Origin: Natrinema mahii
GTDB taxonomy: Archaea > Halobacteriota > Halobacteria > Halobacteriales > Natrialbaceae
DNA length: 64,000 nucleotides
Direction of reading: 5' to 3'
Assembly: GCA_000690595.2 (NCBI GenBank)
Contig: JHUT02000003.1
Coordinates: forward strand, 1 to 64,000
In this document: piece by piece, positions 1 through 64,000 of the stretch
Layout: each line of letters opens with the position of its first letter
How positions within the stretch are numbered: position 1 is the first letter of the stretch
Notes under the pieces: model-generated
Told to the model about the DNA's origin: nothing
What the model saw: only the letters and a program-made list of their open reading frames with translations
Database searches by the model: none
Translations under genes and position numbers: made by a program

Positions 1-1
1 A

Positions 2-304
2 ACGCGTTCGACCCCGACCGAACCCGAGCAACAGCCACCGACGGAACCGACGGCCGACGCCGCCGGTCGCGACGCCCCGCGTTCGACGGCCGACGACCGC
101 TCGAGCGACCCCGCCCCGTCGCGACGCACTCCTGCGGCGACCCCGTCGTCGGTCGACGGCGACCTCGAGGCGGCCCGCGACGCGCTCGTTCGCTCGCTCG
201 AGCGGTTCGCCGAGGAGGCGGCCGCCACCGACGACCCGCGGTACGCGCGGGACTGTCTCGCGGCGGCTCGCGAGGCCGGTGAAGCGCTGTCGACGTTGCG
301 GTAA
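2..304 (+). CDS. C-terminal part of an unknown protein (5' end outside window)
   Basis: An open frame runs from the first bases to a TAA at 302-304 and gives about 100 residues. The first half is low-complexity and rich in Pro, Thr, Asp and Arg, like a disordered linker. The last 45 residues form a regular acidic and alanine-rich helical segment with the pattern DLEAARDALVRSLERF, typical of a small helical C-terminal domain. Third-position GC is high, which supports real coding. I do not recognise the family. Confidence 0.6.
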   Translation, partial: TRSTPTEPEQQPPTEPTADAAGRDAPRSTADDRSSDPAPSRRTPAATPSSVDGDLEAARDALVRSLERFAEEAAATDDPRYARDCLAAAREAGEALSTLR

Positions 305-550
305 CCGGTTCGACGCGCCGGTGTCGTCTTTCCCGCCATGGCACCACGGTTCCCGCCGTCGCCCCGGCTCGAGGCGATCGACGTACCAATAGATATATAT
401 TTGATATAGATGTATGCTATCGTGAGTTTCCAACAGATGGATAGATCGACCGGCGCGTGTGTCCCGTCCGGTCAGTACCGCCCTCCCCGGGCGACCGACG
501 TCTCGCCCGCCCCCGTCAATCGGTCCACGATCACCTACTGATCCCCACCC

Positions 551-1408
551 ATGGCACTCGGATTCGTCGTACTGCTTACGGTACTCGTCGTCTGCATCGG
601 ACTCGTCGCGACCTGCGTGGCGTGTCTCGATCGAACCATGCTCGGCCGGACGATGGCCGACTACGATCGCCGATTCGTCGAGATCGTCCCCTATCTCGGT
701 GTCACGGCGCTGTTCTTCGTGGCAAAACGTGCCACACACGGCCACACGCTCCGCATCTCGGAGTCGCTCGACTGGGACCTCACCGCCGAGATCTACGCCG
801 TCGAAGGGGAGTTCGTCGCGTGGCTCCAGGCGATCACGCCCCAGCACACGCTCGAGTTCTTCTCGGCGATGTACATGTTCGGGTTCCCGTACCTGCTGGT
901 GACCGCGCCGATCCTGTACTTCCTGCTGTCGTCCCAGCGGTATTTCAAGGAACTCCTCGTCTCGTATCTGCTGAACTACGTGATCGGGGCGCTTTTCTAC
1001 ACGCTGTTTATCGTCTACGGGCCGCGCAATCACCTGTCGTCCGTCGACGGGCTGATGTACTCCTTCTACCCGCAGACACAGGACATGACCGCGGCCGTGT
1101 CGGCGAACACGAACGTCTTCCCGTCGCTGCATACGTCGCTGACCGTCGTCGTCGTGTTGCTCGCGTGGCGGTCCCGGCGGGCGTATCCGCGCTGGTTCCC
1201 GATCGCCTCGTTCGTCGGCGCGTGCGTCGTCTTCTCGACGATGTATCTGGGCATCCACTGGCTGATCGACGTCGTCGCCGGCGTCGTCCTCGGCGTCGGG
1301 GCCGTCTTCGCCGCCGAACGGATCGTCGACCGGGCGGAGGGCGACGGCGATCGGACTCCCATACTCGATGAGGGAACGGACGGTGTTCCCTCCAAATCCG
1401 ACGACTGA
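551..1408 (+). CDS. PAP2-family membrane phosphatase
   Basis: The 285-residue integral membrane protein has about six hydrophobic segments. It carries the PAP2 (type 2 phosphatidic acid phosphatase) signature in the inositolphosphotransferase-like form: FPSLHTS at residues 190-196 and YLGIHWLIDVVAG at 232-244, which supply the catalytic histidines. Such enzymes dephosphorylate lipid or isoprenoid phosphates at the membrane face; the substrate here is unknown. The acidic tail after residue 260 is unstructured. A strong AT-rich element near 390-410 lies unusually far upstream of this ATG. Confidence 0.88.
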   Translation: MALGFVVLLTVLVVCIGLVATCVACLDRTMLGRTMADYDRRFVEIVPYLGVTALFFVAKRATHGHTLRISESLDWDLTAEIYAVEGEFVAWLQAITPQHTLEFFSAMYMFGFPYLLVTAPILYFLLSSQRYFKELLVSYLLNYVIGALFYTLFIVYGPRNHLSSVDGLMYSFYPQTQDMTAAVSANTNVFPSLHTSLTVVVVLLAWRSRRAYPRWFPIASFVGACVVFSTMYLGIHWLIDVVAGVVLGVGAVFAAERIVDRAEGDGDRTPILDEGTDGVPSKSDD

Positions 1409-1501
1409 ATGCTTTCGATCACTTCCGATACCATTTTTCAATCTGTCATTAAATGTAGAAAATTATTTGTACCCCCCAATCATTCTTATTAGTGATAAAA
1501 C

Positions 1502-2167
1502 ATGGACAGGAAATCCCGTTCGTTCGGAGTAATCCTCGTATCAATCGTCGTAGTCGCTGCCGTTATCCCTCCCGCCGTCGCCACATCTGAGTCGACCATT
1601 CGTCTGGAACAGTCCATTTGGACTGCCGAACAGGGTGAAAGAGTCTCCCTGCACATGACCGTTACCGGCACTGATAATGCGACGGTACTGATCAACAACA
1701 CGGCGAGAGACGGGACGGATGACGCTGATTTCAGTGCGACCGCTACCGTTACAGATACTGACGGTGATGGGAACATGATTGTCTTCCTCGACACCGGTTC
1801 GCTCGGTGATGGCCCCGCCGACGATGCGTTCAACGCGGGCGATGGGACAGAAGTCACGAACAAATCACAAACCGACCTCGGGAAACGCCTCCAGCCGGGC
1901 CGGTACCCCATCGCGGTAACGGCCGACGGTAAACGAGAGGGGGCCGGACTACTCGTCGTCGATGAGGCAGTCACTGGAGACAATCAACCGTCGACGGAAA
2001 TCGGGGATGATGGACCGAACGAAAGCAATGGATCGAATACCACCGGTACTGAGGGTACTGAAACTAACGACGGCGATGAGATCCCTGGATTTGGTATCAG
2101 CACAGCGTTAGTTGGTATCGTCATCTCAGTCGCCTTTGCCCTACGGCTGTCATCGAATCGAGACTGA
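1502..2167 (+). CDS. Secreted surface protein with PGF-CTERM sorting signal
   Basis: The 221-residue protein starts with a Sec-type signal peptide (about residues 1-27). A beta-rich acidic domain follows (28-155, beginning with the pattern STIRLEQSIWTAEQGERVSL). Then comes a Thr/Asn/Asp/Gly linker with N-glycosylation sequons such as NESN and NGSN. The C-terminus is EIPGFG plus a hydrophobic helix and a short basic end (193-221). This is the PGF-CTERM tripartite signal that archaeosortase A processes to anchor S-layer-associated proteins. The N-terminal domain resembles haloarchaeal BGTF-type surface repeats, which is a weaker call. It stands alone with an AT-rich promoter at about 1450-1495. 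Confidence 0.8.
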   Translation: MDRKSRSFGVILVSIVVVAAVIPPAVATSESTIRLEQSIWTAEQGERVSLHMTVTGTDNATVLINNTARDGTDDADFSATATVTDTDGDGNMIVFLDTGSLGDGPADDAFNAGDGTEVTNKSQTDLGKRLQPGRYPIAVTADGKREGAGLLVVDEAVTGDNQPSTEIGDDGPNESNGSNTTGTEGTETNDGDEIPGFGISTALVGIVISVAFALRLSSNRD

Positions 2168-2285
2168 ACTTCGCTCGATCAGTAGCCCGCTTTTTCTAAC
2201 TCGACATGGGATGGCTGCCTTCGCCTAGTTCGCTCCTCACGTAGTATCGGGCTATCGAGTCGGTCGAGCTACCGGTCCCGATCCG

Positions 2286-4778
2286 CTACCCCGTGTAGTC
2301 GCTCCCGATGACCTCCCGGATCCGCTCGGCAGTCACTTGCCCGACGCCGTCGGCGTCCTGTAACTCGTCTTCGGTCGCGATCATCACGCCCTCGACGGTT
2401 CCGAACTCCTCGAGCAGCGAGCGCGCCGTCACGGGGCCGATCTCGGCGATCGAGGCGACGACGTACTCCTGCTGTTCGGACAGCGTTTTGGACTGTTTCT
2501 CGCCGTGGACCGACACCTCCCGGTCCGACACGTCCTGTTCGCGGCCGGCGATCACGGCCAGCAGCTCCGTCGTCTCGTCCTCGCCGCCGGTCCGTAGGAC
2601 ACTCACGCCGAAGTCGACGGCCAGACTCGAGAGCGCGCCCCGGATGGCGTTTGGGTTGACGTTGCGCTGCTCGTACAGGCCTTCGCCCTCGACGACCACG
2701 ATCGGCCGGGAGTAGTGACGCGCCATCGCCCCGACCTGCTCGAAGACCGACCGGTCACCGCCGACCAGCGAGTCGACGAAGTCAGCGACCGACTTGCGCT
2801 CGACGACGACGCGATCGGACAGGACGTAGTCGCCAACGTCGAGCGTCTCGAGGCGGACCTCGATCGCCTCGCGTCGCGAGAGGTCCCGCGCGATGTTGGC
2901 GTCCATCTCGCGCTGGTCGGCGACGACCGCGACGGCCTCGCCCTCGGCGTGGGGCTCGTGGGTCTCGACCTCGTCGTCGGCCGGGTTATCATCGCTCGAG
3001 CCCGCCGCGTCGGTGGCGAATTCCTGCAGTCCGGGCCGGTCCGCGACCCCCTCGCTTCCGCTGGAAGAATCGCCGACGGCGTCGGGATTATCGCCGTCGT
3101 CGTTCACTTTCGCCGTACGCTTCCCGTCGCCGAAATCGGCCAGCGACTGCTGGGAGTCGTCGAGTTCCTCGGCCAACTCGTCGGCCATCCCCTTCAGCTC
3201 GCGCAGTTCCGACTCCATCTCCTTCTCGCGTCGCCGGGAGATCCAGAAGTAGGCCTCGTCGCGGGTGTCCTCGGCCATGAGGACGACGACCCGCCCCTCC
3301 GACTGGCGGCCGGTTCGGCCCTTGCGCTGGATCGACCGGATCGCCGTCGGGACGGGCTCATAGAAGAGGACGAGATCGACCTCGGGGACGTCCAGCCCCT
3401 CCTCCGCGACCGACGTCGAGACCAGCACCTCGAACTCGCCGGCGCGGAACTCGTCGAGGACGGCCTGCTGTTCGGTCTGAGTCATCCCGTCGGAGCCCTC
3501 ACGGTCGCCCTGTCCGACGAACCGCTTGGCGTCGAAGCTGTCCGAGAGGAAGTCGGTCAACGCCTCGGCCGTATCCCGCGATTCGGTGAAGACGATGACG
3601 CGCTCGCCGCCCTCGAGCCCCAACGTCTCGGCGAGCAACATTCGCGTCTTGCGGTATTTCGGGTGGATCTCGTCGAAACTCTCGGCCTTACGCATGGCCT
3701 CTCGGACCCGCGGATCCGAGACCATCCGCTGGCTGGCCTTCGAGGCCCCCGACGAGCGGGCCTGGTTGCGCTGGCGGTCGAAGTACCGCCGGACCGCCTC
3801 GACGCTCTGGGTCTCGACCAGCGTGACGGCCTGCCGGAGCTTCATCACTTCCGCATGAATGGACATCCCCTCGAACCCCTCCGACTGGTCGTTGTTGATC
3901 AGCTCCTGGAGTTCGGCCCGCATCCGGTTGAGGTCCTTCTGGGACTGGTCGGGCTGGGTCGAGGACGCCACACCGAGTTCTTTCAATTTCTCGAGGCGCT
4001 CTGTGATGACCTCGTTCAACGCGTCCCGGATCTCGAGGACGTCCTCGGGGAGGTCGATCCGCTCCCACTCGACGTCGGTCTCGTGGGTGAACTCGTCGAC
4101 GTCGGCGTCCTCCTCGGTCATCACCTCGACCTCGTCGATGCCGAGGTTCTCACAGACCTCGAGGATGGCCTCCTCGTCGCCGCCGGGGGAGGCGCTCATC
4201 CCCGTCACGAGGGGCCGTTTCGCGTCGGCGTGATAGCGCTCGGCGATGTAGTTGTAGGCGTAGTCGCCGGTCGCGCGATGGCACTCGTCGAAGGTGACGT
4301 GGGTCACGTCGGCAAGCGAGATCCGACTCCCGACGAGGTCGTTCTCGATCACCTGTGGCGTGGCCATCACGACCGTCGCCGACTCCCACATTGCGGCGCG
4401 GTCGTCCGGGCTCACGTCGCCGGTGAAGACGACGATATCCTCGTTTTCAGAACGCTTCGCGTTCTGATCGCTCGACGAGCTTTGCTCGTCGGTGTCGGGT
4501 ATCTGCAGTGCTTCCCGGTAGAAATCGGCGTGTTGCTGGACGAGCGGTTTCGTCGGCGCGAGCATCAGTGACTTCCCGCCGACCTCCTCGAGTCTACGCG
4601 CCGTCACCAGCAGGCTCACCGTCGTCTTCCCGAGTCCGGTCGGAAGACAGACCAGCGTGTGGTGGTTCGCGGCCGTCCCCGCGAGTTTCAGCTGGTAGAG
4701 TCGGCGCTCCAAGAAGTCGGGCTCGAGGAGCGGATGCTCGATCGACGCCGGCTCCCCGTCCTCGTCCGTCGCTGCCAT
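2286..4778 (-). CDS. hef: Hef fork helicase/nuclease (FANCM/XPF type)
   Basis: The 830-residue protein has a superfamily 2 helicase domain (Walker A PTGLGKT at 46-52, DECH box, motif VI QRKGRTGR). An acidic linker follows, then an XPF-type nuclease domain with the ERKSVAD active site at about 660-666, and a tandem helix-hairpin-helix C-terminus (from about 775). This is the full archaeal Hef arrangement, and all key helicase and nuclease motifs are intact. Hef cuts and remodels stalled or branched replication forks and, in Haloferax, works in fork restart as an alternative to Hjc. The start is the first ATG that leaves the helicase domain complete. Confidence 0.95.
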   Translation of the reverse strand: MAATDEDGEPASIEHPLLEPDFLERRLYQLKLAGTAANHHTLVCLPTGLGKTTVSLLVTARRLEEVGGKSLMLAPTKPLVQQHADFYREALQIPDTDEQSSSSDQNAKRSENEDIVVFTGDVSPDDRAAMWESATVVMATPQVIENDLVGSRISLADVTHVTFDECHRATGDYAYNYIAERYHADAKRPLVTGMSASPGGDEEAILEVCENLGIDEVEVMTEEDADVDEFTHETDVEWERIDLPEDVLEIRDALNEVITERLEKLKELGVASSTQPDQSQKDLNRMRAELQELINNDQSEGFEGMSIHAEVMKLRQAVTLVETQSVEAVRRYFDRQRNQARSSGASKASQRMVSDPRVREAMRKAESFDEIHPKYRKTRMLLAETLGLEGGERVIVFTESRDTAEALTDFLSDSFDAKRFVGQGDREGSDGMTQTEQQAVLDEFRAGEFEVLVSTSVAEEGLDVPEVDLVLFYEPVPTAIRSIQRKGRTGRQSEGRVVVLMAEDTRDEAYFWISRRREKEMESELRELKGMADELAEELDDSQQSLADFGDGKRTAKVNDDGDNPDAVGDSSSGSEGVADRPGLQEFATDAAGSSDDNPADDEVETHEPHAEGEAVAVVADQREMDANIARDLSRREAIEVRLETLDVGDYVLSDRVVVERKSVADFVDSLVGGDRSVFEQVGAMARHYSRPIVVVEGEGLYEQRNVNPNAIRGALSSLAVDFGVSVLRTGGEDETTELLAVIAGREQDVSDREVSVHGEKQSKTLSEQQEYVVASIAEIGPVTARSLLEEFGTVEGVMIATEDELQDADGVGQVTAERIREVIGSDYTG

Positions 4779-4877
4779 TACCGGTCGTTCATCCCGGCCG
4801 CGAATAAGGGTTCCCGTACCGCGGTGAAAGTGGTCTCGAGGGACGGGGCCGGCTCGCGCCGGGCCGCTGACACTCGT

Positions 4878-4886
4878 CGATATAAA
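4878..4886 (+). promoter_or_regulatory. TATA element for tspO
   Basis: The sequence gatataaat lies about 26-32 nt before the ATG at 4910. This is the spacing expected for a leaderless haloarchaeal transcript. Confidence 0.6.
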
Positions 4887-4909
4887 TCCACCGGGGACGT
4901 ACGGGGCGT

Positions 4910-5410
4910 ATGGAATCTCCCGCGATCGCCCGCCGCCTTCCGGCGGGTCGGTCCGTCCTCACCGCCGTCGGCTTCGCCCTGCTGGTCACCCTCGTCGGCG
5001 CGGCCCCGAGCGCCGTCGCCTCGCCCGACACGCCGTGGTTTCGCGCCCTCGAGAAGCCGTGGTTCTATCCGCCGACGATCGCGTTCCCGGTCGTCTGGAC
5101 GCTGCTCTTTAGCCTGCTCGGCGTCGCCCTGTGGCTCGTCTGGCGCAGCGACGCCGACGGCCGGCGGCTCGCGCTCGCCGCGTTCGTCGCCCAGATGGCG
5201 TTCAACGTCGCCTGGACGCCCGCCTTCTTCGCGCTCGAGGCCCCGCTGGTCGCGCTGGGGATCATCGTCGTCCTCTGGGGGCTCGTGGTCGAGACGATCC
5301 TCGCGTTCCGACGGGTCGACCGCCGCGCCGCGGCGCTGCTGGTGCCGTATCTCGCGTGGGTGACGTTCGCGACGGTCCTCAATCTCGAGATCTGGCGTTT
5401 GAACGCCTGA
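4910..5410 (+). CDS. TspO/MBR family membrane protein
   Basis: The 166-residue protein has five predicted membrane helices. It shows the TspO/MBR pattern: W..LEKPWFYPP, FPVVWTLLF, AFNVAWTPAFF and a C-terminal PYLAWVTFATVLN. Family members bind porphyrins, haem or sterol-like ligands and modulate pigment or stress responses. In haloarchaea they are sometimes linked to carotenoid and bacteriorhodopsin biology, so the ligand here is only inferred. It diverges from hef and is followed convergently by an MFS gene. Confidence 0.92.
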   Translation: MESPAIARRLPAGRSVLTAVGFALLVTLVGAAPSAVASPDTPWFRALEKPWFYPPTIAFPVVWTLLFSLLGVALWLVWRSDADGRRLALAAFVAQMAFNVAWTPAFFALEAPLVALGIIVVLWGLVVETILAFRRVDRRAAALLVPYLAWVTFATVLNLEIWRLNA

Positions 5411-5428
5411 ACGGTGTCTCGTCACGTT

Positions 5429-6610
5429 TCACTGCTCCGAGAGTGGGGGCAACCACCACGTCAGCGCGATCGCGACCAGGACCAGCCCTGCCAGCCCGAG
5501 ATACGCCTCGTCGAAGTAGCCCCGGTCCGCGAACGCGCCGAACGCGATCGGGCTGATCGCGCCGATCGTCATGTAGACGGTCCGTAAGAATCCGAGGCCG
5601 GTCCCCTGCATGTCAGATGGGAACGCCGCGGTCATGTACGGCAGGGTGATGGTGCCGTAGCCCAGAATGCTCGAGAGGAAGACCGTCCCGACGACGAGCG
5701 GCCAAAAGCCCTCGAGGACGGGCAGTGCGACGAGCGAGACCACGACGACACCCAGGACCGGCGGCAGCGATTTCCGGATGCCGAACCGGTCGTACAGCCG
5801 GCCGGTCAGTGGCTGGACGACGATCCCGGCCGCGAAGAAGGCGCTGAAGAGCCCGGTTGCGACGCTCTCCGAGAACCCCTTGATCTCGATCAGATAGGTG
5901 GGGTAAAACCCCGTAAAAGCCTGCCAGACGCAGTAGGTCAGGATCTGGATTGCGGTCACGGTGACGATCTCGGGGCGGCGCAGTTCCGAGCGGACGTACC
6001 GGACCGTCTCGAGCGAGACGCTGTCGACGGCGCTCCCCGCGCTCGAGGTGCGCGCGGGGACGGCGAGTCTGAGCCCGATCGCGACGGCGGCGAAGGCGGG
6101 AACGGCGAGGCCGAAGCCGTACTGCCAGGCGTAGGCCGAAGCGATCGCGCCCGCGGCGAGGGGGAGGAGCGTGTTGCCGGCCTGTCCGGCGGCCATCGTC
6201 ACGCCGATCGCGGTGCCGTCGTTGTCGGGATAGACGTCCGACAGCGTCGTAAAACGGGCGACGCCGTACAGCGCCGTTCCGAACCCGAACGCGGCCGTCG
6301 CGACGTACACCACGGGCGCGGAGCCGGCGACCGCGACGAGACCGATCGTCACCGCGGAGATCACCGTGCTCGCGACGAGGACGTTCCCCTCGCCGAACCG
6401 GTCGGCGAGCAGTCCACCCGGGAGCTGTCCGAGCGCGTAACAGAGCCAGAGCGCGGTCAGCAGGAATCCGGCTGTCGTCAGATCGAGGCCGTAGGCCCGT
6501 CGGAGATACGGGAGCAAGACCGGATAGGCGAGCCTGACGCCGATCGAGAGGAACCAGCCGGCGGCGACCGCGATCAGGATTTTGGCACGACTATCTGCCA
6601 GGAGAATCAT
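5429..6610 (-). CDS. MFS family transporter
   Basis: The 393-residue protein has 12 predicted transmembrane helices in two halves separated by a loop near residues 185-205. Typical major facilitator motifs are visible: LLADRFGEG in loop 2-3 and LTGRLYDRFGIRKS in loop 8-9. The substrate cannot be read from sequence. Haloarchaeal members of this type are often annotated as nitrate/nitrite-like or general anion and organic acid transporters. The gene is convergent with tspO. A TATA-like gataaacc lies about 30 nt upstream of the start on the minus strand. Confidence 0.88.
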   Translation of the reverse strand: MILLADSRAKILIAVAAGWFLSIGVRLAYPVLLPYLRRAYGLDLTTAGFLLTALWLCYALGQLPGGLLADRFGEGNVLVASTVISAVTIGLVAVAGSAPVVYVATAAFGFGTALYGVARFTTLSDVYPDNDGTAIGVTMAAGQAGNTLLPLAAGAIASAYAWQYGFGLAVPAFAAVAIGLRLAVPARTSSAGSAVDSVSLETVRYVRSELRRPEIVTVTAIQILTYCVWQAFTGFYPTYLIEIKGFSESVATGLFSAFFAAGIVVQPLTGRLYDRFGIRKSLPPVLGVVVVSLVALPVLEGFWPLVVGTVFLSSILGYGTITLPYMTAAFPSDMQGTGLGFLRTVYMTIGAISPIAFGAFADRGYFDEAYLGLAGLVLVAIALTWWLPPLSEQ

Positions 6611-6717
6611 ACAGACGAGTACCCCTACCCAACAGCAATTGGTTTATCATCTTTCATATATCGGATTGTGAGTGCTCTATCCGGTGTATTTCGCCGAGAC
6701 TGATGGTACGACTCTAT

Positions 6718-6802
6718 CTATAATAACTACTGAAAGTCAGCGCACTCCTCATCGCCTGATAGCGTTGGATCAGTGTGTAAATCGTTTTAGTGGCTACTAT
6801 AA
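6718..6802. repeat. 85-bp palindromic element, copy 1
   Basis: This 85-bp stretch aligns without gaps to the reverse complement of 13602-13686. By hand count 58 of 85 positions match. The ends form imperfect inverted repeats (ctata.ta.ct at the left, ag...ctactataa at the right). It lies about 150 bp downstream of the secreted-protein gene at 6950-7651. It could be a diverged MITE-like element or a structured RNA or terminator. I see no open frame inside it worth calling. Confidence 0.6.
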
Positions 6803-6949
6803 TTGTGACTGGCCGTTAGCCCACTACCAATGGGGAGAATCACCTATCAGAACATAGACACTATTTCCATATACAATCCCTGCGATACAAATAAAGCGAG
6901 TCAGAACACCGGTACCTGCTGAATCAATTATGGCGGTTTCTACCGAGAG

Positions 6950-7651
6950 TTACTGTGGACTGACACTCACCCAGTCTGGTCCTGGATTAGGGGTTGGCAG
7001 TTGGTATACTTTAATCACTACACCGTGCCCTTTGTTTTTGTGACCCAGTTCAAGTGCTCCAAGCTGGAGAGCCGCCGTAATTGCAGCACCAATAACGGAT
7101 GGTATCGTTCCTGCTCCCGATGCAGCGGCGAGAGCAGTAATAAACCCGGATCCGATCGCTCCCTGTTGTATCCGGTATTCTAACTCCTGTGTATTCTCAT
7201 CATCAACGTGGAAGACATGTGTTACATACGGTCGGGTAAAACCAGGCCCGCGTACTTTGTAATTATTTTTCCCGTGACTGAACGGTTGAACAACGCCTTC
7301 CGCAGTACCGAATTCTGATTTGGCCGTAGATGTGAGTTCAATATAGACCATTCCCTCTTTTTCTACGAGCTCGATCTTCCCTTTCTGTTGTTCCTCATTT
7401 AGTGATTTCGCAAACTCCTCGAGGCTGAATTCGTCATCTGACGATCCATGAGTGGATGCTACTGCAGCCGTTGATGCATCTTCGACTTTGATATCTCCAT
7501 CTTTGAGTGTGAAAGGATCCGTTTCAACTCTGCTTTCATCTCTACTTTCTTTTCCCGCAGTGAGGGACGGAACGGTTGCAAGAGTGAGGATTCCAACTCC
7601 TGTCCGCATAACATTTCGTCGGTTTTGTTTGGGTTGGTTATCTCTACCCAT
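6950..7651 (-). CDS. Secreted hypothetical protein with Gly/Ala-rich hydrophobic C-terminus (halocin-like candidate)
   Basis: The 233-residue protein starts with a Tat-like signal (two arginines at 11-12, hydrophobic run to about 33). Residues 35-160 form an acidic, soluble region. Residues 164-202 form a Gly/Ala-rich hydrophobic segment (GAIGSGFITALAAASG...), followed by NKGHGVVIKVY at 206-216 and a Pro-rich tail. A leader, a charged middle and a Gly/Ala hydrophobic core suit a secreted membrane-active peptide such as a halocin or bacteriocin precursor, but no family match is certain. GC is clearly lower than in neighbouring genes, which suggests transfer. A TATA-like tataacatataag about 25 nt upstream supports this start as leaderless. 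Confidence 0.65.
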   Translation of the reverse strand: MGRDNQPKQNRRNVMRTGVGILTLATVPSLTAGKESRDESRVETDPFTLKDGDIKVEDASTAAVASTHGSSDDEFSLEEFAKSLNEEQQKGKIELVEKEGMVYIELTSTAKSEFGTAEGVVQPFSHGKNNYKVRGPGFTRPYVTHVFHVDDENTQELEYRIQQGAIGSGFITALAAASGAGTIPSVIGAAITAALQLGALELGHKNKGHGVVIKVYQLPTPNPGPDWVSVSPQ

Positions 7652-7755
7652 AGGAAATCATTACTGGTTCTTATATGTTATACTTACTGAATTAAATAGA
7701 ATAGAAATAACGGGGAAACCGCAATATATTTATTCTAATGAAGTTAGTTATACCC
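7652..7755. promoter_or_regulatory. AT-rich divergent promoter
   Basis: The region separates two divergent genes and is very AT-rich. A TATA-like aatatatttatt at 7721-7732 lies about 27 nt before the ATG at 7756. A second, oppositely oriented, lies near 7665-7680, about 25 nt before the start at 7651. Shared control of the two genes is likely but not shown. Confidence 0.55.
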
Positions 7756-7929
7756 ATGACTGATAAACTTGATGTGGCTCTATTGGGTCTATTAGTGATT
7801 ATCTGGCTCGGGGCGCTGGCACAATCTCTTAACCCCTCGAGCCATCGAATCGAGCGTCTAGCATGGTTCATGCTGGGCGGAACGACTCTTGGATTGGTGT
7901 TTCTCGGAGTACACATAATAAAACAGTAG
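7756..7929 (+). CDS. Small two-helix membrane protein
   Basis: This 57-residue protein consists of two hydrophobic helices (LLGLLVIIWLGALA and WFMLGGTTLGLVFLGVHII) joined by a short basic loop. The ATG at 7756 is preferred over 7738 because the TATA-like element at 7721-7732 then sits at leaderless spacing. It is divergent from the halocin-like secreted protein and shares its AT-rich promoter, so an immunity or export role is conceivable. That is inference from position only, and I recognise no family. Confidence 0.55.
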   Translation: MTDKLDVALLGLLVIIWLGALAQSLNPSSHRIERLAWFMLGGTTLGLVFLGVHIIKQ

Positions 7930-8037
7930 CTCCTTTCAGAGTGGTGAAGTCAGAATCCTATTCGGACTGACCAGCTCCACTTATCCGTCTTGATCGTTCG
8001 CGGTGTCGATCCTGCAGACGTGCTGTGGAACGGATTT

Positions 8038-8622
8038 TTAGAACGGGACGAACTCGAGCGCCAGATAGGCCAGACAGGCGGCGTAGATCGGGATCGTCAG
8101 GTTGTCGTCGATGATGTAGGTCCGGATCTCGAGGGTGACGCCGTCGGCCAGCGTCGCGCCCACCGCGGCGATCAGCGCCGCGGTGATCGGCAGGAACGGA
8201 ATCGCGATGAGCGTCGAGACGAGAAACATCGTGCCGAGCACCTTCGGCGGCTTGACCCGCTTGAGGGTGTTGTCCGAGACCGTACCGCTGATCGGGTCCC
8301 CCAGCGCGAGCATCAACATCGCGGGCAGCGCGATATCCGGCTCGAAGACGACCACGACCGCCGCCATGCTGATCAGGTAGAGCGCGTAGGCGGCGGGGTT
8401 GTCCTGTTCGTACTCGCGGGTGAGAACATCGTAGAGCCGCCAGTCCAGTCCCACCCGGAGCCGCAGGAACTCGAGGACGAGCGCGCCGACCGCCAGCACG
8501 ATCATGAGGAGCCGGAACCCGGTCCAGGTCAGCCCCACTGCGAGGGCGTCGGCCAGCAGCCAGAGGGCGACCAGTCCCGAGCCGCTGGCGTGAACCAGCC
8601 GGCGCTTCAGTTCGTCGGCCAT
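8038..8622 (-). CDS. Dolichol/polyprenol kinase-like membrane enzyme
   Basis: The 194-residue integral membrane protein has six or seven hydrophobic segments. It shows the dolichol kinase / CTP-dependent lipid kinase pattern, with LVHASGSG near the N-terminus, LMLALGDPISGTVSDN in the middle and ALIAAVGATLADGVTL later. Family members phosphorylate polyprenols or diacylglycerol-type lipids with CTP. The ATG at 8622 is chosen over a GTG one codon upstream. A strong TATA-like tatatactatataa at 8680-8693 gives a short leader. Confidence 0.8.
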   Translation of the reverse strand: MADELKRRLVHASGSGLVALWLLADALAVGLTWTGFRLLMIVLAVGALVLEFLRLRVGLDWRLYDVLTREYEQDNPAAYALYLISMAAVVVVFEPDIALPAMLMLALGDPISGTVSDNTLKRVKPPKVLGTMFLVSTLIAIPFLPITAALIAAVGATLADGVTLEIRTYIIDDNLTIPIYAACLAYLALEFVPF

Positions 8623-8769
8623 CACGTCGTGCCTCGGGAGAGGTGACCTTCAGTCCGTCGGTTAGTTCTCCGGAGGTCTATATACTATATAAATGACGGC
8701 GGGTCGGTTTCCGTGCCGAACTTACGGCCGGAGCCGCGACGGGTGCCCGGCGGGACCCGTCGGTCGACG

Positions 8770-8865
8770 TTAGCTGTTCCCGCGGACGTAACCGCCGCGC
8801 CCGCCGAACCCGACGGTGAACAACGCGCCGAAAAACAGGAGTTCGAGCTCGAGCTCCGGCCCCAC
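8770..8865 (-). CDS. Possible 31-residue hydrophobic small protein downstream of glyS
   Basis: A GTG at 8865 opens a frame that ends at TAA (8770-8772). It is preceded by GGAG six nt upstream, a good Shine-Dalgarno match. The product begins GPELELELLFFGALF and continues with a Gly/Arg-rich tail (GFGGRGGYVRG). It lies about 45 nt after the glyS stop on the same strand, so it could be co-transcribed. A short hydrophobic helix with a basic tail is plausible for a membrane micropeptide, but the length makes chance possible. Confidence 0.4.
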   Translation of the reverse strand: MGPELELELLFFGALFTVGFGGRGGYVRGNS

Positions 8866-8908
8866 GACGATCTCCGTACCGCGTCGGAGTCGACCGCAAA
8901 ACGGTCGC

Positions 8909-10675
8909 TTACAATTCGTCGAACGACAGATCGCCGGCCCGAATCGCCGCCAACGTCTCGGCGAGATCCTCGACCGGCAGCCGTTTCTGTTCGGTCGTGT
9001 CGCGTTCGCGGACGGTGACGGTCGTCGCTTCGTTCTCGATCGTCTCGAAGTCGACGGTCACGCAGAACGGCGTGCCGACCTCGTCCTGTCGCCGGTAGCG
9101 CCGGCCGATGTTCCCCGAGTCGTCGTACGTGACCGAGAGGCCGGCCGCGCGCAGATCGTCGACGATCTCGTTCGCTTCTGTCTCGAGCGCGTCGTCGCTT
9201 TGCAGCGGGAAGACCCCGACGAAAGTGGGTGCGACCTCTGGCTCGAGTTCGAGATACGTTCGTTCCTCGCCGTCGACTTCGTCCTCGCGGTAGGCGTGGT
9301 GGAGGACGGTGTAGACGAGCCGGTCGACGCCGAAGGACGGCTCGATCACGTGCGGGACGATGTGTTCGCCGGCCTCGGTCTGTTCCTCGACCGCGAAGCC
9401 GGTCTTTTCGACGGGGATCTCGTGGGTCTCGCCCTCGAGGTCGATCTCGACGCTGTCACCCTCGAAGGCCGAGCGGTCGCGGGCGGCGAGGTCCTCGAGT
9501 TCGTCGACCACGTCACCAGCCGCGCCGCCGAACTCCGGGCCGAGATAGCTCATGTCGGGGTCGACGACGGCGCGTTCGACCGTCTTCGGCTCGTCGTACT
9601 GCCGGAAGATCGTGAAGCGGTCGTCGGAATACTCGTCGTGCTTCGAGAGGTCGTAGGCGCCGCGATCGGAGAACCCGGCGAGTTCGATCCAGTTGCCGTC
9701 CAGCTCGGCTTCGGCGTCCCAGCAGTCGCTCGCGTAGTGAGAGCGCTCGCCGGCTAAGTGCTGGCGGTAGCGGAAGCGATCCATGTCGACGCCGAGCGCG
9801 GCGTACCACTCCCGGGCGACGCCGAGGTAGTAGGCGATCCAGGGGTCGAGGGTTCCGTCCTCGACCGCCGCGCCGATCGTCGTCTCGATCTCCTCGCCGC
9901 CCTCCTCGTTCTGCTCGCTGGCCGGGTACAGCGTCACCTCGACGTCGGCGACACTCTCGAGGTCGGGCTCGTCGGTCTCGGGGTCGATGAAGTACTCGAG
10001 TTCGGCCTGTGTGAACTCCCGTGTCCGGATGATCGAGCGTCGGGGGCTGATCTCGTTGCGGTAGGCGCGGCCGATCTGGGTGACGCCGAACGGCAGTTGG
10101 TTGCGCGCGTACTCCTTCAGGCGGGGGAACTCGACGAAGATGCCCTGTGCGGTCTCGGGACGGAGGTAGCCGGGGTCGGAGTCGCCGGGACCGATGTTCG
10201 TCTCGAACATGAGGTTGAAGGTCTCGACGGCCTGGCCGGCGAGGCCGGCGCCGCAGGACGGACAGACGAGTTCGTACTTGGCGATGACCTCCTCGACCTC
10301 CGGGATGGGGAGGCCCTCGGCGTCCTCGTACTCGGTTTCGTCCTCGACGACGTGGTCCGCGCGGTGGCTCTCGCCACACTCCGGACACTCGACGAGCATG
10401 TCGTCGAAGCCGTCCAGATGGCCGGAGGCCTCGAAGACGGGTTCGGGCATGATCGTCGGCGCGTCGATCTCCATGTTGCCCTCCGCGACGGCGAAGCGGT
10501 CGCGCCAGGCGTCCTCGACGTTGCCCTTCAGGGCCGCGCCCTGCGGCCCGAAGGTGTAGAAGCCGCCGACGCCGCCGTAGGCGCCCGACGACTGGAAGAA
10601 ATAGCCCCGCCGCTTGGCGAGTTCGACCAGGTTCTCGCTCGTTGCCGCCGTCTCCGCAGTGTCGTCGTCACTCAT
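8909..10675 (-). CDS. glyS: Glycyl-tRNA synthetase
   Basis: The 588-residue class II synthetase charges tRNA-Gly. Visible landmarks are GFYTFGPQGAALK near the N-terminus (motif 1 region), a zinc ribbon with CPECGESH and CPSCGAG, motif 2 RAYRNEISPRR, motif 3 PSFGVDRLVYT and a C-terminal anticodon-binding domain (FVGVFPL...). Length and order match the archaeal/eukaryal dimeric form. Its start overlaps the stop of the upstream CBS gene by 8 nt, which indicates an operon. Confidence 0.97.
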   Translation of the reverse strand: MSDDDTAETAATSENLVELAKRRGYFFQSSGAYGGVGGFYTFGPQGAALKGNVEDAWRDRFAVAEGNMEIDAPTIMPEPVFEASGHLDGFDDMLVECPECGESHRADHVVEDETEYEDAEGLPIPEVEEVIAKYELVCPSCGAGLAGQAVETFNLMFETNIGPGDSDPGYLRPETAQGIFVEFPRLKEYARNQLPFGVTQIGRAYRNEISPRRSIIRTREFTQAELEYFIDPETDEPDLESVADVEVTLYPASEQNEEGGEEIETTIGAAVEDGTLDPWIAYYLGVAREWYAALGVDMDRFRYRQHLAGERSHYASDCWDAEAELDGNWIELAGFSDRGAYDLSKHDEYSDDRFTIFRQYDEPKTVERAVVDPDMSYLGPEFGGAAGDVVDELEDLAARDRSAFEGDSVEIDLEGETHEIPVEKTGFAVEEQTEAGEHIVPHVIEPSFGVDRLVYTVLHHAYREDEVDGEERTYLELEPEVAPTFVGVFPLQSDDALETEANEIVDDLRAAGLSVTYDDSGNIGRRYRRQDEVGTPFCVTVDFETIENEATTVTVRERDTTEQKRLPVEDLAETLAAIRAGDLSFDEL

Positions 10676-11519
10676 AGAGTGCCTCCAGCAGATCGATGTC
10701 GCGGGCGATGCCGACGAGGTCCTCGCCCGTGATCAGCGGGATCTGTTCGATGTCGTTGCTGATCATCCGCTGTGCGGCCTCCTGGACCGCCGTGTCCGCC
10801 GCGACCGTCACCACGTCGTCGCTCATGAACTCCCGGATCGGGCCCGCGGGAATCTCGATGTCCCGCGTCGGGAGATAGCGGCTCCCGACGGCCTTGATCC
10901 CCTCCCAGGACCAGTCGTCGTCCTGGTCGCCGAAGTTGTCGCCCGTCTCCTCTTCCCCCTCGACGATCCGGGCGACCTCGAGGATGTCGACCTCGGTCAG
11001 CACGCCGCTCATTCGACCCTCGTCGTCCAGCGCGACGGTGTAGGGGACGTTGGCGTAGGAGAGTTCCCGCTCGGCGACGGGCAGGGGGGTTCCCTCGTAG
11101 GTCGTGTTCACGTCCTGGCTAGCGTAGGCGTCGACGGTACCCTCGGTCGCCTGATCGCCGGCCGCGATCGCGTGGATCACGTCGGTCACGGTGACGATGC
11201 CCTCGAACTCGCCGTCGACGACCGGCACGCGGCGCGCGCCTTCCTCGACCATCGTCCGCGCGACATCAGCGAGCCCGGTCTCGGCGGTCGTCGTCGGGAC
11301 CTCCTCCATCAACATGACGAGCTGGTCCTCGTCGGGTTCCTCGATGAGTCGCTCTCGAGAGATCAGCCCGCGGTACTCCGGCCCGTTGTCGGTCGGTTTG
11401 ACGACCGGGACCGAGGAGAACGATTGCTCTTGTAGGTACTCGAGGACGTCCGAGCGGGTCCCGGGCAGGTCGGCGGTAACCACGTCTTCACGGGGCGTCA
11501 TCGCGTCGGCTACGTTCAT
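10668..11519 (-). CDS. Four-CBS-domain protein
   Basis: The 283-residue protein is built of four CBS motifs arranged as two Bateman modules. Examples are VADAMTPREDVVTADL at the N-terminus, GIVTVTDVIHAI, SGVLTEVDILEVARI and IREFMSDDVVTVAADTAVQEAA near residue 210. CBS modules bind adenine nucleotides and act as energy sensors or regulators. No catalytic domain is fused, so its partner is unknown. It is the first gene of an operon with glyS (8-nt overlap). A GGAG Shine-Dalgarno and a TATA-like tttatact lie upstream. Confidence 0.9.
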   Translation of the reverse strand: MNVADAMTPREDVVTADLPGTRSDVLEYLQEQSFSSVPVVKPTDNGPEYRGLISRERLIEEPDEDQLVMLMEEVPTTTAETGLADVARTMVEEGARRVPVVDGEFEGIVTVTDVIHAIAAGDQATEGTVDAYASQDVNTTYEGTPLPVAERELSYANVPYTVALDDEGRMSGVLTEVDILEVARIVEGEEETGDNFGDQDDDWSWEGIKAVGSRYLPTRDIEIPAGPIREFMSDDVVTVAADTAVQEAAQRMISNDIEQIPLITGEDLVGIARDIDLLEALYE

Positions 11520-11618
11520 ATCTCCTCGGTACGGCGAAAATGAGTATAAACCCAGTGTTTCACGGACCGCCGTTCGATCGTAGACCCGTCGCTCGAACGG
11601 ACAGTCCGATTCGATGCG

Positions 11619-11644
11619 TTTATATGTGAGTGGTTGTCACTCAC
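11619..11644 (+). promoter_or_regulatory. TATA element with overlapping inverted repeat
   Basis: tttatat at 11619-11625 is followed at once by the inverted repeat gtgagtg-gttgt-cactcac (11626-11644), between the TATA element and the ATG at 11649. The right arm is repeated as tcactcactcac, so an alternative 8-bp pairing exists. A repressor bound here would cover the transcription start. Confidence 0.5.
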
Positions 11645-11648
11645 TCAC

Positions 11649-11810
11649 ATGGCGACGAACCCCCACGCCATGGCGTCCGACGACACGATCGTCGGTTCGA
11701 TCGATTCGACGGCCTCGAGCGACGAGTACGTCATCGCGGACATCTCGGCCGACGGTGCCTGGCTGTCCATGCGGGCCGATGACGCGCTCGCGCTTCCGGC
11801 CTGGCGATAA
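11649..11810 (+). CDS. Conserved small haloarchaeal protein (53 aa)
   Basis: This 53-residue acidic protein contains IDSTASSDEYVIADIS followed by DGAWLSM, a pattern I associate with a small uncharacterised haloarchaeal family (possibly DUF7556, from memory). The ATG lies about 27 nt after a TATA element, consistent with a leaderless transcript. Codon usage is GC-rich at third positions. Function is unknown. Confidence 0.7.
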   Translation: MATNPHAMASDDTIVGSIDSTASSDEYVIADISADGAWLSMRADDALALPAWR

Positions 11811-11978
11811 CTGGGGGTGGGATGGGATCGATTGCCGCGACTGCGCTGTTTTCCGTTGTCCGCGTTCCGACGCGAGATAGCCCCGATCGGATGGCTGCCG
11901 CGATGTCGACGGTCTTGCCGTTTTCAGCACGTCTCGAGCGGCCGTACCGTTTAGTGGACTCGGATGGTCGCTCCGGCC

Positions 11979-12500
11979 ATGGGACCCACTCGACCGCGAC
12001 GCGACGCGGCACCAGACCCGAGCGACGGCGACGAGTTCGGCCTCGAGCGCACGGGCTCCCGACCATCGGTCGTCACGGCCCTCTCGCGGTTCGTTCCGGC
12101 GGCGCTCGCCCGCCGCGCGATCGCCGTCTCCGTCGCGACCGACCGCGAGGTCTACGCGCGCGACGACCCGGTCGAGATCACCGTCGACTTCGAGAACCGG
12201 CTCCCGGTCCCCGTCGAACTGCCGACGCCCCGCCAGCGCCGCTGGGGGTGGACGATCGATGGCCACCTCGAGGCCACCGACGAACGCCGGTACATACCGG
12301 ACCGACCCGCTACGTTCGACTTCCGCGCCGGCGAACGAAAGCGCGCCGCGGTGACTTGGAACGGCCGCCTCGAGCGGACCGACGGCGACCGCCGCGAGTC
12401 GGTCGTCCCCGAGTCCGGCGAGTACGAGATCCGGGCGTTCGTCGCGACCGCTGCAGGGACGACTCGGCCGGCCGATTCGACGACGATTACGATCCGCTGA
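11979..12500 (+). CDS. Haloarchaeal protein with BsuPI-like beta domain
   Basis: The 173-residue protein has a charged N-terminus (about 1-50) and then a beta-rich domain. Strand patterns there include VEITVDFENRLPVPVEL, FDFRAGERKRAAVTW and SGEYEIRAFVAT. This resembles the immunoglobulin-like BsuPI (intracellular proteinase inhibitor) fold, a weak similarity made by eye. No signal peptide is visible, so it is probably cytoplasmic. The ATG at 11979 is chosen over 11964 because a TATA-like gtttagt lies about 28 nt before it. Confidence 0.6.
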   Translation: MGPTRPRRDAAPDPSDGDEFGLERTGSRPSVVTALSRFVPAALARRAIAVSVATDREVYARDDPVEITVDFENRLPVPVELPTPRQRRWGWTIDGHLEATDERRYIPDRPATFDFRAGERKRAAVTWNGRLERTDGDRRESVVPESGEYEIRAFVATAAGTTRPADSTTITIR

Positions 12501-12741
12501 CTGGCCGAGGCGTGGCTACGAGGAGAGGATATCGTCCGGGAACGACGGCATGTCGCTCCCGATCGAAAAGATCGCGTGTCGTCCGTGACTCGCCGGTATC
12601 GGTTCGGGCCCCGTCGCCGGGGACGACTCGAGCGGGACATGCTCAGACGGTTTGCTGTAACGATTTCCCGGTGCAACTGCAGAGCGGTCGCGGTTGCACC
12701 GGCAATGACGTACAGTAGACCGTCTCAGTCGGCTCCCCGGC

Positions 12742-12897
12742 TTAGCCGGTCAGGAACCCGCCAGGCGAAACCTGCGTCGCCGGCCGGCCGTCGTCGCTCG
12801 TCTGCACGCCCGCAAACGAGGGCGAGTGGTCGATCGTTCGCTGTACCTTCGCGCCGGTTTTCGTGTGCGTTGCCAGGACGGCGAATATTTTACTCAT
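12742..12897 (-). CDS. Possible 51-residue small protein
   Basis: The minus-strand frame runs from ATG 12895-12897 to TAA 12742-12744. It begins MSKIFAVLATHTKTGAKV and has strong third-position GC bias through the body. A TATA-like aatacttat lies about 30 nt upstream, and an inverted repeat tactc-atacac-gagta (12891-12906) overlaps the start. It fills an otherwise empty region between two plus-strand genes. I recognise no family. Confidence 0.4.
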   Translation of the reverse strand: MSKIFAVLATHTKTGAKVQRTIDHSPSFAGVQTSDDGRPATQVSPGGFLTG

Positions 12898-13144
12898 ACA
12901 CGAGTAAATAGCTACGGCCGACTCATAAGTATTATTGCGATGATCGACCGTGTTGGATGATCGTCTCTCACACTATCAGTCCATGACTGTCACGGGATCG
13001 AAACGCCGTCAACGAGTTCGAGGGGCCAGTCTATCGCGGCTATCAGACACGCAAACGCCGGTTCGCGTGATCGATGAGAACGATGGTTACGTTGTGAAAG
13101 ATGAACGAAAAATTATTTTTTGCTACAATAAAATCAATCATTTA

Positions 13145-13414
13145 ATGGGGCCTGTTGCTGTCCTCGGTCTGACGATCGTGTACGTATCGATACACGTGTT
13201 TCTGTCAATTCTCGTATTGAAAGACGCAGAGAAACGTGGAATCGAAAATTCGGTGACGTGGGCCACAATTGTTGTTGTCTTCTCTGGGGTTGGACTCGTT
13301 GCCTACCTCATCAGACGGACTATGCCCGAAAGTGAAGCCGAGGATCCTGAAGATGCGGAGTTTCTACTCCCCGAAACAGAGCATTCCGATGACTCATCAC
13401 ACGCAGACGAGTGA
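13145..13414 (+). CDS. PLDc_N-like two-helix membrane protein
   Basis: The 89-residue protein has two membrane helices around the motif LKDAEKRGIENSVTWATIVV, with GLVAYLIRR at the end of helix 2. This matches the phospholipase D N-terminal (PLDc_N) mini-domain found as stand-alone proteins in haloarchaea. The C-terminal 30 residues are acidic. A longer frame opens at 12950, but the ATG at 13145 is preferred: an AT-rich TATA-like stretch (13108-13120) lies about 25-30 nt upstream and the domain starts there. It sits at the edge of an AT-rich patch. Confidence 0.65.
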   Translation: MGPVAVLGLTIVYVSIHVFLSILVLKDAEKRGIENSVTWATIVVVFSGVGLVAYLIRRTMPESEAEDPEDAEFLLPETEHSDDSSHADE

Positions 13415-13601
13415 CCGAGTTATTTTATTGAACCATTCGCTATGTTGGTTCCCTGTACTGATCACTCACTACTCATTCCAGACCGGTCCTTGATCAGTGT
13501 CACATTCGTGCGTTGTATTCACATGGCTGCTGGAACCCATCTCCGATTGAAGGTTTCAACAGGGCTGAAAAATTCTATTGAGTGGGTATCTCGCAGTGGT
13601 G

Positions 13602-13686
13602 CTATAGTAACTCTTGAAACGAGATACACACCAATCGTAACGTGTCCTGCGATCGGGTGTGCATTGACTTTCAAGAGCTACTATAG
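13602..13686. repeat. 85-bp palindromic element, copy 2
   Basis: Near-perfect 18-bp terminal inverted repeats (ctatagtaactcttgaaa at 13602-13619, tttcaagagctactatag at 13669-13686, one mismatch) enclose a further imperfect stem (cacacc...gggtgtg). The reverse complement aligns gap-free to 6718-6802. The element lies 47 bp downstream of the lipoprotein gene at 13733-14203. A MITE-like element or structured RNA is possible. Confidence 0.7.
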
Positions 13687-13732
13687 GTTCATTCACCGTA
13701 GTGTTTATCCTGACTTTGGTGCGAGAATCATT

Positions 13733-14203
13733 CTATTCCGGCGAGGAAGTTATCCGCTCACCCTCGTTACTAGAGTTGGTGTAGTACGTGTTTTGATTTA
13801 CTGGGACTGACGTCCACGGTTTGGAACTCCCATTCCAAAACATTTCTGAACGTTCTATATCTCCGTAATTTACTTCGATTCCAGACATAAACGCCATACT
13901 AACTGTTGGCGACGGATAGTCGCTACGCAAATGCACTTTACCCCGAGTCAACTGGTCCAAATCCGGCGTATCGATTTCCCAGCGAAGCGGGACAGTATAT
14001 GCCTCATCTTCAGTCGGCTTCGAAAAGTCGAGAATAGCCACAAGCTGATCCGCGGCAACTTGATATGCCTGAACGGATTTGATACTCGGTCTTGGCTCTT
14101 TATCATCTTCACGAAATTGGCACCCTGCTAACCCAATTCCAATCCCTACTCCACCAGTCGTAAGAATGCTCCGCCGAGAAACACAATTTTTTGGCTCTCT
14201 CAT
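13733..14203 (-). CDS. Tat lipoprotein of unknown function
   Basis: The 156-residue protein begins with REPKNCVSRRSILTTGG, a twin-arginine signal ending in the lipobox LAGC, so it should be a lipid-anchored exported protein. The rest is a small beta-rich domain with a VAILDFSKPTEDEAYTVPLRW segment. The frame extends 20 codons upstream, but the ATG at 14203 places the twin arginine correctly. GC is low compared with housekeeping neighbours, which suggests transfer. No family is recognised. Confidence 0.65.
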   Translation of the reverse strand: MREPKNCVSRRSILTTGGVGIGIGLAGCQFREDDKEPRPSIKSVQAYQVAADQLVAILDFSKPTEDEAYTVPLRWEIDTPDLDQLTRGKVHLRSDYPSPTVSMAFMSGIEVNYGDIERSEMFWNGSSKPWTSVPVNQNTYYTNSSNEGERITSSPE

Positions 14204-14500
14204 TTTACCCCTTTCGCTACTAATTTTTCTACTAAAGAGATAAGTATAACGCTCTGGTTGCATTTTGTGGTATCAGGCATAGCTAAAGTAGAATCCGAGT
14301 TCATGTTGGTGGCAGAATGTAGATTGGTTTTGAGCCTTGAAAGTAAGTCTCTAGGTAAATTAGGTTGGATATTGAGTTCTAACTCACTTGATATCTGGAT
14401 TCACTCTACAAAACCCAACCAATCTTATTAACACAATTATTAAAATAAGCGATTTCAGCTACTGAATATGTGTGATATGCCTGTCTATTTATATCCTTGA

Positions 14501-15394
14501 CTAATCTTCACCTCCAATTTCCGGAACATAAATAGTATAGTCAAGCGTCTTGTTATACTGATCAGTGGGTTCACGATTTCCAGTCCAGTCAGTGGCTGGT
14601 CTATATAGAGCATTGTTAAGGGTCTGGGTTACGGATACATCAATAGTATCTGAACCCAGTTCATTAGCAGGTGGGAATATGTGCGAATATTCAATATAAT
14701 GGCCTAATACAGATTGGCCACGGTTGTGTGCATGCCATTCTCTATTGATGTCAGAACCAATCGTAGACTGTTTATAATTTGAATAAATCTGCATGGCGGT
14801 GTATAGACTGGATATACCTTCGCCAAAACTTGAATAAAGGAGAACCGCTCCTTCAGCAATTGCATCGGTCTCCGAAGGCGAATCATTGTTTTCGGACCTC
14901 CCAAGCACGGAAACTCCCCAATCAGTGTCATCGTGGGCTACTGTTGATACTTTATTAGAATGCTCAGTATCTACGTTTATTTCACTCCATGACCGGAAAA
15001 GATCCTCGGTTCCTGTAGTGCCATCATCTAGTTCGTAACCAGTCGCGGCACATGCCGTTGCGGACATATGAACAGAATACTTTTCGGCCCCCTCATCCCA
15101 TTGAAGCCCATTAGACAGTTGGCGAAATTGGCAGCCTGCGGTTGTATAACTTGTTCCACTACCAGCCGGAAATTCAGAATTTGCCGATCGTTCAATTGAA
15201 TTCCAACCTCTGTTAGCGGAAATATTATCCTCACTACCACATATCCCTTGTGGACAAGTATACCTTTCAGTACCAATATCTGGGTCTGCCGCTGTAGTGT
15301 TTGAAAAAAGAGGTATTCCAATTACCGTGCCACTCACAGTCCCTACTTTCTTTAAGGCAGTGCGTCTCATACTATCAATATTCTCGTCTTTCAT
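14501..15394 (-). CDS. Secreted hypothetical protein
   Basis: The 297-residue protein has an N-terminal SMRRTALKKVG region and a hydrophobic stretch ending TTAAD, a likely Tat signal without lipobox. The exported part is rich in Ser, Thr, Asn and acidic residues and contains cysteines (CPQGICG, GCQF, ACAATG) that may form disulfides. Low GC and many A/T-ending codons set it apart from surrounding genes. I recognise no family; a surface or secreted role is inferred from the signal. Confidence 0.65.
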   Translation of the reverse strand: MKDENIDSMRRTALKKVGTVSGTVIGIPLFSNTTAADPDIGTERYTCPQGICGSEDNISANRGWNSIERSANSEFPAGSGTSYTTAGCQFRQLSNGLQWDEGAEKYSVHMSATACAATGYELDDGTTGTEDLFRSWSEINVDTEHSNKVSTVAHDDTDWGVSVLGRSENNDSPSETDAIAEGAVLLYSSFGEGISSLYTAMQIYSNYKQSTIGSDINREWHAHNRGQSVLGHYIEYSHIFPPANELGSDTIDVSVTQTLNNALYRPATDWTGNREPTDQYNKTLDYTIYVPEIGGED

Positions 15395-16061
15395 TTCTAA
15401 ATATTACTTAACCATTGCTATGTTTATACCTTTCGCCACTCATGATTGGTTGTATTTATACTTTAAAAATAATATTAATAATAGGTTATCAGCTTCGATG
15501 ATTATGATAGCATCTGATTGATAACAACCATTAAACACAGCACGTCCTGCAGGTCCGCATATCGAAAAAGTCCCGCAGACTTCGCACCTGTCCGATCGTA
15601 GTTCGTTGTTGAGTAGTCACAAGAGGGTAGTCGTGAGCGGCCTGCCTCCCCGTCGAATACTTCGATGTACGTCCGGTAATCTGACAGGTGATTGAGGACC
15701 CACGGTGACAGTCGAGTCGCTTGCCCGGGTACAGGAAAATTGAGTTCAGTTGATTGGTCATCTCGACACCCTTCGGTCGACAGACGCTCGTACTCCGACG
15801 GATCGCCCGCCAGGAGATCGTTGGGACGCTCCGGTCAGCCGTACCGGTGGCCGTACTCCATGTCCATCGTTCTAGGTGGCCGTCGTGGTCGCTTGCCGTG
15901 ACCGTGTACAGTGGTCTCTCGTCGGATTTGTTGGCCGTGTTACTGTGCAGCCCTCGTAACATGCCGTTTCGCAGCAGCACGAACGCGTCGGCCTGTACTT
16001 ATCGTTCGAAGGGTCGTCATGGCAAGTGACTGCGACCGTCCTCTGACACGTTCAGCACTTG
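15395..16061. other. Intergenic region with no convincing gene
   Basis: The first 140 bp are very AT-rich and contain the promoter of the minus-strand secreted protein gene. The remainder is GC-rich, with only frames of poor protein character (for example 15531-15980 minus). I see no RNA gene or transposase remnant that I can support. Confidence 0.4.
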
Positions 16062-17381
16062 TCATCGGTGCAGGTGACAGGCGGCGAACCGCTCGCCGTC
16101 GCCGGACTCGAGGTCGTACGCCGGCCGTTCACGGGCACAGACGCTCTCTTCGGCGAAGGACTCGAGCAACAGGTCGGTCGCGGCTTCCCAGCGGTCGGCT
16201 TCGTCGCCGTCCGCCTCGCCGTCGGTGGCGACCAGATCGATCGCCTCCGCGACGATCGACCCCGCCTCGCCACGGGGCGGTGTTCCGTCGAAAAACTCGG
16301 CTTCGATCCGTGCTGCCGGCATCGGTTCGAACGTCCGCCGTTTGACCGCCCGCATGAACGCTCGCGTCCGTGGCCACTTCTCGCCGGTCCAGTCGTACGC
16401 GTCGGGGGCGATCAGGTGCGGACACCGCGTCCGGAACCGACACCCCGAGGGCGGATCGACCGGGCTCGGGACCTCGCCCTCGAGGACGCCCCGGGAGCCG
16501 TTCTCGCGGGGATCCGGGACGGGAATCGACTCGAGCAGGGCGCGGGTGTAGGGATGCTGTGGGTTCTCGAACAGTTCCTCTTTCCCCGCCAACTCGACGA
16601 TGTGGCCGAGATACATCACCGCCACACGGTCGGAGATGTGGCGGATGACCGAGAGGTCGTGGGCGATAAAGAGGTACGTGAGGCCGAACTCCCGCTGCAG
16701 TCGCTCCATCGTGTTCAACACCTGCGCCTGGATCGAGACGTCCAGCGCGGAGACGGGCTCGTCACAGACCACGAAGTCGGGGTCGACCGACAGCGCCCGC
16801 GCGAGGTTGATCCGCTGGCGCTGTCCGCCGGAGAAGGCGTGGGGATGGCGGTTGTAGTGACGCGGGTCGAGCCCCACCTTCGCGAGCAGTTCCTTCGCGC
16901 GGGCCTCGCGTCCCTCGTCGTCTAACATGTCGTGGGCCCGCATCGGCTCCTCGATGATCTGCCCGACCTTCATCCGCGGATCGAGCGAGGACTGGGGATC
17001 CTGGAAGATCATCTGCATGTCCGAGCGCGTCTGCCGGAGCGCCTCGCCGTCGAGGTCGGCCAGGTTCTCCCCTTTGAAGTAGATGTCCCCCTCGGTCGGC
17101 TCGAGCAGGCGCAGGACCGTCCGCCCGAGCGTACTCTTGCCACAGCCCGACTCGCCGACCAGACCCAGCGTCTCGCCGGGTCGGATCTCGATCGAGACGT
17201 CGTCGACCGCCCGCACCCGCTCTTGCTCGACGGTGAACGGCGGGAACTCGCTCGCGTCGAACTGCAGGCCCGCGAGCAATCCCGACTCCTGCCCGAAGTG
17301 CTTCGAGACGCCGTCCAACTCGAGCAGCGGCCCCTCGCTGTCGTACTCGCGGTCCTCGTCTAGTCGGAGCCCGCTACTCAC
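16062..17381 (-). CDS. Peptide-type ABC transporter ATP-binding protein (DppF/OppF-like)
   Basis: The 439-residue ATPase has Walker [10 protein letters not shown], signature SGGQRQR, Walker [11 protein letters not shown] and the switch His in LFIAHDLS. An oligopeptide/dipeptide ABC C-terminal region follows ([10 protein letters not shown]). The long C-terminal tail after about residue 330 ends in CHLHR. The GTG at 17381 overlaps the upstream gene's stop (GTGAGTAG, 8 nt) and marks the translationally coupled start, so the longer upstream frame is rejected. It is the last gene of a five-gene operon. Confidence 0.92.
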
Positions 17382-18534
17382 GGTCCTCACCCCCGTCGTC
17401 GGCCGGATTCGGCGCGAGTTCCGACGCAGTGCCCTCGGCCATCCCGTCTCCGGTCTCCCTCGTCGCGCCCGCAAGCGGCGGGCTGCCCTCGTAGTCGACA
17501 TCGAAGGCGTCGTGTTTCACGCAGGCCGCCCGGTGGGGTTCGCCGTCGGCGTCCGCGATCACCGTCGGCTCGGGATGGACGCGCTTGCACACCTCGCGCG
17601 CGTCGGGACAGCGCGGGTGGAACCGACAGCCCGACGGCGGCTCGATCGCCTCGGGCATCACCCCCTCGATCGCCTCGAGTTCCGTGACGGTGCGATCGGG
17701 TCGGGGGATCGAGTCCAGCAGGGCGTCGGTGTAGGGGTGTTTCGTCTCGTAGAACAGTTCGTCGACCGGCGCTTGCTCGACGATCTCGCCGAGGTACATC
17801 ACGTTGACCCGGTCGCAGATCTCGGCGACCACCCCCAGGTCGTGGGTGACCCAGACGAAGCTGGTCCCGTATTTCGACTGGAGGTCGTCGACCAGCTCGA
17901 GGATCTGGCCCTCGACGGTCACGTCTAAGGCCGTCGTCGGCTCGTCGGCGATGATCAGGCTGGGCTCGCAAGCCAGCGCCATCGCGATCAGCACGCGCTG
18001 GCGCATCCCGCCGGAGAACTGGTGGGGATACTCCTCGTAGCGTTCTTCGGGATCGGGGATGCCGACTTCGCGGAGCATGTCGATCGCCGCCGCCCGCGCC
18101 TCCTCGCCCTCGAGGCCGCGGTTGAGTTCGATGAACTCCCGCAGCTGGCCGCCGACGGTGAAGACGGGATTGAGCGACTCCATCGGGTCCTGAAAGATCA
18201 CCGCGATCTCGTTGCCCCGGATGCGGGTCCGAATCTCCTCGTCGGAGAGGGCGTCGTCTCGCTTTCGCAACTCGCCGTCGGGGCCCTCCTCGAGGCCGAA
18301 GATCGTCTCGCCTTTGTAGGTGATCTCGCCGCCGACGATCTCGCCCGGGGCTTCGACGAGTCCCATGATGCTCATCGAGGCGACCGACTTCCCGGCCCCG
18401 CTCTCGCCGACGAGGCCGACGATCTCGCCCTCGCGGACCTCGAAGGAGATGCCGTCGACGGCGCGTACTGTACCTGCTTCGGTGAAGAACTGGGTCTTCA
18501 GGTTCTCGACGCGGAGTAGTGGTTCGGAACTCAT
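17374..18534 (-). CDS. Peptide-type ABC transporter ATP-binding protein (DppD/OppD-like)
   Basis: The 386-residue ATPase has Walker [10 protein letters not shown], signature SGGMRQR, Walker [11 protein letters not shown] and the oligopeptide ABC C-terminal signature GCRFHPRCP. It pairs with the DppF-like protein to power uptake of short peptides or related solutes. It lies between the DppC-like permease (2 nt upstream) and the DppF-like gene (8-nt overlap). Confidence 0.94.
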
Positions 18535-18536
18535 TG

Positions 18537-19565
18537 TCAGTCGTCGATTCGGGGGTCGAGGGCGTCCTGCAGGCCGTCGCCGAACAGGTTAAAGCCCATA
18601 ATCGTGATCATGATCGCGATACCCGGCCAGATCGAGAGCCAGACGTTCGAGTGCATGTAGCCGTGGGCGATGTTGAGCATCTGTCCCCAGTCGGGGGTCG
18701 GCGGCTGTGCGCCGTAGCCGAGGAAGGAGAGCCCGGCGACGATGAGGATCGTCACGCCGATCTGGAGCGTCGCGTAGACCAGCACCGGCGCGAAGCTGTT
18801 GGGGACGACGTGGCGACGGATGATGTTGCGGTCCTTGACGCCGGCCGCCCGCGCCGCTTCGATGTAGTCCATCTCGCGGACGCTCAGCACGCGACTCCGG
18901 ATGATGCGGGCGAAGACGGGGACGAACGCGATCCCGACGCCCAGCACCGCGTACCAGATGTTCGCGCCGCCGACGAAGACGGTGAAGACGATGATGAGTA
19001 TCAGCGGCGGGATCGCGTACACCGTCTCGACGACCCGCATGAGAACGTCGTCGACCCGGCCGCCGTAGTAGCCGGCGACGGCACCGACGACCGTCCCGCC
19101 GGTGAGCCCGATGAACGTCGAGACGATCCCGACGAACACCGACACCTGCGTCCCGTAGACGATCCGCGTGAAGTAGTCCCGGCCGGTGTGGTCGGTCCCC
19201 AGCGGATGCTCGAGCGTGCCCCCTGCCGGCAGCGGGTTCCACGGCTGCTCGGCCAGCGGGAAGTACGGCGGCATGTGCTGGGTCCCCTCCCCCGGCGGCG
19301 GGATGTGGGTCGGGTGATCGAAGATCGGTATCAGCCGCGCGAACGTGTAGTCCGACAGGACCCCGAACGTGAGCAGGGAGAGGTTGCTGTCGATCGCGGC
19401 GTAGATCGCGACGAACAGGACGACCGTGACGACGTACAGCCCCCAGCGGGCCGTCGTGTCCGCTTTGATCCGCGCGACGGTATAGCGCCAGCCGACGCGG
19501 GCCTCGACGTCGTCCTCGTCCGCCTGCTCTCGACTGCTCTCGAACTGTGATTCACTGACTGCCAT
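18537..19565 (-). CDS. Peptide-type ABC transporter permease (DppC-like)
   Basis: The 342-residue membrane protein has a hydrophilic N-terminus, a first helix near residue 45 and five more after residue 120. The EAA loop reads EAARAAGVKDRNIIRRHVVPN. The region between helix 1 and the main bundle is a long periplasm-facing loop containing HPLGTDHTGRDYFTR, typical of DppC-type subunits. It is 2 nt from each neighbour in the operon. Confidence 0.93.
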   Translation of the reverse strand: MAVSESQFESSREQADEDDVEARVGWRYTVARIKADTTARWGLYVVTVVLFVAIYAAIDSNLSLLTFGVLSDYTFARLIPIFDHPTHIPPPGEGTQHMPPYFPLAEQPWNPLPAGGTLEHPLGTDHTGRDYFTRIVYGTQVSVFVGIVSTFIGLTGGTVVGAVAGYYGGRVDDVLMRVVETVYAIPPLILIIVFTVFVGGANIWYAVLGVGIAFVPVFARIIRSRVLSVREMDYIEAARAAGVKDRNIIRRHVVPNSFAPVLVYATLQIGVTILIVAGLSFLGYGAQPPTPDWGQMLNIAHGYMHSNVWLSIWPGIAIMITIMGFNLFGDGLQDALDPRIDD

Positions 19566-19567
19566 GA

Positions 19568-20569
19568 TTACTCTCGCTCACCGTAGGTAACTCGCGGGTC
19601 GACGTACGCGTACGAGATGTCGGTGATGATGACGCCGACGACGAACAGGACGCCGAGCATCATCGTCACGCCCATCACGAGCTGGTAGTCGTTGCGCTGG
19701 ATCGCGCCGACGAACAGCTGTCCCATCCCGTTGATGTTGAACACCGTCTCGACCAACACCGCGCCGCCGATCGCCGTCGACAGGTTGAGTCCGACGATCG
19801 TGATGATCGGCAACTGGGCCACCTGGAACGCGTGTTTTCGCAGGACCGTCCGCTCGGGAACGCCGTAGGCACGGGCCAGCTTGACGTACTCGCCCTGCAG
19901 CGACTCGATCATCTGGGTCCGCTCGACGCGCATGATCGTCGCCATCTGCAAGGTCCCCAGCGCGATCATCGGCAACAGCAGGTGTCTGGCCGACTGGTAG
20001 TACAGCTCGAGGTGGCCGTCGATCCCCCGGTAGGCGCTCGGCGGTCGCCACGGGTAGTAGAGCCCGCTCGAGGGGAGCCAGCCGAGCTTCACGGCGAAGA
20101 CGAGGATCAGGACGATCCCGATCCAGAACGAGGGGGTGCTGACGCCGACGAGCGCGGCGATGCGGGAGACGTGGTCGGTCGGTTCGTTCCGTCGGTCCGC
20201 GGCCACGACGCCGAGCGGAATCGCGGTCGCCAGCGCGAACGCGTACGCCGAGACGACCAGCAACAGCGTCGGGCCGGCCCGATCCAGTATCAGGCCGGCG
20301 ACCGGCCGCTCGTAGTAGATACTCTGCCCGAGGTCGCCCTGCAACAGACCGACCATGTACGTCACGTAGCGTTCGTGTAACGGCCTGTCGAGCCCGTACC
20401 GCCGTTCGATCGCCCTGACCAGTTCCTCGCTGTGTTCCTGGCCCTGAAGCATGAGGCTGACCGGATCGCCCGGTCCCAGGTTCGCCAGCAGGAACGTGAT
20501 GATCGAGATCCCGATCAGGACCGGGACCGCTTGCGCCAGCCTGTATATCGTGTACTTGAGTAGCTTCAT
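19568..20569 (-). CDS. Peptide-type ABC transporter permease (DppB-like)
   Basis: The 333-residue membrane protein has the DppB pattern: first helix LKYTIYRLAQAVPVLIGI, then FLLANLGPGDP, a substrate-facing loop to residue 95, five further helices and an EAA loop (YVKLARAYGVPERTVL). It forms the channel with the DppC-like subunit. It follows the substrate-binding protein gene by about 96 nt. Confidence 0.94.
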   Translation of the reverse strand: MKLLKYTIYRLAQAVPVLIGISIITFLLANLGPGDPVSLMLQGQEHSEELVRAIERRYGLDRPLHERYVTYMVGLLQGDLGQSIYYERPVAGLILDRAGPTLLLVVSAYAFALATAIPLGVVAADRRNEPTDHVSRIAALVGVSTPSFWIGIVLILVFAVKLGWLPSSGLYYPWRPPSAYRGIDGHLELYYQSARHLLLPMIALGTLQMATIMRVERTQMIESLQGEYVKLARAYGVPERTVLRKHAFQVAQLPIITIVGLNLSTAIGGAVLVETVFNINGMGQLFVGAIQRNDYQLVMGVTMMLGVLFVVGVIITDISYAYVDPRVTYGERE

Positions 20570-20665
20570 TGCTCCGCGAATCGGTCGCGTCGGTCGTCGG
20601 ACGGTGCGACGCGATCGGGGGGCACCGACGGCCCGCCGACCGCGACGGAATCGCCGGCCGTCGGT

Positions 20666-22243
20666 TCACTCCATCGAGACGTTCGTGTACTCCGCGAGGA
20701 GGGTCGGATTCCTCGTCACCTCCGGATGCGCCTGGAGGTCCTGGACGTAGTCCCGGGAGGCCATCGTGTTGTCCTGCGTAAACGCCGGTAAGACGGGCAG
20801 TTGCTCGACGACCTCTCGGACGACGGGCTCGTAGATGTCGTAGCGCTCCTCTTGGCCCGCCGAGTTGCGTCCCTCGGCGATCGCCTCGTGGAAGCCGTCG
20901 CTGCCCTCGTAGTAGTGGCCCTGGTTGGTCCCCGCCTGACTCTCGTGGAACAGCGGGTAGAGGTAGTAGTCGGGGTCGGGACCGCCGGTCCAGCCGAGCA
21001 GGTACATCTGGTAGTCGTCGGCGTTCCCGCTGGTGTAGGTGTCGACCAGCGTCGCGAAGTCAAGCACCTGTACGTCCGCGCCGTAGCCGATCTCGTCCAG
21101 TCGGGTCGCGATCCGCTCGGCCAACTGAGCGCGGATCCCCTCCGGCGTGATGATCGTCGGGGTGAAGTCGTCGGGCGCGTGCTCGTCGAGCAACGACTGG
21201 GCCTGCTCCGGATCGTACTCCGGCAGCAGCTCCTGATACTCCTCTTCGGGGAACTCCCAGATCTCGTTGACGACCGGCGGGATCGGGCTGTACATCGCCG
21301 AACTCACGTTGCCCGCGTTCGAGTCGATGAAGTCCTGCATCGAGAACGAGTGGGCGATCCCCCGCCGCACCTCGGGAGTCGTCGTCGGCCCCTCGTTGCA
21401 GTTGAAGGCCATGTACATGAACGTCGGGCTCTCGGCCGAGTGGAGGGCCACGCCGTCCTCGTTCTCGAGGACGTCCCAGTCGTCGTTCGGAATCCCAGCG
21501 ATGACATCTGTGTCGCCTGCTCGGATATCGGAGACGCGACCCGCCGGGTCCTCGTGGGCGACGAACCGCACCTGTTCGAGATTCGGCTCGAGGTCGTCCC
21601 AGTAGTCGTCGTTGCGCTCTAGGTCGACGTACTCGTTTTCCTGCAGGTCGACGAACTCGAACGGGCCGGAGCCGACCGGGTCCGTGTTGAACGCCTCGCG
21701 GTCCTCGGTCCGGACGCTCTCGGGGACGACCGTCACGCCCATGGTCGCGAGTTCGAACGGGCCGTAGGGATCCTCTCCGAGGTCGACCTGCAGTTGATAG
21801 TCGTCGATGACCTCCGTACTGTCGATCATGTCGTACTCCGAGGCGTTCTCCGTCTCCTCCTCGACGGGCGCGGTAAAGGAGTGAGCGACGTCCCCGGCGG
21901 TCACCTCATCGCCGTTGTGAAACGTCGCTCCCTCTTCCAGTTCGAAGATGTAGCGCGTGCCGTCGCGCTCGACCGTCGGCTCGCCGGCCGCGAGTTTCGG
22001 CTGTAACTCGAGGCCCTCGTCGTACTCGTAGAGCCCGTCGAAGACGAGCTGAATGACCTGAAAGCTGTACGCGTCGTTCGAGACGACCGGATCGAACTGC
22101 TCCTCGCGCGATTGTTCCTGCGTGAAGTGGAACCGATCGCCGTCTCCGGAGCCGCCCCCACCGATACAGCCCGCGAGCGCCGCCGCGGAGACGGCAGCAC
22201 CCGAGGCGAGTAGCCGGCGTCGCGTTGGATAATCCAGCACCAT
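20666..22243 (-). CDS. ABC transporter substrate-binding lipoprotein (family 5, SBP_bac_5)
   Basis: The 525-residue exported protein starts with VLDYPTRRRLLASGA and a Tat signal ending in the lipobox ALAGC, followed by a Gly-rich spacer. The mature part has the family 5 solute-binding pattern (DGLYEYDEGLELQPKLA near the start, GSGPFEFVDLQENEYVDL in the middle). It should deliver peptides or another solute to the transporter encoded directly downstream. The ATG at 22243 is preferred over one six codons upstream because it puts the twin-arginine motif near the N-terminus. Confidence 0.92.
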   Translation of the reverse strand: MVLDYPTRRRLLASGAAVSAAALAGCIGGGGSGDGDRFHFTQEQSREEQFDPVVSNDAYSFQVIQLVFDGLYEYDEGLELQPKLAAGEPTVERDGTRYIFELEEGATFHNGDEVTAGDVAHSFTAPVEEETENASEYDMIDSTEVIDDYQLQVDLGEDPYGPFELATMGVTVVPESVRTEDREAFNTDPVGSGPFEFVDLQENEYVDLERNDDYWDDLEPNLEQVRFVAHEDPAGRVSDIRAGDTDVIAGIPNDDWDVLENEDGVALHSAESPTFMYMAFNCNEGPTTTPEVRRGIAHSFSMQDFIDSNAGNVSSAMYSPIPPVVNEIWEFPEEEYQELLPEYDPEQAQSLLDEHAPDDFTPTIITPEGIRAQLAERIATRLDEIGYGADVQVLDFATLVDTYTSGNADDYQMYLLGWTGGPDPDYYLYPLFHESQAGTNQGHYYEGSDGFHEAIAEGRNSAGQEERYDIYEPVVREVVEQLPVLPAFTQDNTMASRDYVQDLQAHPEVTRNPTLLAEYTNVSME

Positions 22244-22530
22244 CCTGTGGGGAGTTATCATTCGACCTATTTTGGTATCGACCGAGTACGGCGTGCAATC
22301 CGCTCTTACTGATGGCGAATACGCTTACTACCGGTTCCGTCAGTGAGACGATCCGTCCAGCGATGGATCCTCCTGTGCATCGATGTCGGTGCGCGAAATC
22401 GGTGTCGTCGCCGTCGCGAGCGGGGCCGCGACTCGAGCGCGCTCGCGGAGTGGACGGCGGGATCGACGTCGGCACGGCCGACGCCGCCGGACCCGTGGTA
22501 TTTTTCTTCAGCCGGACACAGAACACGTGT

Positions 22531-22950
22531 ATGCACTATCGCGCCGTCGAGACCACCGACGAGTACGTCGCCCGCCTCGAGACGGGTGCCGACTGGCGGG
22601 CCGAGATCGAGTCGCTGGCGGACGCGGTCGGGGCCGAGGCCGGCTGGTTCACCGCGCTCGGCGCGGTGCAGGACGCCGAACTGTGGTTCTACGATCAGGA
22701 CGCCTGCGAGTACAACCCGATCGAGTTCGACGAGCCGCTCGAGGTCGCCGCCTGCGTCGGGAACGTCTCTCGACTCGAGGGCGAGCGGTTCGCCCACACT
22801 CATGCCGTCCTCTCGGACGACGAGGGCACCACCTACGCGGGCCACTTGAACGAGGCGACCGTCTGGGCCAGCGAGGTCCACCTGCGCGTCTTCGAGGCGC
22901 CCCTCGAGCGCGAGTACGACGAGACCACCGAACTGGACCTCTGGCTCTGA
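22531..22950 (+). CDS. PPC-domain (DUF296) DNA-binding-like protein
   Basis: This 139-residue protein is a single PPC (DUF296) domain. It shows the strand pattern for a trimeric barrel, the conserved FAHTHAVLSD histidine motif and a later AGHLNEATVWASEVHLRV stretch. Plant relatives carry AT-hook DNA-binding parts, while archaeal stand-alone forms have unknown roles. A longer frame exists upstream, but the domain starts at this ATG. Its stop is one nt before the polD large-subunit ATG, so they should be co-transcribed. Confidence 0.85.
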   Translation: MHYRAVETTDEYVARLETGADWRAEIESLADAVGAEAGWFTALGAVQDAELWFYDQDACEYNPIEFDEPLEVAACVGNVSRLEGERFAHTHAVLSDDEGTTYAGHLNEATVWASEVHLRVFEAPLEREYDETTELDLWL

Positions 22951-22951
22951 T

Positions 22952-25900
22952 ATGCGCGCCGAAGACGAACGGTACTTCGAGCGGCTCGAGGACCAGCTCG
23001 AGTCGGCTTTCGACGTGGCCGAACGCGCCAAGCAGCGGGGCGGCGATCCGAAACCCGAAGTCGAGATTCCGACCGCGCGGGACATGGCCGACCGCGTCGA
23101 GAACATCCTCGGGATCGACGGCGTCGCCGAACGCGTCCGCGAACTCGAGGGGGAGATGAGCCGCGAGGAGGCGGCGCTCGAACTCGCGGAGGACTTCGCC
23201 GAGGGACGTGTCGGCGACTACGAGACGAAAGCGGGGAAGGTCGAAGGCGCGGTTCGAACCGCGGTCGCCCTGCTGACCGAGGGCGTCGTCGCCGCGCCAA
23301 TCGAGGGGATCGACAGGGTCGAGATCTTGGAGAACGACGACGGGACGGAGTTCGTCAACGTCTACTACGCCGGCCCCATCCGTTCGGCGGGCGGGACCGC
23401 ACAGGCCCTCTCGGTGCTCGTGGCCGACTACACCCGCGCGCTCGTGGGCATCGAGCAGTACGACGCCCGCGAGGAGGAGGTCGAACGCTACGCCGAGGAG
23501 ATCGCCCTCTACGACAAGGAGACCGGGCTCCAGTACTGCCCGAAGGCGAAGGAGGCCAAGTTCATCGCGAAACACCTCCCGATCATGCTCGACGGCGAGG
23601 CCACCGGCGACGAGGAGGTCTCGGGCTTTCGGGACTTAGAGCGGGTCGACACCAACAGCGCCCGCGGCGGGATGTGTCTCGTCCTCGGGGAGGGGATCGC
23701 GCTGAAGGCCCCGAAGATCCAGCGCTACACCCGGAACTTAGACGAGATCGACTGGCCGTGGCTGCAGGACTTAATCGACGGCAACTACTACGACGACGAG
23801 GACGAGGCCGCGGACGACGGGACCGAGGCCGACGACGAAACGGGCGAGACGGACGCGGACGACGGGGACGACGACGCGAGCGAGGGCGACGAGGGCGCCG
23901 TCGACAGGCCCGAGGGGCCGCCCCGCGTCGACACCTCCGAGAAGTTCCTCCGGGACCTGATCGCCGGCCGGCCCGTCTTCTCCCACCCGTGCGCCGAGGG
24001 CGGCTTCCGACTGCGCTACGGTCGCGCACGCAATCACGGCTTCGCGACCGCCGGCGTCCACCCCGCCGCGATGCATCTGGTCGACGACTTCCTCGCGACC
24101 GGCACCCAGATCAAGACCGAACGCCCTGGGAAGGCCGCCGGCGTCGTCCCCGTCGACTCCATCGAGGGGCCGACGGTCAAACTCGCCAACGGCGACGTCC
24201 GCCGGATCGACGACCCCGAGGACGCCCTCGAGATCAGAAACGGCGTCGAGAAGATCCTCGATCTCGGCGAGTACCTCGTCAACTACGGCGAGTTCGTCGA
24301 GAACAACCACCCGCTGGCCCCCGCATCCTACACCTACGAGTGGTGGGTTCAGGATCTCGCGGCCGCCGGCGCCGACGCCCAGGCCCTCGAGGACGATCCC
24401 CGCATCGACCTCGAGTTCCCCACTCCCGAGGAGGCCCTCGAGTGGGCCGTCGAGTACGACGCGCCCCTCCACCCCGAGTACACCTACCTCTGGCACGACC
24501 TCCCCGTCGACGCCTTCCGCGACCTCGCGGCGGCGGTCGCCGAGGGTCGGGTCGAACGCGACGGCGACGGCAGCGTGAACGGGAACGGGGACGACAGCGT
24601 CCTCGTCCTCGCGTCCGACGACGCCGTCGCCGACGCCCTCGAGACGATCGTCATCGAACACCGCCAGCGCCCCGCCGACGACCGCATCGAGATCGACGAC
24701 TGGCGACCGTTCGTCCGCTCGGTCGGCTGCGAGCCCCGGCAGGCCGTCGCCGACGGCGCGGCGCTCGAGCCCGACCAGCGTCCCGAGATCGAACTCGAGC
24801 GCACCTGGACCGACGGTGACCTCTCCGAGCGCGCCCGCACGTGGGGTCACGAGACCGACGGCGACAACGCCATCGAGGCGGTCAACGAGGTCGCGCCGTT
24901 CCAGGTCCGCGAGCGCGCGCCAACGCGGATCGGCAACCGCATGGGCCGACCGGAAAAATCCGAGAGCCGCGATCTGAGCCCGGCGGTTCACACGCTGTTC
25001 CCGATCGGCGAGGCCGGCGGCACACAGCGCAATGTCGCCGATGCCGCCAAACACGCCGAGACGATGTCGGATACTCCCGGCGTCGTCGAACTCGAGGTCG
25101 GCCGCAAGCGCTGTGACTCCTGTGGCACGGAGACGTTCAAGAACCGCTGTCCGGACTGCGACGACCGCACCACGCCGGACTACCGCTGTCCCGACTGCGA
25201 CCAACGGCTCGAGCCCGACGAGGCCGGCCGCGTCGAGTGCGACCACTGCGAACGCGAGGGCACCTGCGTCGAGACCCGCGAGATCGACGTCAACGACGAG
25301 TTTCGCAGCGCCCTCGAGTCGGTCGGCGAACGCGAGAACGCCTTCGAGATCCTCAAAGGCGTCAAGGGACTCTCCTCACAGAACAAGGTCCCCGAACCCA
25401 TCGAGAAGGGGATTCTACGGGCCAAACACGACGTTTCGGCGTTCAAGGACGGCACCGTCCGCTACGACATGACCGACCTCCCCGTGACCTCGGTCCGGGC
25501 CAGCGAACTCGACGTCGACGTCGGTCAGCTTCAGGCACTGGGCTACGAGGAAGACATCCACGGCGAACCCCTGACCCACGAGGACCAGCTGGTCGAACTC
25601 AAAGTCCAGGACATCGTCCTCTCGGACGGCGCGGCCGAACACATGCTCCAGACGGCCGACTTCATCGACGATCTCTTGGAGCAGTACTACGGGCTCGAGT
25701 CCTTCTACGAGTTCGAGGACCGCCAGGATCTGGTCGGCGAACTCGTCTTCGGGATGGCACCGCACACCTCGGCGGCAACTGTCGGGAGGGTGATCGGGTT
25801 CACGAGCGCGGCCGTCGGATACGCTCATCCGTACTTTCACGCCGCGAAACGTCGGAATTGCGACGGTGACGAAGACTGCGTGATGCTGCTACTTGACGGG

Positions 25901-26605
25901 TTACTTAACTTTAGTAAGACGTTTCTGCCCGACCAGCGCGGGGGGAAGATGGACGCCCCGCTGGTCATGTCCTCGCGCATCGATCCCTCCGAGATCGACG
26001 ACGAGGCACACAACATGGACGTCGTCTCGCAGTACCCCCGCGAGTTCTACCTCGCGACCCGCGAGCAGGCCGACCCCGAGGAGGTCGACGTCGAGATCGC
26101 TGAAGCAAACCTCGGCACCGACCTCGAGTACACCGGCTTCGATCACACCCACGACACCACCGACATCGCGATGGGGCCCGACCTCTCGGCGTACAAGACG
26201 CTGGGCTCGATGATGGACAAGATGGACGCCCAGCTCGAGCTGTCGCGCAAGCTCGCGGCGGTCGACGAGACCGACGTGGCCGAGCGGGTCATCGAATACC
26301 ACTTCTTGCCGGACCTGATCGGGAACCTGCGGGCCTTTTCGCGGCAGGAAACGCGGTGTCTCGACTGCGGCGAGAAGTTCCGACGGATGCCCCTGACCGG
26401 CGACTGCCGCGAGTGTGGCGGCCGGGTCAATCTCACCGTCCACAAGGGCTCGGTCAACAAGTACATGCAGACGGCCATCCAGGTCGCCGACGAGTACGAC
26501 TGCCGGCCCTACACGAAACAGCGATTAGAGGTGTTGGAACGCTCGCTCGAGAGCATCTTCGAAAACGACAAGAACAAACAGAGCGGGATCGAGGATTTCA
26601 TGTGA
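22952..26605 (+). CDS. polC: DNA polymerase D large subunit (DP2)
   Basis: The 1217-residue protein is the catalytic subunit of archaeal family D DNA polymerase. The double-psi barrel active site lies near NCDGDEDC (about residue 968). A zinc cluster is seen at about 716-765 (CDSCG, CPDCDD, CPDCDQ, CDHC) and another at about 1137 (CLDCG, CRECGG). The acidic insert at about 273-320 is a haloarchaeal feature. No intein is present; length fits the uninterrupted family. Codon use is atypical at 25780-25930 around the known intein site (see findings). Confidence 0.96.
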   Translation: MRAEDERYFERLEDQLESAFDVAERAKQRGGDPKPEVEIPTARDMADRVENILGIDGVAERVRELEGEMSREEAALELAEDFAEGRVGDYETKAGKVEGAVRTAVALLTEGVVAAPIEGIDRVEILENDDGTEFVNVYYAGPIRSAGGTAQALSVLVADYTRALVGIEQYDAREEEVERYAEEIALYDKETGLQYCPKAKEAKFIAKHLPIMLDGEATGDEEVSGFRDLERVDTNSARGGMCLVLGEGIALKAPKIQRYTRNLDEIDWPWLQDLIDGNYYDDEDEAADDGTEADDETGETDADDGDDDASEGDEGAVDRPEGPPRVDTSEKFLRDLIAGRPVFSHPCAEGGFRLRYGRARNHGFATAGVHPAAMHLVDDFLATGTQIKTERPGKAAGVVPVDSIEGPTVKLANGDVRRIDDPEDALEIRNGVEKILDLGEYLVNYGEFVENNHPLAPASYTYEWWVQDLAAAGADAQALEDDPRIDLEFPTPEEALEWAVEYDAPLHPEYTYLWHDLPVDAFRDLAAAVAEGRVERDGDGSVNGNGDDSVLVLASDDAVADALETIVIEHRQRPADDRIEIDDWRPFVRSVGCEPRQAVADGAALEPDQRPEIELERTWTDGDLSERARTWGHETDGDNAIEAVNEVAPFQVRERAPTRIGNRMGRPEKSESRDLSPAVHTLFPIGEAGGTQRNVADAAKHAETMSDTPGVVELEVGRKRCDSCGTETFKNRCPDCDDRTTPDYRCPDCDQRLEPDEAGRVECDHCEREGTCVETREIDVNDEFRSALESVGERENAFEILKGVKGLSSQNKVPEPIEKGILRAKHDVSAFKDGTVRYDMTDLPVTSVRASELDVDVGQLQALGYEEDIHGEPLTHEDQLVELKVQDIVLSDGAAEHMLQTADFIDDLLEQYYGLESFYEFEDRQDLVGELVFGMAPHTSAATVGRVIGFTSAAVGYAHPYFHAAKRRNCDGDEDCVMLLLDGLLNFSKTFLPDQRGGKMDAPLVMSSRIDPSEIDDEAHNMDVVSQYPREFYLATREQADPEEVDVEIAEANLGTDLEYTGFDHTHDTTDIAMGPDLSAYKTLGSMMDKMDAQLELSRKLAAVDETDVAERVIEYHFLPDLIGNLRAFSRQETRCLDCGEKFRRMPLTGDCRECGGRVNLTVHKGSVNKYMQTAIQVADEYDCRPYTKQRLEVLERSLESIFENDKNKQSGIEDFM

Positions 26606-26609
26606 AAAC

Positions 26610-26658
26610 CTAAATTTTGCTCTGCGGGCCGCCTTCGGCGGCCCTCGGCAAAATTTAG
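26610..26658 (+). terminator. Hairpin downstream of polC
   Basis: An 11-bp outer stem (ctaaattttgc/gcaaaatttag) and an 8-bp inner GC stem (gggccgcc/ggcggccc, loop ttc) would form a strong RNA hairpin right behind the polC stop. It may terminate transcription or protect the 3' end. The same structure sits behind the alcohol dehydrogenase gene at 55816. Confidence 0.5.
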
Positions 26659-26762
26659 TATAAAAGCACCGGAAGACGTTCCTGCTCGCTATCGCTCGCA
26701 GGCTGCGACTTCCGAGCCTTCGTTCGCGTCGCTCACGAAGACACTCCTCCTTCCGTTCGCTC
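26610..26762. repeat. 153-bp dispersed repeat, copy A
   Basis: The stretch begins 5 bp after the polC stop and is a near-exact reverse complement of 55667-55819 (two mismatches seen over 153 bp). Its first 49 bp form a long hairpin: ctaaattttgc and gcaaaatttag arms around gggccgcc-ttc-ggcggccc. The rest is GC-rich with short internal inverted repeats (cgctcgctatcgctcg). Confidence 0.9.
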
Positions 26763-26913
26763 CCGTCGGTCGCTCACATCAGTCGTCGGCCCGCTCGCTC
26801 ACTCCGTTCGCTCGCGGTCGAAAACGGGTAACAGCCTGCCCTCCCCCGGATCGAACGGTTCGCCGCGGGTGCGGCGAACCGCTCTCTCGGCCGGACGCAA
26901 ACTGGTCGTAGGA

Positions 26914-27825
26914 TCAATCGCCGCTGGCCCGCGTCACGCCGGGCATTCCTTCCTTGGTATACTGCAGTTCCGGTGCGTGGCGGGGGTCCGGTAGCCAGTT
27001 CTCGAGGACCTCGTTGAACCGGTCGGGTCGCTCTCGAGGCGTCCAGTGGCCACAGCTCTCGATCACCGCGAGTTCGGCGTCGGGGATCCGGCCGGCGGCC
27101 CGTTTCGACCACTCGAGGGGGACCAGCGGGTCCTGCCGGCCGTGGACGAGCAGCGTCGGTACGTCGAGGGTCTCGAGGTCGTCGACGTAGTTCGTCGCGA
27201 CCCGGCCGTTGAAGGAGAGTTCGTTGTCCTGGAACTGCTTGAACGCCTGTATCGAGCCGGGTTCCTGCAGCTTCCCCCTGACATCGGCGACGAAGGGGTC
27301 GGGGAGGGCGTCGGCGTCCGCGACGAGGCTATCGAGGACCAGCCGGACGCTTTTGGAGGACGCGCTGGCCGCGATCTTCCCGAACTCGGTCGCGCCGGGG
27401 AACCGCGAGAGGACCTTCCACTGGAGTGCGCTTGGCAGTCGGTCGCCGAGTCCGTAGCTGTCGATCAGTGCCAGCCCCTCGACGCGGTCGGGGTTCGCGA
27501 GCGTATAGCCAAGGGCGACGCCGCCGCCCATCGAGATGCCCGCAAGCGTTACGCGGTCGAACGGTAGCGTCTCGAGAAAGCCCTCGAGGACGTCGATGTA
27601 GCCGTCGACGGTGTGGGTGACGTCGCCGGTGCTGTCGCCGTACTCCGGCCAGTCGATCCCGTAGACGCGGTAGTCATCGGCAAGCGCGTCGATCGCGTGT
27701 CGCCAGGAGACGGTCGCGTCGTCGATCCCCGCGCCGTGACAGAGGACGACCGGCGGACCGTCCGTTCCCGCGCGCCGGTAGGCGATCCGACAGCCGTCGA
27801 TCGTCGCGACGCCGGTTCCGCTCAT
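26914..27825 (-). CDS. Alpha/beta-fold hydrolase
   Basis: The 303-residue protein has the full hydrolase triad: oxyanion motif HGAG at 30-33, nucleophile elbow AGISMGG with Ser98, Asp in LLVHGRQDPLVP and His in ESCGHWTPRERP. It is probably a soluble esterase or lactonase-like enzyme; the substrate is unknown. It stands alone, convergent with polC. Confidence 0.9.
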   Translation of the reverse strand: MSGTGVATIDGCRIAYRRAGTDGPPVVLCHGAGIDDATVSWRHAIDALADDYRVYGIDWPEYGDSTGDVTHTVDGYIDVLEGFLETLPFDRVTLAGISMGGGVALGYTLANPDRVEGLALIDSYGLGDRLPSALQWKVLSRFPGATEFGKIAASASSKSVRLVLDSLVADADALPDPFVADVRGKLQEPGSIQAFKQFQDNELSFNGRVATNYVDDLETLDVPTLLVHGRQDPLVPLEWSKRAAGRIPDAELAVIESCGHWTPRERPDRFNEVLENWLPDPRHAPELQYTKEGMPGVTRASGD

Positions 27826-28178
27826 GATCGAATCACGTGCCCGTTTCGAGGGCCCGTGACTATCTCAGCGACCGGGTTGCCCGTGCCGGCCGTGGCCGGC
27901 CACTGCCCACAGGCGCTGTCAGCGGCCGTTCCTGGGGGGAAAGCGGCGAGTAATCTTCGAATGAGATGAACTGTCATGCCACGTGTTCAGCACCGCGGCT
28001 GTATATTGTTTTCTATTATCACGGCATAGCTTAACAATCGTGTCTCGTCGCGATGCGCGACGCGTCGACCGCGACCGGCGCTCCGCTCGAGTCGGTTTCA
28101 CGCCGCCTCGAGGCCGTAAGCGCCCGCTCGCACAATGCGCGCCCTGTCTTTATTCCGGTCGGCGGTGTGGCTCCGGGC
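27826..28178. other. Intergenic region, divergent promoters
   Basis: It separates the minus-strand hydrolase from the plus-strand zinc protein. An AT-rich stretch at 28001-28035 and a TATA-like tctttatt at about 28146-28153 (about 28 nt before the ATG at 28179) are visible. No gene or RNA is supported. Confidence 0.4.
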
Positions 28179-28517
28179 ATGGTCGAAACCGGTGAGAAGC
28201 CCGCGGAGGAAGGCGAGCAGGAGGCAATCGAGGCGGTCGAGAAGCTCAACTTTGGGCAGACGGTCTACGACGAGGACGGGAACGAAATCGGGACGATTCG
28301 TGGGTTCGAGCAGAGCGGCGTCTTCGTCACGACTCGCGATGGCGCGGAGGCGATGAGCGTCGAACACGCCCGCTCGGGCCACGAGTTCGGCGAGGCCGAA
28401 CTGATGTGGCGCTGCATGGAGTGTGGCGAGATGGGCGAAATCGACGACGGACTCCCCGAGCAGTGCCCGAACTGCACTACCGAACGGGAGAATCTGATGT
28501 ACTGGACCGAGGACTGA
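28179..28517 (+). CDS. Small zinc-ribbon protein (rubredoxin-like, haloarchaeal)
   Basis: The 112-residue acidic protein has an N-terminal beta domain (VYDEDGNEIGTIRGF, GVFVTTRDGAEAM). A C-terminal rubredoxin-like knuckle pair follows, CMECGEMG and CPNCTTER, which would bind one zinc or iron. I associate it with a haloarchaeal rubredoxin-like family (DUF7130, from memory). The ATG at 28179 is chosen because a TATA element lies at leaderless spacing and the upstream extension is poorly protein-like. Confidence 0.75.
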   Translation: MVETGEKPAEEGEQEAIEAVEKLNFGQTVYDEDGNEIGTIRGFEQSGVFVTTRDGAEAMSVEHARSGHEFGEAELMWRCMECGEMGEIDDGLPEQCPNCTTERENLMYWTED

Positions 28518-28700
28518 CTTGAGCCGCGTCGATCGGGCACTCCTCGCCGGGATCATCCGAATTTAGTATAGCACTATAGAATTTACGAGCGTGTTGCCGC
28601 CGTCTTCGGCGCCGGTGGCAAACTCGTCCATCGTCGCCGAGCGCACTCGAGTCGTCCATCGGACGAAACCCGTTTATATCGCTCCGTGTGACCTCGAGCC

Positions 28701-29606
28701 ATGGAGATCGTCGTGTTCGGAGCCGGCAGTCTCGGCAGTCTCGTCGGCGGCCTCCTCGCGCGCGACCACGACGTGACGCTGGTCGCCCGCGAGGACCACG
28801 CCCGTGCCGTTCGCGAGTCGGGACTGTCCCTCGAGGGGGCAGTCGACGGGCCTGATCGCGTCTTCCCGGTGGCGACGACCGACGGCACCGGGCTCGAGGC
28901 GGACCTCGCCGTGGTGACCGTCAAGGCCTTCGACACGGCAACGGCGGCCGACCGGCTCGCGACGGGGGCCGTCGACGCGGTCCTTTCGCTGCAAAACGGG
29001 ATGGGTAACGAGTCGATTCTGGCCGACCGGCTCGAGGCTCCCGTTCTCGCCGGGACGGCGACCTACGGGGCCGTCCTGCGGGAGCCGGGCGTCGTCGAGT
29101 GTACCGGCGTCGGCGAGGTGGTGCTGGGCGCTCGCGAGGGCGGTCCCTCGTCGCTCGCCGACCGCGTCGGCGAACGGTTCCGCTCGGCGGGCATCGAGAC
29201 GCTCGTCGCTGCGGACATGCCCCGCCGCCTGTGGGAGAAGCTCGCGGTCAACGCGGGGATCAACGCCGTTACCGCCCTGACGGGGACCGAAAACGGGGCC
29301 GTTCTCGACCCGCCGGCAGCGGACCTCGCACGCGAGGCGAGCCGCGAGACGGCCCGCGTCGCCCGCGCCTGCGACGTGTCGCTCTCGAGCGACGAGGCGG
29401 TGGCGGCCATGGCAGCCGTCGCCGAGGCGACGACCGCGAACACGTCCTCGATGGCCCAAGACGTCCGCGCCGGCCGGCGCACCGAGATCGACGCGATCAA
29501 CGGCTACGTGGTCGACCGGGCGGCCGACTACGGGCTCGCGGTCCCGACGAACCGGACGCTTTCGGCGCTGGTACGGACGTGGGAACGCGGTCGCGGGTTG
29601 CGATAG
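28701..29606 (+). CDS. panE: 2-dehydropantoate 2-reductase (ketopantoate reductase)
   Basis: The 301-residue enzyme has the N-terminal NADP-binding Rossmann motif FGAGSLGS (6-12), the family pattern VVTVKAFDT, the SLQNGMGNE motif and the C-terminal helical domain with LWEKLAVNAGINAVTAL, which carries the catalytic lysine and asparagines. It reduces ketopantoate to pantoate for coenzyme A synthesis. A TATA-like tttatatc lies about 25 nt before the ATG, implying a leaderless mRNA. Confidence 0.93.
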   Translation: MEIVVFGAGSLGSLVGGLLARDHDVTLVAREDHARAVRESGLSLEGAVDGPDRVFPVATTDGTGLEADLAVVTVKAFDTATAADRLATGAVDAVLSLQNGMGNESILADRLEAPVLAGTATYGAVLREPGVVECTGVGEVVLGAREGGPSSLADRVGERFRSAGIETLVAADMPRRLWEKLAVNAGINAVTALTGTENGAVLDPPAADLAREASRETARVARACDVSLSSDEAVAAMAAVAEATTANTSSMAQDVRAGRRTEIDAINGYVVDRAADYGLAVPTNRTLSALVRTWERGRGLR

Positions 29607-29702
29607 CGCCGGTGGCTCGGCCGTGTCGTCGCGCGACCCGTACCGGCGGCTCTCGGGCTGGAAATAGCGAAAACTCGGTTCGAAACTACGCGGGACGGGG
29701 AG

Positions 29703-30068
29703 TTAGAACGGTGCTTCCGGGCCTTCGTCGACCTCGCCGTCGTCGTCGTCGACGGTTTCGCCGGGGAAGGAGGGACTCATGCCACCCATCTCCTCTTCGC
29801 CGCCGTCCATGCCGGTAGAGGCGTTGACTTTCTCGATTTCGGGAATCTCCTTGACCATTCGGCTCTTGATCGCCTGGATCGTCATCGGCGAGATCCCACA
29901 GCCGCTGCAGGCGCCACCGAGGGCGATGCTGACTTCGCCGCTCTCGCGATCGATGTCCTGAATCGCCGCGCTCCCGCCGTGCATCTGGATCTGCGGGAAG
30001 TTCCGGCGCAGGAAGTTCGTCACGCGGTCCTCGAGGTCGTCCCCGTCGTTCTGGGTCTCGGTGCTCAT
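29703..30068 (-). CDS. NifU-like iron-sulfur scaffold protein
   Basis: The 121-residue protein is a NifU C-terminal-type domain, with the family pattern HGGSAAIQDID and the cluster-binding CSGCGISP motif, followed by a flexible acidic tail. Such proteins carry nascent Fe-S clusters to apoproteins. The ATG at 30068 (STETQNDGDD...) is chosen, since the 15 upstream codons are not conserved-looking and no ribosome signal precedes them. Confidence 0.88.
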   Translation of the reverse strand: MSTETQNDGDDLEDRVTNFLRRNFPQIQMHGGSAAIQDIDRESGEVSIALGGACSGCGISPMTIQAIKSRMVKEIPEIEKVNASTGMDGGEEEMGGMSPSFPGETVDDDDGEVDEGPEAPF

Positions 30069-30140
30069 GGAAATCCCTTGGGTGTCGGCCCCCCTAAACC
30101 TTCCGTCCGCCATGTTCGCCTGCCGCCGTCGCCGCCGGCG

Positions 30141-30458
30141 TTACTCGAACTCGAAGACGCGTCGGAGTTCCGTCTCGATTTCCGCGACGTGTTTCTCGAG
30201 GAGTTGCTCGAACCGCTCTTTCTCGACGAGGACGCCGTCGAGTCGGCCGTAGGGGTCGTCCGGGAGTTCGACCCGGAACTCGCCGTCGCCCTCGTAGAAG
30301 GGCTCGCTCTCGTTGAGAACCTGCTGGTCGATCGCGTGGACCAGTTCGGAGTCGTAGCTGTCGTTCATCCGGTTGAACGCGTTCTTGTACGCCTGCTGGA
30401 GTTCGGGGAAGTAGTTGGCGTACTTGTCCTCGAACTGCTCGGGGTCGAACTCGGCCAT
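30141..30458 (-). CDS. DUF5783-like small haloarchaeal protein
   Basis: The 105-residue acidic helical protein starts AEFDPEQFEDKYANYFPELQ and ends with a long helix (ERFEQLLEKHVAEIETEL). I recognise this as the haloarchaeal DUF5783 family, of unknown function. The ATG at 30458 begins the conserved part; the frame upstream is low-quality sequence. Confidence 0.75.
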   Translation of the reverse strand: MAEFDPEQFEDKYANYFPELQQAYKNAFNRMNDSYDSELVHAIDQQVLNESEPFYEGDGEFRVELPDDPYGRLDGVLVEKERFEQLLEKHVAEIETELRRVFEFE

Positions 30459-30643
30459 ACTCGACTCGAGGACGAGCGGAGACAAAAGTCGGACGATCGA
30501 CCCGTTCGCCGTGACGTTCGTCGCGGGGTCGCCGGCCGGCGGGAATTCGCGCCCGACCGCCGACCCGCGGTAGGGGACGCCTACAGAGGTCCCCGCACTC
30601 GCAGGCGGAACGAACACCCCCGCACTCGGCGATATCAGCGCAC

Positions 30644-31033
30644 ATGACCGTCGACCAGGATCCTATTCCCCAGGAGGCCTTGCCGCCCCGCTGGGGCCTC
30701 GCGGAACGCTGTGAGGGTCGGTTCGTCTACCGACACGCTCGCCCGCGGATCGACCTGATCGCGGACTGTGTCCCCGCGCGGTCCCATCCGACCCTCGGCC
30801 TCTGTCGGCACTGGGAACTTCAGTACCGCTACTTCCTCACCGATCGGGCCATCTCCCGGTCGATCGGGCGCGTCTCGACTCGTCGGGCAGCCATCGACGG
30901 CTTGCTCGAGTGCATGCGCCGGGTTCACGATCGGGTCTCGACGGCCGACGACCCGCTCGCGGTCGGGGCCGTTCTCGAGGGCGTCTCGCTGGCCGATCTC
31001 GTTCCGGATCGGTGCTCCGAGTCGCCGCCGTAG
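30644..31033 (+). CDS. Uncharacterised haloarchaeal protein
   Basis: This 129-residue protein has a compact core (WGLAERCEGRFVYRHARPR, LCRHWELQYRYFLTD) and a helical end. Three cysteines (C23, C42, C53) could bind a metal or be structural. Codon bias supports translation on this strand. Neighbours are small haloarchaeal families, and no function can be assigned. Confidence 0.55.
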   Translation: MTVDQDPIPQEALPPRWGLAERCEGRFVYRHARPRIDLIADCVPARSHPTLGLCRHWELQYRYFLTDRAISRSIGRVSTRRAAIDGLLECMRRVHDRVSTADDPLAVGAVLEGVSLADLVPDRCSESPP

Positions 31034-31066
31034 TGCGGTCCCGCCGGCCGCTGACTCGGATGGCGG

Positions 31067-31873
31067 TCACACTCGTCGGGCCAGATGCGCTCGAACCGTC
31101 CGCTGACAGTCCCCACAGACCCCATAGAGCCGCGCGGCCGTCGAGAGGAGGGGGTATCGGGCCGACCCGGCGGAGTACACCGACTCGACCAGCGTCCGAT
31201 ACTGCGTCCCGCCCGGCCCGTACCGGTTCGTCGTCTCGGTGAACTGCGACTGCCGCCGGGCGGTCAGTTCGTCGAGTCGCTCCCGATAGCGCTCGAGGCG
31301 GTCGTGTTTGGCCCGCAGCGTCTCGAAATCACACTGCAGCAGCGACTCCTCGGCCGTCGACTGCAGCCACGCCAGGATCTCGTCGACCTCGTCGATCGCC
31401 GCGGCGACGGTCTCCCGTTCGGTCTCGAGGGTCTCGCGGACGACCGCGACCTCGCGGCGTCTGGTGTCGACCTCCTCGAGGACGGCGCGTTTGAGCGTCG
31501 GCGTCCAGCCCGTTTCGGCGGCGAGCGCGACGGCGACGTCCTCGTTCAATTCCGCGGCGATCGTCTCGAGGAGCGGTTCGTCGTCCGCGAGGTCGGCGGT
31601 GCTGTGGGGCGCGACCGTCTCGGCGAAGGCCTCGCGAACGGCGACACACCCCGTTTCGTCCGTCGTCGCGCTCGCACCGCCCGCTTCGCCCGCCGTCGTC
31701 ATCGCCACCGGCGTCGCCGCGGTCGCCGGTCCGCCGCCCGTCGCCGGGGTCGACGCGGAGAGGGCACGGACGCGTCGGGCGAACGTCTCGAACGCCTCGT
31801 CTCGAGCGGCCACCGCCGCCAGCTCCCGATCGACACAGTCGGGAGCCGCGTGGAGCGCGGTCGAGCCGGTCAC
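31067..31873 (-). CDS. Helical coiled-coil haloarchaeal protein (DUF7260-like)
   Basis: The 268-residue protein has a long helical stretch (about 125-215), including VREAFAETV, EEVDTRRREVAVVRETLETERETV and RLERYRERLDELTARR, typical of a coiled coil. Toward the C-terminus it has a CGDC motif before the final basic helix. I associate it with haloarchaeal DUF7260 (from memory). Its start overlaps the upstream gene by 4 nt (ATGA), so both are one operon, possibly iron-regulated through the boxes at 32881-32930. Confidence 0.7.
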   Translation of the reverse strand: MTGSTALHAAPDCVDRELAAVAARDEAFETFARRVRALSASTPATGGGPATAATPVAMTTAGEAGGASATTDETGCVAVREAFAETVAPHSTADLADDEPLLETIAAELNEDVAVALAAETGWTPTLKRAVLEEVDTRRREVAVVRETLETERETVAAAIDEVDEILAWLQSTAEESLLQCDFETLRAKHDRLERYRERLDELTARRQSQFTETTNRYGPGGTQYRTLVESVYSAGSARYPLLSTAARLYGVCGDCQRTVRAHLARRV

Positions 31874-32793
31874 GGCCGCTCACCCCGGGTACAGACGAGT
31901 CCACCCGCCGTCCCCGCGTCGCTCGTGAGGACGAACTCCCAGTCGCCGTCGCCCAGCGCCCGCACGTCGGTGACGGCCGGCACGTCGGTCGTCCCCGATC
32001 GCCGTAGCACGTCGATCCCGATCGGCAGCGTCGGGAACCGCCGGTCGCCACACTCGATGGCGTAGCCGCGCAGCGAAACGGTCCAGACGTCCCGGTCCTC
32101 GGCCGCGGCCGATTCGCGATCGAGCCCGTACTCCCGGAGCAGCGATAGCGAGTCCAGAAACTCCAGACTCGCCGCGACCGGATCCGAGGCCGACTCGACC
32201 GGCGGGAGGTTCGCCGCAGCCGCCTCCAGCACGCGGGTCCGCTCGACCGCCTCGAGGTGGGTCTCTAGCTCCGCGGCCATCGTCTCGAGCAACACCAGAC
32301 AGAGCGTGTTCGGGTCGGTCGTCGCCTCGGCCGCGGCCAGATACGTCTCCATGACCGCCCGCTCGGCGGCGTCGTGATCGCGAGCCGACAGCGCCTCGAA
32401 GACGGAGCCGGAGACGTCGTGACAGAAGCTGATCAGGGGATCGTCGTCCGCGGGCGCGGCCTCGGTCGCCGACGTCGATGCCGACTCGTCTCCCCGTGGC
32501 TCCGCTGTCTCGGGGGCTGGCCTGCTCGAGATCGTCGTCGAGTCCTCGCCGACCCGTTCCTGGCAGACGACCGGGTCGTAAAACGGGAGCTGTGGGTCGT
32601 AGCGTCTGAGCGCGGCGCGGTACTGTTCGGTCGCCTGTGCGGCGTCGGCCGCGGCGGTCCGCGTCGGGAACCGCTGCCCGGCAACTGGGACGGGTCGTTC
32701 CCCGGAGCGGGCACAGACGACGTAGTACGCGCCGTCGTCGCTGGCCAGCCGTTCGATGTGATGGCGAATCTCTCGGAGCGTGGTTCCAACCAT
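31870..32793 (-). CDS. Uncharacterised haloarchaeal protein (DUF7551-like)
   Basis: The 307-residue protein begins VGTTLREIRHHIERLASDDGAYYVVCARSG, a compact alpha/beta domain (1-75). A Ser/Asp/Glu-rich linker follows, then a helical domain (about 120-200) and a beta-rich end. I link it to haloarchaeal DUF7551 (from memory). The ATG at 32793 has GGAGG five nt upstream (ggaggaaaccATG), the best ribosome site in the area, so the longer frame from 32859 is not used. The first gene of a two-gene operon downstream of two DtxR-type boxes. Confidence 0.7.
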   Translation of the reverse strand: MVGTTLREIRHHIERLASDDGAYYVVCARSGERPVPVAGQRFPTRTAAADAAQATEQYRAALRRYDPQLPFYDPVVCQERVGEDSTTISSRPAPETAEPRGDESASTSATEAAPADDDPLISFCHDVSGSVFEALSARDHDAAERAVMETYLAAAEATTDPNTLCLVLLETMAAELETHLEAVERTRVLEAAAANLPPVESASDPVAASLEFLDSLSLLREYGLDRESAAAEDRDVWTVSLRGYAIECGDRRFPTLPIGIDVLRRSGTTDVPAVTDVRALGDGDWEFVLTSDAGTAGGLVCTRGERP

Positions 32794-32880
32794 GGTTTCC
32801 TCCAGTCTCGTCCCCGAGGAGCCGAACCCGGGCCGTGCGACGGCGGCTCGGGCGCCCATCGGCGACGGTGTCGTCGTTAT

Positions 32881-32930
32881 TTAGGCTGACCTAAACAATG
32901 ATAAGTCCATCGAAATTTAGGCCAGCCTAA
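32881..32930 (-). promoter_or_regulatory. Two DtxR/IdeR-type iron boxes flanking a TATA-like element
   Basis: Box 1 is ttaggctgacctaa (32881-32894) and box 2 is tttaggccagcctaa (32916-32930). Both are near-perfect palindromes of the TTAGG...CCTAA type bound by DtxR-family metal-dependent repressors (SirR/Idr in haloarchaea). Read on the minus strand, a TATA-like cttatcat lies between them, so a bound repressor would block the promoter of the genes at 32793-31067. Confidence 0.7.
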
Positions 32931-33886
32931 TCCAGCGATCGAGTCGATGGTTCGGGGGTACCGACTCGAGCGCCGGTAACAGGTGGTTTCCGGCCGTCGC
33001 CCCCCGATTTCGTATATCGGAGTATAGTTTATTAGTGGGTGTTTGGATCGCTTTCCGGTCCGTTCGGGTGTAACTCCGCCGGACGAGACGACGTCTCGCC
33101 GGGGCACGCGGCCGTTCGCGAGGACAGACCGACGGACTGATCGACTGTGAGGAACGGCCGCCGTGAGTACGAGGTCCCGATTCGGCCGACAACGGGCGGA
33201 CCTCGAGGGGCATCCGTCACGCGGTTCGCGAAGCGACGAAAGCGCCGGTACTGGCCGGCCGACGTTCCAGTCGGTCGTCCACGACGCGATCGCTCGGTGC
33301 GGTCGCGCGGTGACCGCGCTGCCGTCGCACCAGTTCGGGTCCCGGATGAGAACGGCGAGGGCGCTGGCTTCACGCAACCCACCGACTGCCTCGTGTCGAC
33401 ACGACCGCACGAACCTGACGAGCAACTGGCCCGGCTCTCGGTCGCATGCGGGTTCACGTCGGCCCTCGAGCGAAGCGCACACCTCGAGCGATCGTCACCT
33501 GATACGTCGGCGGCCGATCCCGTCGTGCACACGGTGGGTACTGAACCACTGTCGACGAACGCGGACACAGCGCGGTCGTTCACTCGCGGCCCGGTATCGA
33601 CCACTGCGTTTCCCACGACTGTTCACGGCTGATCGCCGCCGCCGATCGCCGAGGATCGAGGTTTCGGCGGTGCAGTCCGTCGGTACCGCGTTTTCACGGG
33701 TTTGTTACCGCGTCGCGCCCCGTGATCAACGCCCTCGAGACGTCCCCATTCACATCCTATTAAACCAAATAACGATATATTGAATTGGGCGGCGGCTCGA
33801 TCGACGTCTCGAGCGTCGCGACACACAGTGTTTATGCTCGGCAACAGGTTATTGGTAGTCGCGACGCGCAGGTCAGTCATCACCCC
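32931..33886. other. Long intergenic region with no convincing gene
   Basis: About 950 bp contain only Arg/Ser/Pro-rich frames on both strands that look like GC-rich noise. The last 60 bp (33757-33782) are AT-rich, and a tgtttatg at 33827-33834 may form part of the PHP gene promoter. A lost gene formerly controlled by the iron boxes is possible, but I see no recognisable remnant. Confidence 0.4.
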
Positions 33887-34642
33887 ATGTCCTCTCAGAT
33901 TCCGTTCGCGATCGACTTTCACGTGCACTCGGACGACTCCTACGACGGCCACGAACCGATCGAACTCATCCTCGAGCAGGCCGCCGACATCGGACTCGAC
34001 GGCGTGGTGATCACCGACCACGACGAAATCTCGGAGTCGCGGCGGGCTGCCGACCTCGCGCCCGACTACGGGTTGATCGGCATCCCCGGCGTCGAGGTGT
34101 CGACGCGACACGGCCACCTGCTGGCGATCGGCGTCGAGGAACGGCCCGATCCCGGCCAGCCGTTCATGGCAACCGTCGAGACTGTCCGCGAACTGGGTGG
34201 GGTCGCGATCGTTCCCCATCCCTTCCAGCGCAGTCGCCACGGCGTTCGCAAGCGCTATATCGAGGACGCCGACGCGATCGAGACCTACAACTCGATGGTC
34301 TTTACCGGGTATCGCAACCGTCGAGCCCGCACTTTCGCCAGCCGGCGGGACTACCCCCAGATCGGTGCCAGCGACGCCCACTACCTGCCAAACGTCGGCA
34401 AGGCCTACACAGAAGTACTCGTCACGCCCGAGGCCGCGACCCCGACCAAGGCCGACATCGACGGCGACGACCTCGTCGAGGCGATCCTCGAGGGCCGGAC
34501 CCAGATCCGCGGCAAGCGCACGCCGATCCGGAAAAGCGCCGTCCAGTACGGCAAGGGGGCAGTGCGCAAGGCGACCTACATGTTCACCTCGCGCGCGCCA
34601 CTGTTACCGACGGTGCCGGCCTCGATGGATCGATCGACCTGA
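33887..34642 (+). CDS. PHP-domain metal-dependent phosphoesterase
   Basis: The 251-residue protein has the PHP metal-binding pattern: DFHVHSDDSYDGH at the N-terminus, VITDHDE, IPGVEVSTRHGHLL, VPHPFQRSRHG and GASDAHYLPNVG. These supply the His/Asp/Glu cluster for a tri-metal phosphoesterase site. Family members hydrolyse histidinol phosphate, nucleotides or small phosphoesters; the substrate here is unknown. The ATG at 33887 is chosen because the conserved domain starts at once after it. Confidence 0.88.
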   Translation: MSSQIPFAIDFHVHSDDSYDGHEPIELILEQAADIGLDGVVITDHDEISESRRAADLAPDYGLIGIPGVEVSTRHGHLLAIGVEERPDPGQPFMATVETVRELGGVAIVPHPFQRSRHGVRKRYIEDADAIETYNSMVFTGYRNRRARTFASRRDYPQIGASDAHYLPNVGKAYTEVLVTPEAATPTKADIDGDDLVEAILEGRTQIRGKRTPIRKSAVQYGKGAVRKATYMFTSRAPLLPTVPASMDRST

Positions 34643-34969
34643 TTCGTGGGGAGCGGAACCGAGTTGGGTCGCCGTTCCGTCTCCGTTCCGTTCGACCCGG
34701 TATCACACCGGCAGACTTGCGTACAGGATTCCAAAATCGGGTCGCGTCTGCTATCGTGGCTGCAGTGAGGACCACGTCCTCCCCAACCGACTCACTCGCT
34801 GCTCACGGCTCCCTCCGGTCACCGTTCGCTTTCGAGACCTCACTCCGTTCGGCCTCGCACCGCTCGTTCGTCCCTCGCACGACGTCGTGAGACGGCTCAC
34901 TGGTCGTTCGCCGTCTCACAGCGCGCGCCATCGCAGACCGGTCGAACGGTCCGAGCTGCGACGACAGTA
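34643..34969. other. Intergenic region of convergent genes
   Basis: The stretch between convergent PHP and DHH genes is GC-rich, with many short cgttcg/cgaacg and tcactc motifs of the type common in haloarchaeal spacers. No open frame with good protein character is present. No terminator beyond weak inverted repeats is seen. Confidence 0.35.
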
Positions 34970-36448
34970 CTAGGACAGTTGCTCGCCGACGATTTCGTCG
35001 GCGCGGTCGACGAACGTCTCCTCTTTCCCTTTCGGAACCGTCGCCCCCGCGGCCACGTCGTGACCGCCGCCGTCGCCACCGACGGCCCGGGAGGCCTCGC
35101 CCATCACGACCGAGAGGTCCAGTCCCTGCCGGACCAGTGAGTGGGTCCCTCTGGACGAGACCTTGACCTCCTCGTCGTTCTTGTCCGCGAACGCGATAAT
35201 GGGCTTCGAGCGGCTGATCCCCTCGTTGCCCATCGCCATCCCGGCGACGATGCCGACGATGGTCTCGCGGATCTCGTCGCTCGCGTGGAACCACTGGATG
35301 TGATCTTCTTGGGTCGCCCCCTTGCGAGTGACCAGGTCGATCCCATTCGAGAGGTTCCGCCGGTGGTCGCGCAAGAGCTGTCGTGCCCGCTCGAGCGCGC
35401 CGTCACGGTCGCCCAGACAGACCCCGAGGCCGACGTCGGCCCGCTCGTAGCGGGCGGTCGCATTGAGCAGCGTCGAGAACTCGCTGGCGTCCCGGAGTTC
35501 GGTGCCGACCGGCTCCTCGCACAGGACGTAGGCCGTGCTGACGAGTTCGTCGATCTTGTTCGCGGGGACGCCGCTCGAGACGGCTCGCTGGACGAGCGCG
35601 CTGGCGACGGTTCGTTTCTCGTCGTTCGAGAGATCGGCCCACGTGCGCCACTCGCCGTCGCGTTGCAACTCGAGGTCGAGCCCGTCGAGAAAGCGCAGCG
35701 CCCCGTTTGCGTCGTTCGAGATGCCGGGGATGTGGACGTCGGTGGCGTACTCGAGCAGTTTGGGGAGCGGGCGGGTCTGTTTGCCATAGAGCGCGAGGTC
35801 CTTGCCGGTCTCGAGGACGCCGGCGTCGACGCCCTCCTCGACGATGGCCGCGTTCGCGCCGTGGAGCTGGCCGCTGGTGGCCTGCATGTCGCCGACCGCG
35901 CCGACCACCGCGAGGGCGGCCAGATCGCGGTTGTCGGTGCGGGCCGTCGTCCCTTCGGGTTCAGTGACGGCTCCACCGTCGGTAGCAGCACTTCGAGAAC
36001 TGCTGGCGACGTCCGCGAGCCCCCGAGCGAGTACGTAGCTCGCGCCCGCTCCCGACAGCTCCGACGCCCCGTTGATCCCGAACAGCAGCGGATTGAGGTG
36101 GTACTCGGTCTCCCGGTCGGCGGGCTGGTGGTGGTCGGCGATGACGGGGGTAAAGTCGCCCGCGTCCTCGTGGTCGCCGATGAGATCGAGCTGGCCGCTC
36201 CCGAAGTCGGTAAAGAGGACGGTGTCGTACTCGGTCGCCGCGATCGCGGCGATCGCCTCGTCGTCGAGCTGTTTCTCGAAGACCGTCTCGAATGGAATCT
36301 CCGCTCGCTCGAGCGCCGTCGCGGCGATCGCGGCGCTGGTGAGCCCGTCGGCGTCGATGTGCGAGGCGAGCAATACGCTGTCGGCCGCACACAGCCGCTC
36401 GGCGCACGCAACCGCACGATCCTCGAGTTCGGGAACCGGCCCTGTCAT
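34970..36448 (-). CDS. RecJ-like DHH-family phosphoesterase/nuclease
   Basis: The 492-residue protein has a DHH domain with SHIDADGLTSAA (about 31-42), FTDFGSG and IADHHQP, all acidic metal-binding motifs. A C-terminal DHHA1-type domain follows, with GGDGGGHDVAAGA, the glycine-rich nucleotide-binding loop. Haloarchaea have several RecJ-like proteins that act as single-strand exonucleases or as GINS-associated nuclease; which one this is cannot be told. The ATG at 36448 begins the conserved part. A 121-bp fragment of its 5' region is repeated at 39294-39414. Confidence 0.88.
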   Translation of the reverse strand: MTGPVPELEDRAVACAERLCAADSVLLASHIDADGLTSAAIAATALERAEIPFETVFEKQLDDEAIAAIAATEYDTVLFTDFGSGQLDLIGDHEDAGDFTPVIADHHQPADRETEYHLNPLLFGINGASELSGAGASYVLARGLADVASSSRSAATDGGAVTEPEGTTARTDNRDLAALAVVGAVGDMQATSGQLHGANAAIVEEGVDAGVLETGKDLALYGKQTRPLPKLLEYATDVHIPGISNDANGALRFLDGLDLELQRDGEWRTWADLSNDEKRTVASALVQRAVSSGVPANKIDELVSTAYVLCEEPVGTELRDASEFSTLLNATARYERADVGLGVCLGDRDGALERARQLLRDHRRNLSNGIDLVTRKGATQEDHIQWFHASDEIRETIVGIVAGMAMGNEGISRSKPIIAFADKNDEEVKVSSRGTHSLVRQGLDLSVVMGEASRAVGGDGGGHDVAAGATVPKGKEETFVDRADEIVGEQLS

Positions 36449-36610
36449 CGGTGCATCGGTCGATGATGGGGCGCCATCGGGGATAAATTTCCGGATGCAC
36501 GTTCCCCCGTCGGTCCGACGTGTCACGTCCCGGCGCTCGAGCGTTCCGAACCGGATTGTGAGCCGTCAGTACAGCGGTAACATTACGTTGCATTGACCGA
36601 ACAAAAGCGT

Positions 36611-37489
36611 ATGAACGTCCTGATCGCGGGCGGCACGGGATTCGTCGGTCGATCCCTCTGTCGCGTTCTGGTCGACCGCGGACACGCGGTGACGGCCGCC
36701 TCACGGACGCCCGACGCGGCCGGATTGCCGGACGGCGTCGAGACGACGACGCTGGACGTGACCGAACCGGATCTCACCGACGCCGTGACCGGTCACGAGG
36801 CGGTCGTCAACCTCGTGGCGCTCCCCTCTCACGTTCAGCCCCGCGGCCGGAGCCACGAGGCGGTCCACTACGACGGCACGCGCCACCTCGTCTCGGCCAG
36901 CGAGGACACCGGCGTCGAGCGGTTCGTCCAGCTGAGCGGACTGGGCGTCGACGACGGCGTGGAGACGGCGTACTTCCGGGCCAAGCGGCGAGCAGAGCGC
37001 GTCGTCCGCGATTCGAGCCTCGAGCACGTTATCTACCGTCCGTCGGTCGTTTTCGGTGACGGCTGTGCGTTCGTTCCGTTCGTCGAACGGATGGTCCCGC
37101 CGCTCGTGACGCCGCTGCCCGGTGGCGGCCGGATGCGACTGCAGCCGATCTGGATCGAGGACCTCGCACCGATGATCGCCGATGGACTCGAGGACGACCG
37201 CCACGCGGGCGGGTGTTACGAGATCGGCGGTCCGGAGCGGCTGACTCTCGCGGAGACGGTCGCGACGATCCGTGGCGGCGGGATCGTCGTGCCGATTCCG
37301 ATGGGCCTCGCCGGAGTCGTCGCCCGTGTCGTCGATCCGCTCCCCTGGATCCCGTTCGGCCGCGATCAGTACCGCGCGCTGTCGCTGGACAACACGACGA
37401 CCGACGACGCCCTCGAAGCCTTCGGCATCGATCCGGCGTCGCTTCGCACGCTGTCGGCGTATATCGACGATTCGCGAGGTGAGCGATAG
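36611..37489 (+). CDS. NDUFA9-like NAD(P)-binding protein
   Basis: The 292-residue atypical short-chain dehydrogenase has NVLIAGGTGFVGRSL at the N-terminus. It follows the complex I NDUFA9-type pattern (VVNLVALPSHV, QLSGLGVDDG, YRPSVVFGDG) and lacks a classical YxxxK, as that group often does. The substrate is unknown. The ATG at 36611 is used because the frame upstream begins with TTG. It is first in an operon-like run with the next three frames. Confidence 0.85.
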   Translation: MNVLIAGGTGFVGRSLCRVLVDRGHAVTAASRTPDAAGLPDGVETTTLDVTEPDLTDAVTGHEAVVNLVALPSHVQPRGRSHEAVHYDGTRHLVSASEDTGVERFVQLSGLGVDDGVETAYFRAKRRAERVVRDSSLEHVIYRPSVVFGDGCAFVPFVERMVPPLVTPLPGGGRMRLQPIWIEDLAPMIADGLEDDRHAGGCYEIGGPERLTLAETVATIRGGGIVVPIPMGLAGVVARVVDPLPWIPFGRDQYRALSLDNTTTDDALEAFGIDPASLRTLSAYIDDSRGER

Positions 37490-37570
37490 ATGGGCCCGAC
37501 CCCAATCATGAGGGCCTCGACTCCGACCACGAGCGACCGATCCGCTGGAATCACGGAGGGACGACTGTGA
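37490..37570 (+). CDS. Possible 26-residue coupled small ORF
   Basis: The ATG directly follows the TAG of the NDUFA9-like gene (TAGATG), and the TGA overlaps the GTG start of the DUF4166 gene (GTGA). The frame exactly bridges the gap between two genes and encodes GPTPIMRAST... with no recognisable domain. It might only serve translational coupling, or be chance. Confidence 0.3.
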   Translation: MGPTPIMRASTPTTSDRSAGITEGRL

Positions 37571-38250
37571 CCGGACTCTTCGAGCGCGCGGTCGGCGAGG
37601 GCTGGGACACCCTCCATCCCCGCGTGCGAGAGCGCTACGGCCTCGAGGCCGGCGAGGACCGCCAGGCGGTCGGCGTCGGCCGGATGGACGACCTCCAACG
37701 GAACCCGCTCGCGACGCCGATCCGCTGGCTCGCGACCCTCGACGACTTTCTCTTTCCGGAGGGCGGCACCGACGTTCCGTTCTCCATCGTCACGGAAGCG
37801 TTCGTCGACGACGCCGGGAACGAGGCGCTGTGTCTTCACCGTCGGTTCGGGACCGACCCGCCGCGGGAGTTCGTGGACACGCTGCGGTGGAATCCCGCTC
37901 GAGGCTGTCTCACCGACCTGTTCGGCCGCCGGGGCCACGTCGCCGCGGACCTCCACGTTCGAGCCGACGACGGTGCGCTCGCGCTCTCGATCGGGACGCA
38001 GTGGCTCCGCGCGGGTGGACGCTACGTTGCTCTCCCCGGCCCGCTGTCGGTCGACGGCCGGCTTCGCGACTGGTACGACGACGACAGCGACCGGTTTCGC
38101 GTGGCCGCGGATATTACCAACCCGATCGTCGGGACCGTGTTCGGCTATACGGGCAGGTTCGAGAGCGACTTCCGGGCCGTCGACCGCGACGCGGCGGCTC
38201 GGACCCGATCCGATCTCGGCGGCGTCGATCTGCCGGGTGAGCGCGCGTGA
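37567..38250 (+). CDS. DUF4166-family protein
   Basis: The 227-residue protein matches the DUF4166 pattern (LHPRVRERYGL at the start, FGRRGHVAADLHV and DITNPIVGTVFGYTG farther on). In other prokaryotes this domain occurs next to or fused with YndJ or SDR-like proteins, and both kinds of neighbour are present here. Function is unknown, though the genetic link suggests a shared membrane or lipid process. The GTG start is preceded by GGAGGG about 5 nt upstream. Confidence 0.8.
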   Translation: MTGLFERAVGEGWDTLHPRVRERYGLEAGEDRQAVGVGRMDDLQRNPLATPIRWLATLDDFLFPEGGTDVPFSIVTEAFVDDAGNEALCLHRRFGTDPPREFVDTLRWNPARGCLTDLFGRRGHVAADLHVRADDGALALSIGTQWLRAGGRYVALPGPLSVDGRLRDWYDDDSDRFRVAADITNPIVGTVFGYTGRFESDFRAVDRDAAARTRSDLGGVDLPGERA

Positions 38251-39275
38251 CCAACCCCGAGCCGTCGAGCGCTCGAACGCGGCGCTCGAGTCCGTCCCCG
38301 ACCGTCGCCGGCCGGCGTCTCACCGACCTGAGCGCGCTGATCGGCGGTGCCGTCTGGCTGGCGCTGGCGATGGGGACCGTCGGCGGGTCGATCCCGCTCT
38401 CGGCCGTCGAGCTCTACGTCGCCCTTGCGATGCTCGTCGTCGTGCCGCTGGGGCTCGGGCTGCTCGAGCCGATGAGCGACGCCGCGGGCTCGCTCCCCGA
38501 CCGCACGGCGACTCCCTATCGAGTCGCCGTCGGTGGCCAGTTCCCCGCCGCGCTGGCCGTCGTCGCCGGACTCGCCGCGCCGCAGGGATCGGCGGCTGCG
38601 GTGGCGCTCGTCGCTCCGTGGCTCGTCGTCACCGGTGCGATCGCGCTGGTTGGACTCCGACGAGCCCTGGCTCGAGGCTCCGGCCCGCTGCCGGAACTCG
38701 CGATCGACGCCGCGCTCCTCTACGTACCGGTGGCCGCAGTCTTCCTGTGCCTGCACGCGGCCGACATCAGTCTGCGATTCGCACCGATCATCGTCCTCCT
38801 GACAGGGGTCCACTTCCACTACGCGGGGTTCGCCCTGCCGCTGGTCGTCGGCCTGACCGGCCGCATCACGGCGACCGACGACGGCGGATTCCCGCCCACC
38901 GTCGCGGGACGGGCGGCGGCCGCGGTGACGGCCGTCATCGCGGTCGGCATCCTCCTGATCGCCGTTGGTATCACCTTCTCGCCGCTGCTCGAGGTGGTCG
39001 CGGTCGCTGCGTTCTCGGCCGCCGTGGTCGGGTTCGCGCTGCGTCTCCTCCGCACGGTCGTCCCGACGGTCCCGCGGTTTGCTGGGGCGCTGTTCGCGGT
39101 CGCCGCGGTCTCGCTGTGCTGGACGATGGCGCTGGCGCTCGCGTTCGCCTACTCGGCGCTTCCCGACACCGCGGCGGTCGTCTCGATTCCCGAGATGATC
39201 CGCTGGCACGGGAGCGTCAACGCCTTCGGGTTCGCGCTGCCGGCGCTGCTCGCGCTTCGATCGCTCGAGCGATGA
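38247..39275 (+). CDS. YndJ-like multi-pass membrane protein
   Basis: The 342-residue protein has about ten hydrophobic helices after a polar N-terminus. Two helices contain HFHYAGFALPLVVG and RWHGSVNAFGFALP, the His-rich motifs typical of the YndJ family. The GTG start overlaps the DUF4166 stop (4 nt), so they are co-translated. YndJ is described as a transporter-like family of unknown substrate. The gene ends 19 bp before a fragment of the DHH gene. Confidence 0.8.
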   Translation: MTNPEPSSARTRRSSPSPTVAGRRLTDLSALIGGAVWLALAMGTVGGSIPLSAVELYVALAMLVVVPLGLGLLEPMSDAAGSLPDRTATPYRVAVGGQFPAALAVVAGLAAPQGSAAAVALVAPWLVVTGAIALVGLRRALARGSGPLPELAIDAALLYVPVAAVFLCLHAADISLRFAPIIVLLTGVHFHYAGFALPLVVGLTGRITATDDGGFPPTVAGRAAAAVTAVIAVGILLIAVGITFSPLLEVVAVAAFSAAVVGFALRLLRTVVPTVPRFAGALFAVAAVSLCWTMALALAFAYSALPDTAAVVSIPEMIRWHGSVNAFGFALPALLALRSLER

Positions 39276-39293
39276 CGCCGCACTCACGTACGG

Positions 39294-39414
39294 ATCTCCG
39301 CCCGCTCGAGCGCCTGTGCGGCGACCGCGGCGCTGGTGAGTCCGTCGGCGTCGATGTGTGAGGCGAACAACACGCGGTCGACCGCACACAGCCGCTCGGC
39401 GCACGCGACCGCAC
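39294..39414 (-). pseudogene. Fragment duplicated from the 5' region of the RecJ-like DHH gene
   Basis: By hand alignment 109 of 121 positions match 36297-36417 without gaps. In frame on the minus strand it reads AVACAERLCAVDRVLFASH followed by IDADGLTSAAV, as at residues 12-50 of the intact protein. It ends exactly at the capA stop codon and lies in the gap between convergent yndJ-like and capA genes. It has no start and no downstream domain. Confidence 0.85.
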
Positions 39415-40503
39415 TCACAGCGAGAGGACGAGGTCCCTGCCGTCGCGGTCGTACTCGGTGTCGAAGGGTGCGGAGCGCTCGCGCATCGTCTCTCGGAGCC
39501 ACACCGCCTCGTCCCCCACGGCCGGTGTGACCGTCCCGTCGTCGATAACGGCGGGGACGAGGCGCAGTTCCGCCGGCGTTCCGTCCTCGAGGCCGAGTTC
39601 GAAGAGGACGGTTCGGTCGTTGCGCAAGTCGTCTTTGATCACGTAGTCGTCGACGATGTCGCCGGTGTCGTGGAGGACGAGGCCGTCGCCGTAGCGCTCG
39701 ACGCCCTGAACGACGTGGGCGCTGTGGCCGTGGACGAGGTCGACTCCCCGATCGATCAGCCAGTGGCCGAACGTCCGGAGGTCGTCGTCGGGGTACTCGA
39801 CCCAGTTCGGCCCCCAGTGGACCGACGCGACCAGCAGGTCCGGCTCGGTCGCTTTCGCGCGCTCGAGGGACTCGCCGACGAGCCGTCGACTCTCGGCCGA
39901 CTCCGGGTCGAACTCGACGTAGGCCGTTCCGGGTCGCTCTTCGCGCGCGCCGTACTCGGCGTAGTGGTCGGCGACGGAGACGACCGCGACGTCGACATCG
40001 CCGATCGAGACCGTCGCGGGTTCGCGAGCCGCCGTCGGCGTCTCGCCAGCGCCAGCGAACCCGAGTCCCGCCTCCTCGAGGGCGTCGACGGTGTCCCGCA
40101 GTGCGGTCGGTCCGAAATCCAGCATGTGGTTGTTCGCCAGCGACGCGAACCGGACGTTGCCCGCCTCGAGTGCGGGAACGGCCCACGCGGGATCGGCCCG
40201 AAAGTAGTACGTCCGGTCGGGGAACCGCCGGCCCCGCGTCGACAGGCAACACTCGAGGTTACAGCAGACGCCGTCCAGCGACTGCAGTCGGGGGCGGAGA
40301 TCCCCCCAGACGGTCGCCGGGTCGACCTCGGTTCGGCCGTATCGCTCGTCGACGTTGCGGCCGAGCATCGCGTCCCCGACGAACCCGATCGTCGCGTCGT
40401 GGCGCTCGTGGTCCTCGAACGCGGTCGGCTCGACCGCGGGCGCGGCACAGCCGCCAAGCGCCGCGGCACCTGCGGTCGCGAGAAACGCCCGCCGGCCGGT
40501 CAT
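39415..40503 (-). CDS. CapA-family lipoprotein (poly-gamma-glutamate capsule type)
   Basis: The 362-residue protein begins TGRRAFLATAGAAALGGC, a Tat signal with lipobox. The CapA metallophosphatase-like pattern follows: FVGDAMLGRNVDERYG, NLECCLSTRG, FASLANNHMLDFG and LVHGHSAHVVQG. CapA-like proteins take part in export or anchoring of poly-gamma-glutamate; some haloarchaea such as Natrialba make this polymer, but no capBC is present here. Its start overlaps hemD by 4 nt (ATGA), so it is transcribed with the tetrapyrrole genes. Confidence 0.88.
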   Translation of the reverse strand: MTGRRAFLATAGAAALGGCAAPAVEPTAFEDHERHDATIGFVGDAMLGRNVDERYGRTEVDPATVWGDLRPRLQSLDGVCCNLECCLSTRGRRFPDRTYYFRADPAWAVPALEAGNVRFASLANNHMLDFGPTALRDTVDALEEAGLGFAGAGETPTAAREPATVSIGDVDVAVVSVADHYAEYGAREERPGTAYVEFDPESAESRRLVGESLERAKATEPDLLVASVHWGPNWVEYPDDDLRTFGHWLIDRGVDLVHGHSAHVVQGVERYGDGLVLHDTGDIVDDYVIKDDLRNDRTVLFELGLEDGTPAELRLVPAVIDDGTVTPAVGDEAVWLRETMRERSAPFDTEYDRDGRDLVLSL

Positions 40504-41240
40504 TCGCCGTCGGTCGCCGCGTCGACGGTCTCCGCGGCCAGCCGCTCGAAGGTGGCTTCGCTCGCCACCAGATCGACGTCGATGCCCTGCTGGGCGGCGG
40601 TCTCGGCCGTCGGCTCGCCGATGACGCCGACGACGGCGTCCGCGAGCCCCTCGAGCGCCGCCTCGCGGACGCCCCGCTGAGCCGCGGCCTCAAGGAAGTG
40701 GTCGACGGTCAGCGACGAGGTGAAACAGGCGGCGTCGAGGTCGCCGGCGGCGGCCAGTCGGGCGGACTCGCCGCTTCCGTCGGGCCGGACGAGCCGGTAG
40801 AGGATCGTCTCGTGGACGTACGCGCCCGCCTCCGCGAGCCCGTCGAGCAACACCGGGCTGCCGTGGTCGCTGCGGGCGACCTCGACGCGCGCGCCGTCGA
40901 CGGCGTCCGAAAGCGCCGCCACGAGCCCGCTCGAGGTGTACTCCTCGGGAACGAGATCGACCGCGTATCCCTCCGCGCGGAGCGCGTCGGCCGTCGCCGG
41001 GCCGATGGCACAGACCGTCTCGTCGCCGGGTTCCCAGCCGGCCGCGGAGATCAGTTCCGCGCCGGTCTTGCTCGTGAAGACGACGTAGTCCGCATCGGTC
41101 CGCGGGACGGCGTCGGTCGCCTCGACCGCGAGCATCGGGTCCGGAACCGGCTCCGTACCGAGGTCCGCGAGCAGTTCCGTAGCTCGCTCGAGACGGTCGT
41201 CGTCCGGCCGGAAGACGGCGACGGTGGGGGCGTCGCTCAT
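40500..41240 (-). CDS. hemD: Uroporphyrinogen-III synthase
   Basis: The 246-residue two-lobed protein shows the HemD pattern (VAVFRPDDDRLERATELL at the start, YVVFTSKTGAELI, AIGPATADAL and CFTSSLTVDHFLEAA). It cyclises hydroxymethylbilane with inversion of ring D to uroporphyrinogen III. It starts 2 nt after the cobA stop and overlaps capA by 4 nt. Confidence 0.9.
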   Translation of the reverse strand: MSDAPTVAVFRPDDDRLERATELLADLGTEPVPDPMLAVEATDAVPRTDADYVVFTSKTGAELISAAGWEPGDETVCAIGPATADALRAEGYAVDLVPEEYTSSGLVAALSDAVDGARVEVARSDHGSPVLLDGLAEAGAYVHETILYRLVRPDGSGESARLAAAGDLDAACFTSSLTVDHFLEAAAQRGVREAALEGLADAVVGVIGEPTAETAAQQGIDVDLVASEATFERLAAETVDAATDGE

Positions 41241-41242
41241 CG

Positions 41243-42052
41243 TTACGTCCCTCCGTCGGCGCCGTCGTCGGTCGCGCCGGCGTCGTTTTGCAGGAACTCG
41301 ACCACCGACTCCCGCGTCCCAGCCACGTCGCCGATCACCGTCACCGCGGGCGGTTCGATCCCCGCCTCGTCGCGGGCCTCGACGATCGTCTCGAGGGTGC
41401 CCGTCGCGACCTGCTGGCCGGGCCAGGTACCCCGCTCGACGAGCGCGACCGGCGTCTCCGGGGCCATGCCGGCCTCGAGCAGGGCCGTGGTGTAGTCCGG
41501 CAGGCGGCCGACGCCCATCAGGACGACGATGGTACCGCCGGTGGCGGCCAGCGCGTCCCAGTCGACGGCCGACTCCGCCTTCGTGGGGTCCTCGTGGCCC
41601 GTGACGAACGAAACGGAGGAGGCGTGGTCGCGGTGGGTGACGGGGATGCCCGCCACCGCGGGCGCGGCGATCGCCGAGGTGACCGCGGGGACGACCTCGA
41701 AGGGGACTTCGTGGGCCGCGAGATACTCCGCTTCTTCGCCGCCGCGGCCGAAGACGAACGAGTCGCCGCCCTTCAGCCGGACCACGGACTTGCCCTCGCG
41801 GGCGAGTTCGACCAGCCGCTCGTTGATCTCGGACTGGGGCGTGCGTTCGCCGCCGGCGCGTTTCCCCACGTCCTCGCGGCGGTCCTCGGGGAGCCGATCG
41901 ATGATCTCCGGTCCTGGAAGCTTGTCGTGGAGGACGACGTCGCACTCCTCGAGCAGGCGCTTTGCCTTCACGGTCAACAGGTCGGGATCGCCGGGGCCGC
42001 TGCCGACGAGGTAGACGGTGCCGGGCTCGGCGTCGATTCGGGTATCGGACAT
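41243..42052 (-). CDS. cobA: Uroporphyrinogen-III C-methyltransferase (SUMT)
   Basis: The 269-residue methyltransferase has VYLVGSGPGDPDLLTVKA at the N-terminus and the GRGGEEAEYL and VTSAIAAPAVAGIPVTHR family motifs. It adds two SAM-derived methyls to uroporphyrinogen III to give precorrin-2, leading to sirohaem, cobalamin and, in archaea, haem by the alternative sirohaem route. It lies between hemC (14 nt) and hemD (2 nt). Confidence 0.95.
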   Translation of the reverse strand: MSDTRIDAEPGTVYLVGSGPGDPDLLTVKAKRLLEECDVVLHDKLPGPEIIDRLPEDRREDVGKRAGGERTPQSEINERLVELAREGKSVVRLKGGDSFVFGRGGEEAEYLAAHEVPFEVVPAVTSAIAAPAVAGIPVTHRDHASSVSFVTGHEDPTKAESAVDWDALAATGGTIVVLMGVGRLPDYTTALLEAGMAPETPVALVERGTWPGQQVATGTLETIVEARDEAGIEPPAVTVIGDVAGTRESVVEFLQNDAGATDDGADGGT

Positions 42053-42066
42053 TCGATATTCCCTCG

Positions 42067-43206
42067 CTATTTCCCCTCGGGCTTATCTCCCTCGGAGACG
42101 CCGTCGCCGTCATCGTCGGCGTCCTCCCGGGCCCCGTCGATCAGCGCTGCGGCCCCGCGGTCGGCGAGGTCCCGGGCGAACTCCCGGGCGGCCTCGGCGT
42201 GGCTGTCGACGGGCAGGTCGCGGCTCCCGGTCACCGATTCCTCGCCGTCCCGGTCGAAGACGGTGACGGTCGCGTGGACGTGTTCCCCCTGCAGGATCGC
42301 GTAGATGCCGATCGGCGCGATACAGCCCCCACCGAGTTCTGCCAGGATCGTCCGCTCGACGGTCGTCTCGACGCGGCTCCGCGGGTGGTCGATCGCGCTC
42401 TTGATCTCGCGTGCGGTCTCGCCGTCCGGGGCGGTCACCGCCAGCGCACCCTGTCCCGGCGCGGGAACGAAGGTGTCGGTCGGCAGCTCCTGATACTCCA
42501 CGTAGTGAGCGAGCCCGCTGCGCTCGAGGCCGGCCCGCGCCAGCACGATGGCGTCGTACTCCGTCTCGACTTCCCGGCCCAGCGCCTGGCGCTCGAGTTC
42601 CGAGAGATCGTCGAACCACTCGTCGGTGGTGCGGTCGTACTCGGCCTCGAACTCGTCGTCGCCGGTGTTCCCCTTCCGCTCCTTGTCGGCTTCCGAGCGC
42701 TTCTGGTGTTCCGCCTGCAGCGACGGGGCCAACAGCTTCTCGAGGCGCGTGTCGACGTTGCCCCGCAGGGGCTCGACCTCGAGGTCGTCCCGTTCCGAGA
42801 GCAGTTGCGCGCGCCGGCGCAGACTCGAGGTACCGACGGTCGCGCCCGCCGGCAGCTCCTCGAGGCTCGAGCCGTCGGGCGTGACGAGGACGTCACCCGG
42901 CCGTCCGCGCTCGGGGATCCCGGCGGTCACGAGTTCCGCGGGCTGTTCCGTTGGCATGTCCTTCATCGAGTGGATCGCCCCGTCGAGGTCGCCCTCGAGG
43001 ACCCGTTCGTCGAGTTCGCGGACGAACGCGCCCGTCTTCCCGAGCCGGTGAATCAGTTCGTCCCGGATCTGGTCCCCCGTCGTCTCGACCGTGACGAGTT
43101 CCACCTCGTACCGGCGCTCTTCGAGGGCCTCCTTGACGAGCGAGGCCTGTCGCCGGGCGAGCGCGGACCCCCTCGTCGCCAGTCGCAACGTCCCGCGTGT
43201 TCTCAT
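42067..43206 (-). CDS. hemC: Porphobilinogen deaminase (hydroxymethylbilane synthase)
   Basis: The 379-residue enzyme has the conserved start LRLATRGSALARRQA, HSMKDMPTE, TSSLRRRAQLL and the cofactor-binding cysteine in GGGCIAPIG. It joins four porphobilinogens into hydroxymethylbilane. It carries an extra charged segment of about 55 residues between RGNVDTRLEKL and EYDAIVLARAGL, which lengthens it relative to the usual ~310. The ATG at 43206 is used; a longer frame upstream is noise. It is first in the hemC-cobA-hemD-capA operon. Confidence 0.95.
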   Translation of the reverse strand: MRTRGTLRLATRGSALARRQASLVKEALEERRYEVELVTVETTGDQIRDELIHRLGKTGAFVRELDERVLEGDLDGAIHSMKDMPTEQPAELVTAGIPERGRPGDVLVTPDGSSLEELPAGATVGTSSLRRRAQLLSERDDLEVEPLRGNVDTRLEKLLAPSLQAEHQKRSEADKERKGNTGDDEFEAEYDRTTDEWFDDLSELERQALGREVETEYDAIVLARAGLERSGLAHYVEYQELPTDTFVPAPGQGALAVTAPDGETAREIKSAIDHPRSRVETTVERTILAELGGGCIAPIGIYAILQGEHVHATVTVFDRDGEESVTGSRDLPVDSHAEAAREFARDLADRGAAALIDGAREDADDDGDGVSEGDKPEGK

Positions 43207-43389
43207 AGGCGTCAGTCCGAGCCTCGGGTATGAAAAGCGCACGCTTGTCCGACGCGCGTCGGCTCGGTCTCGGACCCGCCGATCGAGACGCAGGTCGCTC
43301 TGTTTTCGTGTGTGGCAACCACACGCAAGTTTTTTCCACAACGTGTTCGGGCCGGACTTTATCTCCATCAAGTGGGTACGTATGACCCG

Positions 43390-43755
43390 ATGACAGACTC
43401 GCTCTACGAGCGACTCGGTGGCGACGACGCGATCACGGCCGTCGTCGACGAATTCTACGACCGCGTCATGGCGGACGAACAGGTCGCGGGCTACTTCGAC
43501 GACGTCGACATGCAGCAACAGCGCGCCCATCAGACCCAGTTCATCAGTTCGGTCACCGGCGGTCCCGTCGAGTACACCGGCGAGGAGATGGCGACGGCTC
43601 ATGCGGACATGGGCATCACGCCGTCGGACTTCGGGGCGATCGCGACCCACTTAGACGACGCGCTCGCCGAGTTCGACGTCGACGAGGACGACCGCGAGGC
43701 CGTTCTCGACGAAATCGCGAGCTATCAGGACGCGATCGTCACAGCCGCCGACTGA
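43390..43755 (+). CDS. Group I truncated hemoglobin
   Basis: The 121-residue globin shows the trHbN pattern: LYERLGGDDAITAVVDEFYDRV at the A/B helices, GYFDDVDMQQQRAHQTQFIS and the proximal histidine in ATAHADMGI. It binds haem and probably handles O2 or NO. A TATA-like ctttatc lies about 28 nt before this ATG. It is intact and sits just upstream of a dead nitric oxide reductase gene. Confidence 0.9.
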   Translation: MTDSLYERLGGDDAITAVVDEFYDRVMADEQVAGYFDDVDMQQQRAHQTQFISSVTGGPVEYTGEEMATAHADMGITPSDFGAIATHLDDALAEFDVDEDDREAVLDEIASYQDAIVTAAD

Positions 43756-43987
43756 CCCCCCACTCGGACCCATCGTATGATGGGACAGCGACTCGTTTTC
43801 GTGGCTCGAGCCGCCTCGTTCCTGCAACACCGACTACACCCGCTGTCGGCACGTAATTTCCGACGTCTAACTGTTCGAATAACCGCGCCATCCCCCTAAC
43901 CGCTATCGCGAATATATTCGGTAGCTTTTCCGGACGGTAGGTACTCTTGGGACGTTTGACGGGGTCACCGACCGAGTCGCGACCGTT

Positions 43988-45588
43988 ATGCACGTAACGC
44001 GAAAACAGTTGGCGACGTTCCTCGCCACGATCTTCGTCGTCAATCTCGTCGTCATGGGCGGCGGGGCCTGGCTCTCCTACGCGAACTCGCCGGACATCCC
44101 CGACACCATCGTCGGGCCCGACGGCGAGACGGTCGCCACGAGCGAGGACGTCCAAGACGGCAAAGCGGTCTTCCAGGAGAACGGCCTCATGAATCAGGGA
44201 TCGATCCTCGGGCGTGGTAGTTACTACGACACCGACTACACCGCGGACACGCTCGATTCCAAGGCCGAGCACATGCGCGACTACTACGCGGGGAGCGCCA
44301 CGACGAGAACTACTCGGCGCTGAACGCCTCGGTCAAGGCGGGCATCGACCAGCAGGTCCGGCAGGAACTCCAGGACAGCGAGTACGGTTCGCAGGTCCAG
44401 TACTCCGCGGCGGAGGCCTACGCCCACCAACAGGTGCGTGCTAACTACGTCGAGCGCTACCACGAGGGCGACCGCGAGCGCGGGATCCCCGCCGGACAGA
44501 TCGAGAGCGCCGAGGAAGCGGCGGAGTTCGCCGACTTCGCGCTCTGGACCGCGTGGATCTCCCACACTGAGCGCCCCGACTCGTCGGCCTCCTTTACTAA
44601 CGACTGGCCGTACTCGCCCGCGGCGGGCAACGACGCCGGCGGCCCCATCATGACCTGGAGCGTCATCGCGATGGTGTTGCTGGTTGGCGGTGCCGGCGCC
44701 GCCATCTGGCTCTACCAGTCCGTCGACCTCCCCGAACCGGAGGCCGAGGGTGCGTCGATTTCCCACCCCAGCGAGATCGAACTCACGCCGAGTCAGCTGT
44801 TGAGTACCCGCTTCGTCCTCATCGGAGCCCTGCTGTTCGTCGCCCAGACGTTCCTCGGGGGCTTGCTCGCCCACTACTACATCGAACGCGACGGCTTCTT
44901 CGGCATGCGGGAACTGATCGGCGTCGACATCCTCCAGTGGCTCCCCTGGTCGATCGCCAGGACCTGGCACGTCGATCTGGGCATCCTCTGGATCGCCACG
45001 ATGTGGCTCGGCGCGGGCCTGTTCCTCGCGCCGCTGTTGACCGGCCGCGAACCGCCGAAACAGGCGCTGTACGTCAAGGGCCTGATCGGGGCACTGCTGG
45101 TCATCGTCGTCGGCGGCCTGGCCGGTATCTGGGTGGGGGTCAACAACGTCTTCGGCGACCAGCTCTGGTGGCTGCTGGGCAACGAGGGCCTCGAGTACCT
45201 CGAGATCGGTCGCGTCTGGCAGGCCGGCCTGCTGGTCGGCTTCCTCGGCTGGACGGCCCTCGTCGCGCGGGGCTTCAAGCCCTTGCTCGACCGTGAGCCC
45301 CGCTACGGGCTCGCCCACATGATCGTCTACCGGCGGAGCAGGCCGAGTACCTCGGGGCTTGACCCCGAGGCGGTTCACAACGGCGAGCTGATCCAGACGC
45401 TGTTCTGGCTGCGCATGCCCGGCGACACGATGCTGATCGCCGGCGCGGTCCTCTTCGCCTGGGACGTCGCCGCGAAGTTCCTCTTCCAGCGGAAAGCGAC
45501 CGCCGACGAGTCGAGCAGTCACGTCATCGCCGATCGGCTCTTCGGCGATCGCGACGTCGTCGACCCCGTCAGCGACGACGACGACTGA
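43988..45588 (+). pseudogene. norB: Decayed quinol-type nitric oxide reductase (norB/norZ) with frameshift and core deletion
   Basis: The 5' part encodes the qNOR N-terminus (HVTRKQLATFLATIF, GKAVFQENGLMNQGSI). A missing G in the GGGG run at 44290-44293 shifts the frame; the alternative frame continues smoothly (ERHDENYSALNASV) with ARTWHVDLGILWIATMWLG. After YGLAHMIVY (about 45330) the helices with the haem and FeB histidines are absent, and only a C-terminal LFWLRMPGDTMLIAGA remains. About 530 codons remain versus roughly 750 in the family. A further frame change near 45333-45362 is likely. Confidence 0.85.
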
Positions 45589-45589
45589 C

Positions 45590-45610
45590 GCGGGCCGGCG
45601 GCTTTTTTCG
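45590..45610 (+). terminator. Possible T-tract terminator after the norB pseudogene
   Basis: A GC-rich stretch cgggccggcgg is followed by six T residues (45602-45607) directly behind the pseudogene stop. T-tracts can end transcription in archaea. Confidence 0.35.
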
Positions 45611-45749
45611 GGCGCGACCGAGACGGTCGGCGACGGCTCCGTCGATCGCCCCGACACCGTCGCGGACGGATCTCGGATCGCCGGGACCGGAGAACGATCT
45701 CGACCACCGAAACGGTTGTCGCTGGCGGACGAGCGGGTGCGCAACGGCG

Positions 45750-46202
45750 TCAGTCGCTACTCGAGTCCGTGACCGCGATCGTGTGTTCTTTCGTCACCGA
45801 GTCGGTGTCGTCGCGGTCGCCATTGGCCCAGGCCGTGACCGCGTCGGCGTACTCCCCCGGCTCCGCGTCTTCGGCGGCCCGAATCGGCACCTCGAGGTCG
45901 GCGTTCGAACGCGTCTCGGCCCAGTGCCAGCACGGCAGCGACGAGTCGGTCCGATCCGACGGCGACGGTGACAGCGTCGCTGCGTCGGTCTCGAAGACCA
46001 CCGTCTCGGTGACCGGGACGCGCTCGAACTCGATCGCGCTGACGGCCGCGGCCGAGAGGGAGAGGGTCGTCTCGTCGCCGGGACCGAGCCAGACCGTTCC
46101 GCCACCGATACTGGGTGATCGCTGTGCGCGGGCACCGAGACACCCAGCCGAGACGCCGATACTCGCGACTGCTACGGACGAAAGCAGCGCCCGTCGATTC
46201 AT
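45750..46202 (-). CDS. Tat lipoprotein of unknown function
   Basis: The 150-residue protein starts NRRALLSSVAVASIGVSAGC, a Tat signal with lipobox. The mature part is beta-rich and acidic, with a VWLGPGDETTLSLSA segment and one CWHW motif that could bind a ligand. The ATG at 46202 places the twin arginine at the N-terminus. It lies between the norB remnant and hemL. No family is recognised. Confidence 0.65.
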   Translation of the reverse strand: MNRRALLSSVAVASIGVSAGCLGARAQRSPSIGGGTVWLGPGDETTLSLSAAAVSAIEFERVPVTETVVFETDAATLSPSPSDRTDSSLPCWHWAETRSNADLEVPIRAAEDAEPGEYADAVTAWANGDRDDTDSVTKEHTIAVTDSSSD

Positions 46203-46298
46203 GGCGACTGGTTTTCGAAGGACCCCCATACGTGTTCCCCCGAACACGTCCGCGTCGGCGGCGGGGGTTCAGCGATCGAGCCCGCGACGGGCAGACAC

Positions 46299-47645
46299 CT
46301 ATAGCGCTTCCTTGTACGCCTCGAGCGTCTGCTCGACGTCGTCGTCGGTGTGGCCGTAGCTGACGAACTGACACTCGAACTGGTTCTGCGAGAGGAACAC
46401 GCCCTCGTCTTTCATCTGTCCCCAGAAGATGCGCCGCCAGCGCTCGGTCTCGGCGTTTTTCACGTCGGCGGCGTTTTTCGGACAGGAGTCGTAGCGCGGA
46501 CAGGTCGGGTCCTGTCGACAGCCGGCCGAACACTGCTCCTCGAGCGAGTCCGGACCGGGACCGTCTCGCGTGAAGATGACTTTGAACATGCTGTCGGTGC
46601 CGGTGACGGTGTAGCTCGGCGCCTGGTCCGCGAGGATGTCCGTCAGGCCGCTCCGAAGTCGGTCACCGAGCCCGTTGACGTGGTCGTAGACGTCGTTTTC
46701 CGCGGCGAATTGCAGGGTCTCGAGGCCGGCGGCCATCGTGACGGGGTGGCCGGAGAAGGTCCCGGCCTGGAAGACGTCGCCGGCGGGCGTGAAGTGCTCG
46801 ACGATTTCGGCGCGGCCGCCGATGGCACCGACGGGGAAGCCGCCGCCGATGATCTTGCCGAACGTGGTCAGATCGGGGGTGACGCCGAACTCGCTTTGGG
46901 CACAGCCCAGCCCGCCCACGCGGAAGCCGGTGATCACTTCGTCGAAGATCAGCAGGGAGCCGTGGTCGTCGGTGATCTCCCGGAGGAACTCGTGATACCC
47001 GTCTTCGGGGTAGACGATGCCGTAGTTCCCGAGGATGGGTTCTGTCAGCACCGCGGCGATGTCGTCGCCGTGTTCCTCGAAGACGTCTCGGACGGCGTCC
47101 TCGTCGTTGAACGGTACGGGGAGAGTGTGTTCGGCAAAGGACTGCGGGATGCCGGCCGAGGAGGGTTGGGGGTTCTCGGCGTCGCCCTCGACCAGCGTCG
47201 ATTCTTGGGCGCCGTGGTAGCCGCCCTGCATGACGACGATCTTGTTCCGGCCGGTGTAGCCCCGCGCGAGCCGCACCGCGGAGGTGGTCGCCTCGGTGCC
47301 CGAGTTGACAAAGCGGATCTTCTCGACGCTTGGCACGTGCCGGACGACGAACTCCGCGAGGTCGACCTCGATCTCGGTCGGGGTGCCGTACATCGGCCCC
47401 TCGCTGGCCTTCTGCTGGACGCTCGCTTGGACGGGGTCGGGCAGGTCGTGGCCCAAAAGCAGCGGCCCCAGTCCCATCACCCAGTCGATGTAGCGGTTGC
47501 CGTCGGCGTCGATGACGTGGCCGCCCTCGCCCTTCCGGACGAAGAACGGGTACGGTTCGATCGCCGCGCGAACTGCGGAGTTGACGCCGCCGGGCAGCAC
47601 CGACAGCGCCCGATCGTACAGGTCACGCGAGTTGTCGTCGCTCAT
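46299..47645 (-). CDS. hemL: Glutamate-1-semialdehyde 2,1-aminomutase
   Basis: The 448-residue PLP enzyme has GGVNSAVRA near the start, [10 protein letters not shown] and the PLP-lysine motif [14 protein letters not shown]. It forms 5-aminolevulinate in the C5 pathway. A cysteine-rich segment ([19 protein letters not shown]) sits near residues 377-395, unlike bacterial HemL. It may bind a metal or Fe-S cluster. The gene is separate from hemC-cobA-hemD but within 3 kb of hemC. Confidence 0.95.
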
Positions 47646-47787
47646 ATCTCGGCCTTGGCAACCCGACGGGAAAGTAGTACCGAGGTCGCCTCGAGGACGA
47701 CCCCGAACACCCGATTCGGACGGCTACTGTCCGCCGGTTTCGGCGCAATCGCGCCCCGTCCATCCGCCGCCGGGACGACGGCCCGTC

Positions 47788-48375
47788 TCAGTAGTCGCCG
47801 GCCTTCCGCTCGGACTGGCGCTGCCGGATCGTGTTCGCGACGCCGTCGTAGTTCGGCACGCCCGAGAGTACCAGCGCGTTCGTTCGGCTGAACCCCTGCG
47901 TGAATCCCTGTGGGATCACCGCGTGCGAGACGGCGATCGTGCCGAATCCCCGGCCGCGGCTGAAGGCGGTCGTACTCGTCTGTAGCCCGCGGATGTCCTC
48001 CATCCACGTCTCGGTGGTCTTCCTGGCGGTGAATCCCGCGATCACGACGATCCGCCGATCGGTGACGAGATAGCGGACCCGGTTCCGTCGGTACCAGATG
48101 TAGCCCCCGATCACGAGCCCCGTGACGAATCCGAGCAACGCCGCCGCTGTACTCCCGACTGCGAGGCCGATCACCCCGACCAAGCCGGCCAGTCCGCCGA
48201 CGACGGCGTGGCCGATCCAGTTCCACCACGTCGGCTGTGCGTCGACGAGGACCTCCTCGCCCTCGAGGGGCGAGAGCGCGCCCGTCGATTCGGTTCGATC
48301 CGAGCTGTCCGGATCGCGACCGACCGCTTCGGTTTCGTCGTACGCTACGTCCGACCCGTCGCGTTGCTGACTCAT
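47788..48375 (-). CDS. Membrane protein with bacterial PH (bPH) domain
   Basis: The 195-residue protein has an acidic N-terminus with a LSPLEGEEVLVDAQPTWWN segment, two or three hydrophobic helices (70-115) and a PH-like beta domain (RYLVTDRRIVVIAGFTARKT, then WMEDIRGLQTS). The pattern DRRI...TARKT with MEDI is typical of bPH domains. Function is unknown; the membrane location is clear. Confidence 0.82.
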   Translation of the reverse strand: MSQQRDGSDVAYDETEAVGRDPDSSDRTESTGALSPLEGEEVLVDAQPTWWNWIGHAVVGGLAGLVGVIGLAVGSTAAALLGFVTGLVIGGYIWYRRNRVRYLVTDRRIVVIAGFTARKTTETWMEDIRGLQTSTTAFSRGRGFGTIAVSHAVIPQGFTQGFSRTNALVLSGVPNYDGVANTIRQRQSERKAGDY

Positions 48376-48502
48376 TCACGCTCCGTCTCGTCGGCAGCTA
48401 AATGAGTGTACTGGTCGGTTCGCTCGAGGCGTCACGCGGGCGCTCGAGCGACACGCGAGGGAGGGAAAACGCAGGGTCAGTAAAAGGGAGGTGTGGCCGC
48501 GA

Positions 48503-50161
48503 TCAGACCGCGTCCCGTCCGGTCTTGCCGGTCCGGATCTGGGTCGCGCCCTCGACGGGCATGACGAAGATCTTGCCGTCGCCGGGTTCGCCGGTTTCGG
48601 CGCCCTCGCGGATGGCGTCGACGACCTCCCCGGCGGGGATGTCGGCGACGACGCACTCGATCTTGACCTTCTGGTGGAGATCGACCGTGTACTCCTCGCC
48701 GCGCCACTGGCCCTTCTTCGCGGGCTGGGAGCCGCGGCCGGAGACGTTGGTGACCGTCAGCGACGGCGCGCCGGCTTCGGCCAGCGACTGCTTGATCGCT
48801 CCGAGGCGGTCGGGACGAACGATCGCGGTGACCATCTTGATCTCGCCGTCGTTGGGTTCGCCCCCGTCGGCGCGGATGATCTCGTCGTCGTCGGAGTAGC
48901 CCCCGTCGGTGGCGACGTCGGGCTGGCCGAACTCGGGGTAGGTGTCGACGCCGTGTTCGGAGACGTCGAGCCCGTCGCGTTCGTGTTCCGGCGAGACGCG
49001 GGCCTGGCCGGCCGCCTTGAACGCGTACCAGATGACGGCGGTCGCGGCAACCGTCCAGACGCTGATGACGGCGACCCCGAGGACCTGTGCGACGAAGGCG
49101 TTCGCGATGCTATCGACGACGCCCGGGGCGGCGACGAAGGGGAACAGCACCGTCCCGAGGATCCCGGCGGAACCGTGGACGGGGAACACCGCACAGACGT
49201 CGTCGATCTTCAGGTACTGCTCGACGAACTCGAAGACGACCGGGAGCTGTGCGCCGGCGAGGCCGCCGACGACGAACGCGCCCCACCACGCGGTGGTGTC
49301 GGGAATCGCGGTGATCGCGGCCAGGCCGGCCAGGAGACCGTTGGCGACGTACAGCGTGTCGACTTTGCCGGTCTTGAGCCACGCGACGAGGCCGGCCCCC
49401 ATCGCACCGCAGGCCATCGCGATCGTCGTCGTCAGCGCGACGCGACCGAGCTGATCACCGAGGAACGCGCCTTCGCCGATGATCGCCGACGTGCCGACGT
49501 TGAATCCGTACCAGCCGAAGGCGAGGACCAGCGTCCCGAGTACGGCGAAGGTCAGCGAGTGCCCGGGAATGACGTTCGCGCTCCCGTCGCTGTTGTATCG
49601 ATCCATGCGCGGCCCCAGCACCCACGCAGCGGTGAGGCCGGCGACACCGCCCATCCCGTGGACGATCGTCCCGCCCGCGAAGTCGTGGAACAGGACGCCG
49701 CTGTACGCGAGGTGTTCGCCGGCCCACGTGAGGCCGGTGACGACCGGGTAGATGACCGCCGCCAGCAGGAAGGTGTAGCTGACGTACGCGCGGAGTTTCG
49801 CACGACCGGCGACGGCACCCGAAACGATCGTCGCCGCGGTCATCGCGAAGACTGCACCGTACAGCCAGTCCAGCCAGCCCGCGGCATCGCCTTGGAAGGC
49901 GGGCGCGAAGCCGTCACCGGCGACGACGCCCTCGACGCCCACGCCGATGAGGAAAAACACCGTCACGCCGACGCTCCAGGTCAACAGGTTCTTCGTCAGC
50001 TGGTTGGCGACGTTCTTCGAGCGCACCTGCCCCGCCTCGAGCATGGCGAAACCGGCGTGCATGAAGAAGATCAGGAACGTGGCGACCAGGATCCACATGT
50101 AGTTGATCGAGTCGATCAACATCTCGACCTCGGCCTCGCTCTGCAGGAGCGTCGGCTCCAT
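48503..50161 (-). CDS. amt: Ammonium transporter fused to a PII signalling domain
   Basis: The 552-residue protein has an Amt channel (about 1-395) with 11 helices and conserved motifs ([41 protein letters not shown]). A linker leads to a complete PII domain (440-552) with [17 protein letters not shown], a T-loop [12 protein letters not shown] and the C-terminal [14 protein letters not shown] normally blocks Amt as a separate protein; here it is covalently attached. The T-loop tyrosine that other PII proteins use for uridylylation (YRGAEY) is Trp. The ATG at 50161 overlaps an upstream leader ORF. Confidence 0.92.
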
Positions 50162-50241
50162 CAGACGCCCACCTCCGTTTTCCACGCATCGTTGCGTCCA
50201 TCGACCAAACAATCGTCCGTTTCCAATGCAATCACGTCCAT
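50161..50241 (-). CDS. Possible 26-residue leader peptide overlapping amt
   Basis: The ATG at 50239-50241 opens a frame ([20 protein letters not shown]...) that ends with TGA at 50161-50163. It shares one A with the amt start (TGATG). A GGAGGTG lies inside its last codons and serves as ribosome site for amt. The exact overlap suggests translational coupling. Whether the peptide itself matters is unknown. Confidence 0.4.
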
Positions 50242-50653
50242 GTTTGACCTCTTAATCACGTTTGAGTTCGTTGCACTTGCATCATTTAAGGGTTAGCGTT
50301 GACAAATGGACAAAATAGGGGGTGTAATAGGATCATCCGTTCAAAGCTAAAGCAGATTTAATGTATATAAGGGTATCAGAAATCACGTCCTTTTCGACCG
50401 ACGGTTATATTTTGTCTGTTTGTAAACCCGGGACACGCGGTAAATCCGCTCGCTGTCACGAGAATTACCGATTATCGACGCCTGAACGGGGCGTATGAGT
50501 GCGACTACGCTCGCGCGCGGCAGATATTGCCACACCGGCCCGCGAGTCGGATCCGATATTGACGTTCGTCTAATCGAGCGTCCCGCGGTGGAGAAAGTGG
50601 TCGATTCGTTCGCCCGACACCGTCCTGAACGCGTGCCCAGCGGCGCGGCCGAG
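50242..50653. other. Regulatory/intergenic region upstream of amt
   Basis: About 410 bp between hemB and amt hold no gene. AT-rich stretches occur at 50280-50300 (minus-strand TATA-like cttaaatga, about 45 nt before the leader ATG) and at 50350-50420. This space is generous for a nitrogen-controlled gene and may contain operators that I cannot name. Confidence 0.45.
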
Positions 50654-51664
50654 CTACAGCTGCTTCGCGACGTCCTCGGCGAAGTAGGTCAGAATCAGGT
50701 CCGCGCCGGCCCGCTTGATCGAGAGCAGCGACTCCGTCGCGACCGCCTCGAGGTCGAGCCAGCCCTTCTCGGCGGCCGCATGTAGCATGGCGTACTCGCC
50801 GGAGACGTTGTAGGCGGCGACGGGGTGGTCGAACTCCCGGCGGACGGCGCTGATGATGTCGAGGTACGCCAGCGCGGGTTTGACCATCATCACGTCCGCG
50901 CCCTGTTCGGCGTCCAGTCGGACCTCCCGCATGGCCTCCCGCGAGTTTGCGGGGTCCATCTGGTAGTGCCGGCGGTTCCCGAAGGCGGGCGCGCCGTCGG
51001 CGGCGTCCCGGAACGGCCCGTAGAAGGCGCTCTCGTACTTGGCCGCGTAGCTCATGATCGGGACGTGCTCGAACCCCTCGCGGTCGAGCGCCGACCGGAT
51101 GGCACCGACCATCCCGTCCATCATCCCGCTGGGCGCGACCATGTCCGCGCCCGCCCGGGCGTGGGAGGTCGCAATCTTCTCGAGGGCCGCGAGCGTCGCG
51201 TCGTTGTCGACGGTCATCGTCGGCTCGCAGGCCGGCCCCGATTCGACGGCATCCTCGCCGCGGAGTTCCTCCTCGAGCGGGCCGCAGTGGCCGTGGTCGG
51301 TGTACTCGCAGAGACAGACGTCCGTGATGACGTAGGCGTCGGTCTCGCTCGTGATCCGGCCCAATGCCTCCTGGACGACGCCGTCCTCGGCCCAGGCGCG
51401 GGTCCCCTCGGGGTCTTTCGATTCCGGGATCCCGAACAGCATGACGGCCTCGACGCCCGTCTCGAGGACTTCCTCGGCGCGGGCGACCGACTCCGCGATC
51501 GGGACCCGCTCGTGGCCGGGCATCGACTCGATCGGCCGGCGCTCGTCGGTCGTCGCGTCGACGAACACCGGCGCGATCAGGTCCGAGGGCTCGAGGCTCG
51601 TCTCGCTGACGAGCCCGCGAACCCGGTCCTGTCGGAGCCGCCGGGGGCGATGGGTGAGGTCCAT
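50654..51664 (-). CDS. hemB: Delta-aminolevulinic acid dehydratase (porphobilinogen synthase)
   Basis: The 336-residue enzyme has HRPRRLRQDRVRGL at the N-terminus and the cysteine-rich zinc site DVCLCEYTDHGHCG. Both active-site lysines are present, in MSYAAKYESAFYGPF and in DVMMVKPALAYLDI. It condenses two 5-aminolevulinates to porphobilinogen. The three-cysteine site marks a zinc-dependent form. The ATG at 51664 is used; a longer frame is noise antisense to the aldehyde dehydrogenase. Confidence 0.96.
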   Translation of the reverse strand: MDLTHRPRRLRQDRVRGLVSETSLEPSDLIAPVFVDATTDERRPIESMPGHERVPIAESVARAEEVLETGVEAVMLFGIPESKDPEGTRAWAEDGVVQEALGRITSETDAYVITDVCLCEYTDHGHCGPLEEELRGEDAVESGPACEPTMTVDNDATLAALEKIATSHARAGADMVAPSGMMDGMVGAIRSALDREGFEHVPIMSYAAKYESAFYGPFRDAADGAPAFGNRRHYQMDPANSREAMREVRLDAEQGADVMMVKPALAYLDIISAVRREFDHPVAAYNVSGEYAMLHAAAEKGWLDLEAVATESLLSIKRAGADLILTYFAEDVAKQL

Positions 51665-51716
51665 ACCCGTGTATTCGAGGGGAGCCGCAAAAGCGCCTCG
51701 TTCCCGGACTCGGTCG

Positions 51717-53336
51717 TCAGAAGCCCGCGTCCCGGAGTCGTCGCCTGATGCTTGCGACCGTCGGGAGCCGCCGTTGCAGGCGCGCCAGCGCGAACATCCC
51801 GCGAGCGTACCACGCGGTCGGCACCCCTGGCGGGACGTCGAGCGGCCCGGCCCGGGAGGTGGCGATCGTCCGGGACTCGAGGTAGCGCTCGACCCCCTCG
51901 GGGCCGTGGCGGCGGCCGAGTCCGGAGTCGCCGACGCCGCCCATCGGCGCGTCGACGGCCGCCCAGCCGGAGACGTAGGCGTCGTTGACGCAGACGGTAC
52001 CGCAGTCGATCTCGCGGGCGACGGCGACGCCGCGCTCGCGGTCGCCGGTCCAGACGCTCGCATTCAGTCCGTACTCGGAGTCGTTGGCCCGCTCGATCGC
52101 GGTCGCGACGTCCGGGACCGATTCGACCGACACGACCGGGCCGAACGTCTCCTCGCAGGCGGCCGTCGCCTCGGGCTCGAGGTCCGTCAGGATCGTCGGT
52201 TCGTAACAGAACGGCCCCACGTCGGGTCGGCGTTCGCCGCCCGTGAGTACCGTTGCGCCCCGCTCGCGCGCGTCCTCGACGTGGTCCTCGACGCGCGCTA
52301 CCTGGTCGCCGTCGATCAGCGAGCCCACGTCGTCCTCGAAGTCGAAGCCGGTTCCGAGGGTCAGGTCCCGCGTCGCCGCGACGAATGCCTCGACGAACTC
52401 GTCGCGGATCGAGTCGGCGACGTAGACCCGCTCGGCCGCGAGACACAGCTGGCCGGCGTTCGTGAAACAGGCCTGGACCGCGCCGCGGGCGGCCGTCTCG
52501 ATATCGGCGTCGTCGAGGACTATCAGGGGGTTTTTGCCGCCGAGCTCGAGCGAGCAGCCGATCAGATTGCGGCCCGCCTGTTCGGCGACGAGTCGGCCCG
52601 TCTCGGTACTCCCGGTAAAGGTGACGTAGTCGACACGGTCGATCAGCGCCGGGCCGACGGTCGCGCCGCGGCCGGTGACGATCTCGAAACAGCCCGCCGG
52701 CAGCCCGGCTCGCTCGAGCAGGTCCGCCAGTGCCAGCGCGGTGTACGGCGTCTTCTCGTCGGGTTTGAGGACGACGCTATTGCCCGCGACGAGCGCGGGG
52801 AGGACGTCGGTCAGCGAGAGGGTAAGCGGGTAGTTCCACGGCGAGATCGCGCCGACGACGCCGACCGGCTCGTAGGTCACCCGGGCGGTCGTCGCCGGCG
52901 GGAGCGCACCGCGTCGGCGCTCCTCGCGGACCGCCGCGTCCCCGCGATCGGCGTAGTACGAACACGTCAGCGCCACGTCGACGACTTCCTCTATGGCGTG
53001 GCGGCGGGATTTGCCCGTCTCGAGTTGCAGGATATCGAGCAGTTCCGACCGGTGGTTCAGGACGAGGTCGCCGAACCGCTCGATGACCTCGCGGCGCTCG
53101 TCGATCGACGTTTCGGCCCACGACGACTGGGCCGATCGCGCCCGCTCGACGGCCCGCTCGACGTCGGCGTCGGCACAGTCCGGAATTTCTCCGATCGCGG
53201 TGTCCGTCGCCGGCGCTCGCACCGCGATCGTCTCGCTGCCGTCGGCGTCGACCCGATCGGCCAGCGCCGCGAGTCGGCTCGCGGAGACGCTCGTCGCCGC
53301 GAGGATATTCGTTCGGGAGTCGGTCTCGAGTGCCAT
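51717..53336 (-). CDS. Aldehyde dehydrogenase (NAD(P)-dependent)
   Basis: The 539-residue enzyme has the classical motifs: GAISPWNYPLTL, VLKPDEKTPYTAL, FTGSTETGR, LELGGKNPLIVLDDAD with the general-base Glu, and NAGQLCLAAERV with the catalytic Cys. The best fit is the succinate-semialdehyde type, but specificity is not certain. A C-terminal extension of about 40 residues (ARLQRRLPTV...) is unusual. The ATG at 53336 is selected because the codons upstream are not family-like. Confidence 0.92.
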   Translation of the reverse strand: MALETDSRTNILAATSVSASRLAALADRVDADGSETIAVRAPATDTAIGEIPDCADADVERAVERARSAQSSWAETSIDERREVIERFGDLVLNHRSELLDILQLETGKSRRHAIEEVVDVALTCSYYADRGDAAVREERRRGALPPATTARVTYEPVGVVGAISPWNYPLTLSLTDVLPALVAGNSVVLKPDEKTPYTALALADLLERAGLPAGCFEIVTGRGATVGPALIDRVDYVTFTGSTETGRLVAEQAGRNLIGCSLELGGKNPLIVLDDADIETAARGAVQACFTNAGQLCLAAERVYVADSIRDEFVEAFVAATRDLTLGTGFDFEDDVGSLIDGDQVARVEDHVEDARERGATVLTGGERRPDVGPFCYEPTILTDLEPEATAACEETFGPVVSVESVPDVATAIERANDSEYGLNASVWTGDRERGVAVAREIDCGTVCVNDAYVSGWAAVDAPMGGVGDSGLGRRHGPEGVERYLESRTIATSRAGPLDVPPGVPTAWYARGMFALARLQRRLPTVASIRRRLRDAGF

Positions 53337-54005
<669 letters not shown>

Positions 54006-54170
54006 TTACTCGGCGCGGTCGACGTCGACCTTCTCTTTGAGGCTCTCGAGCCCGTCGGCTTCGGCGAGTTCCTGAAGGCGCTCGCGGAAGTGTTCCTCGC
54101 AGAGGCCGACTTTGAGTCCGTCGGACTCGGCTGCGAAGGCGGCCTCCCGGTCGCAGTAGTGGCAGTTCAT
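54006..54170 (-). CDS. Small zinc-finger protein (DUF6757-like)
   Basis: The 54-residue protein begins NCHYCDREAAFAAES and continues with VGLCEEHFRERL, a CxxC...CxxH zinc site, then a charged helix. It matches a small haloarchaeal zinc-protein family (DUF6757, from memory). A much longer frame exists upstream but is antisense noise. It is convergent with the ferredoxin, and the stops abut. Confidence 0.75.
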   Translation of the reverse strand: MNCHYCDREAAFAAESDGLKVGLCEEHFRERLQELAEADGLESLKEKVDVDRAE

Positions 54171-54226
54171 ACCAGTCCGTTGGGACCACGACGCATTGAA
54201 CCCTCCGCTCGCGGCCAGCATTTGGG

Positions 54227-55006
54227 TCAGTCGGCTGGTAGCTCGAGTCGATCGAACGCCCGTCGCGAGAGGCCCGCGACGCCGAGTCGCTCGTCGTGGG
54301 CGTCGCTGCCGCCGGTGGCCAACAGGTCGTGGCGGTCGATCGCCCGCTCGACGGGGTCGCGGTCGACCTCGCGGCCGTACGGGTACCGCAACTCGACGGC
54401 GTCGAGATCGGCCGCCAGCGCGAGCGCGCTCTCGGGGTCGCGATACCGCAACGGGTGCGCGAGCGAGACGAGTCGACACGAGTCGGCCAGCGCCGCCCGC
54501 CCGCGCTCGAACGACGGCACGTCCCGGGGCACGTAACACGGACAATCCGAGCCGATGAGGTGATCGAACGCGCCCTGATAGTCGTACGCGGCCTCGGGAT
54601 GAGCCTCGATCGCCCGCGCGATGTGGGGGCGTCCGAACCCGCCGTCGACCGTCACGTCCAGATCGAGTCCCAGCCGGGACTCCACGCAGTCGACGATCGC
54701 CTGGCCGCGCTCGATGCGGTTCTCCTGAATCGTCTCGAGAATGGCCTCGAGGTCGCCGCTCGGCTCGAGGCCGTAGCCCAGCAGGTCGAGCCGCTGACCG
54801 CCCGGGGTCTCGACGCGAAGCTCGATCCCGTGAACGAGCGTCACACCGTCGCGTTCGACGACCGGGCCGTCGAACGGCTGAACTCGGTCGTGGTCGGTCA
54901 CCGCGACCACCTCGACGCCGCCGCGGCGCGCGGCCTCGGGTACCGCCTCGAGGTCGAGGCTCCCGTCCGACCGCGTCGTGTGAACGTGTAAGTCCGCGTA
55001 GGGCAT
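54227..55006 (-). CDS. PHP-domain phosphoesterase (TrpH-like)
   Basis: The 259-residue protein has the PHP pattern ADLHVHTTRSDGSLDLE, AVTDHDRVQPF, GIELRVE, SLAHPLRYRD and GGSDAHDE, giving the metal-binding His/Asp set of the TrpH/RNase AM type. Bacterial relatives trim 5-prime ends of short RNAs or hydrolyse nucleotide phosphates; the substrate here is not shown. The insertion domain (about 85-165) with GFGRPHIARAI is typical. Confidence 0.9.
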   Translation of the reverse strand: MPYADLHVHTTRSDGSLDLEAVPEAARRGGVEVVAVTDHDRVQPFDGPVVERDGVTLVHGIELRVETPGGQRLDLLGYGLEPSGDLEAILETIQENRIERGQAIVDCVESRLGLDLDVTVDGGFGRPHIARAIEAHPEAAYDYQGAFDHLIGSDCPCYVPRDVPSFERGRAALADSCRLVSLAHPLRYRDPESALALAADLDAVELRYPYGREVDRDPVERAIDRHDLLATGGSDAHDERLGVAGLSRRAFDRLELPAD

Positions 55007-55165
55007 ACGGTATCCGAACCGGGCCGTTCCTAAAGGCGTTTCTCCGCGCCCGCGTTCGGTTTTCGAAAATCTCTAGGGGTCTACTAGGTGTTCTAGGACT
55101 ACAGTGCGACTAGGAAACATAGATGGACAATGTTTATAATCATTGTTCACGGAGGACTGGGTGTA

Positions 55166-55453
55166 ATGCTGCTCAATGGCACCGGCGACGTCATCGACGA
55201 CCACGAGTACCCCGCCACGACCGAGGAACTGATCGAGGAGTACGGGGACCGCACGCTCGAACTCCCCAACGGGACCGAGACGGTCGGCGATGTACTCGCC
55301 CGCCTCGAGTCCGAAACCTTCGAAAACTCGGAGGATGCACGCTTTGCCGTCTACTCCGCGGTCAGCGACAAGGCCGTCGGCCGCGTCGGGTACAGCGACC
55401 GCGACCCGACGCCGGTCGGCAGCCCGTACGCGCCCGACGCCGTTTCCTTCTAG
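55166..55453 (+). CDS. DUF5789-like small haloarchaeal protein
   Basis: The 95-residue acidic protein begins LLNGTGDVIDDHEYPATTEELIEEYG. It is the haloarchaeal family with a winged-helix-like pattern (TVGDVLARLESETFENSEDA) and AVSDKAVGRVGYSDRDP at the end. Function is unknown. GGAGG lies 10 nt before the ATG, and a TATA-like tttata (55133-55138) precedes it. Confidence 0.75.
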   Translation: MLLNGTGDVIDDHEYPATTEELIEEYGDRTLELPNGTETVGDVLARLESETFENSEDARFAVYSAVSDKAVGRVGYSDRDPTPVGSPYAPDAVSF

Positions 55454-55666
55454 CGAACTTTTTCCGCCTCGGGTTCGCTCGCGCTGCTCGCTCACCACTC
55501 GGCGCAAAAACTTCGATGAAAAAGGGCCGAGCGCTCACTTCGCTCACGGGTCGTGCCTCCCCGTTCGCTTTTCCGAGGGCTTCGCTTCGCTCAGCCCTCG
55601 CACCGCTCGCGCTCGGTACAACTGCTTGTACTCACCGCATGCGGAGAATCCGCTGTTAGCATCCGC

Positions 55667-55819
55667 GAGCGAACGGAAGGAGGAGTGTCTTCGTGAGCGA
55701 CGCGAACGAAGGCTCGGAAGTCGCAGCCTGCGAGCGATAGCGAGCAGGAACGTCTTCCGGTGCTTTTATACTAAATTTTGCCGAGGGCCGCCGAAGGCGG
55801 CCCGCAGGGTAAAATTTAG
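55667..55819. repeat. 153-bp dispersed repeat, copy B
   Basis: It is in inverted orientation to 26610-26762, with only two mismatches in 153 bp. Read on the minus strand it starts within the stop codon of the alcohol dehydrogenase (aacTAAatttt), so the gene ends inside the repeat. The hairpin arms (ctaaatttt...caaaatttag) and the GC stem are retained. Confidence 0.9.
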
Positions 55820-56880
55820 TTGAATGTGTCGATGACCGGGATGCCTTCGGTCTCGAAGTCGGTCATCGACTCGAGTTTGTCGCTGACGTCCTCGAGGCCG
55901 ATCGTCTCGGAGACGACGTTTTCGGGCTCGAGTTTGCCGGTCGAGACCATGCGGAAGATTTCGTCGTAGCGGGTCGGTGGCATCCCGAGCGAGCCGATGA
56001 ACTCGATCTCCTGCATGACCATCGCGTCGGACGGGAGGGGGATTACGCCCTGTTCGTCCTGGGTCGTAAGACCGACCTGGATGTGCTGCCCACGGGCGTC
56101 GAGACTCGAGACGGAGTTCTGGCTGGTCGTCGCGATGCCGAGCGCGTCCATCGAGACGTGCGCGCCGCCGTTCGTAATCGACTGGACTTCGCCGGGGACG
56201 TCCTCGGTGTCCTCCGCGTTGATCGTCTCGACCGCGCCGAGGGACTTCGCTTTCTCGAGTTTCTCGTCTTTGAGATCGACGGCGACGACGTTCGCACCGA
56301 GCGCGTCGGCGATGTGGACCGCCGAGAGGCCGACGCCGCCGCAGCCGTGGACCGAGACCCAGTCGCCCGCGTCGACGTCCGCGCGGTGGGCCAGCGCGTG
56401 GAACGAGGTCATGAACCGACAGCCGAGGCCGGCCATATCGACGGACGAGACGCCGTCGGGGAGCGTCACGAGGTTGTGGTCGGCGACGGGGACGTGGACC
56501 TGTTCGGCGAACGCGCCCTGCGCTTGCTCGACGAACCCGAGCGGCATCACGTTCTCGCAGATATTGGAGTGACCGCGCTGACACCGCGGACAGGTCCCGT
56601 CGCCGAGGTTGAACGGGACGGCGACGTGGTCGCCCTCCGCGACGGTCTCGACGTCATCACCGACGGCGACGACGTGACCGGCCGGCTCGTGGCCGAGGAT
56701 CTGGCCGGGCTGGGTCTCGAGGCCGAGCCACCCCCAATCACCCTGCCAGCCGTGCCAGTCGCTCCGGCAGACGCCGCACGCTTCGAGTTCGACGACGGCT
56801 CCGTCCGGGGCCGGCTCGGGCGCGTCGACGTCTTCGATCGACAGCGGTTCGCCGTGTTCTTCGAGGACTGCTGCACGCAT
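55816..56880 (-). CDS. Zinc-dependent alcohol dehydrogenase
   Basis: The 354-residue medium-chain dehydrogenase has the catalytic zinc Cys in ACGVCRSDWHGW, GHEPAGHVVAVG, the structural zinc cysteines in CPRCQRGHSNIC and the Rossmann motif GCGGVGLSAV. It oxidises alcohols with NAD(P). The C-terminus ends in VIDTFN inside a 153-bp repeat, so the stop codon comes from repeat sequence; the last residues may differ from relatives. Confidence 0.93.
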   Translation of the reverse strand: MRAAVLEEHGEPLSIEDVDAPEPAPDGAVVELEACGVCRSDWHGWQGDWGWLGLETQPGQILGHEPAGHVVAVGDDVETVAEGDHVAVPFNLGDGTCPRCQRGHSNICENVMPLGFVEQAQGAFAEQVHVPVADHNLVTLPDGVSSVDMAGLGCRFMTSFHALAHRADVDAGDWVSVHGCGGVGLSAVHIADALGANVVAVDLKDEKLEKAKSLGAVETINAEDTEDVPGEVQSITNGGAHVSMDALGIATTSQNSVSSLDARGQHIQVGLTTQDEQGVIPLPSDAMVMQEIEFIGSLGMPPTRYDEIFRMVSTGKLEPENVVSETIGLEDVSDKLESMTDFETEGIPVIDTFN

Positions 56881-56980
56881 GTCTATGGCTATCGTTGGCA
56901 GTGGACAAATACACCTACCCTCATCTCAGAACCTGACAATTCACGCGTCCGAACGGTCGGTGATCCCGCTCGAGTCCCGC

Positions 56981-57988
56981 TCAGTCCAGAAACTCGATCG
57001 CGTCGGTCAACTCGAGGGGGACCGCGCCCTTCCGGTAGCCCTCGACGTGGCCGTTCGGACGGGTGCGGTAGACGACCGCGGGGCGGTGGCGTACGTCGGG
57101 CTGTTCACCCCGGACCGCGGCCCACGCGTCGTCGCGGAAGCTCGAGCAGTCGACGAAAAGGGTCGCGCCGCCGCCGTGTTCCGCGAGCTGGCCGCTGGTC
57201 TTGGTCTCGGCGGTGTCGCGGACGGCGGCGACGGGGCCGGCCGCGGCGCGGTTGACCGGCGGCTGGGGACGGGTCACTTCCACGAGGACGTTCGTCTCGG
57301 TGCCCTCGGCCCGGAAGTCCAGCGAGTGACCGGTCGTGACCTCGATCTCCGGGACCACGTCGTAGCCGGCCTCGGTGAGGACCTTCGCGGCGATGAACTC
57401 GGCCATCGCGGCGCTCATCCGAACCCGATCGACGTGGTCGCTGGTGCCGAGTTTGCCCGACATGACGTGTCGGTACTCGTCTAGGACGCCCGTCGAGAGG
57501 AAGTCCTCGAAGAAGCGGGTCGTCTCCCGGCGGCCGGCGTCGGGGAAGCCGGCCGAATGCTCGCGGAAGAACGCGCGGGTCGACTCGCGACCGTCCTTGG
57601 ACATGAACACCGGCAGGAAAAACCACGAGAGGTGCGGGTAGTCGGCGAGCCAGGGATCGGCCTCGTGCAGCGTCGCGGTCAGTTCCCGCTTGGCCCACCG
57701 CGAGACGGGATAGGGGACCTCGCGCCAGCCGAACTTGTCGGTCTTCCACAGCGACGAGGGGGTTTCGGTGTTTCCCATCCAGTACGCTTCCGAGTCGTTT
57801 CGCGCGAACAGCGCGATATCGCCGTTTGCCATTTCGAAGCGATGCGTTCGCCAGTCGCCGCCGATCTTGAACCACGGCGAGACCGACTCTGCGCCGATGT
57901 TCGACCGTAAGGGCTGGAGAATATCGTTGTGTACTCGCCCGTCGCTCCACGACTGGGGCGAGTACCGAAAGCGAAGCGGCCGTGCCAC
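56981..57988 (-). CDS. DUF5784-like haloarchaeal protein
   Basis: The 335-residue protein starts ARPLRFRYSPQSWSDG and has a middle helical part (FFREHSAGF...). A C-terminal domain has EIEVTTGHSLDFRAE followed by VLVEVTRP. The D...EVT pattern resembles a PD-(D/E)XK nuclease-like core, which is a weak call. I associate it with DUF5784. The GTG at 57988 is selected: a TATA-like gatatatg (58013-58020) lies about 27 nt upstream, giving a leaderless mRNA, and the frame upstream is basic noise. Confidence 0.75.
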   Translation of the reverse strand: MARPLRFRYSPQSWSDGRVHNDILQPLRSNIGAESVSPWFKIGGDWRTHRFEMANGDIALFARNDSEAYWMGNTETPSSLWKTDKFGWREVPYPVSRWAKRELTATLHEADPWLADYPHLSWFFLPVFMSKDGRESTRAFFREHSAGFPDAGRRETTRFFEDFLSTGVLDEYRHVMSGKLGTSDHVDRVRMSAAMAEFIAAKVLTEAGYDVVPEIEVTTGHSLDFRAEGTETNVLVEVTRPQPPVNRAAAGPVAAVRDTAETKTSGQLAEHGGGATLFVDCSSFRDDAWAAVRGEQPDVRHRPAVVYRTRPNGHVEGYRKGAVPLELTDAIEFLD

Positions 57989-58124
57989 GGCCGTTCCTAC
58001 GGGTCGGGGCCGCATATATCGTTCGTTGCGCGTTCTGCCGGTCCGACTACGTTTCACTCGTCCAAGGAGTGTGATAGACCGTTACATTCATACTCGCCAC
58101 GCACCTACTATGCGCATACCTACC

Positions 58125-58298
58125 ATGTCAATGGGTGCCTATGACGAAGACGAACACGAGCGTCGCGAACAGCAAGCCTCGAAGGTGGACACGGATTTCG
58201 ACGACGAGCGGACCATCTATCACGGCGAAGTCGAGTACGATTCCGGCGATTCCGCCGAGGATCTGCTAGACACCTTCGAGCAGATCAAATCCGAGTAA
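58125..58298 (+). CDS. DUF5786-like small acidic protein
   Basis: The 57-residue protein (SMGAYDEDEHERREQQASKV, ending in SAEDLLDTFEQIKSE) is very acidic and matches the small haloarchaeal family DUF5786. It is divergent from the DUF5784-like gene and shares its upstream region. Function is unknown. The start was chosen at the ATG that begins the conserved sequence; a long frame upstream is noise. Confidence 0.75.
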   Translation: MSMGAYDEDEHERREQQASKVDTDFDDERTIYHGEVEYDSGDSAEDLLDTFEQIKSE

Positions 58299-58375
58299 CG
58301 ACGATCGGTTCGTTTCTCCTTTCTCCGCCCTCGAGCCACTCGAGACGCCCGTTTGCTACCCGCAGCGACGGGCCG

Positions 58376-59392
58376 TCACTCGAGGCCGTCCCAGCCCGGC
58401 GTCTCGGGCGCGCCTCGATCGGTCTCGACGGCGTCGGCGACGGCCGGTGACGGCACCGTGCCGTCGGCGTCCCGAAAGCGACGCCGCCAGTCGCGGATCG
58501 CCGGCCCGACCCATGAGGGTGCCTCGCCATCGTTTTCGGGCCCTGCACCGCCGTCCGCATCGTCGAGCATGCGCTCTCGAGCCCGCTCGTAGTGCTGCCC
58601 CGAGATCGCCAGCGTTCCGGGACTCGAGGCGGCGGCGATCGCGACGAGTTCGGTCCGATCCGCCCGAGTGAGACTCCCCGCCGCGGCCCGGTCGACGATT
58701 CCCTCGAGATCGGCGGGTCGGGGATGACAGAACAGCTTCGCGCCGATCGCCTGCGAGCCAAGCAACAGCCCCTCGGAGCCGTCGTGGTCGGCATCGAGCA
58801 GCCGCTCGCCCCCGAACGCCGCCTCGACGCGCTCGCACTCGGCCGCCGCATCGAGCGCGAGGTTGTGTTCGGGGTACGCGCCGCACTCGTCGGGGAAGCG
58901 CTCGCCCCCGTGGATCCGACACTGCAGCGTCGTCGGATCGAGAAAGACACAGGCCGGGAGCCAGACCGGCTCCGCGAGGCCGAAGGGAGCGACCGGCTTC
59001 GGCGGCTTCCGGAGGCCGACGAAGAAGGCCGGTCGGCCCGCGACGGCGGCGAGGGTGTGGCCGTCCACGGCGACGCCGTCGTCCTCGCCGCGAGCCTCCC
59101 AGAACCGCGGCGTCAGGGCCTCGCCCATTCCCGCCTCGAGGAACCCGCGCACCTCGTCGCGGGTCAGCGGTACGAAGGTGGCGTCGTCGTCGAGAGGGTC
59201 TCGCGGCGGTCGCTCGCTCCCGTCGCCGGCAAACGGGTCGTCCCGCCGCCGGTGTCGGCGATCGGTTTCGCCGGCCCCGTCGCCTCGTGGCGCGGATCCG
59301 GACTTCTCGAGCAGCGATCGCCAGTCCATGCAACAGCCGGCACACCCCTCGCAGTTCACCTCCATGTACGGCCGTATGTCACTGGCACCCAT
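58376..59392 (-). CDS. YkgJ-type cysteine-cluster protein
   Basis: The 338-residue protein has VNCEGCAGCCMDW near the N-terminus, the CxxCxxCC motif of YkgJ/Fe-S oxidoreductase-type zinc or iron cluster proteins. A later LPACVFLDPTTLQCRIHG and DECGAYPEHN follow. The C-terminal 150 residues are less conserved. Family members bind a metal cluster, and the exact role is unknown. An alternative start lies at 59365, closer to the Cys motif. Confidence 0.8.
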   Translation of the reverse strand: MGASDIRPYMEVNCEGCAGCCMDWRSLLEKSGSAPRGDGAGETDRRHRRRDDPFAGDGSERPPRDPLDDDATFVPLTRDEVRGFLEAGMGEALTPRFWEARGEDDGVAVDGHTLAAVAGRPAFFVGLRKPPKPVAPFGLAEPVWLPACVFLDPTTLQCRIHGGERFPDECGAYPEHNLALDAAAECERVEAAFGGERLLDADHDGSEGLLLGSQAIGAKLFCHPRPADLEGIVDRAAAGSLTRADRTELVAIAAASSPGTLAISGQHYERARERMLDDADGGAGPENDGEAPSWVGPAIRDWRRRFRDADGTVPSPAVADAVETDRGAPETPGWDGLE

Positions 59393-59478
59393 AACCGCTG
59401 TGCGGGCCGTTGCGGGGGCCTGGCTCGGCCGGTGGCCGCGGGCGAACGATTTTCACCGTCGGGCACCGACGACCGCGT

Positions 59479-59724
59479 ATGTCGAAGGACTCCTGTGACG
59501 GCTGTGGCCGCACCGTCACGGTCTCGGGCGGGATCGCCAACATCTGGTCGTTCGGGACCGACGCCGGCACCGTCGGAACCGCAATCACGCTCGAACTCGA
59601 TGACGGGGGCTCGTACCTGCTGTGTTATCCGTGTCTCGAGGCGTTGCCGGACTATCCGACGGACGAGGACGTCGACCGACTGGAGCAGGTCGACGAGGAA
59701 ACCTCGCGGGTCGGATCGCGGTAG
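59479..59724 (+). CDS. Small zinc-binding haloarchaeal protein (DUF7561-like)
   Basis: The 81-residue protein has CDGCGRTVTVSGG at the N-terminus and LLCYPCLEALP later, two CxxC knuckles that would hold one zinc, with beta strands between (AITLELDDGG). I link it to a small haloarchaeal family (DUF7561, from memory). A 23-codon upstream extension lacks protein character. Confidence 0.7.
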   Translation: MSKDSCDGCGRTVTVSGGIANIWSFGTDAGTVGTAITLELDDGGSYLLCYPCLEALPDYPTDEDVDRLEQVDEETSRVGSR

Positions 59725-59871
59725 GCCGCCGGCGTCGTCACTGCTCGTCCCGACTCGCCGGCGCAAAAAATACACAGTTGGCGGCCCCGAGAGACGGGGT
59801 GGTCCACCGCCTCGTTCGAGCGCGAGTACGGCCGGGCCGGTCGGACCGCCGCGGTCCTCGCGGCCGGAAGC

Positions 59872-59959
59872 GGAAGGGGTGGGATTCGAACGCCACGAGG
59901 CGAAATGCCGCCGCGGTCCCGGATGGTACCGCGGTACTCTACCGCTGAGCGACCCTTCC
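59872..59959 (-). tRNA. tRNA-like sequence, possibly a degraded tRNA gene
   Basis: Read on the minus strand, a perfect 7-bp acceptor (ggaaggg/cccttcc) encloses a D-arm (gctcagcggtagagt). The T-arm is gtgg-c-g-ttcgaat-cccac, with one extra C breaking the normal 5-bp stem. The anticodon region is an over-long ccgcggt/accgcgg hairpin with a 10-nt loop rather than 7, so no anticodon can be read with confidence (ccg is one option). The ggcg..cgcc after it looks like a variable arm. It is an atypical or decayed tRNA. The encoded CCA is absent, as is normal in archaea. Confidence 0.5.
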
Positions 59960-60182
59960 GTATCTGAATCGGAGGACGGAGTCCGTATTTGTAATCAGTC
60001 GGTTACCGTCCCGGTCGCGAACCGCCGTCGACGGTAGGTGGCTGCTACCGCTCGGTAGACGGCCGTTTCGGCCGCGAGCGACGACCGTCTCGATCGACCC
60101 GGCGGCGACCGTCGACCGGCCGCTCGTCAGCGGGCGCGACGCTCCGTAGCCTTTAGGACGCGGCCGCGCCCTGCATCGAACG

Positions 60183-62009
60183 GTGAATCCCGAGCGGATC
60201 TTCGAGGAGTTCCCCGCGCCGAGTTATCGCGGGACGCAGGAACAGGCCCTCCGCGACGTTCGCGACGCCTTCGCGGCCGGGAACGACGTCGTCCTCGTGC
60301 GCGCGCCGACCGGGAGCGGCAAGTCCCTCTTGGCCCGCGCCGTCGCCGGCTGTGCGCGCCGCGCGGACGAGGGCGACCCCAGCGACGCCACTGGGGCCTA
60401 CTACACGACCCCGCAGGTCTCCCAGTTGGACGACGTGGCCGCCGACGACCTGCTGGCCGATCTCAACGTCATCCGCGGGAAGTCAAACTACACCTGCATC
60501 CTGCCCGAGGAACGGGACACGCCGGTCAATCAGGCCCCCTGCGTGCGAGAGCGGGGGTACGACTGCTCGGTCAAACACCGATGTCCGTACTTCTCCGACC
60601 GCGCGATCGCCTCGAACCGCGATATCGCGGCGATGACGCTGGCCTACTTCATGCAGACGGCCGGCAGCGAAGTCTTCCGCAAGCGCGATGTCGTCGTCGT
60701 CGACGAGGCCCACGGATTGGCCGAGTGGGCCGAGATGTACGCGACGATCCAACTCGGGCCGCGCACCGTCCCGTTCTGGGACGAGCTTCGGGTCCCCGAA
60801 GTCGACTCCGTCGAGCGGGCCGTCCGCTACGCCGAGAGCCTCGCGGGGACCTGCGAACGTCGGAAAGACGACCTGCTCGCACAGGACTCGCTGTCCCTCG
60901 CCGAGGTGCGCGAACGCGACCGCTTGCAGGAACTCATCGGCGACCTCGAGTGGTTCGTCTCGGACTTTCGCGACCCCCAGAGCCCGACGACGTGGCTGGT
61001 CGACCAGTCCGAGTCGCGCTCCGGCGGAGGGGACGGCGACGGGGACGACCCGCAGGGCGGCCCCCTGACGATCAAGCCGATGAACCCCGAGAAGTACCTG
61101 CAACACACCGTCTGGGACCGGGGCAACAAGTTCGCTCTCCTGTCGGCGACCATTCTGAACAAGGACGCCTTCTGCCGACAGGTCGGCCTCGAGCCCGACC
61201 GGGTGGCGCTGGTCGATGTCGAGCACACCTTCCCCGTCGAAAATCGGCCGCTGTACGACGTGACTCAGGGGAAGATGACCTACGACGAGCGCGACGAGAC
61301 GACGCCGAAGATCGCCCGGACGATCGTCCGACTCATGCAACGCCACCCCGACGAGAAGGGGCTGATCCACGCCCACTCCTACGACATTCAGGAGCGACTC
61401 GCCGACCTGCTTTCGGATTTCGGTGTCGGCGACCGGATCCGAACCCACGACCGGGACGGCCGCGACGCCGCCCTTGAGGCCTGGAAAGCGAGCGACGATC
61501 CCGACGTCTTCCTCTCGGTGAAGATGGAGGAAGCGCTGGATCTGAAAGGCGACCTCTGTCGCTGGCAGGTCATCTGCAAAGCGCCCTTCCTCAACACCGG
61601 CGACTCGAGGGTCGCCCACCGCTTAGAGGAAGGCCAGTGGGCGTGGTACTACCGGACGACGCTCCGGACGGTCATCCAGGCCTGCGGCCGGGTCGTCCGC
61701 GCCCCCGACGACTACGGGGCGACGTATCTGGCCGACTCGAGCCTGCTCGATTGCTTCGAGCGGGCGCGGACGGACATGCCCGACTGGTTCGCGGCGCAGG
61801 TCGACCGGATGGAGCGACCGGAGCTACCGGCGTTCGAGCCCCGGGCCGCGCTCGAGGGGACGAACGCGGCGTCGGGTAGCCGGGCCGCTCGTGGCTCGCA
61901 CACCGGTTCGCGCCGGGGGACGGGCGGGACGAACGCCGACGGCAACGGCGGATCGGGGCAGTCCTCTCGCTCGAGCCCGCTGGCGGACGTCTGGGACACC
62001 GACGAGTGA
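60183..62009 (+). CDS. XPD/DinG-like ATP-dependent DNA helicase
   Basis: The 608-residue superfamily 2 helicase has Walker A RAPTGSGKS, a DEAH box in VVVDEAHGLAEW and an Fe-S domain with cysteines in CILPEERD, APCVRERGYDC and HRCPYF. Later motifs include LLSATILNK and IQACGRVVRAPDD. XPD-type helicases unwind DNA 5 to 3-prime in repair. The C-terminal 60 residues are a Gly/Ser/Arg-rich tail. The GTG at 60183 is the start that gives the complete domain. Confidence 0.93.
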   Translation: MNPERIFEEFPAPSYRGTQEQALRDVRDAFAAGNDVVLVRAPTGSGKSLLARAVAGCARRADEGDPSDATGAYYTTPQVSQLDDVAADDLLADLNVIRGKSNYTCILPEERDTPVNQAPCVRERGYDCSVKHRCPYFSDRAIASNRDIAAMTLAYFMQTAGSEVFRKRDVVVVDEAHGLAEWAEMYATIQLGPRTVPFWDELRVPEVDSVERAVRYAESLAGTCERRKDDLLAQDSLSLAEVRERDRLQELIGDLEWFVSDFRDPQSPTTWLVDQSESRSGGGDGDGDDPQGGPLTIKPMNPEKYLQHTVWDRGNKFALLSATILNKDAFCRQVGLEPDRVALVDVEHTFPVENRPLYDVTQGKMTYDERDETTPKIARTIVRLMQRHPDEKGLIHAHSYDIQERLADLLSDFGVGDRIRTHDRDGRDAALEAWKASDDPDVFLSVKMEEALDLKGDLCRWQVICKAPFLNTGDSRVAHRLEEGQWAWYYRTTLRTVIQACGRVVRAPDDYGATYLADSSLLDCFERARTDMPDWFAAQVDRMERPELPAFEPRAALEGTNAASGSRAARGSHTGSRRGTGGTNADGNGGSGQSSRSSPLADVWDTDE

Positions 62010-62092
62010 GGCGGTCCGCTGTCGGGACTTCCGGGACGACCGCGATCGTCCCGCGGTCGGCTGGCAATGACTGGCAGTCGTCCAGGTAAACG

Positions 62093-62116
62093 GCCTCGGG
62101 CGCGGTGGCCCGAGGC
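62093..62116 (-). other. Right-end hairpin of the tnpB element
   Basis: gcctcgggc-gcggtg-gcccgaggc forms a perfect 9-bp stem 14 bp beyond the tnpB stop. A hairpin at this place is typical of the right end of haloarchaeal IS200/IS605-type elements, where the omega (reRNA) scaffold ends. Confidence 0.6.
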
Positions 62117-62129
62117 TTTTGTAATTCCC

Positions 62130-63377
62130 TCAGCCGTGCGCTAGTACTCCCTGTTCCGCGAGGAAACGGGATGAGGATGGGCGGCTTACGCGCCCCGACC
62201 CGGACAGACGCACCAACCGAACTTGCGGCTGGGTTTTGTGAGTCCGGTAATTCGTATCCGTATCGCCGAGTTTCGCCTTCTCGCGCCACGCGATGTTCAC
62301 CGATGCGTTCCGATCGGCGTGGTCTTGCGCCACGTCACACTCGTCGTTCGTACACCGGAACCGCCGCCCCTGCCGATCTCCACGCTCGCCACAGCACGAA
62401 CACGTCCGCGAGTTGTAGTAGGCGTCCACCGTGTCCGTGGGTATCTCTCGCCATGTCGCCTTGTACGACCCGTACTGCATTTCGTTGCGGATACCACTCA
62501 TATCCTCGAACACGATGACCGGGTTCGAGAACTGCTCTGCAAACTTCACGACAGCACGGGAGAGACGATGCAATACCCACTCGGTGAACCTTTCTTCCCT
62601 GTCACCGAATTGCCGATGAATACTCGTTTTACCGTGTTCCTGACAGCGAGTAGTGATGGTGTGGTAGCGTTGGCGTTCTTGCTTGACTCGTCCGTAGTCG
62701 AGGACGAGCGTACCCTTCGTCTGCATCGTCTCACGGTCAAGGGCGGTAAGAGCGACGTTGCGCTCGTTGATGTCCACGCCGACTACCGTGTCGCTAGTAT
62801 CGGGTTCAGGGATGTTGAACTCGCGTGTGACCGTGACGTGTAGGTAGTACACGCCATCGCGGTACAGGAGTTCGGCCTGCCCCACATCCACCTCATTCGA
62901 CGTGAGAGCGTCCCGAAGTTCGTCCATCGCGTCCGACTCACCGCGCAGATTCCCCTTTACCTTCTTGTAGGGCTTCGGGCTGATACGAAACTGGACGCGG
63001 TTCGTGTTGTCATCAACGGTGAGCCGGTAGCCTTCCGTGTGCGCCATCACAAGCGGGTACGCACCAGATTTGTCGGTACTCGGTGGCGTCGGCTTGTTCC
63101 CATCGGAATCGTCCTGTTCGTACCACCAGTCGAGAAGTGACTGATAGGAGTCCCACGTCTGGAGGGCTTTGCCGACGACTGCGCACTTGTTGTTCCGCAA
63201 GAAGTCATCGCGGTCAACCTCGTTCTGTATCTCGGTGCGAGTGTACCCTTGTTGTTTGAGGCGGATGGTTTGGTTGAAGATCTCGCGTGCGGCGAGGCAG
63301 GCGTCGTGGAGCCACGATCGGTCACCAGACGCTACGTGAAGGCGCGTCTGAATCGTCTTCGTGGCTTCCTCACCCAT
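62130..63377 (-). mobile_element. tnpB: Lone tnpB element (IS200/IS605/IS1341 type), RNA-guided nuclease gene
   Basis: The 415-residue protein has an N-terminal helix-turn-helix-like part, then the RuvC-type nuclease motifs VVGVDINERNVAL (Asp), VFEDMSGIRN (Glu) and DHADRNASVNIAW (Asp). A zinc ribbon sits between the last two (CSCCGERG, CTNDECD). These are intact, so the protein may be active as an omega-RNA-guided DNA nuclease. No tnpA is present. A stable hairpin (62093-62116) follows the stop, and a GC hairpin precedes the start region (63449-63471). The ATG at 63377 begins the family sequence. Confidence 0.93.
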
Positions 63378-63448
63378 ATTCGATTTGGCATTCACTCTCT
63401 CAAAAATGTGGGTATTTCTCCTGACGGCAGTCGAGCGCACGCGCTTCA

Positions 63449-63471
63449 CCCCCGCCCACGGTGGGGCGGGG
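63449..63471 (-). other. GC hairpin before tnpB
   Basis: cccccgcccacggtggggcgggg is an inverted repeat about 70 nt upstream of the tnpB start. It may mark the left end of the element, but no target duplication is visible. Confidence 0.4.
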
Positions 63472-63490
63472 AACTCGCGCTGTTTTTCGT

Positions 63491-63577
63491 TTAGAAGAGG
63501 GCAGTCGCGCTCCAGGCCACCATCGAGGTCACCATCAGCAGCGCGAAGACGAGGGCGATGAGCTGATTTCTGTCCAT
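63491..63577 (-). CDS. 28-residue small membrane protein
   Basis: From ATG 63575-63577 to TAA 63491-63493 the frame encodes DRNQLIALVFALLMVTSMV then AWSATALF. It is one hydrophobic helix, with only the first residues polar. I recall similar short peptides in haloarchaeal genomes, from memory only. It lies between the methyltransferase and tnpB genes on the minus strand. Confidence 0.55.
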   Translation of the reverse strand: MDRNQLIALVFALLMVTSMVAWSATALF

Positions 63578-63641
63578 ACAGCGACGCAGTCCCTGCACGA
63601 GTATCAATGTCACGACACTCGATGCCCGTCGCAGCTCGATT

Positions 63642-64000
63642 CTACTCGAACCGGGCGTCGACGACGACGTGGGCCACGCCCGCGCTGTGGCTCTTGACCC
63701 GTCGCCGATCGAGGATCTCGAGATCGCGCCCGGCCGCGTCTCCCGCTGCCTCGAGGCGGTCTATCGGCCGTTCCCACAGTAGCGATTCGGGCGTCGCCTC
63801 GTGGTAGTGAACGACGCCGCCGGGGACCAGTGCCGCGAGGGCATCCTCGAGGAAGTCGTGGGCCTCGTCGCTGCGCGTGCCGTGATCCGCGGTTCCGTCT
63901 CCATCGCCATCGCCGTCGGCGTGCCCGTAGTAGCCCATGACGACCCGGTCGGCCTCGATCTCGCTCGCGAGGTCGCGACAGTCGGTCATATAGGCGTCGA
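63642..64000 (-). CDS. Trm5/Tyw2-type SAM-dependent methyltransferase, C-terminal part (5' end outside window)
   Basis: The frame is open to the window edge and gives about 119 residues. It shows the Trm5/Tyw2 pattern: DCRDLASEIEADRVVMGYYGH, then FLEDALAALVPGGVVHYHEATPE and a C-terminal VKSHSAGVAHVVVDARFE. These enzymes modify position 37 of tRNA. Which member it is (m1G37 or the wyosine pathway) cannot be decided from the C-terminus alone. A Gly/Asp repeat (DGDGDGDG) is a haloarchaeal insert. Confidence 0.8.
   Translation of the reverse strand, partial: DAYMTDCRDLASEIEADRVVMGYYGHADGDGDGDGTADHGTRSDEAHDFLEDALAALVPGGVVHYHEATPESLLWERPIDRLEAAGDAAGRDLEILDRRRVKSHSAGVAHVVVDARFE

What the first reader, a model, noticed from the sequence alone, without database searches (positions are those of the whole stretch)
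6950..7929. Halocin-like secreted protein with a divergent two-helix membrane protein
The 233-residue Tat-exported protein ends in a Gly/Ala hydrophobic segment and a NKGHGVVIKVY-type tail, reminiscent of pore-forming peptide precursors. A 57-residue two-helix membrane protein is encoded divergently from a shared AT-rich promoter, the usual layout for a toxin and its immunity factor. No family assignment is certain, so a previously undescribed antimicrobial locus is possible.
Basis: inference. Interest (0 to 1): 0.6.

Follow-up and report, generated by a model that had tools for sequence, protein, structure and literature searches.

The report
Haloarchaeal secreted toxin-like precursor with immunity-like partner
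A salt-loving archaeon carries, in a small DNA island missing from its sister species, a gene for an exported antimicrobial-like protein next to a gene for a tiny membrane protein that probably protects the producer; the pair belongs to a widespread, unnamed family whose killing activity has not yet been tested.

Summary
The precursor belongs to a real but unnamed haloarchaeal family: core domain in 31 of 392 Halobacteriales genomes, no Pfam, NCBIfam, PHROG or PADLOC family. Architecture: Tat signal, variable proregion, ~108-aa core with a hydrophobic hairpin between two clasp positions (Cys/Cys in most, His/His here), C-terminal [SP]Q. Small 2-4-helix membrane ORFs adjoin 18 of 27 loci against 0 of 47 other genes; one subfamily has a 6-helix partner instead. 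Where the precursor is broken, the membrane ORF stays intact. Some relatives split the gene exactly between proregion and core (TAATG overlap), both halves conserved; one has the core directly after the signal. Best reading: a secreted, proteolytically matured, membrane-acting archaeocin with a membrane immunity protein (about 0.75). Activity, target, processing and clasp chemistry are untested. Sequence membership in geobacillin-26 was tested and not met; halocin H4 could not be tested; halocin C8 is contradicted by the lack of cysteines. A new family of a known kind of weapon.

The parts
6604..8037 (.). AT-rich island (about 45% GC against about 66% around it) holding both genes
   Evidence: all 28 other same-genus genomes matched the query but none in the island's genes; flanking MFS gene (5429-6610) and CTP-transferase-like gene (8038-8625) lie about 150-250 bp apart in the 12 junctions read
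6950..7651 (-). precursor gene, 233 aa: Tat signal, proregion, core
7553..7651 (-). Tat signal peptide (RRNVMRTGVGILTLATVPSLTAG)
   Evidence: sequence; twin Arg column conserved in all full-length relatives
7280..7552 (-). proregion (residues about 34-124) with the family motif DG...LN-x5-G
   Evidence: encoded as a separate ORF in split relatives; absent in L043
6953..7279 (-). core domain (residues about 125-233)
   Evidence: free-standing ORF in L143, L144 and L145
7274..7276 (-). first clasp position, His126 (Cys in most relatives)
7037..7192 (-). hydrophobic hairpin, residues about 154-205
   Evidence: sequence; AF2 helices 154-177 and 184-205 at low confidence
7025..7027 (-). second clasp position, His209 in NKGHGV (Cys in most relatives)
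6953..6958 (-). C-terminal Pro-Gln, the family's [SP]Q end
   Evidence: Gln in 23 of 24 members
7756..7929 (+). two-helix membrane protein, 57 aa, candidate immunity protein (alternative start 7738, 63 aa)
   Evidence: TATA-like spacing
7652..7755 (.). shared divergent promoter region; TATA-like 7725-7734 (for the small gene) and 7672-7677 (for the precursor)
   Evidence: sequence; inference

Best explanation
It is a toxin-immunity locus of a new family of haloarchaeal antimicrobial proteins (archaeocins). The precursor is exported by the Tat pathway. A cut between proregion and core (just upstream of residue 125/126) releases a core of about 108 aa. The core's two-helix hydrophobic hairpin, closed at its base by a residue pair (disulphide in most relatives, His/His here), inserts into and disrupts the membrane of competing haloarchaea. 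The small divergent two-helix protein sits in the producer's membrane and blocks the core there. Shown: the architecture, the family, the association with small membrane proteins, the survival of those proteins beside broken precursors, the split between proregion and core, and the island. Inferred: export, cleavage, membrane action, the immunity role and the chemistry of the clasp.
For: Family: 31 of 392 Halobacteriales genomes carry the core, in 21 of 95 genera, patchily. Island absent in same-genus genomes. Partner: a 2-4-helix ORF of 45-140 aa within 450 bp in 18 of 27 loci against 0 of 47 control genes, the single control hit being this locus's own small gene; the subfamily ending in HCDC has a 6-helix partner of about 300 aa instead. 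Orphan pattern: frameshifted or truncated precursors in the own genome (C5, C10) and in G335:C2, G319, G295 and G014 keep an intact membrane ORF. Core as a module: split genes with a TAATG overlap at the proregion/core border in three genomes, plus a decayed fourth; synonymous sites are saturated (pS 0.74-0.75) between L143 and L145 while both ORFs stay open (pN 0.42 and 0.33). L043 has the core directly after the Tat signal. Clasp: of 27 aligned cores, the second position is His exactly when the first is (3 of 3, no mixed Cys/His pair). Parallel: Alicyclobacillus geobacillin-26-type bacteriocins, one of them (Ali24) shown to be antibacterial (PMC13176240), also have a 54-56-aa two-helix ORF just downstream. 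Halocins H4 and C8 are reported to be activated by release of a C-terminal fragment (PMC12893001).
Against: No experiment. No family model or solved structure matches significantly. Structure prediction failed (pLDDT 36 and 42), so the hairpin and clasp geometry rest on sequence alone. Several loci (G154, G169, G128) have a membrane ORF only 0.8-1.6 kb away, or a doubtful one. In the split form the core has no signal peptide of its own, so its export would need co-transport with the proregion, which is unproven. The control set for adjacency is one window.
Confidence: 0.75

Rival explanations
1. The precursor is a Tat-exported surface protein held in the producer's own membrane by its hydrophobic hairpin; the small membrane protein is an accessory for its assembly or anchoring, and no toxin is involved.
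For: Hydrophobic C-terminal segments often anchor haloarchaeal surface proteins (general knowledge). No activity data.
Against: The hydrophobic stretch is followed by a conserved motif and a 20-30-aa polar tail. Core-only and split versions exist. Partners differ in type (2, 4 or 6 helices) and outlive broken precursors. Occurrence is patchy and island-borne.
Confidence: 0.12
2. Secreted peptide signal: the core is a processed pheromone or a signal for DNA uptake or mating, and the small membrane protein is its sensor or exporter.
For: Processed secreted peptide next to a membrane protein. Halocin H4 has been linked to DNA uptake (PMC6759562).
Against: The partner is a bare 57-aa hairpin with no sensor or transporter domain. 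Partners of three sizes and intact partners beside broken precursors fit immunity better.
Confidence: 0.06
3. The precursor is the antimicrobial, but the divergent 57-aa protein is not its immunity protein; protection comes from the proregion, as reported for HalI of halocin C8, and the membrane ORF does something else, such as helping release.
For: HalC8 precedent of immunity inside the precursor (PMC11509114). In split loci the proregion is a separate gene, a layout that would also suit a neutralising partner.
Against: L043 has a core without any proregion but still has a two-helix neighbour. Membrane ORFs survive where the precursor is broken.
Confidence: 0.15

Closest known systems
Geobacillin-26 family (NF035925; Geo26, alicyclobacillin 24)
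   Same: Secreted proteins of about 240 aa with a variable N-terminal part and a C-terminal Ala/Gly hydrophobic segment; a small two-helix ORF directly downstream in both Alicyclobacillus loci examined
   Different: Sec signal instead of Tat; no sequence match above chance (NF035925 best 17.7 bits in 26 positive genomes, and not on the family's own locus there; cut-off 40); profile-profile probability 1.8%
Halocin H4
   Same: Haloarchaeal secreted precursor reported to be activated by an extracellular serine protease that releases an antimicrobial C-terminal fragment (PMC12893001)
   Different: Homology could not be tested, as no copy of the halH4 gene was found in the collections; the published reverse primer (PMC12893001) implies an end in ...TTE, not [SP]Q
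Halocin C8 / HalI
   Same: Tat-exported precursor of similar size with a C-terminal mature peptide released from an N-terminal part (PMC11509114)
   Different: HalC8 is cysteine-rich (own knowledge) while this core has no cysteine; HalC8 immunity is in the same precursor, here a separate membrane protein is the candidate
Circular bacteriocins (plantacyclin B21AG, enterocin NKR-5-3B)
   Same: Compact Ala/Gly-rich membrane-active helical proteins; two of the six best solved-structure hits of the core profile (E 0.07 and 0.87)
   Different: Not significant; shared composition may explain it; no sign of head-to-tail cyclisation; Tat export and a different precursor

Membership tests
Geobacillin-26 family (NF035925) | Score above the curated cut-off of 40 bits | tested here: not met
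   none of 26 positive genomes over the cut-off; weak hits also occur in unrelated control genomes; members at best E 0.055
Geobacillin-26 family (NF035925) | Profile similarity to Ali24-type sequences | tested here: not met
   probability 1.8%; only two Geo26 sequences in that alignment, so sensitivity is limited
Geobacillin-26 family (NF035925) | Sec signal peptide and C-terminal hydrophobic helix (PMC13176240) | tested here: not met
   Twin-arginine signal instead of Sec; the hydrophobic segment is present
Halocin C8 family | Tat-exported precursor releasing a C-terminal peptide | tested here: inconclusive
   Tat motif present; the proregion/core border is supported by split and core-only relatives; cleavage itself not observed
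Halocin C8 family | Cysteine-rich mature peptide of 76 aa | tested here: not met
   Core of about 108 aa without cysteine; most relatives have two core cysteines. The Cys-rich nature of HalC8 is own knowledge, its 76 aa from PMC11509114
Halocin H4 | Sequence homology to HalH4 | not testable with these tools
   halH4 not found in the held plasmids or genomes
Halocin H4 | Activation by a halolysin | not testable with these tools
   Needs a cleavage assay
Circular bacteriocins | Significant profile or structure match | tested here: inconclusive
   E 0.07 and 0.87; AF2 models too poor to compare
Toxin-immunity locus (functional kind) | Secreted effector gene consistently next to a small membrane-protein gene | tested here: met
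   18 of 27 loci against 0 of 47 controls; more partners
Toxin-immunity locus (functional kind) | Growth inhibition by the effector and protection by the partner | not testable with these tools
   Needs expression and halo assays

The most novel reading that the evidence does not exclude
A new archaeocin family in which the membrane-active core is a mobile module: fused behind a proregion, placed directly behind a Tat signal, or made as a separate, signal-less polypeptide whose export must piggyback on the Tat-targeted proregion. The core's hairpin is closed by an interchangeable clasp, disulphide in most members and a His/His pair (possibly metal-binding) here.
Probability: 0.35. Interest if true: 0.75.

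Novelty: new variant of a known kind. Interest (0 to 1): 0.55.

Why it matters
Halocin production is called nearly universal in haloarchaea, yet few halocin genes are known, and none of the known ones could be linked to this family here. The family is present in about 8% of sampled Halobacteriales genomes, is annotated only as hypothetical protein in the one RefSeq copy seen, and comes with a candidate immunity gene, so the producer/immunity question can be tested directly with two small genes. The split genes mark the proregion/core border and pose a clear question about Tat co-export. The Cys/Cys to His/His exchange points to two residues that probably touch.

Tried and rejected
Pfam, NCBIfam, PHROGs and PADLOC scans of the protein, of family members or of the core: no curated hit. 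PDB sequence searches: nothing significant; the hemagglutinin hits are helical-composition noise. TrpP and DUF6861 hits: weak, rejected. Geobacillin-26 membership: tested because of sub-threshold hits, rejected. Viral contigs: no relatives. First genome-contig scan: none; the second gave three named relatives, Natronorubrum, Natronobiforma and Natrarchaeobius. AlphaFold2 with the four sequences allowed: pLDDT 36 (whole) and 42 (core), so no fold search was made. Most of the 124 genomes in the first profile search hit only the Tat signal; the count used here is from the core-only profile. Halocin H4 could not be fetched. I considered the split genes to be frameshift pseudogenes; rejected for L143-L145 because both ORFs stay open at saturated synonymous divergence with the same TAATG junction, accepted for G335:C2 and the L002 copy. 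The key genomic survey of archaeal toxins by Makarova et al. (mBio 2019) is not held, so I cannot exclude that this family appears in its candidate lists.

Full report
What is there. The minus-strand ORF 6950-7651 encodes 233 aa beginning MGRDNQPKQNRRNVMRTGVGILTLATVPSLTAG, a twin-arginine signal, and ending NKGHGVVIKVYQLPTPNPGPDWVSVSPQ. The plus-strand ORF starts at 7738 (63 aa) or 7756 (57 aa). A TATA-like box at 7725-7734 fits a leaderless start at 7756 (inference). Both lie in a stretch of about 45% GC in a 66% GC neighbourhood.

The island. The query 5429-8625 was matched in all 29 genomes of the genus. The flanking MFS gene and CTP-transferase-like gene are found in the sister genomes, and nothing matches the two island genes in them; the only island bases with matches are a dispersed repeat at 6710-6820. 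The 12 junctions that I read put the two flanking genes about 150-250 bp apart; window bases 6604-8037 stand in place of that spacer. The locus is therefore recently gained, or kept in this genome only.

The family. A single-sequence search found matches in 14 of 392 genomes including the own one (best other E 6e-31). Their alignment shows a Tat signal, a proregion with an almost invariant Asn (LNEEQQKG here), and a core that starts at [C/H]-G-x-N and ends in [SP]Q. A profile of the core alone finds it in 31 of 392 genomes, 21 of 95 genera. A plasmid copy in Natrinema sp. SYSU A 869 is annotated as hypothetical protein.

The partner. Using the same rule for all loci (ORF of 45-140 aa, at least two hydrophobic segments, within 450 bp, not shadowed by a longer ORF), 18 of 27 loci have such a neighbour (17 of 26 haloarchaeal, plus Ali24). 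Of 48 control genes in the window one scored, and its neighbour is this locus's own small gene, so 0 of 47. The subfamily ending in HCDC has a 6-helix protein of about 300 aa beside it. Orientation varies (divergent, upstream, downstream), as expected if proximity is what is selected.

Orphan partners. In the own genome a second precursor is frameshifted (C5) and a third is truncated to about its last 67 residues (C10), yet both keep an intact membrane ORF. The same holds for G335:C2, G319, G295 and G014. Keeping the partner after the effector decays is typical of immunity genes (general knowledge).

The core as a module. In L143 (own genome, C3), L144 and L145 the precursor is two ORFs overlapping by TAATG: signal plus proregion ending ...GDE, then a 105-110-aa core starting M-x-C-N. 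L143 and L145 are saturated at synonymous sites (pS 0.74 and 0.75) while pN is 0.42 and 0.33, so both ORFs have been under selection. A fourth case, L146, has an in-frame stop early in the core. L043 has the core right after the signal peptide. These layouts place the border of the active module near residue 125 of the window protein. The signal-less core of the split form must leave the cell in some way; co-export with the proregion is my inference.

The clasp. Of 27 aligned cores, 18 have Cys at both clasp positions, 3 have His at both (window, L011, L043), 2 have neither, and 4 keep the first Cys and have another Cys at D[DH]C in place of the second. No Cys/His mixture occurs. If the three His at the second position fell at random among 27, they would match the first with probability 1 in 2925; relatedness is not corrected for, but on a weakly resolved tree the three His/His rows lie apart, the window beside Cys/Cys rows and L011 beside a row with neither. 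The two positions probably touch. Whether His/His binds a metal is unknown.

What it is not shown to be. Curated libraries give nothing. Geobacillin-26 membership was tested and not met, although that bacterial family shows the same layout, including a 54-56-aa two-helix ORF downstream in both Alicyclobacillus loci; the paper on Ali24 does not use the word immunity. The core has no cysteine, unlike halocin C8. Halocin H4 could not be compared. AlphaFold models were too poor to use.

Conclusion. It is a new family of a known kind, with a modular core and a variable clasp as its distinctive features.

Noticed in passing
window 6710-6820: A dispersed repeat of about 85 bp (82-88% identity) with imperfect inverted ends (TATAATAACTACTGAAA / TATAGTAGCCACTAAAA), present in many copies in the own genome and in other genomes of the genus; MITE-like.
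   Followed up: partly
window 12900-15600: A second AT-rich stretch (GC 0.39-0.48) with a Tat-signal lipoprotein-like ORF (13733-14263, minus) and a 297-aa Tat-signal ORF (14501-15394, minus) of unknown family.
   Followed up: no
L067 20951-21139 (minus), Alicyclobacillus acidoterrestris plasmid NZ_CP080468: An unannotated two-helix ORF (56 or 62 aa by start codon) directly downstream of the bacteriocin alicyclobacillin 24; a relative (54 aa, hypothetical protein) follows the homologous gene in A. fastidiosus (L115 2272-2436). Possible immunity proteins of the geobacillin-26 family.
   Followed up: partly
own genome G000: C3:181315-181973, C5:100559-101182, C10:53962-54138: Three further family loci in the same genome: one split into two ORFs, one frameshifted, one truncated, each with a membrane ORF nearby.
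   Followed up: yes
L012 (G128:C1): Family member broken by a frameshift at a run of A after the signal peptide; whether real or an assembly error is unknown.
   Followed up: no
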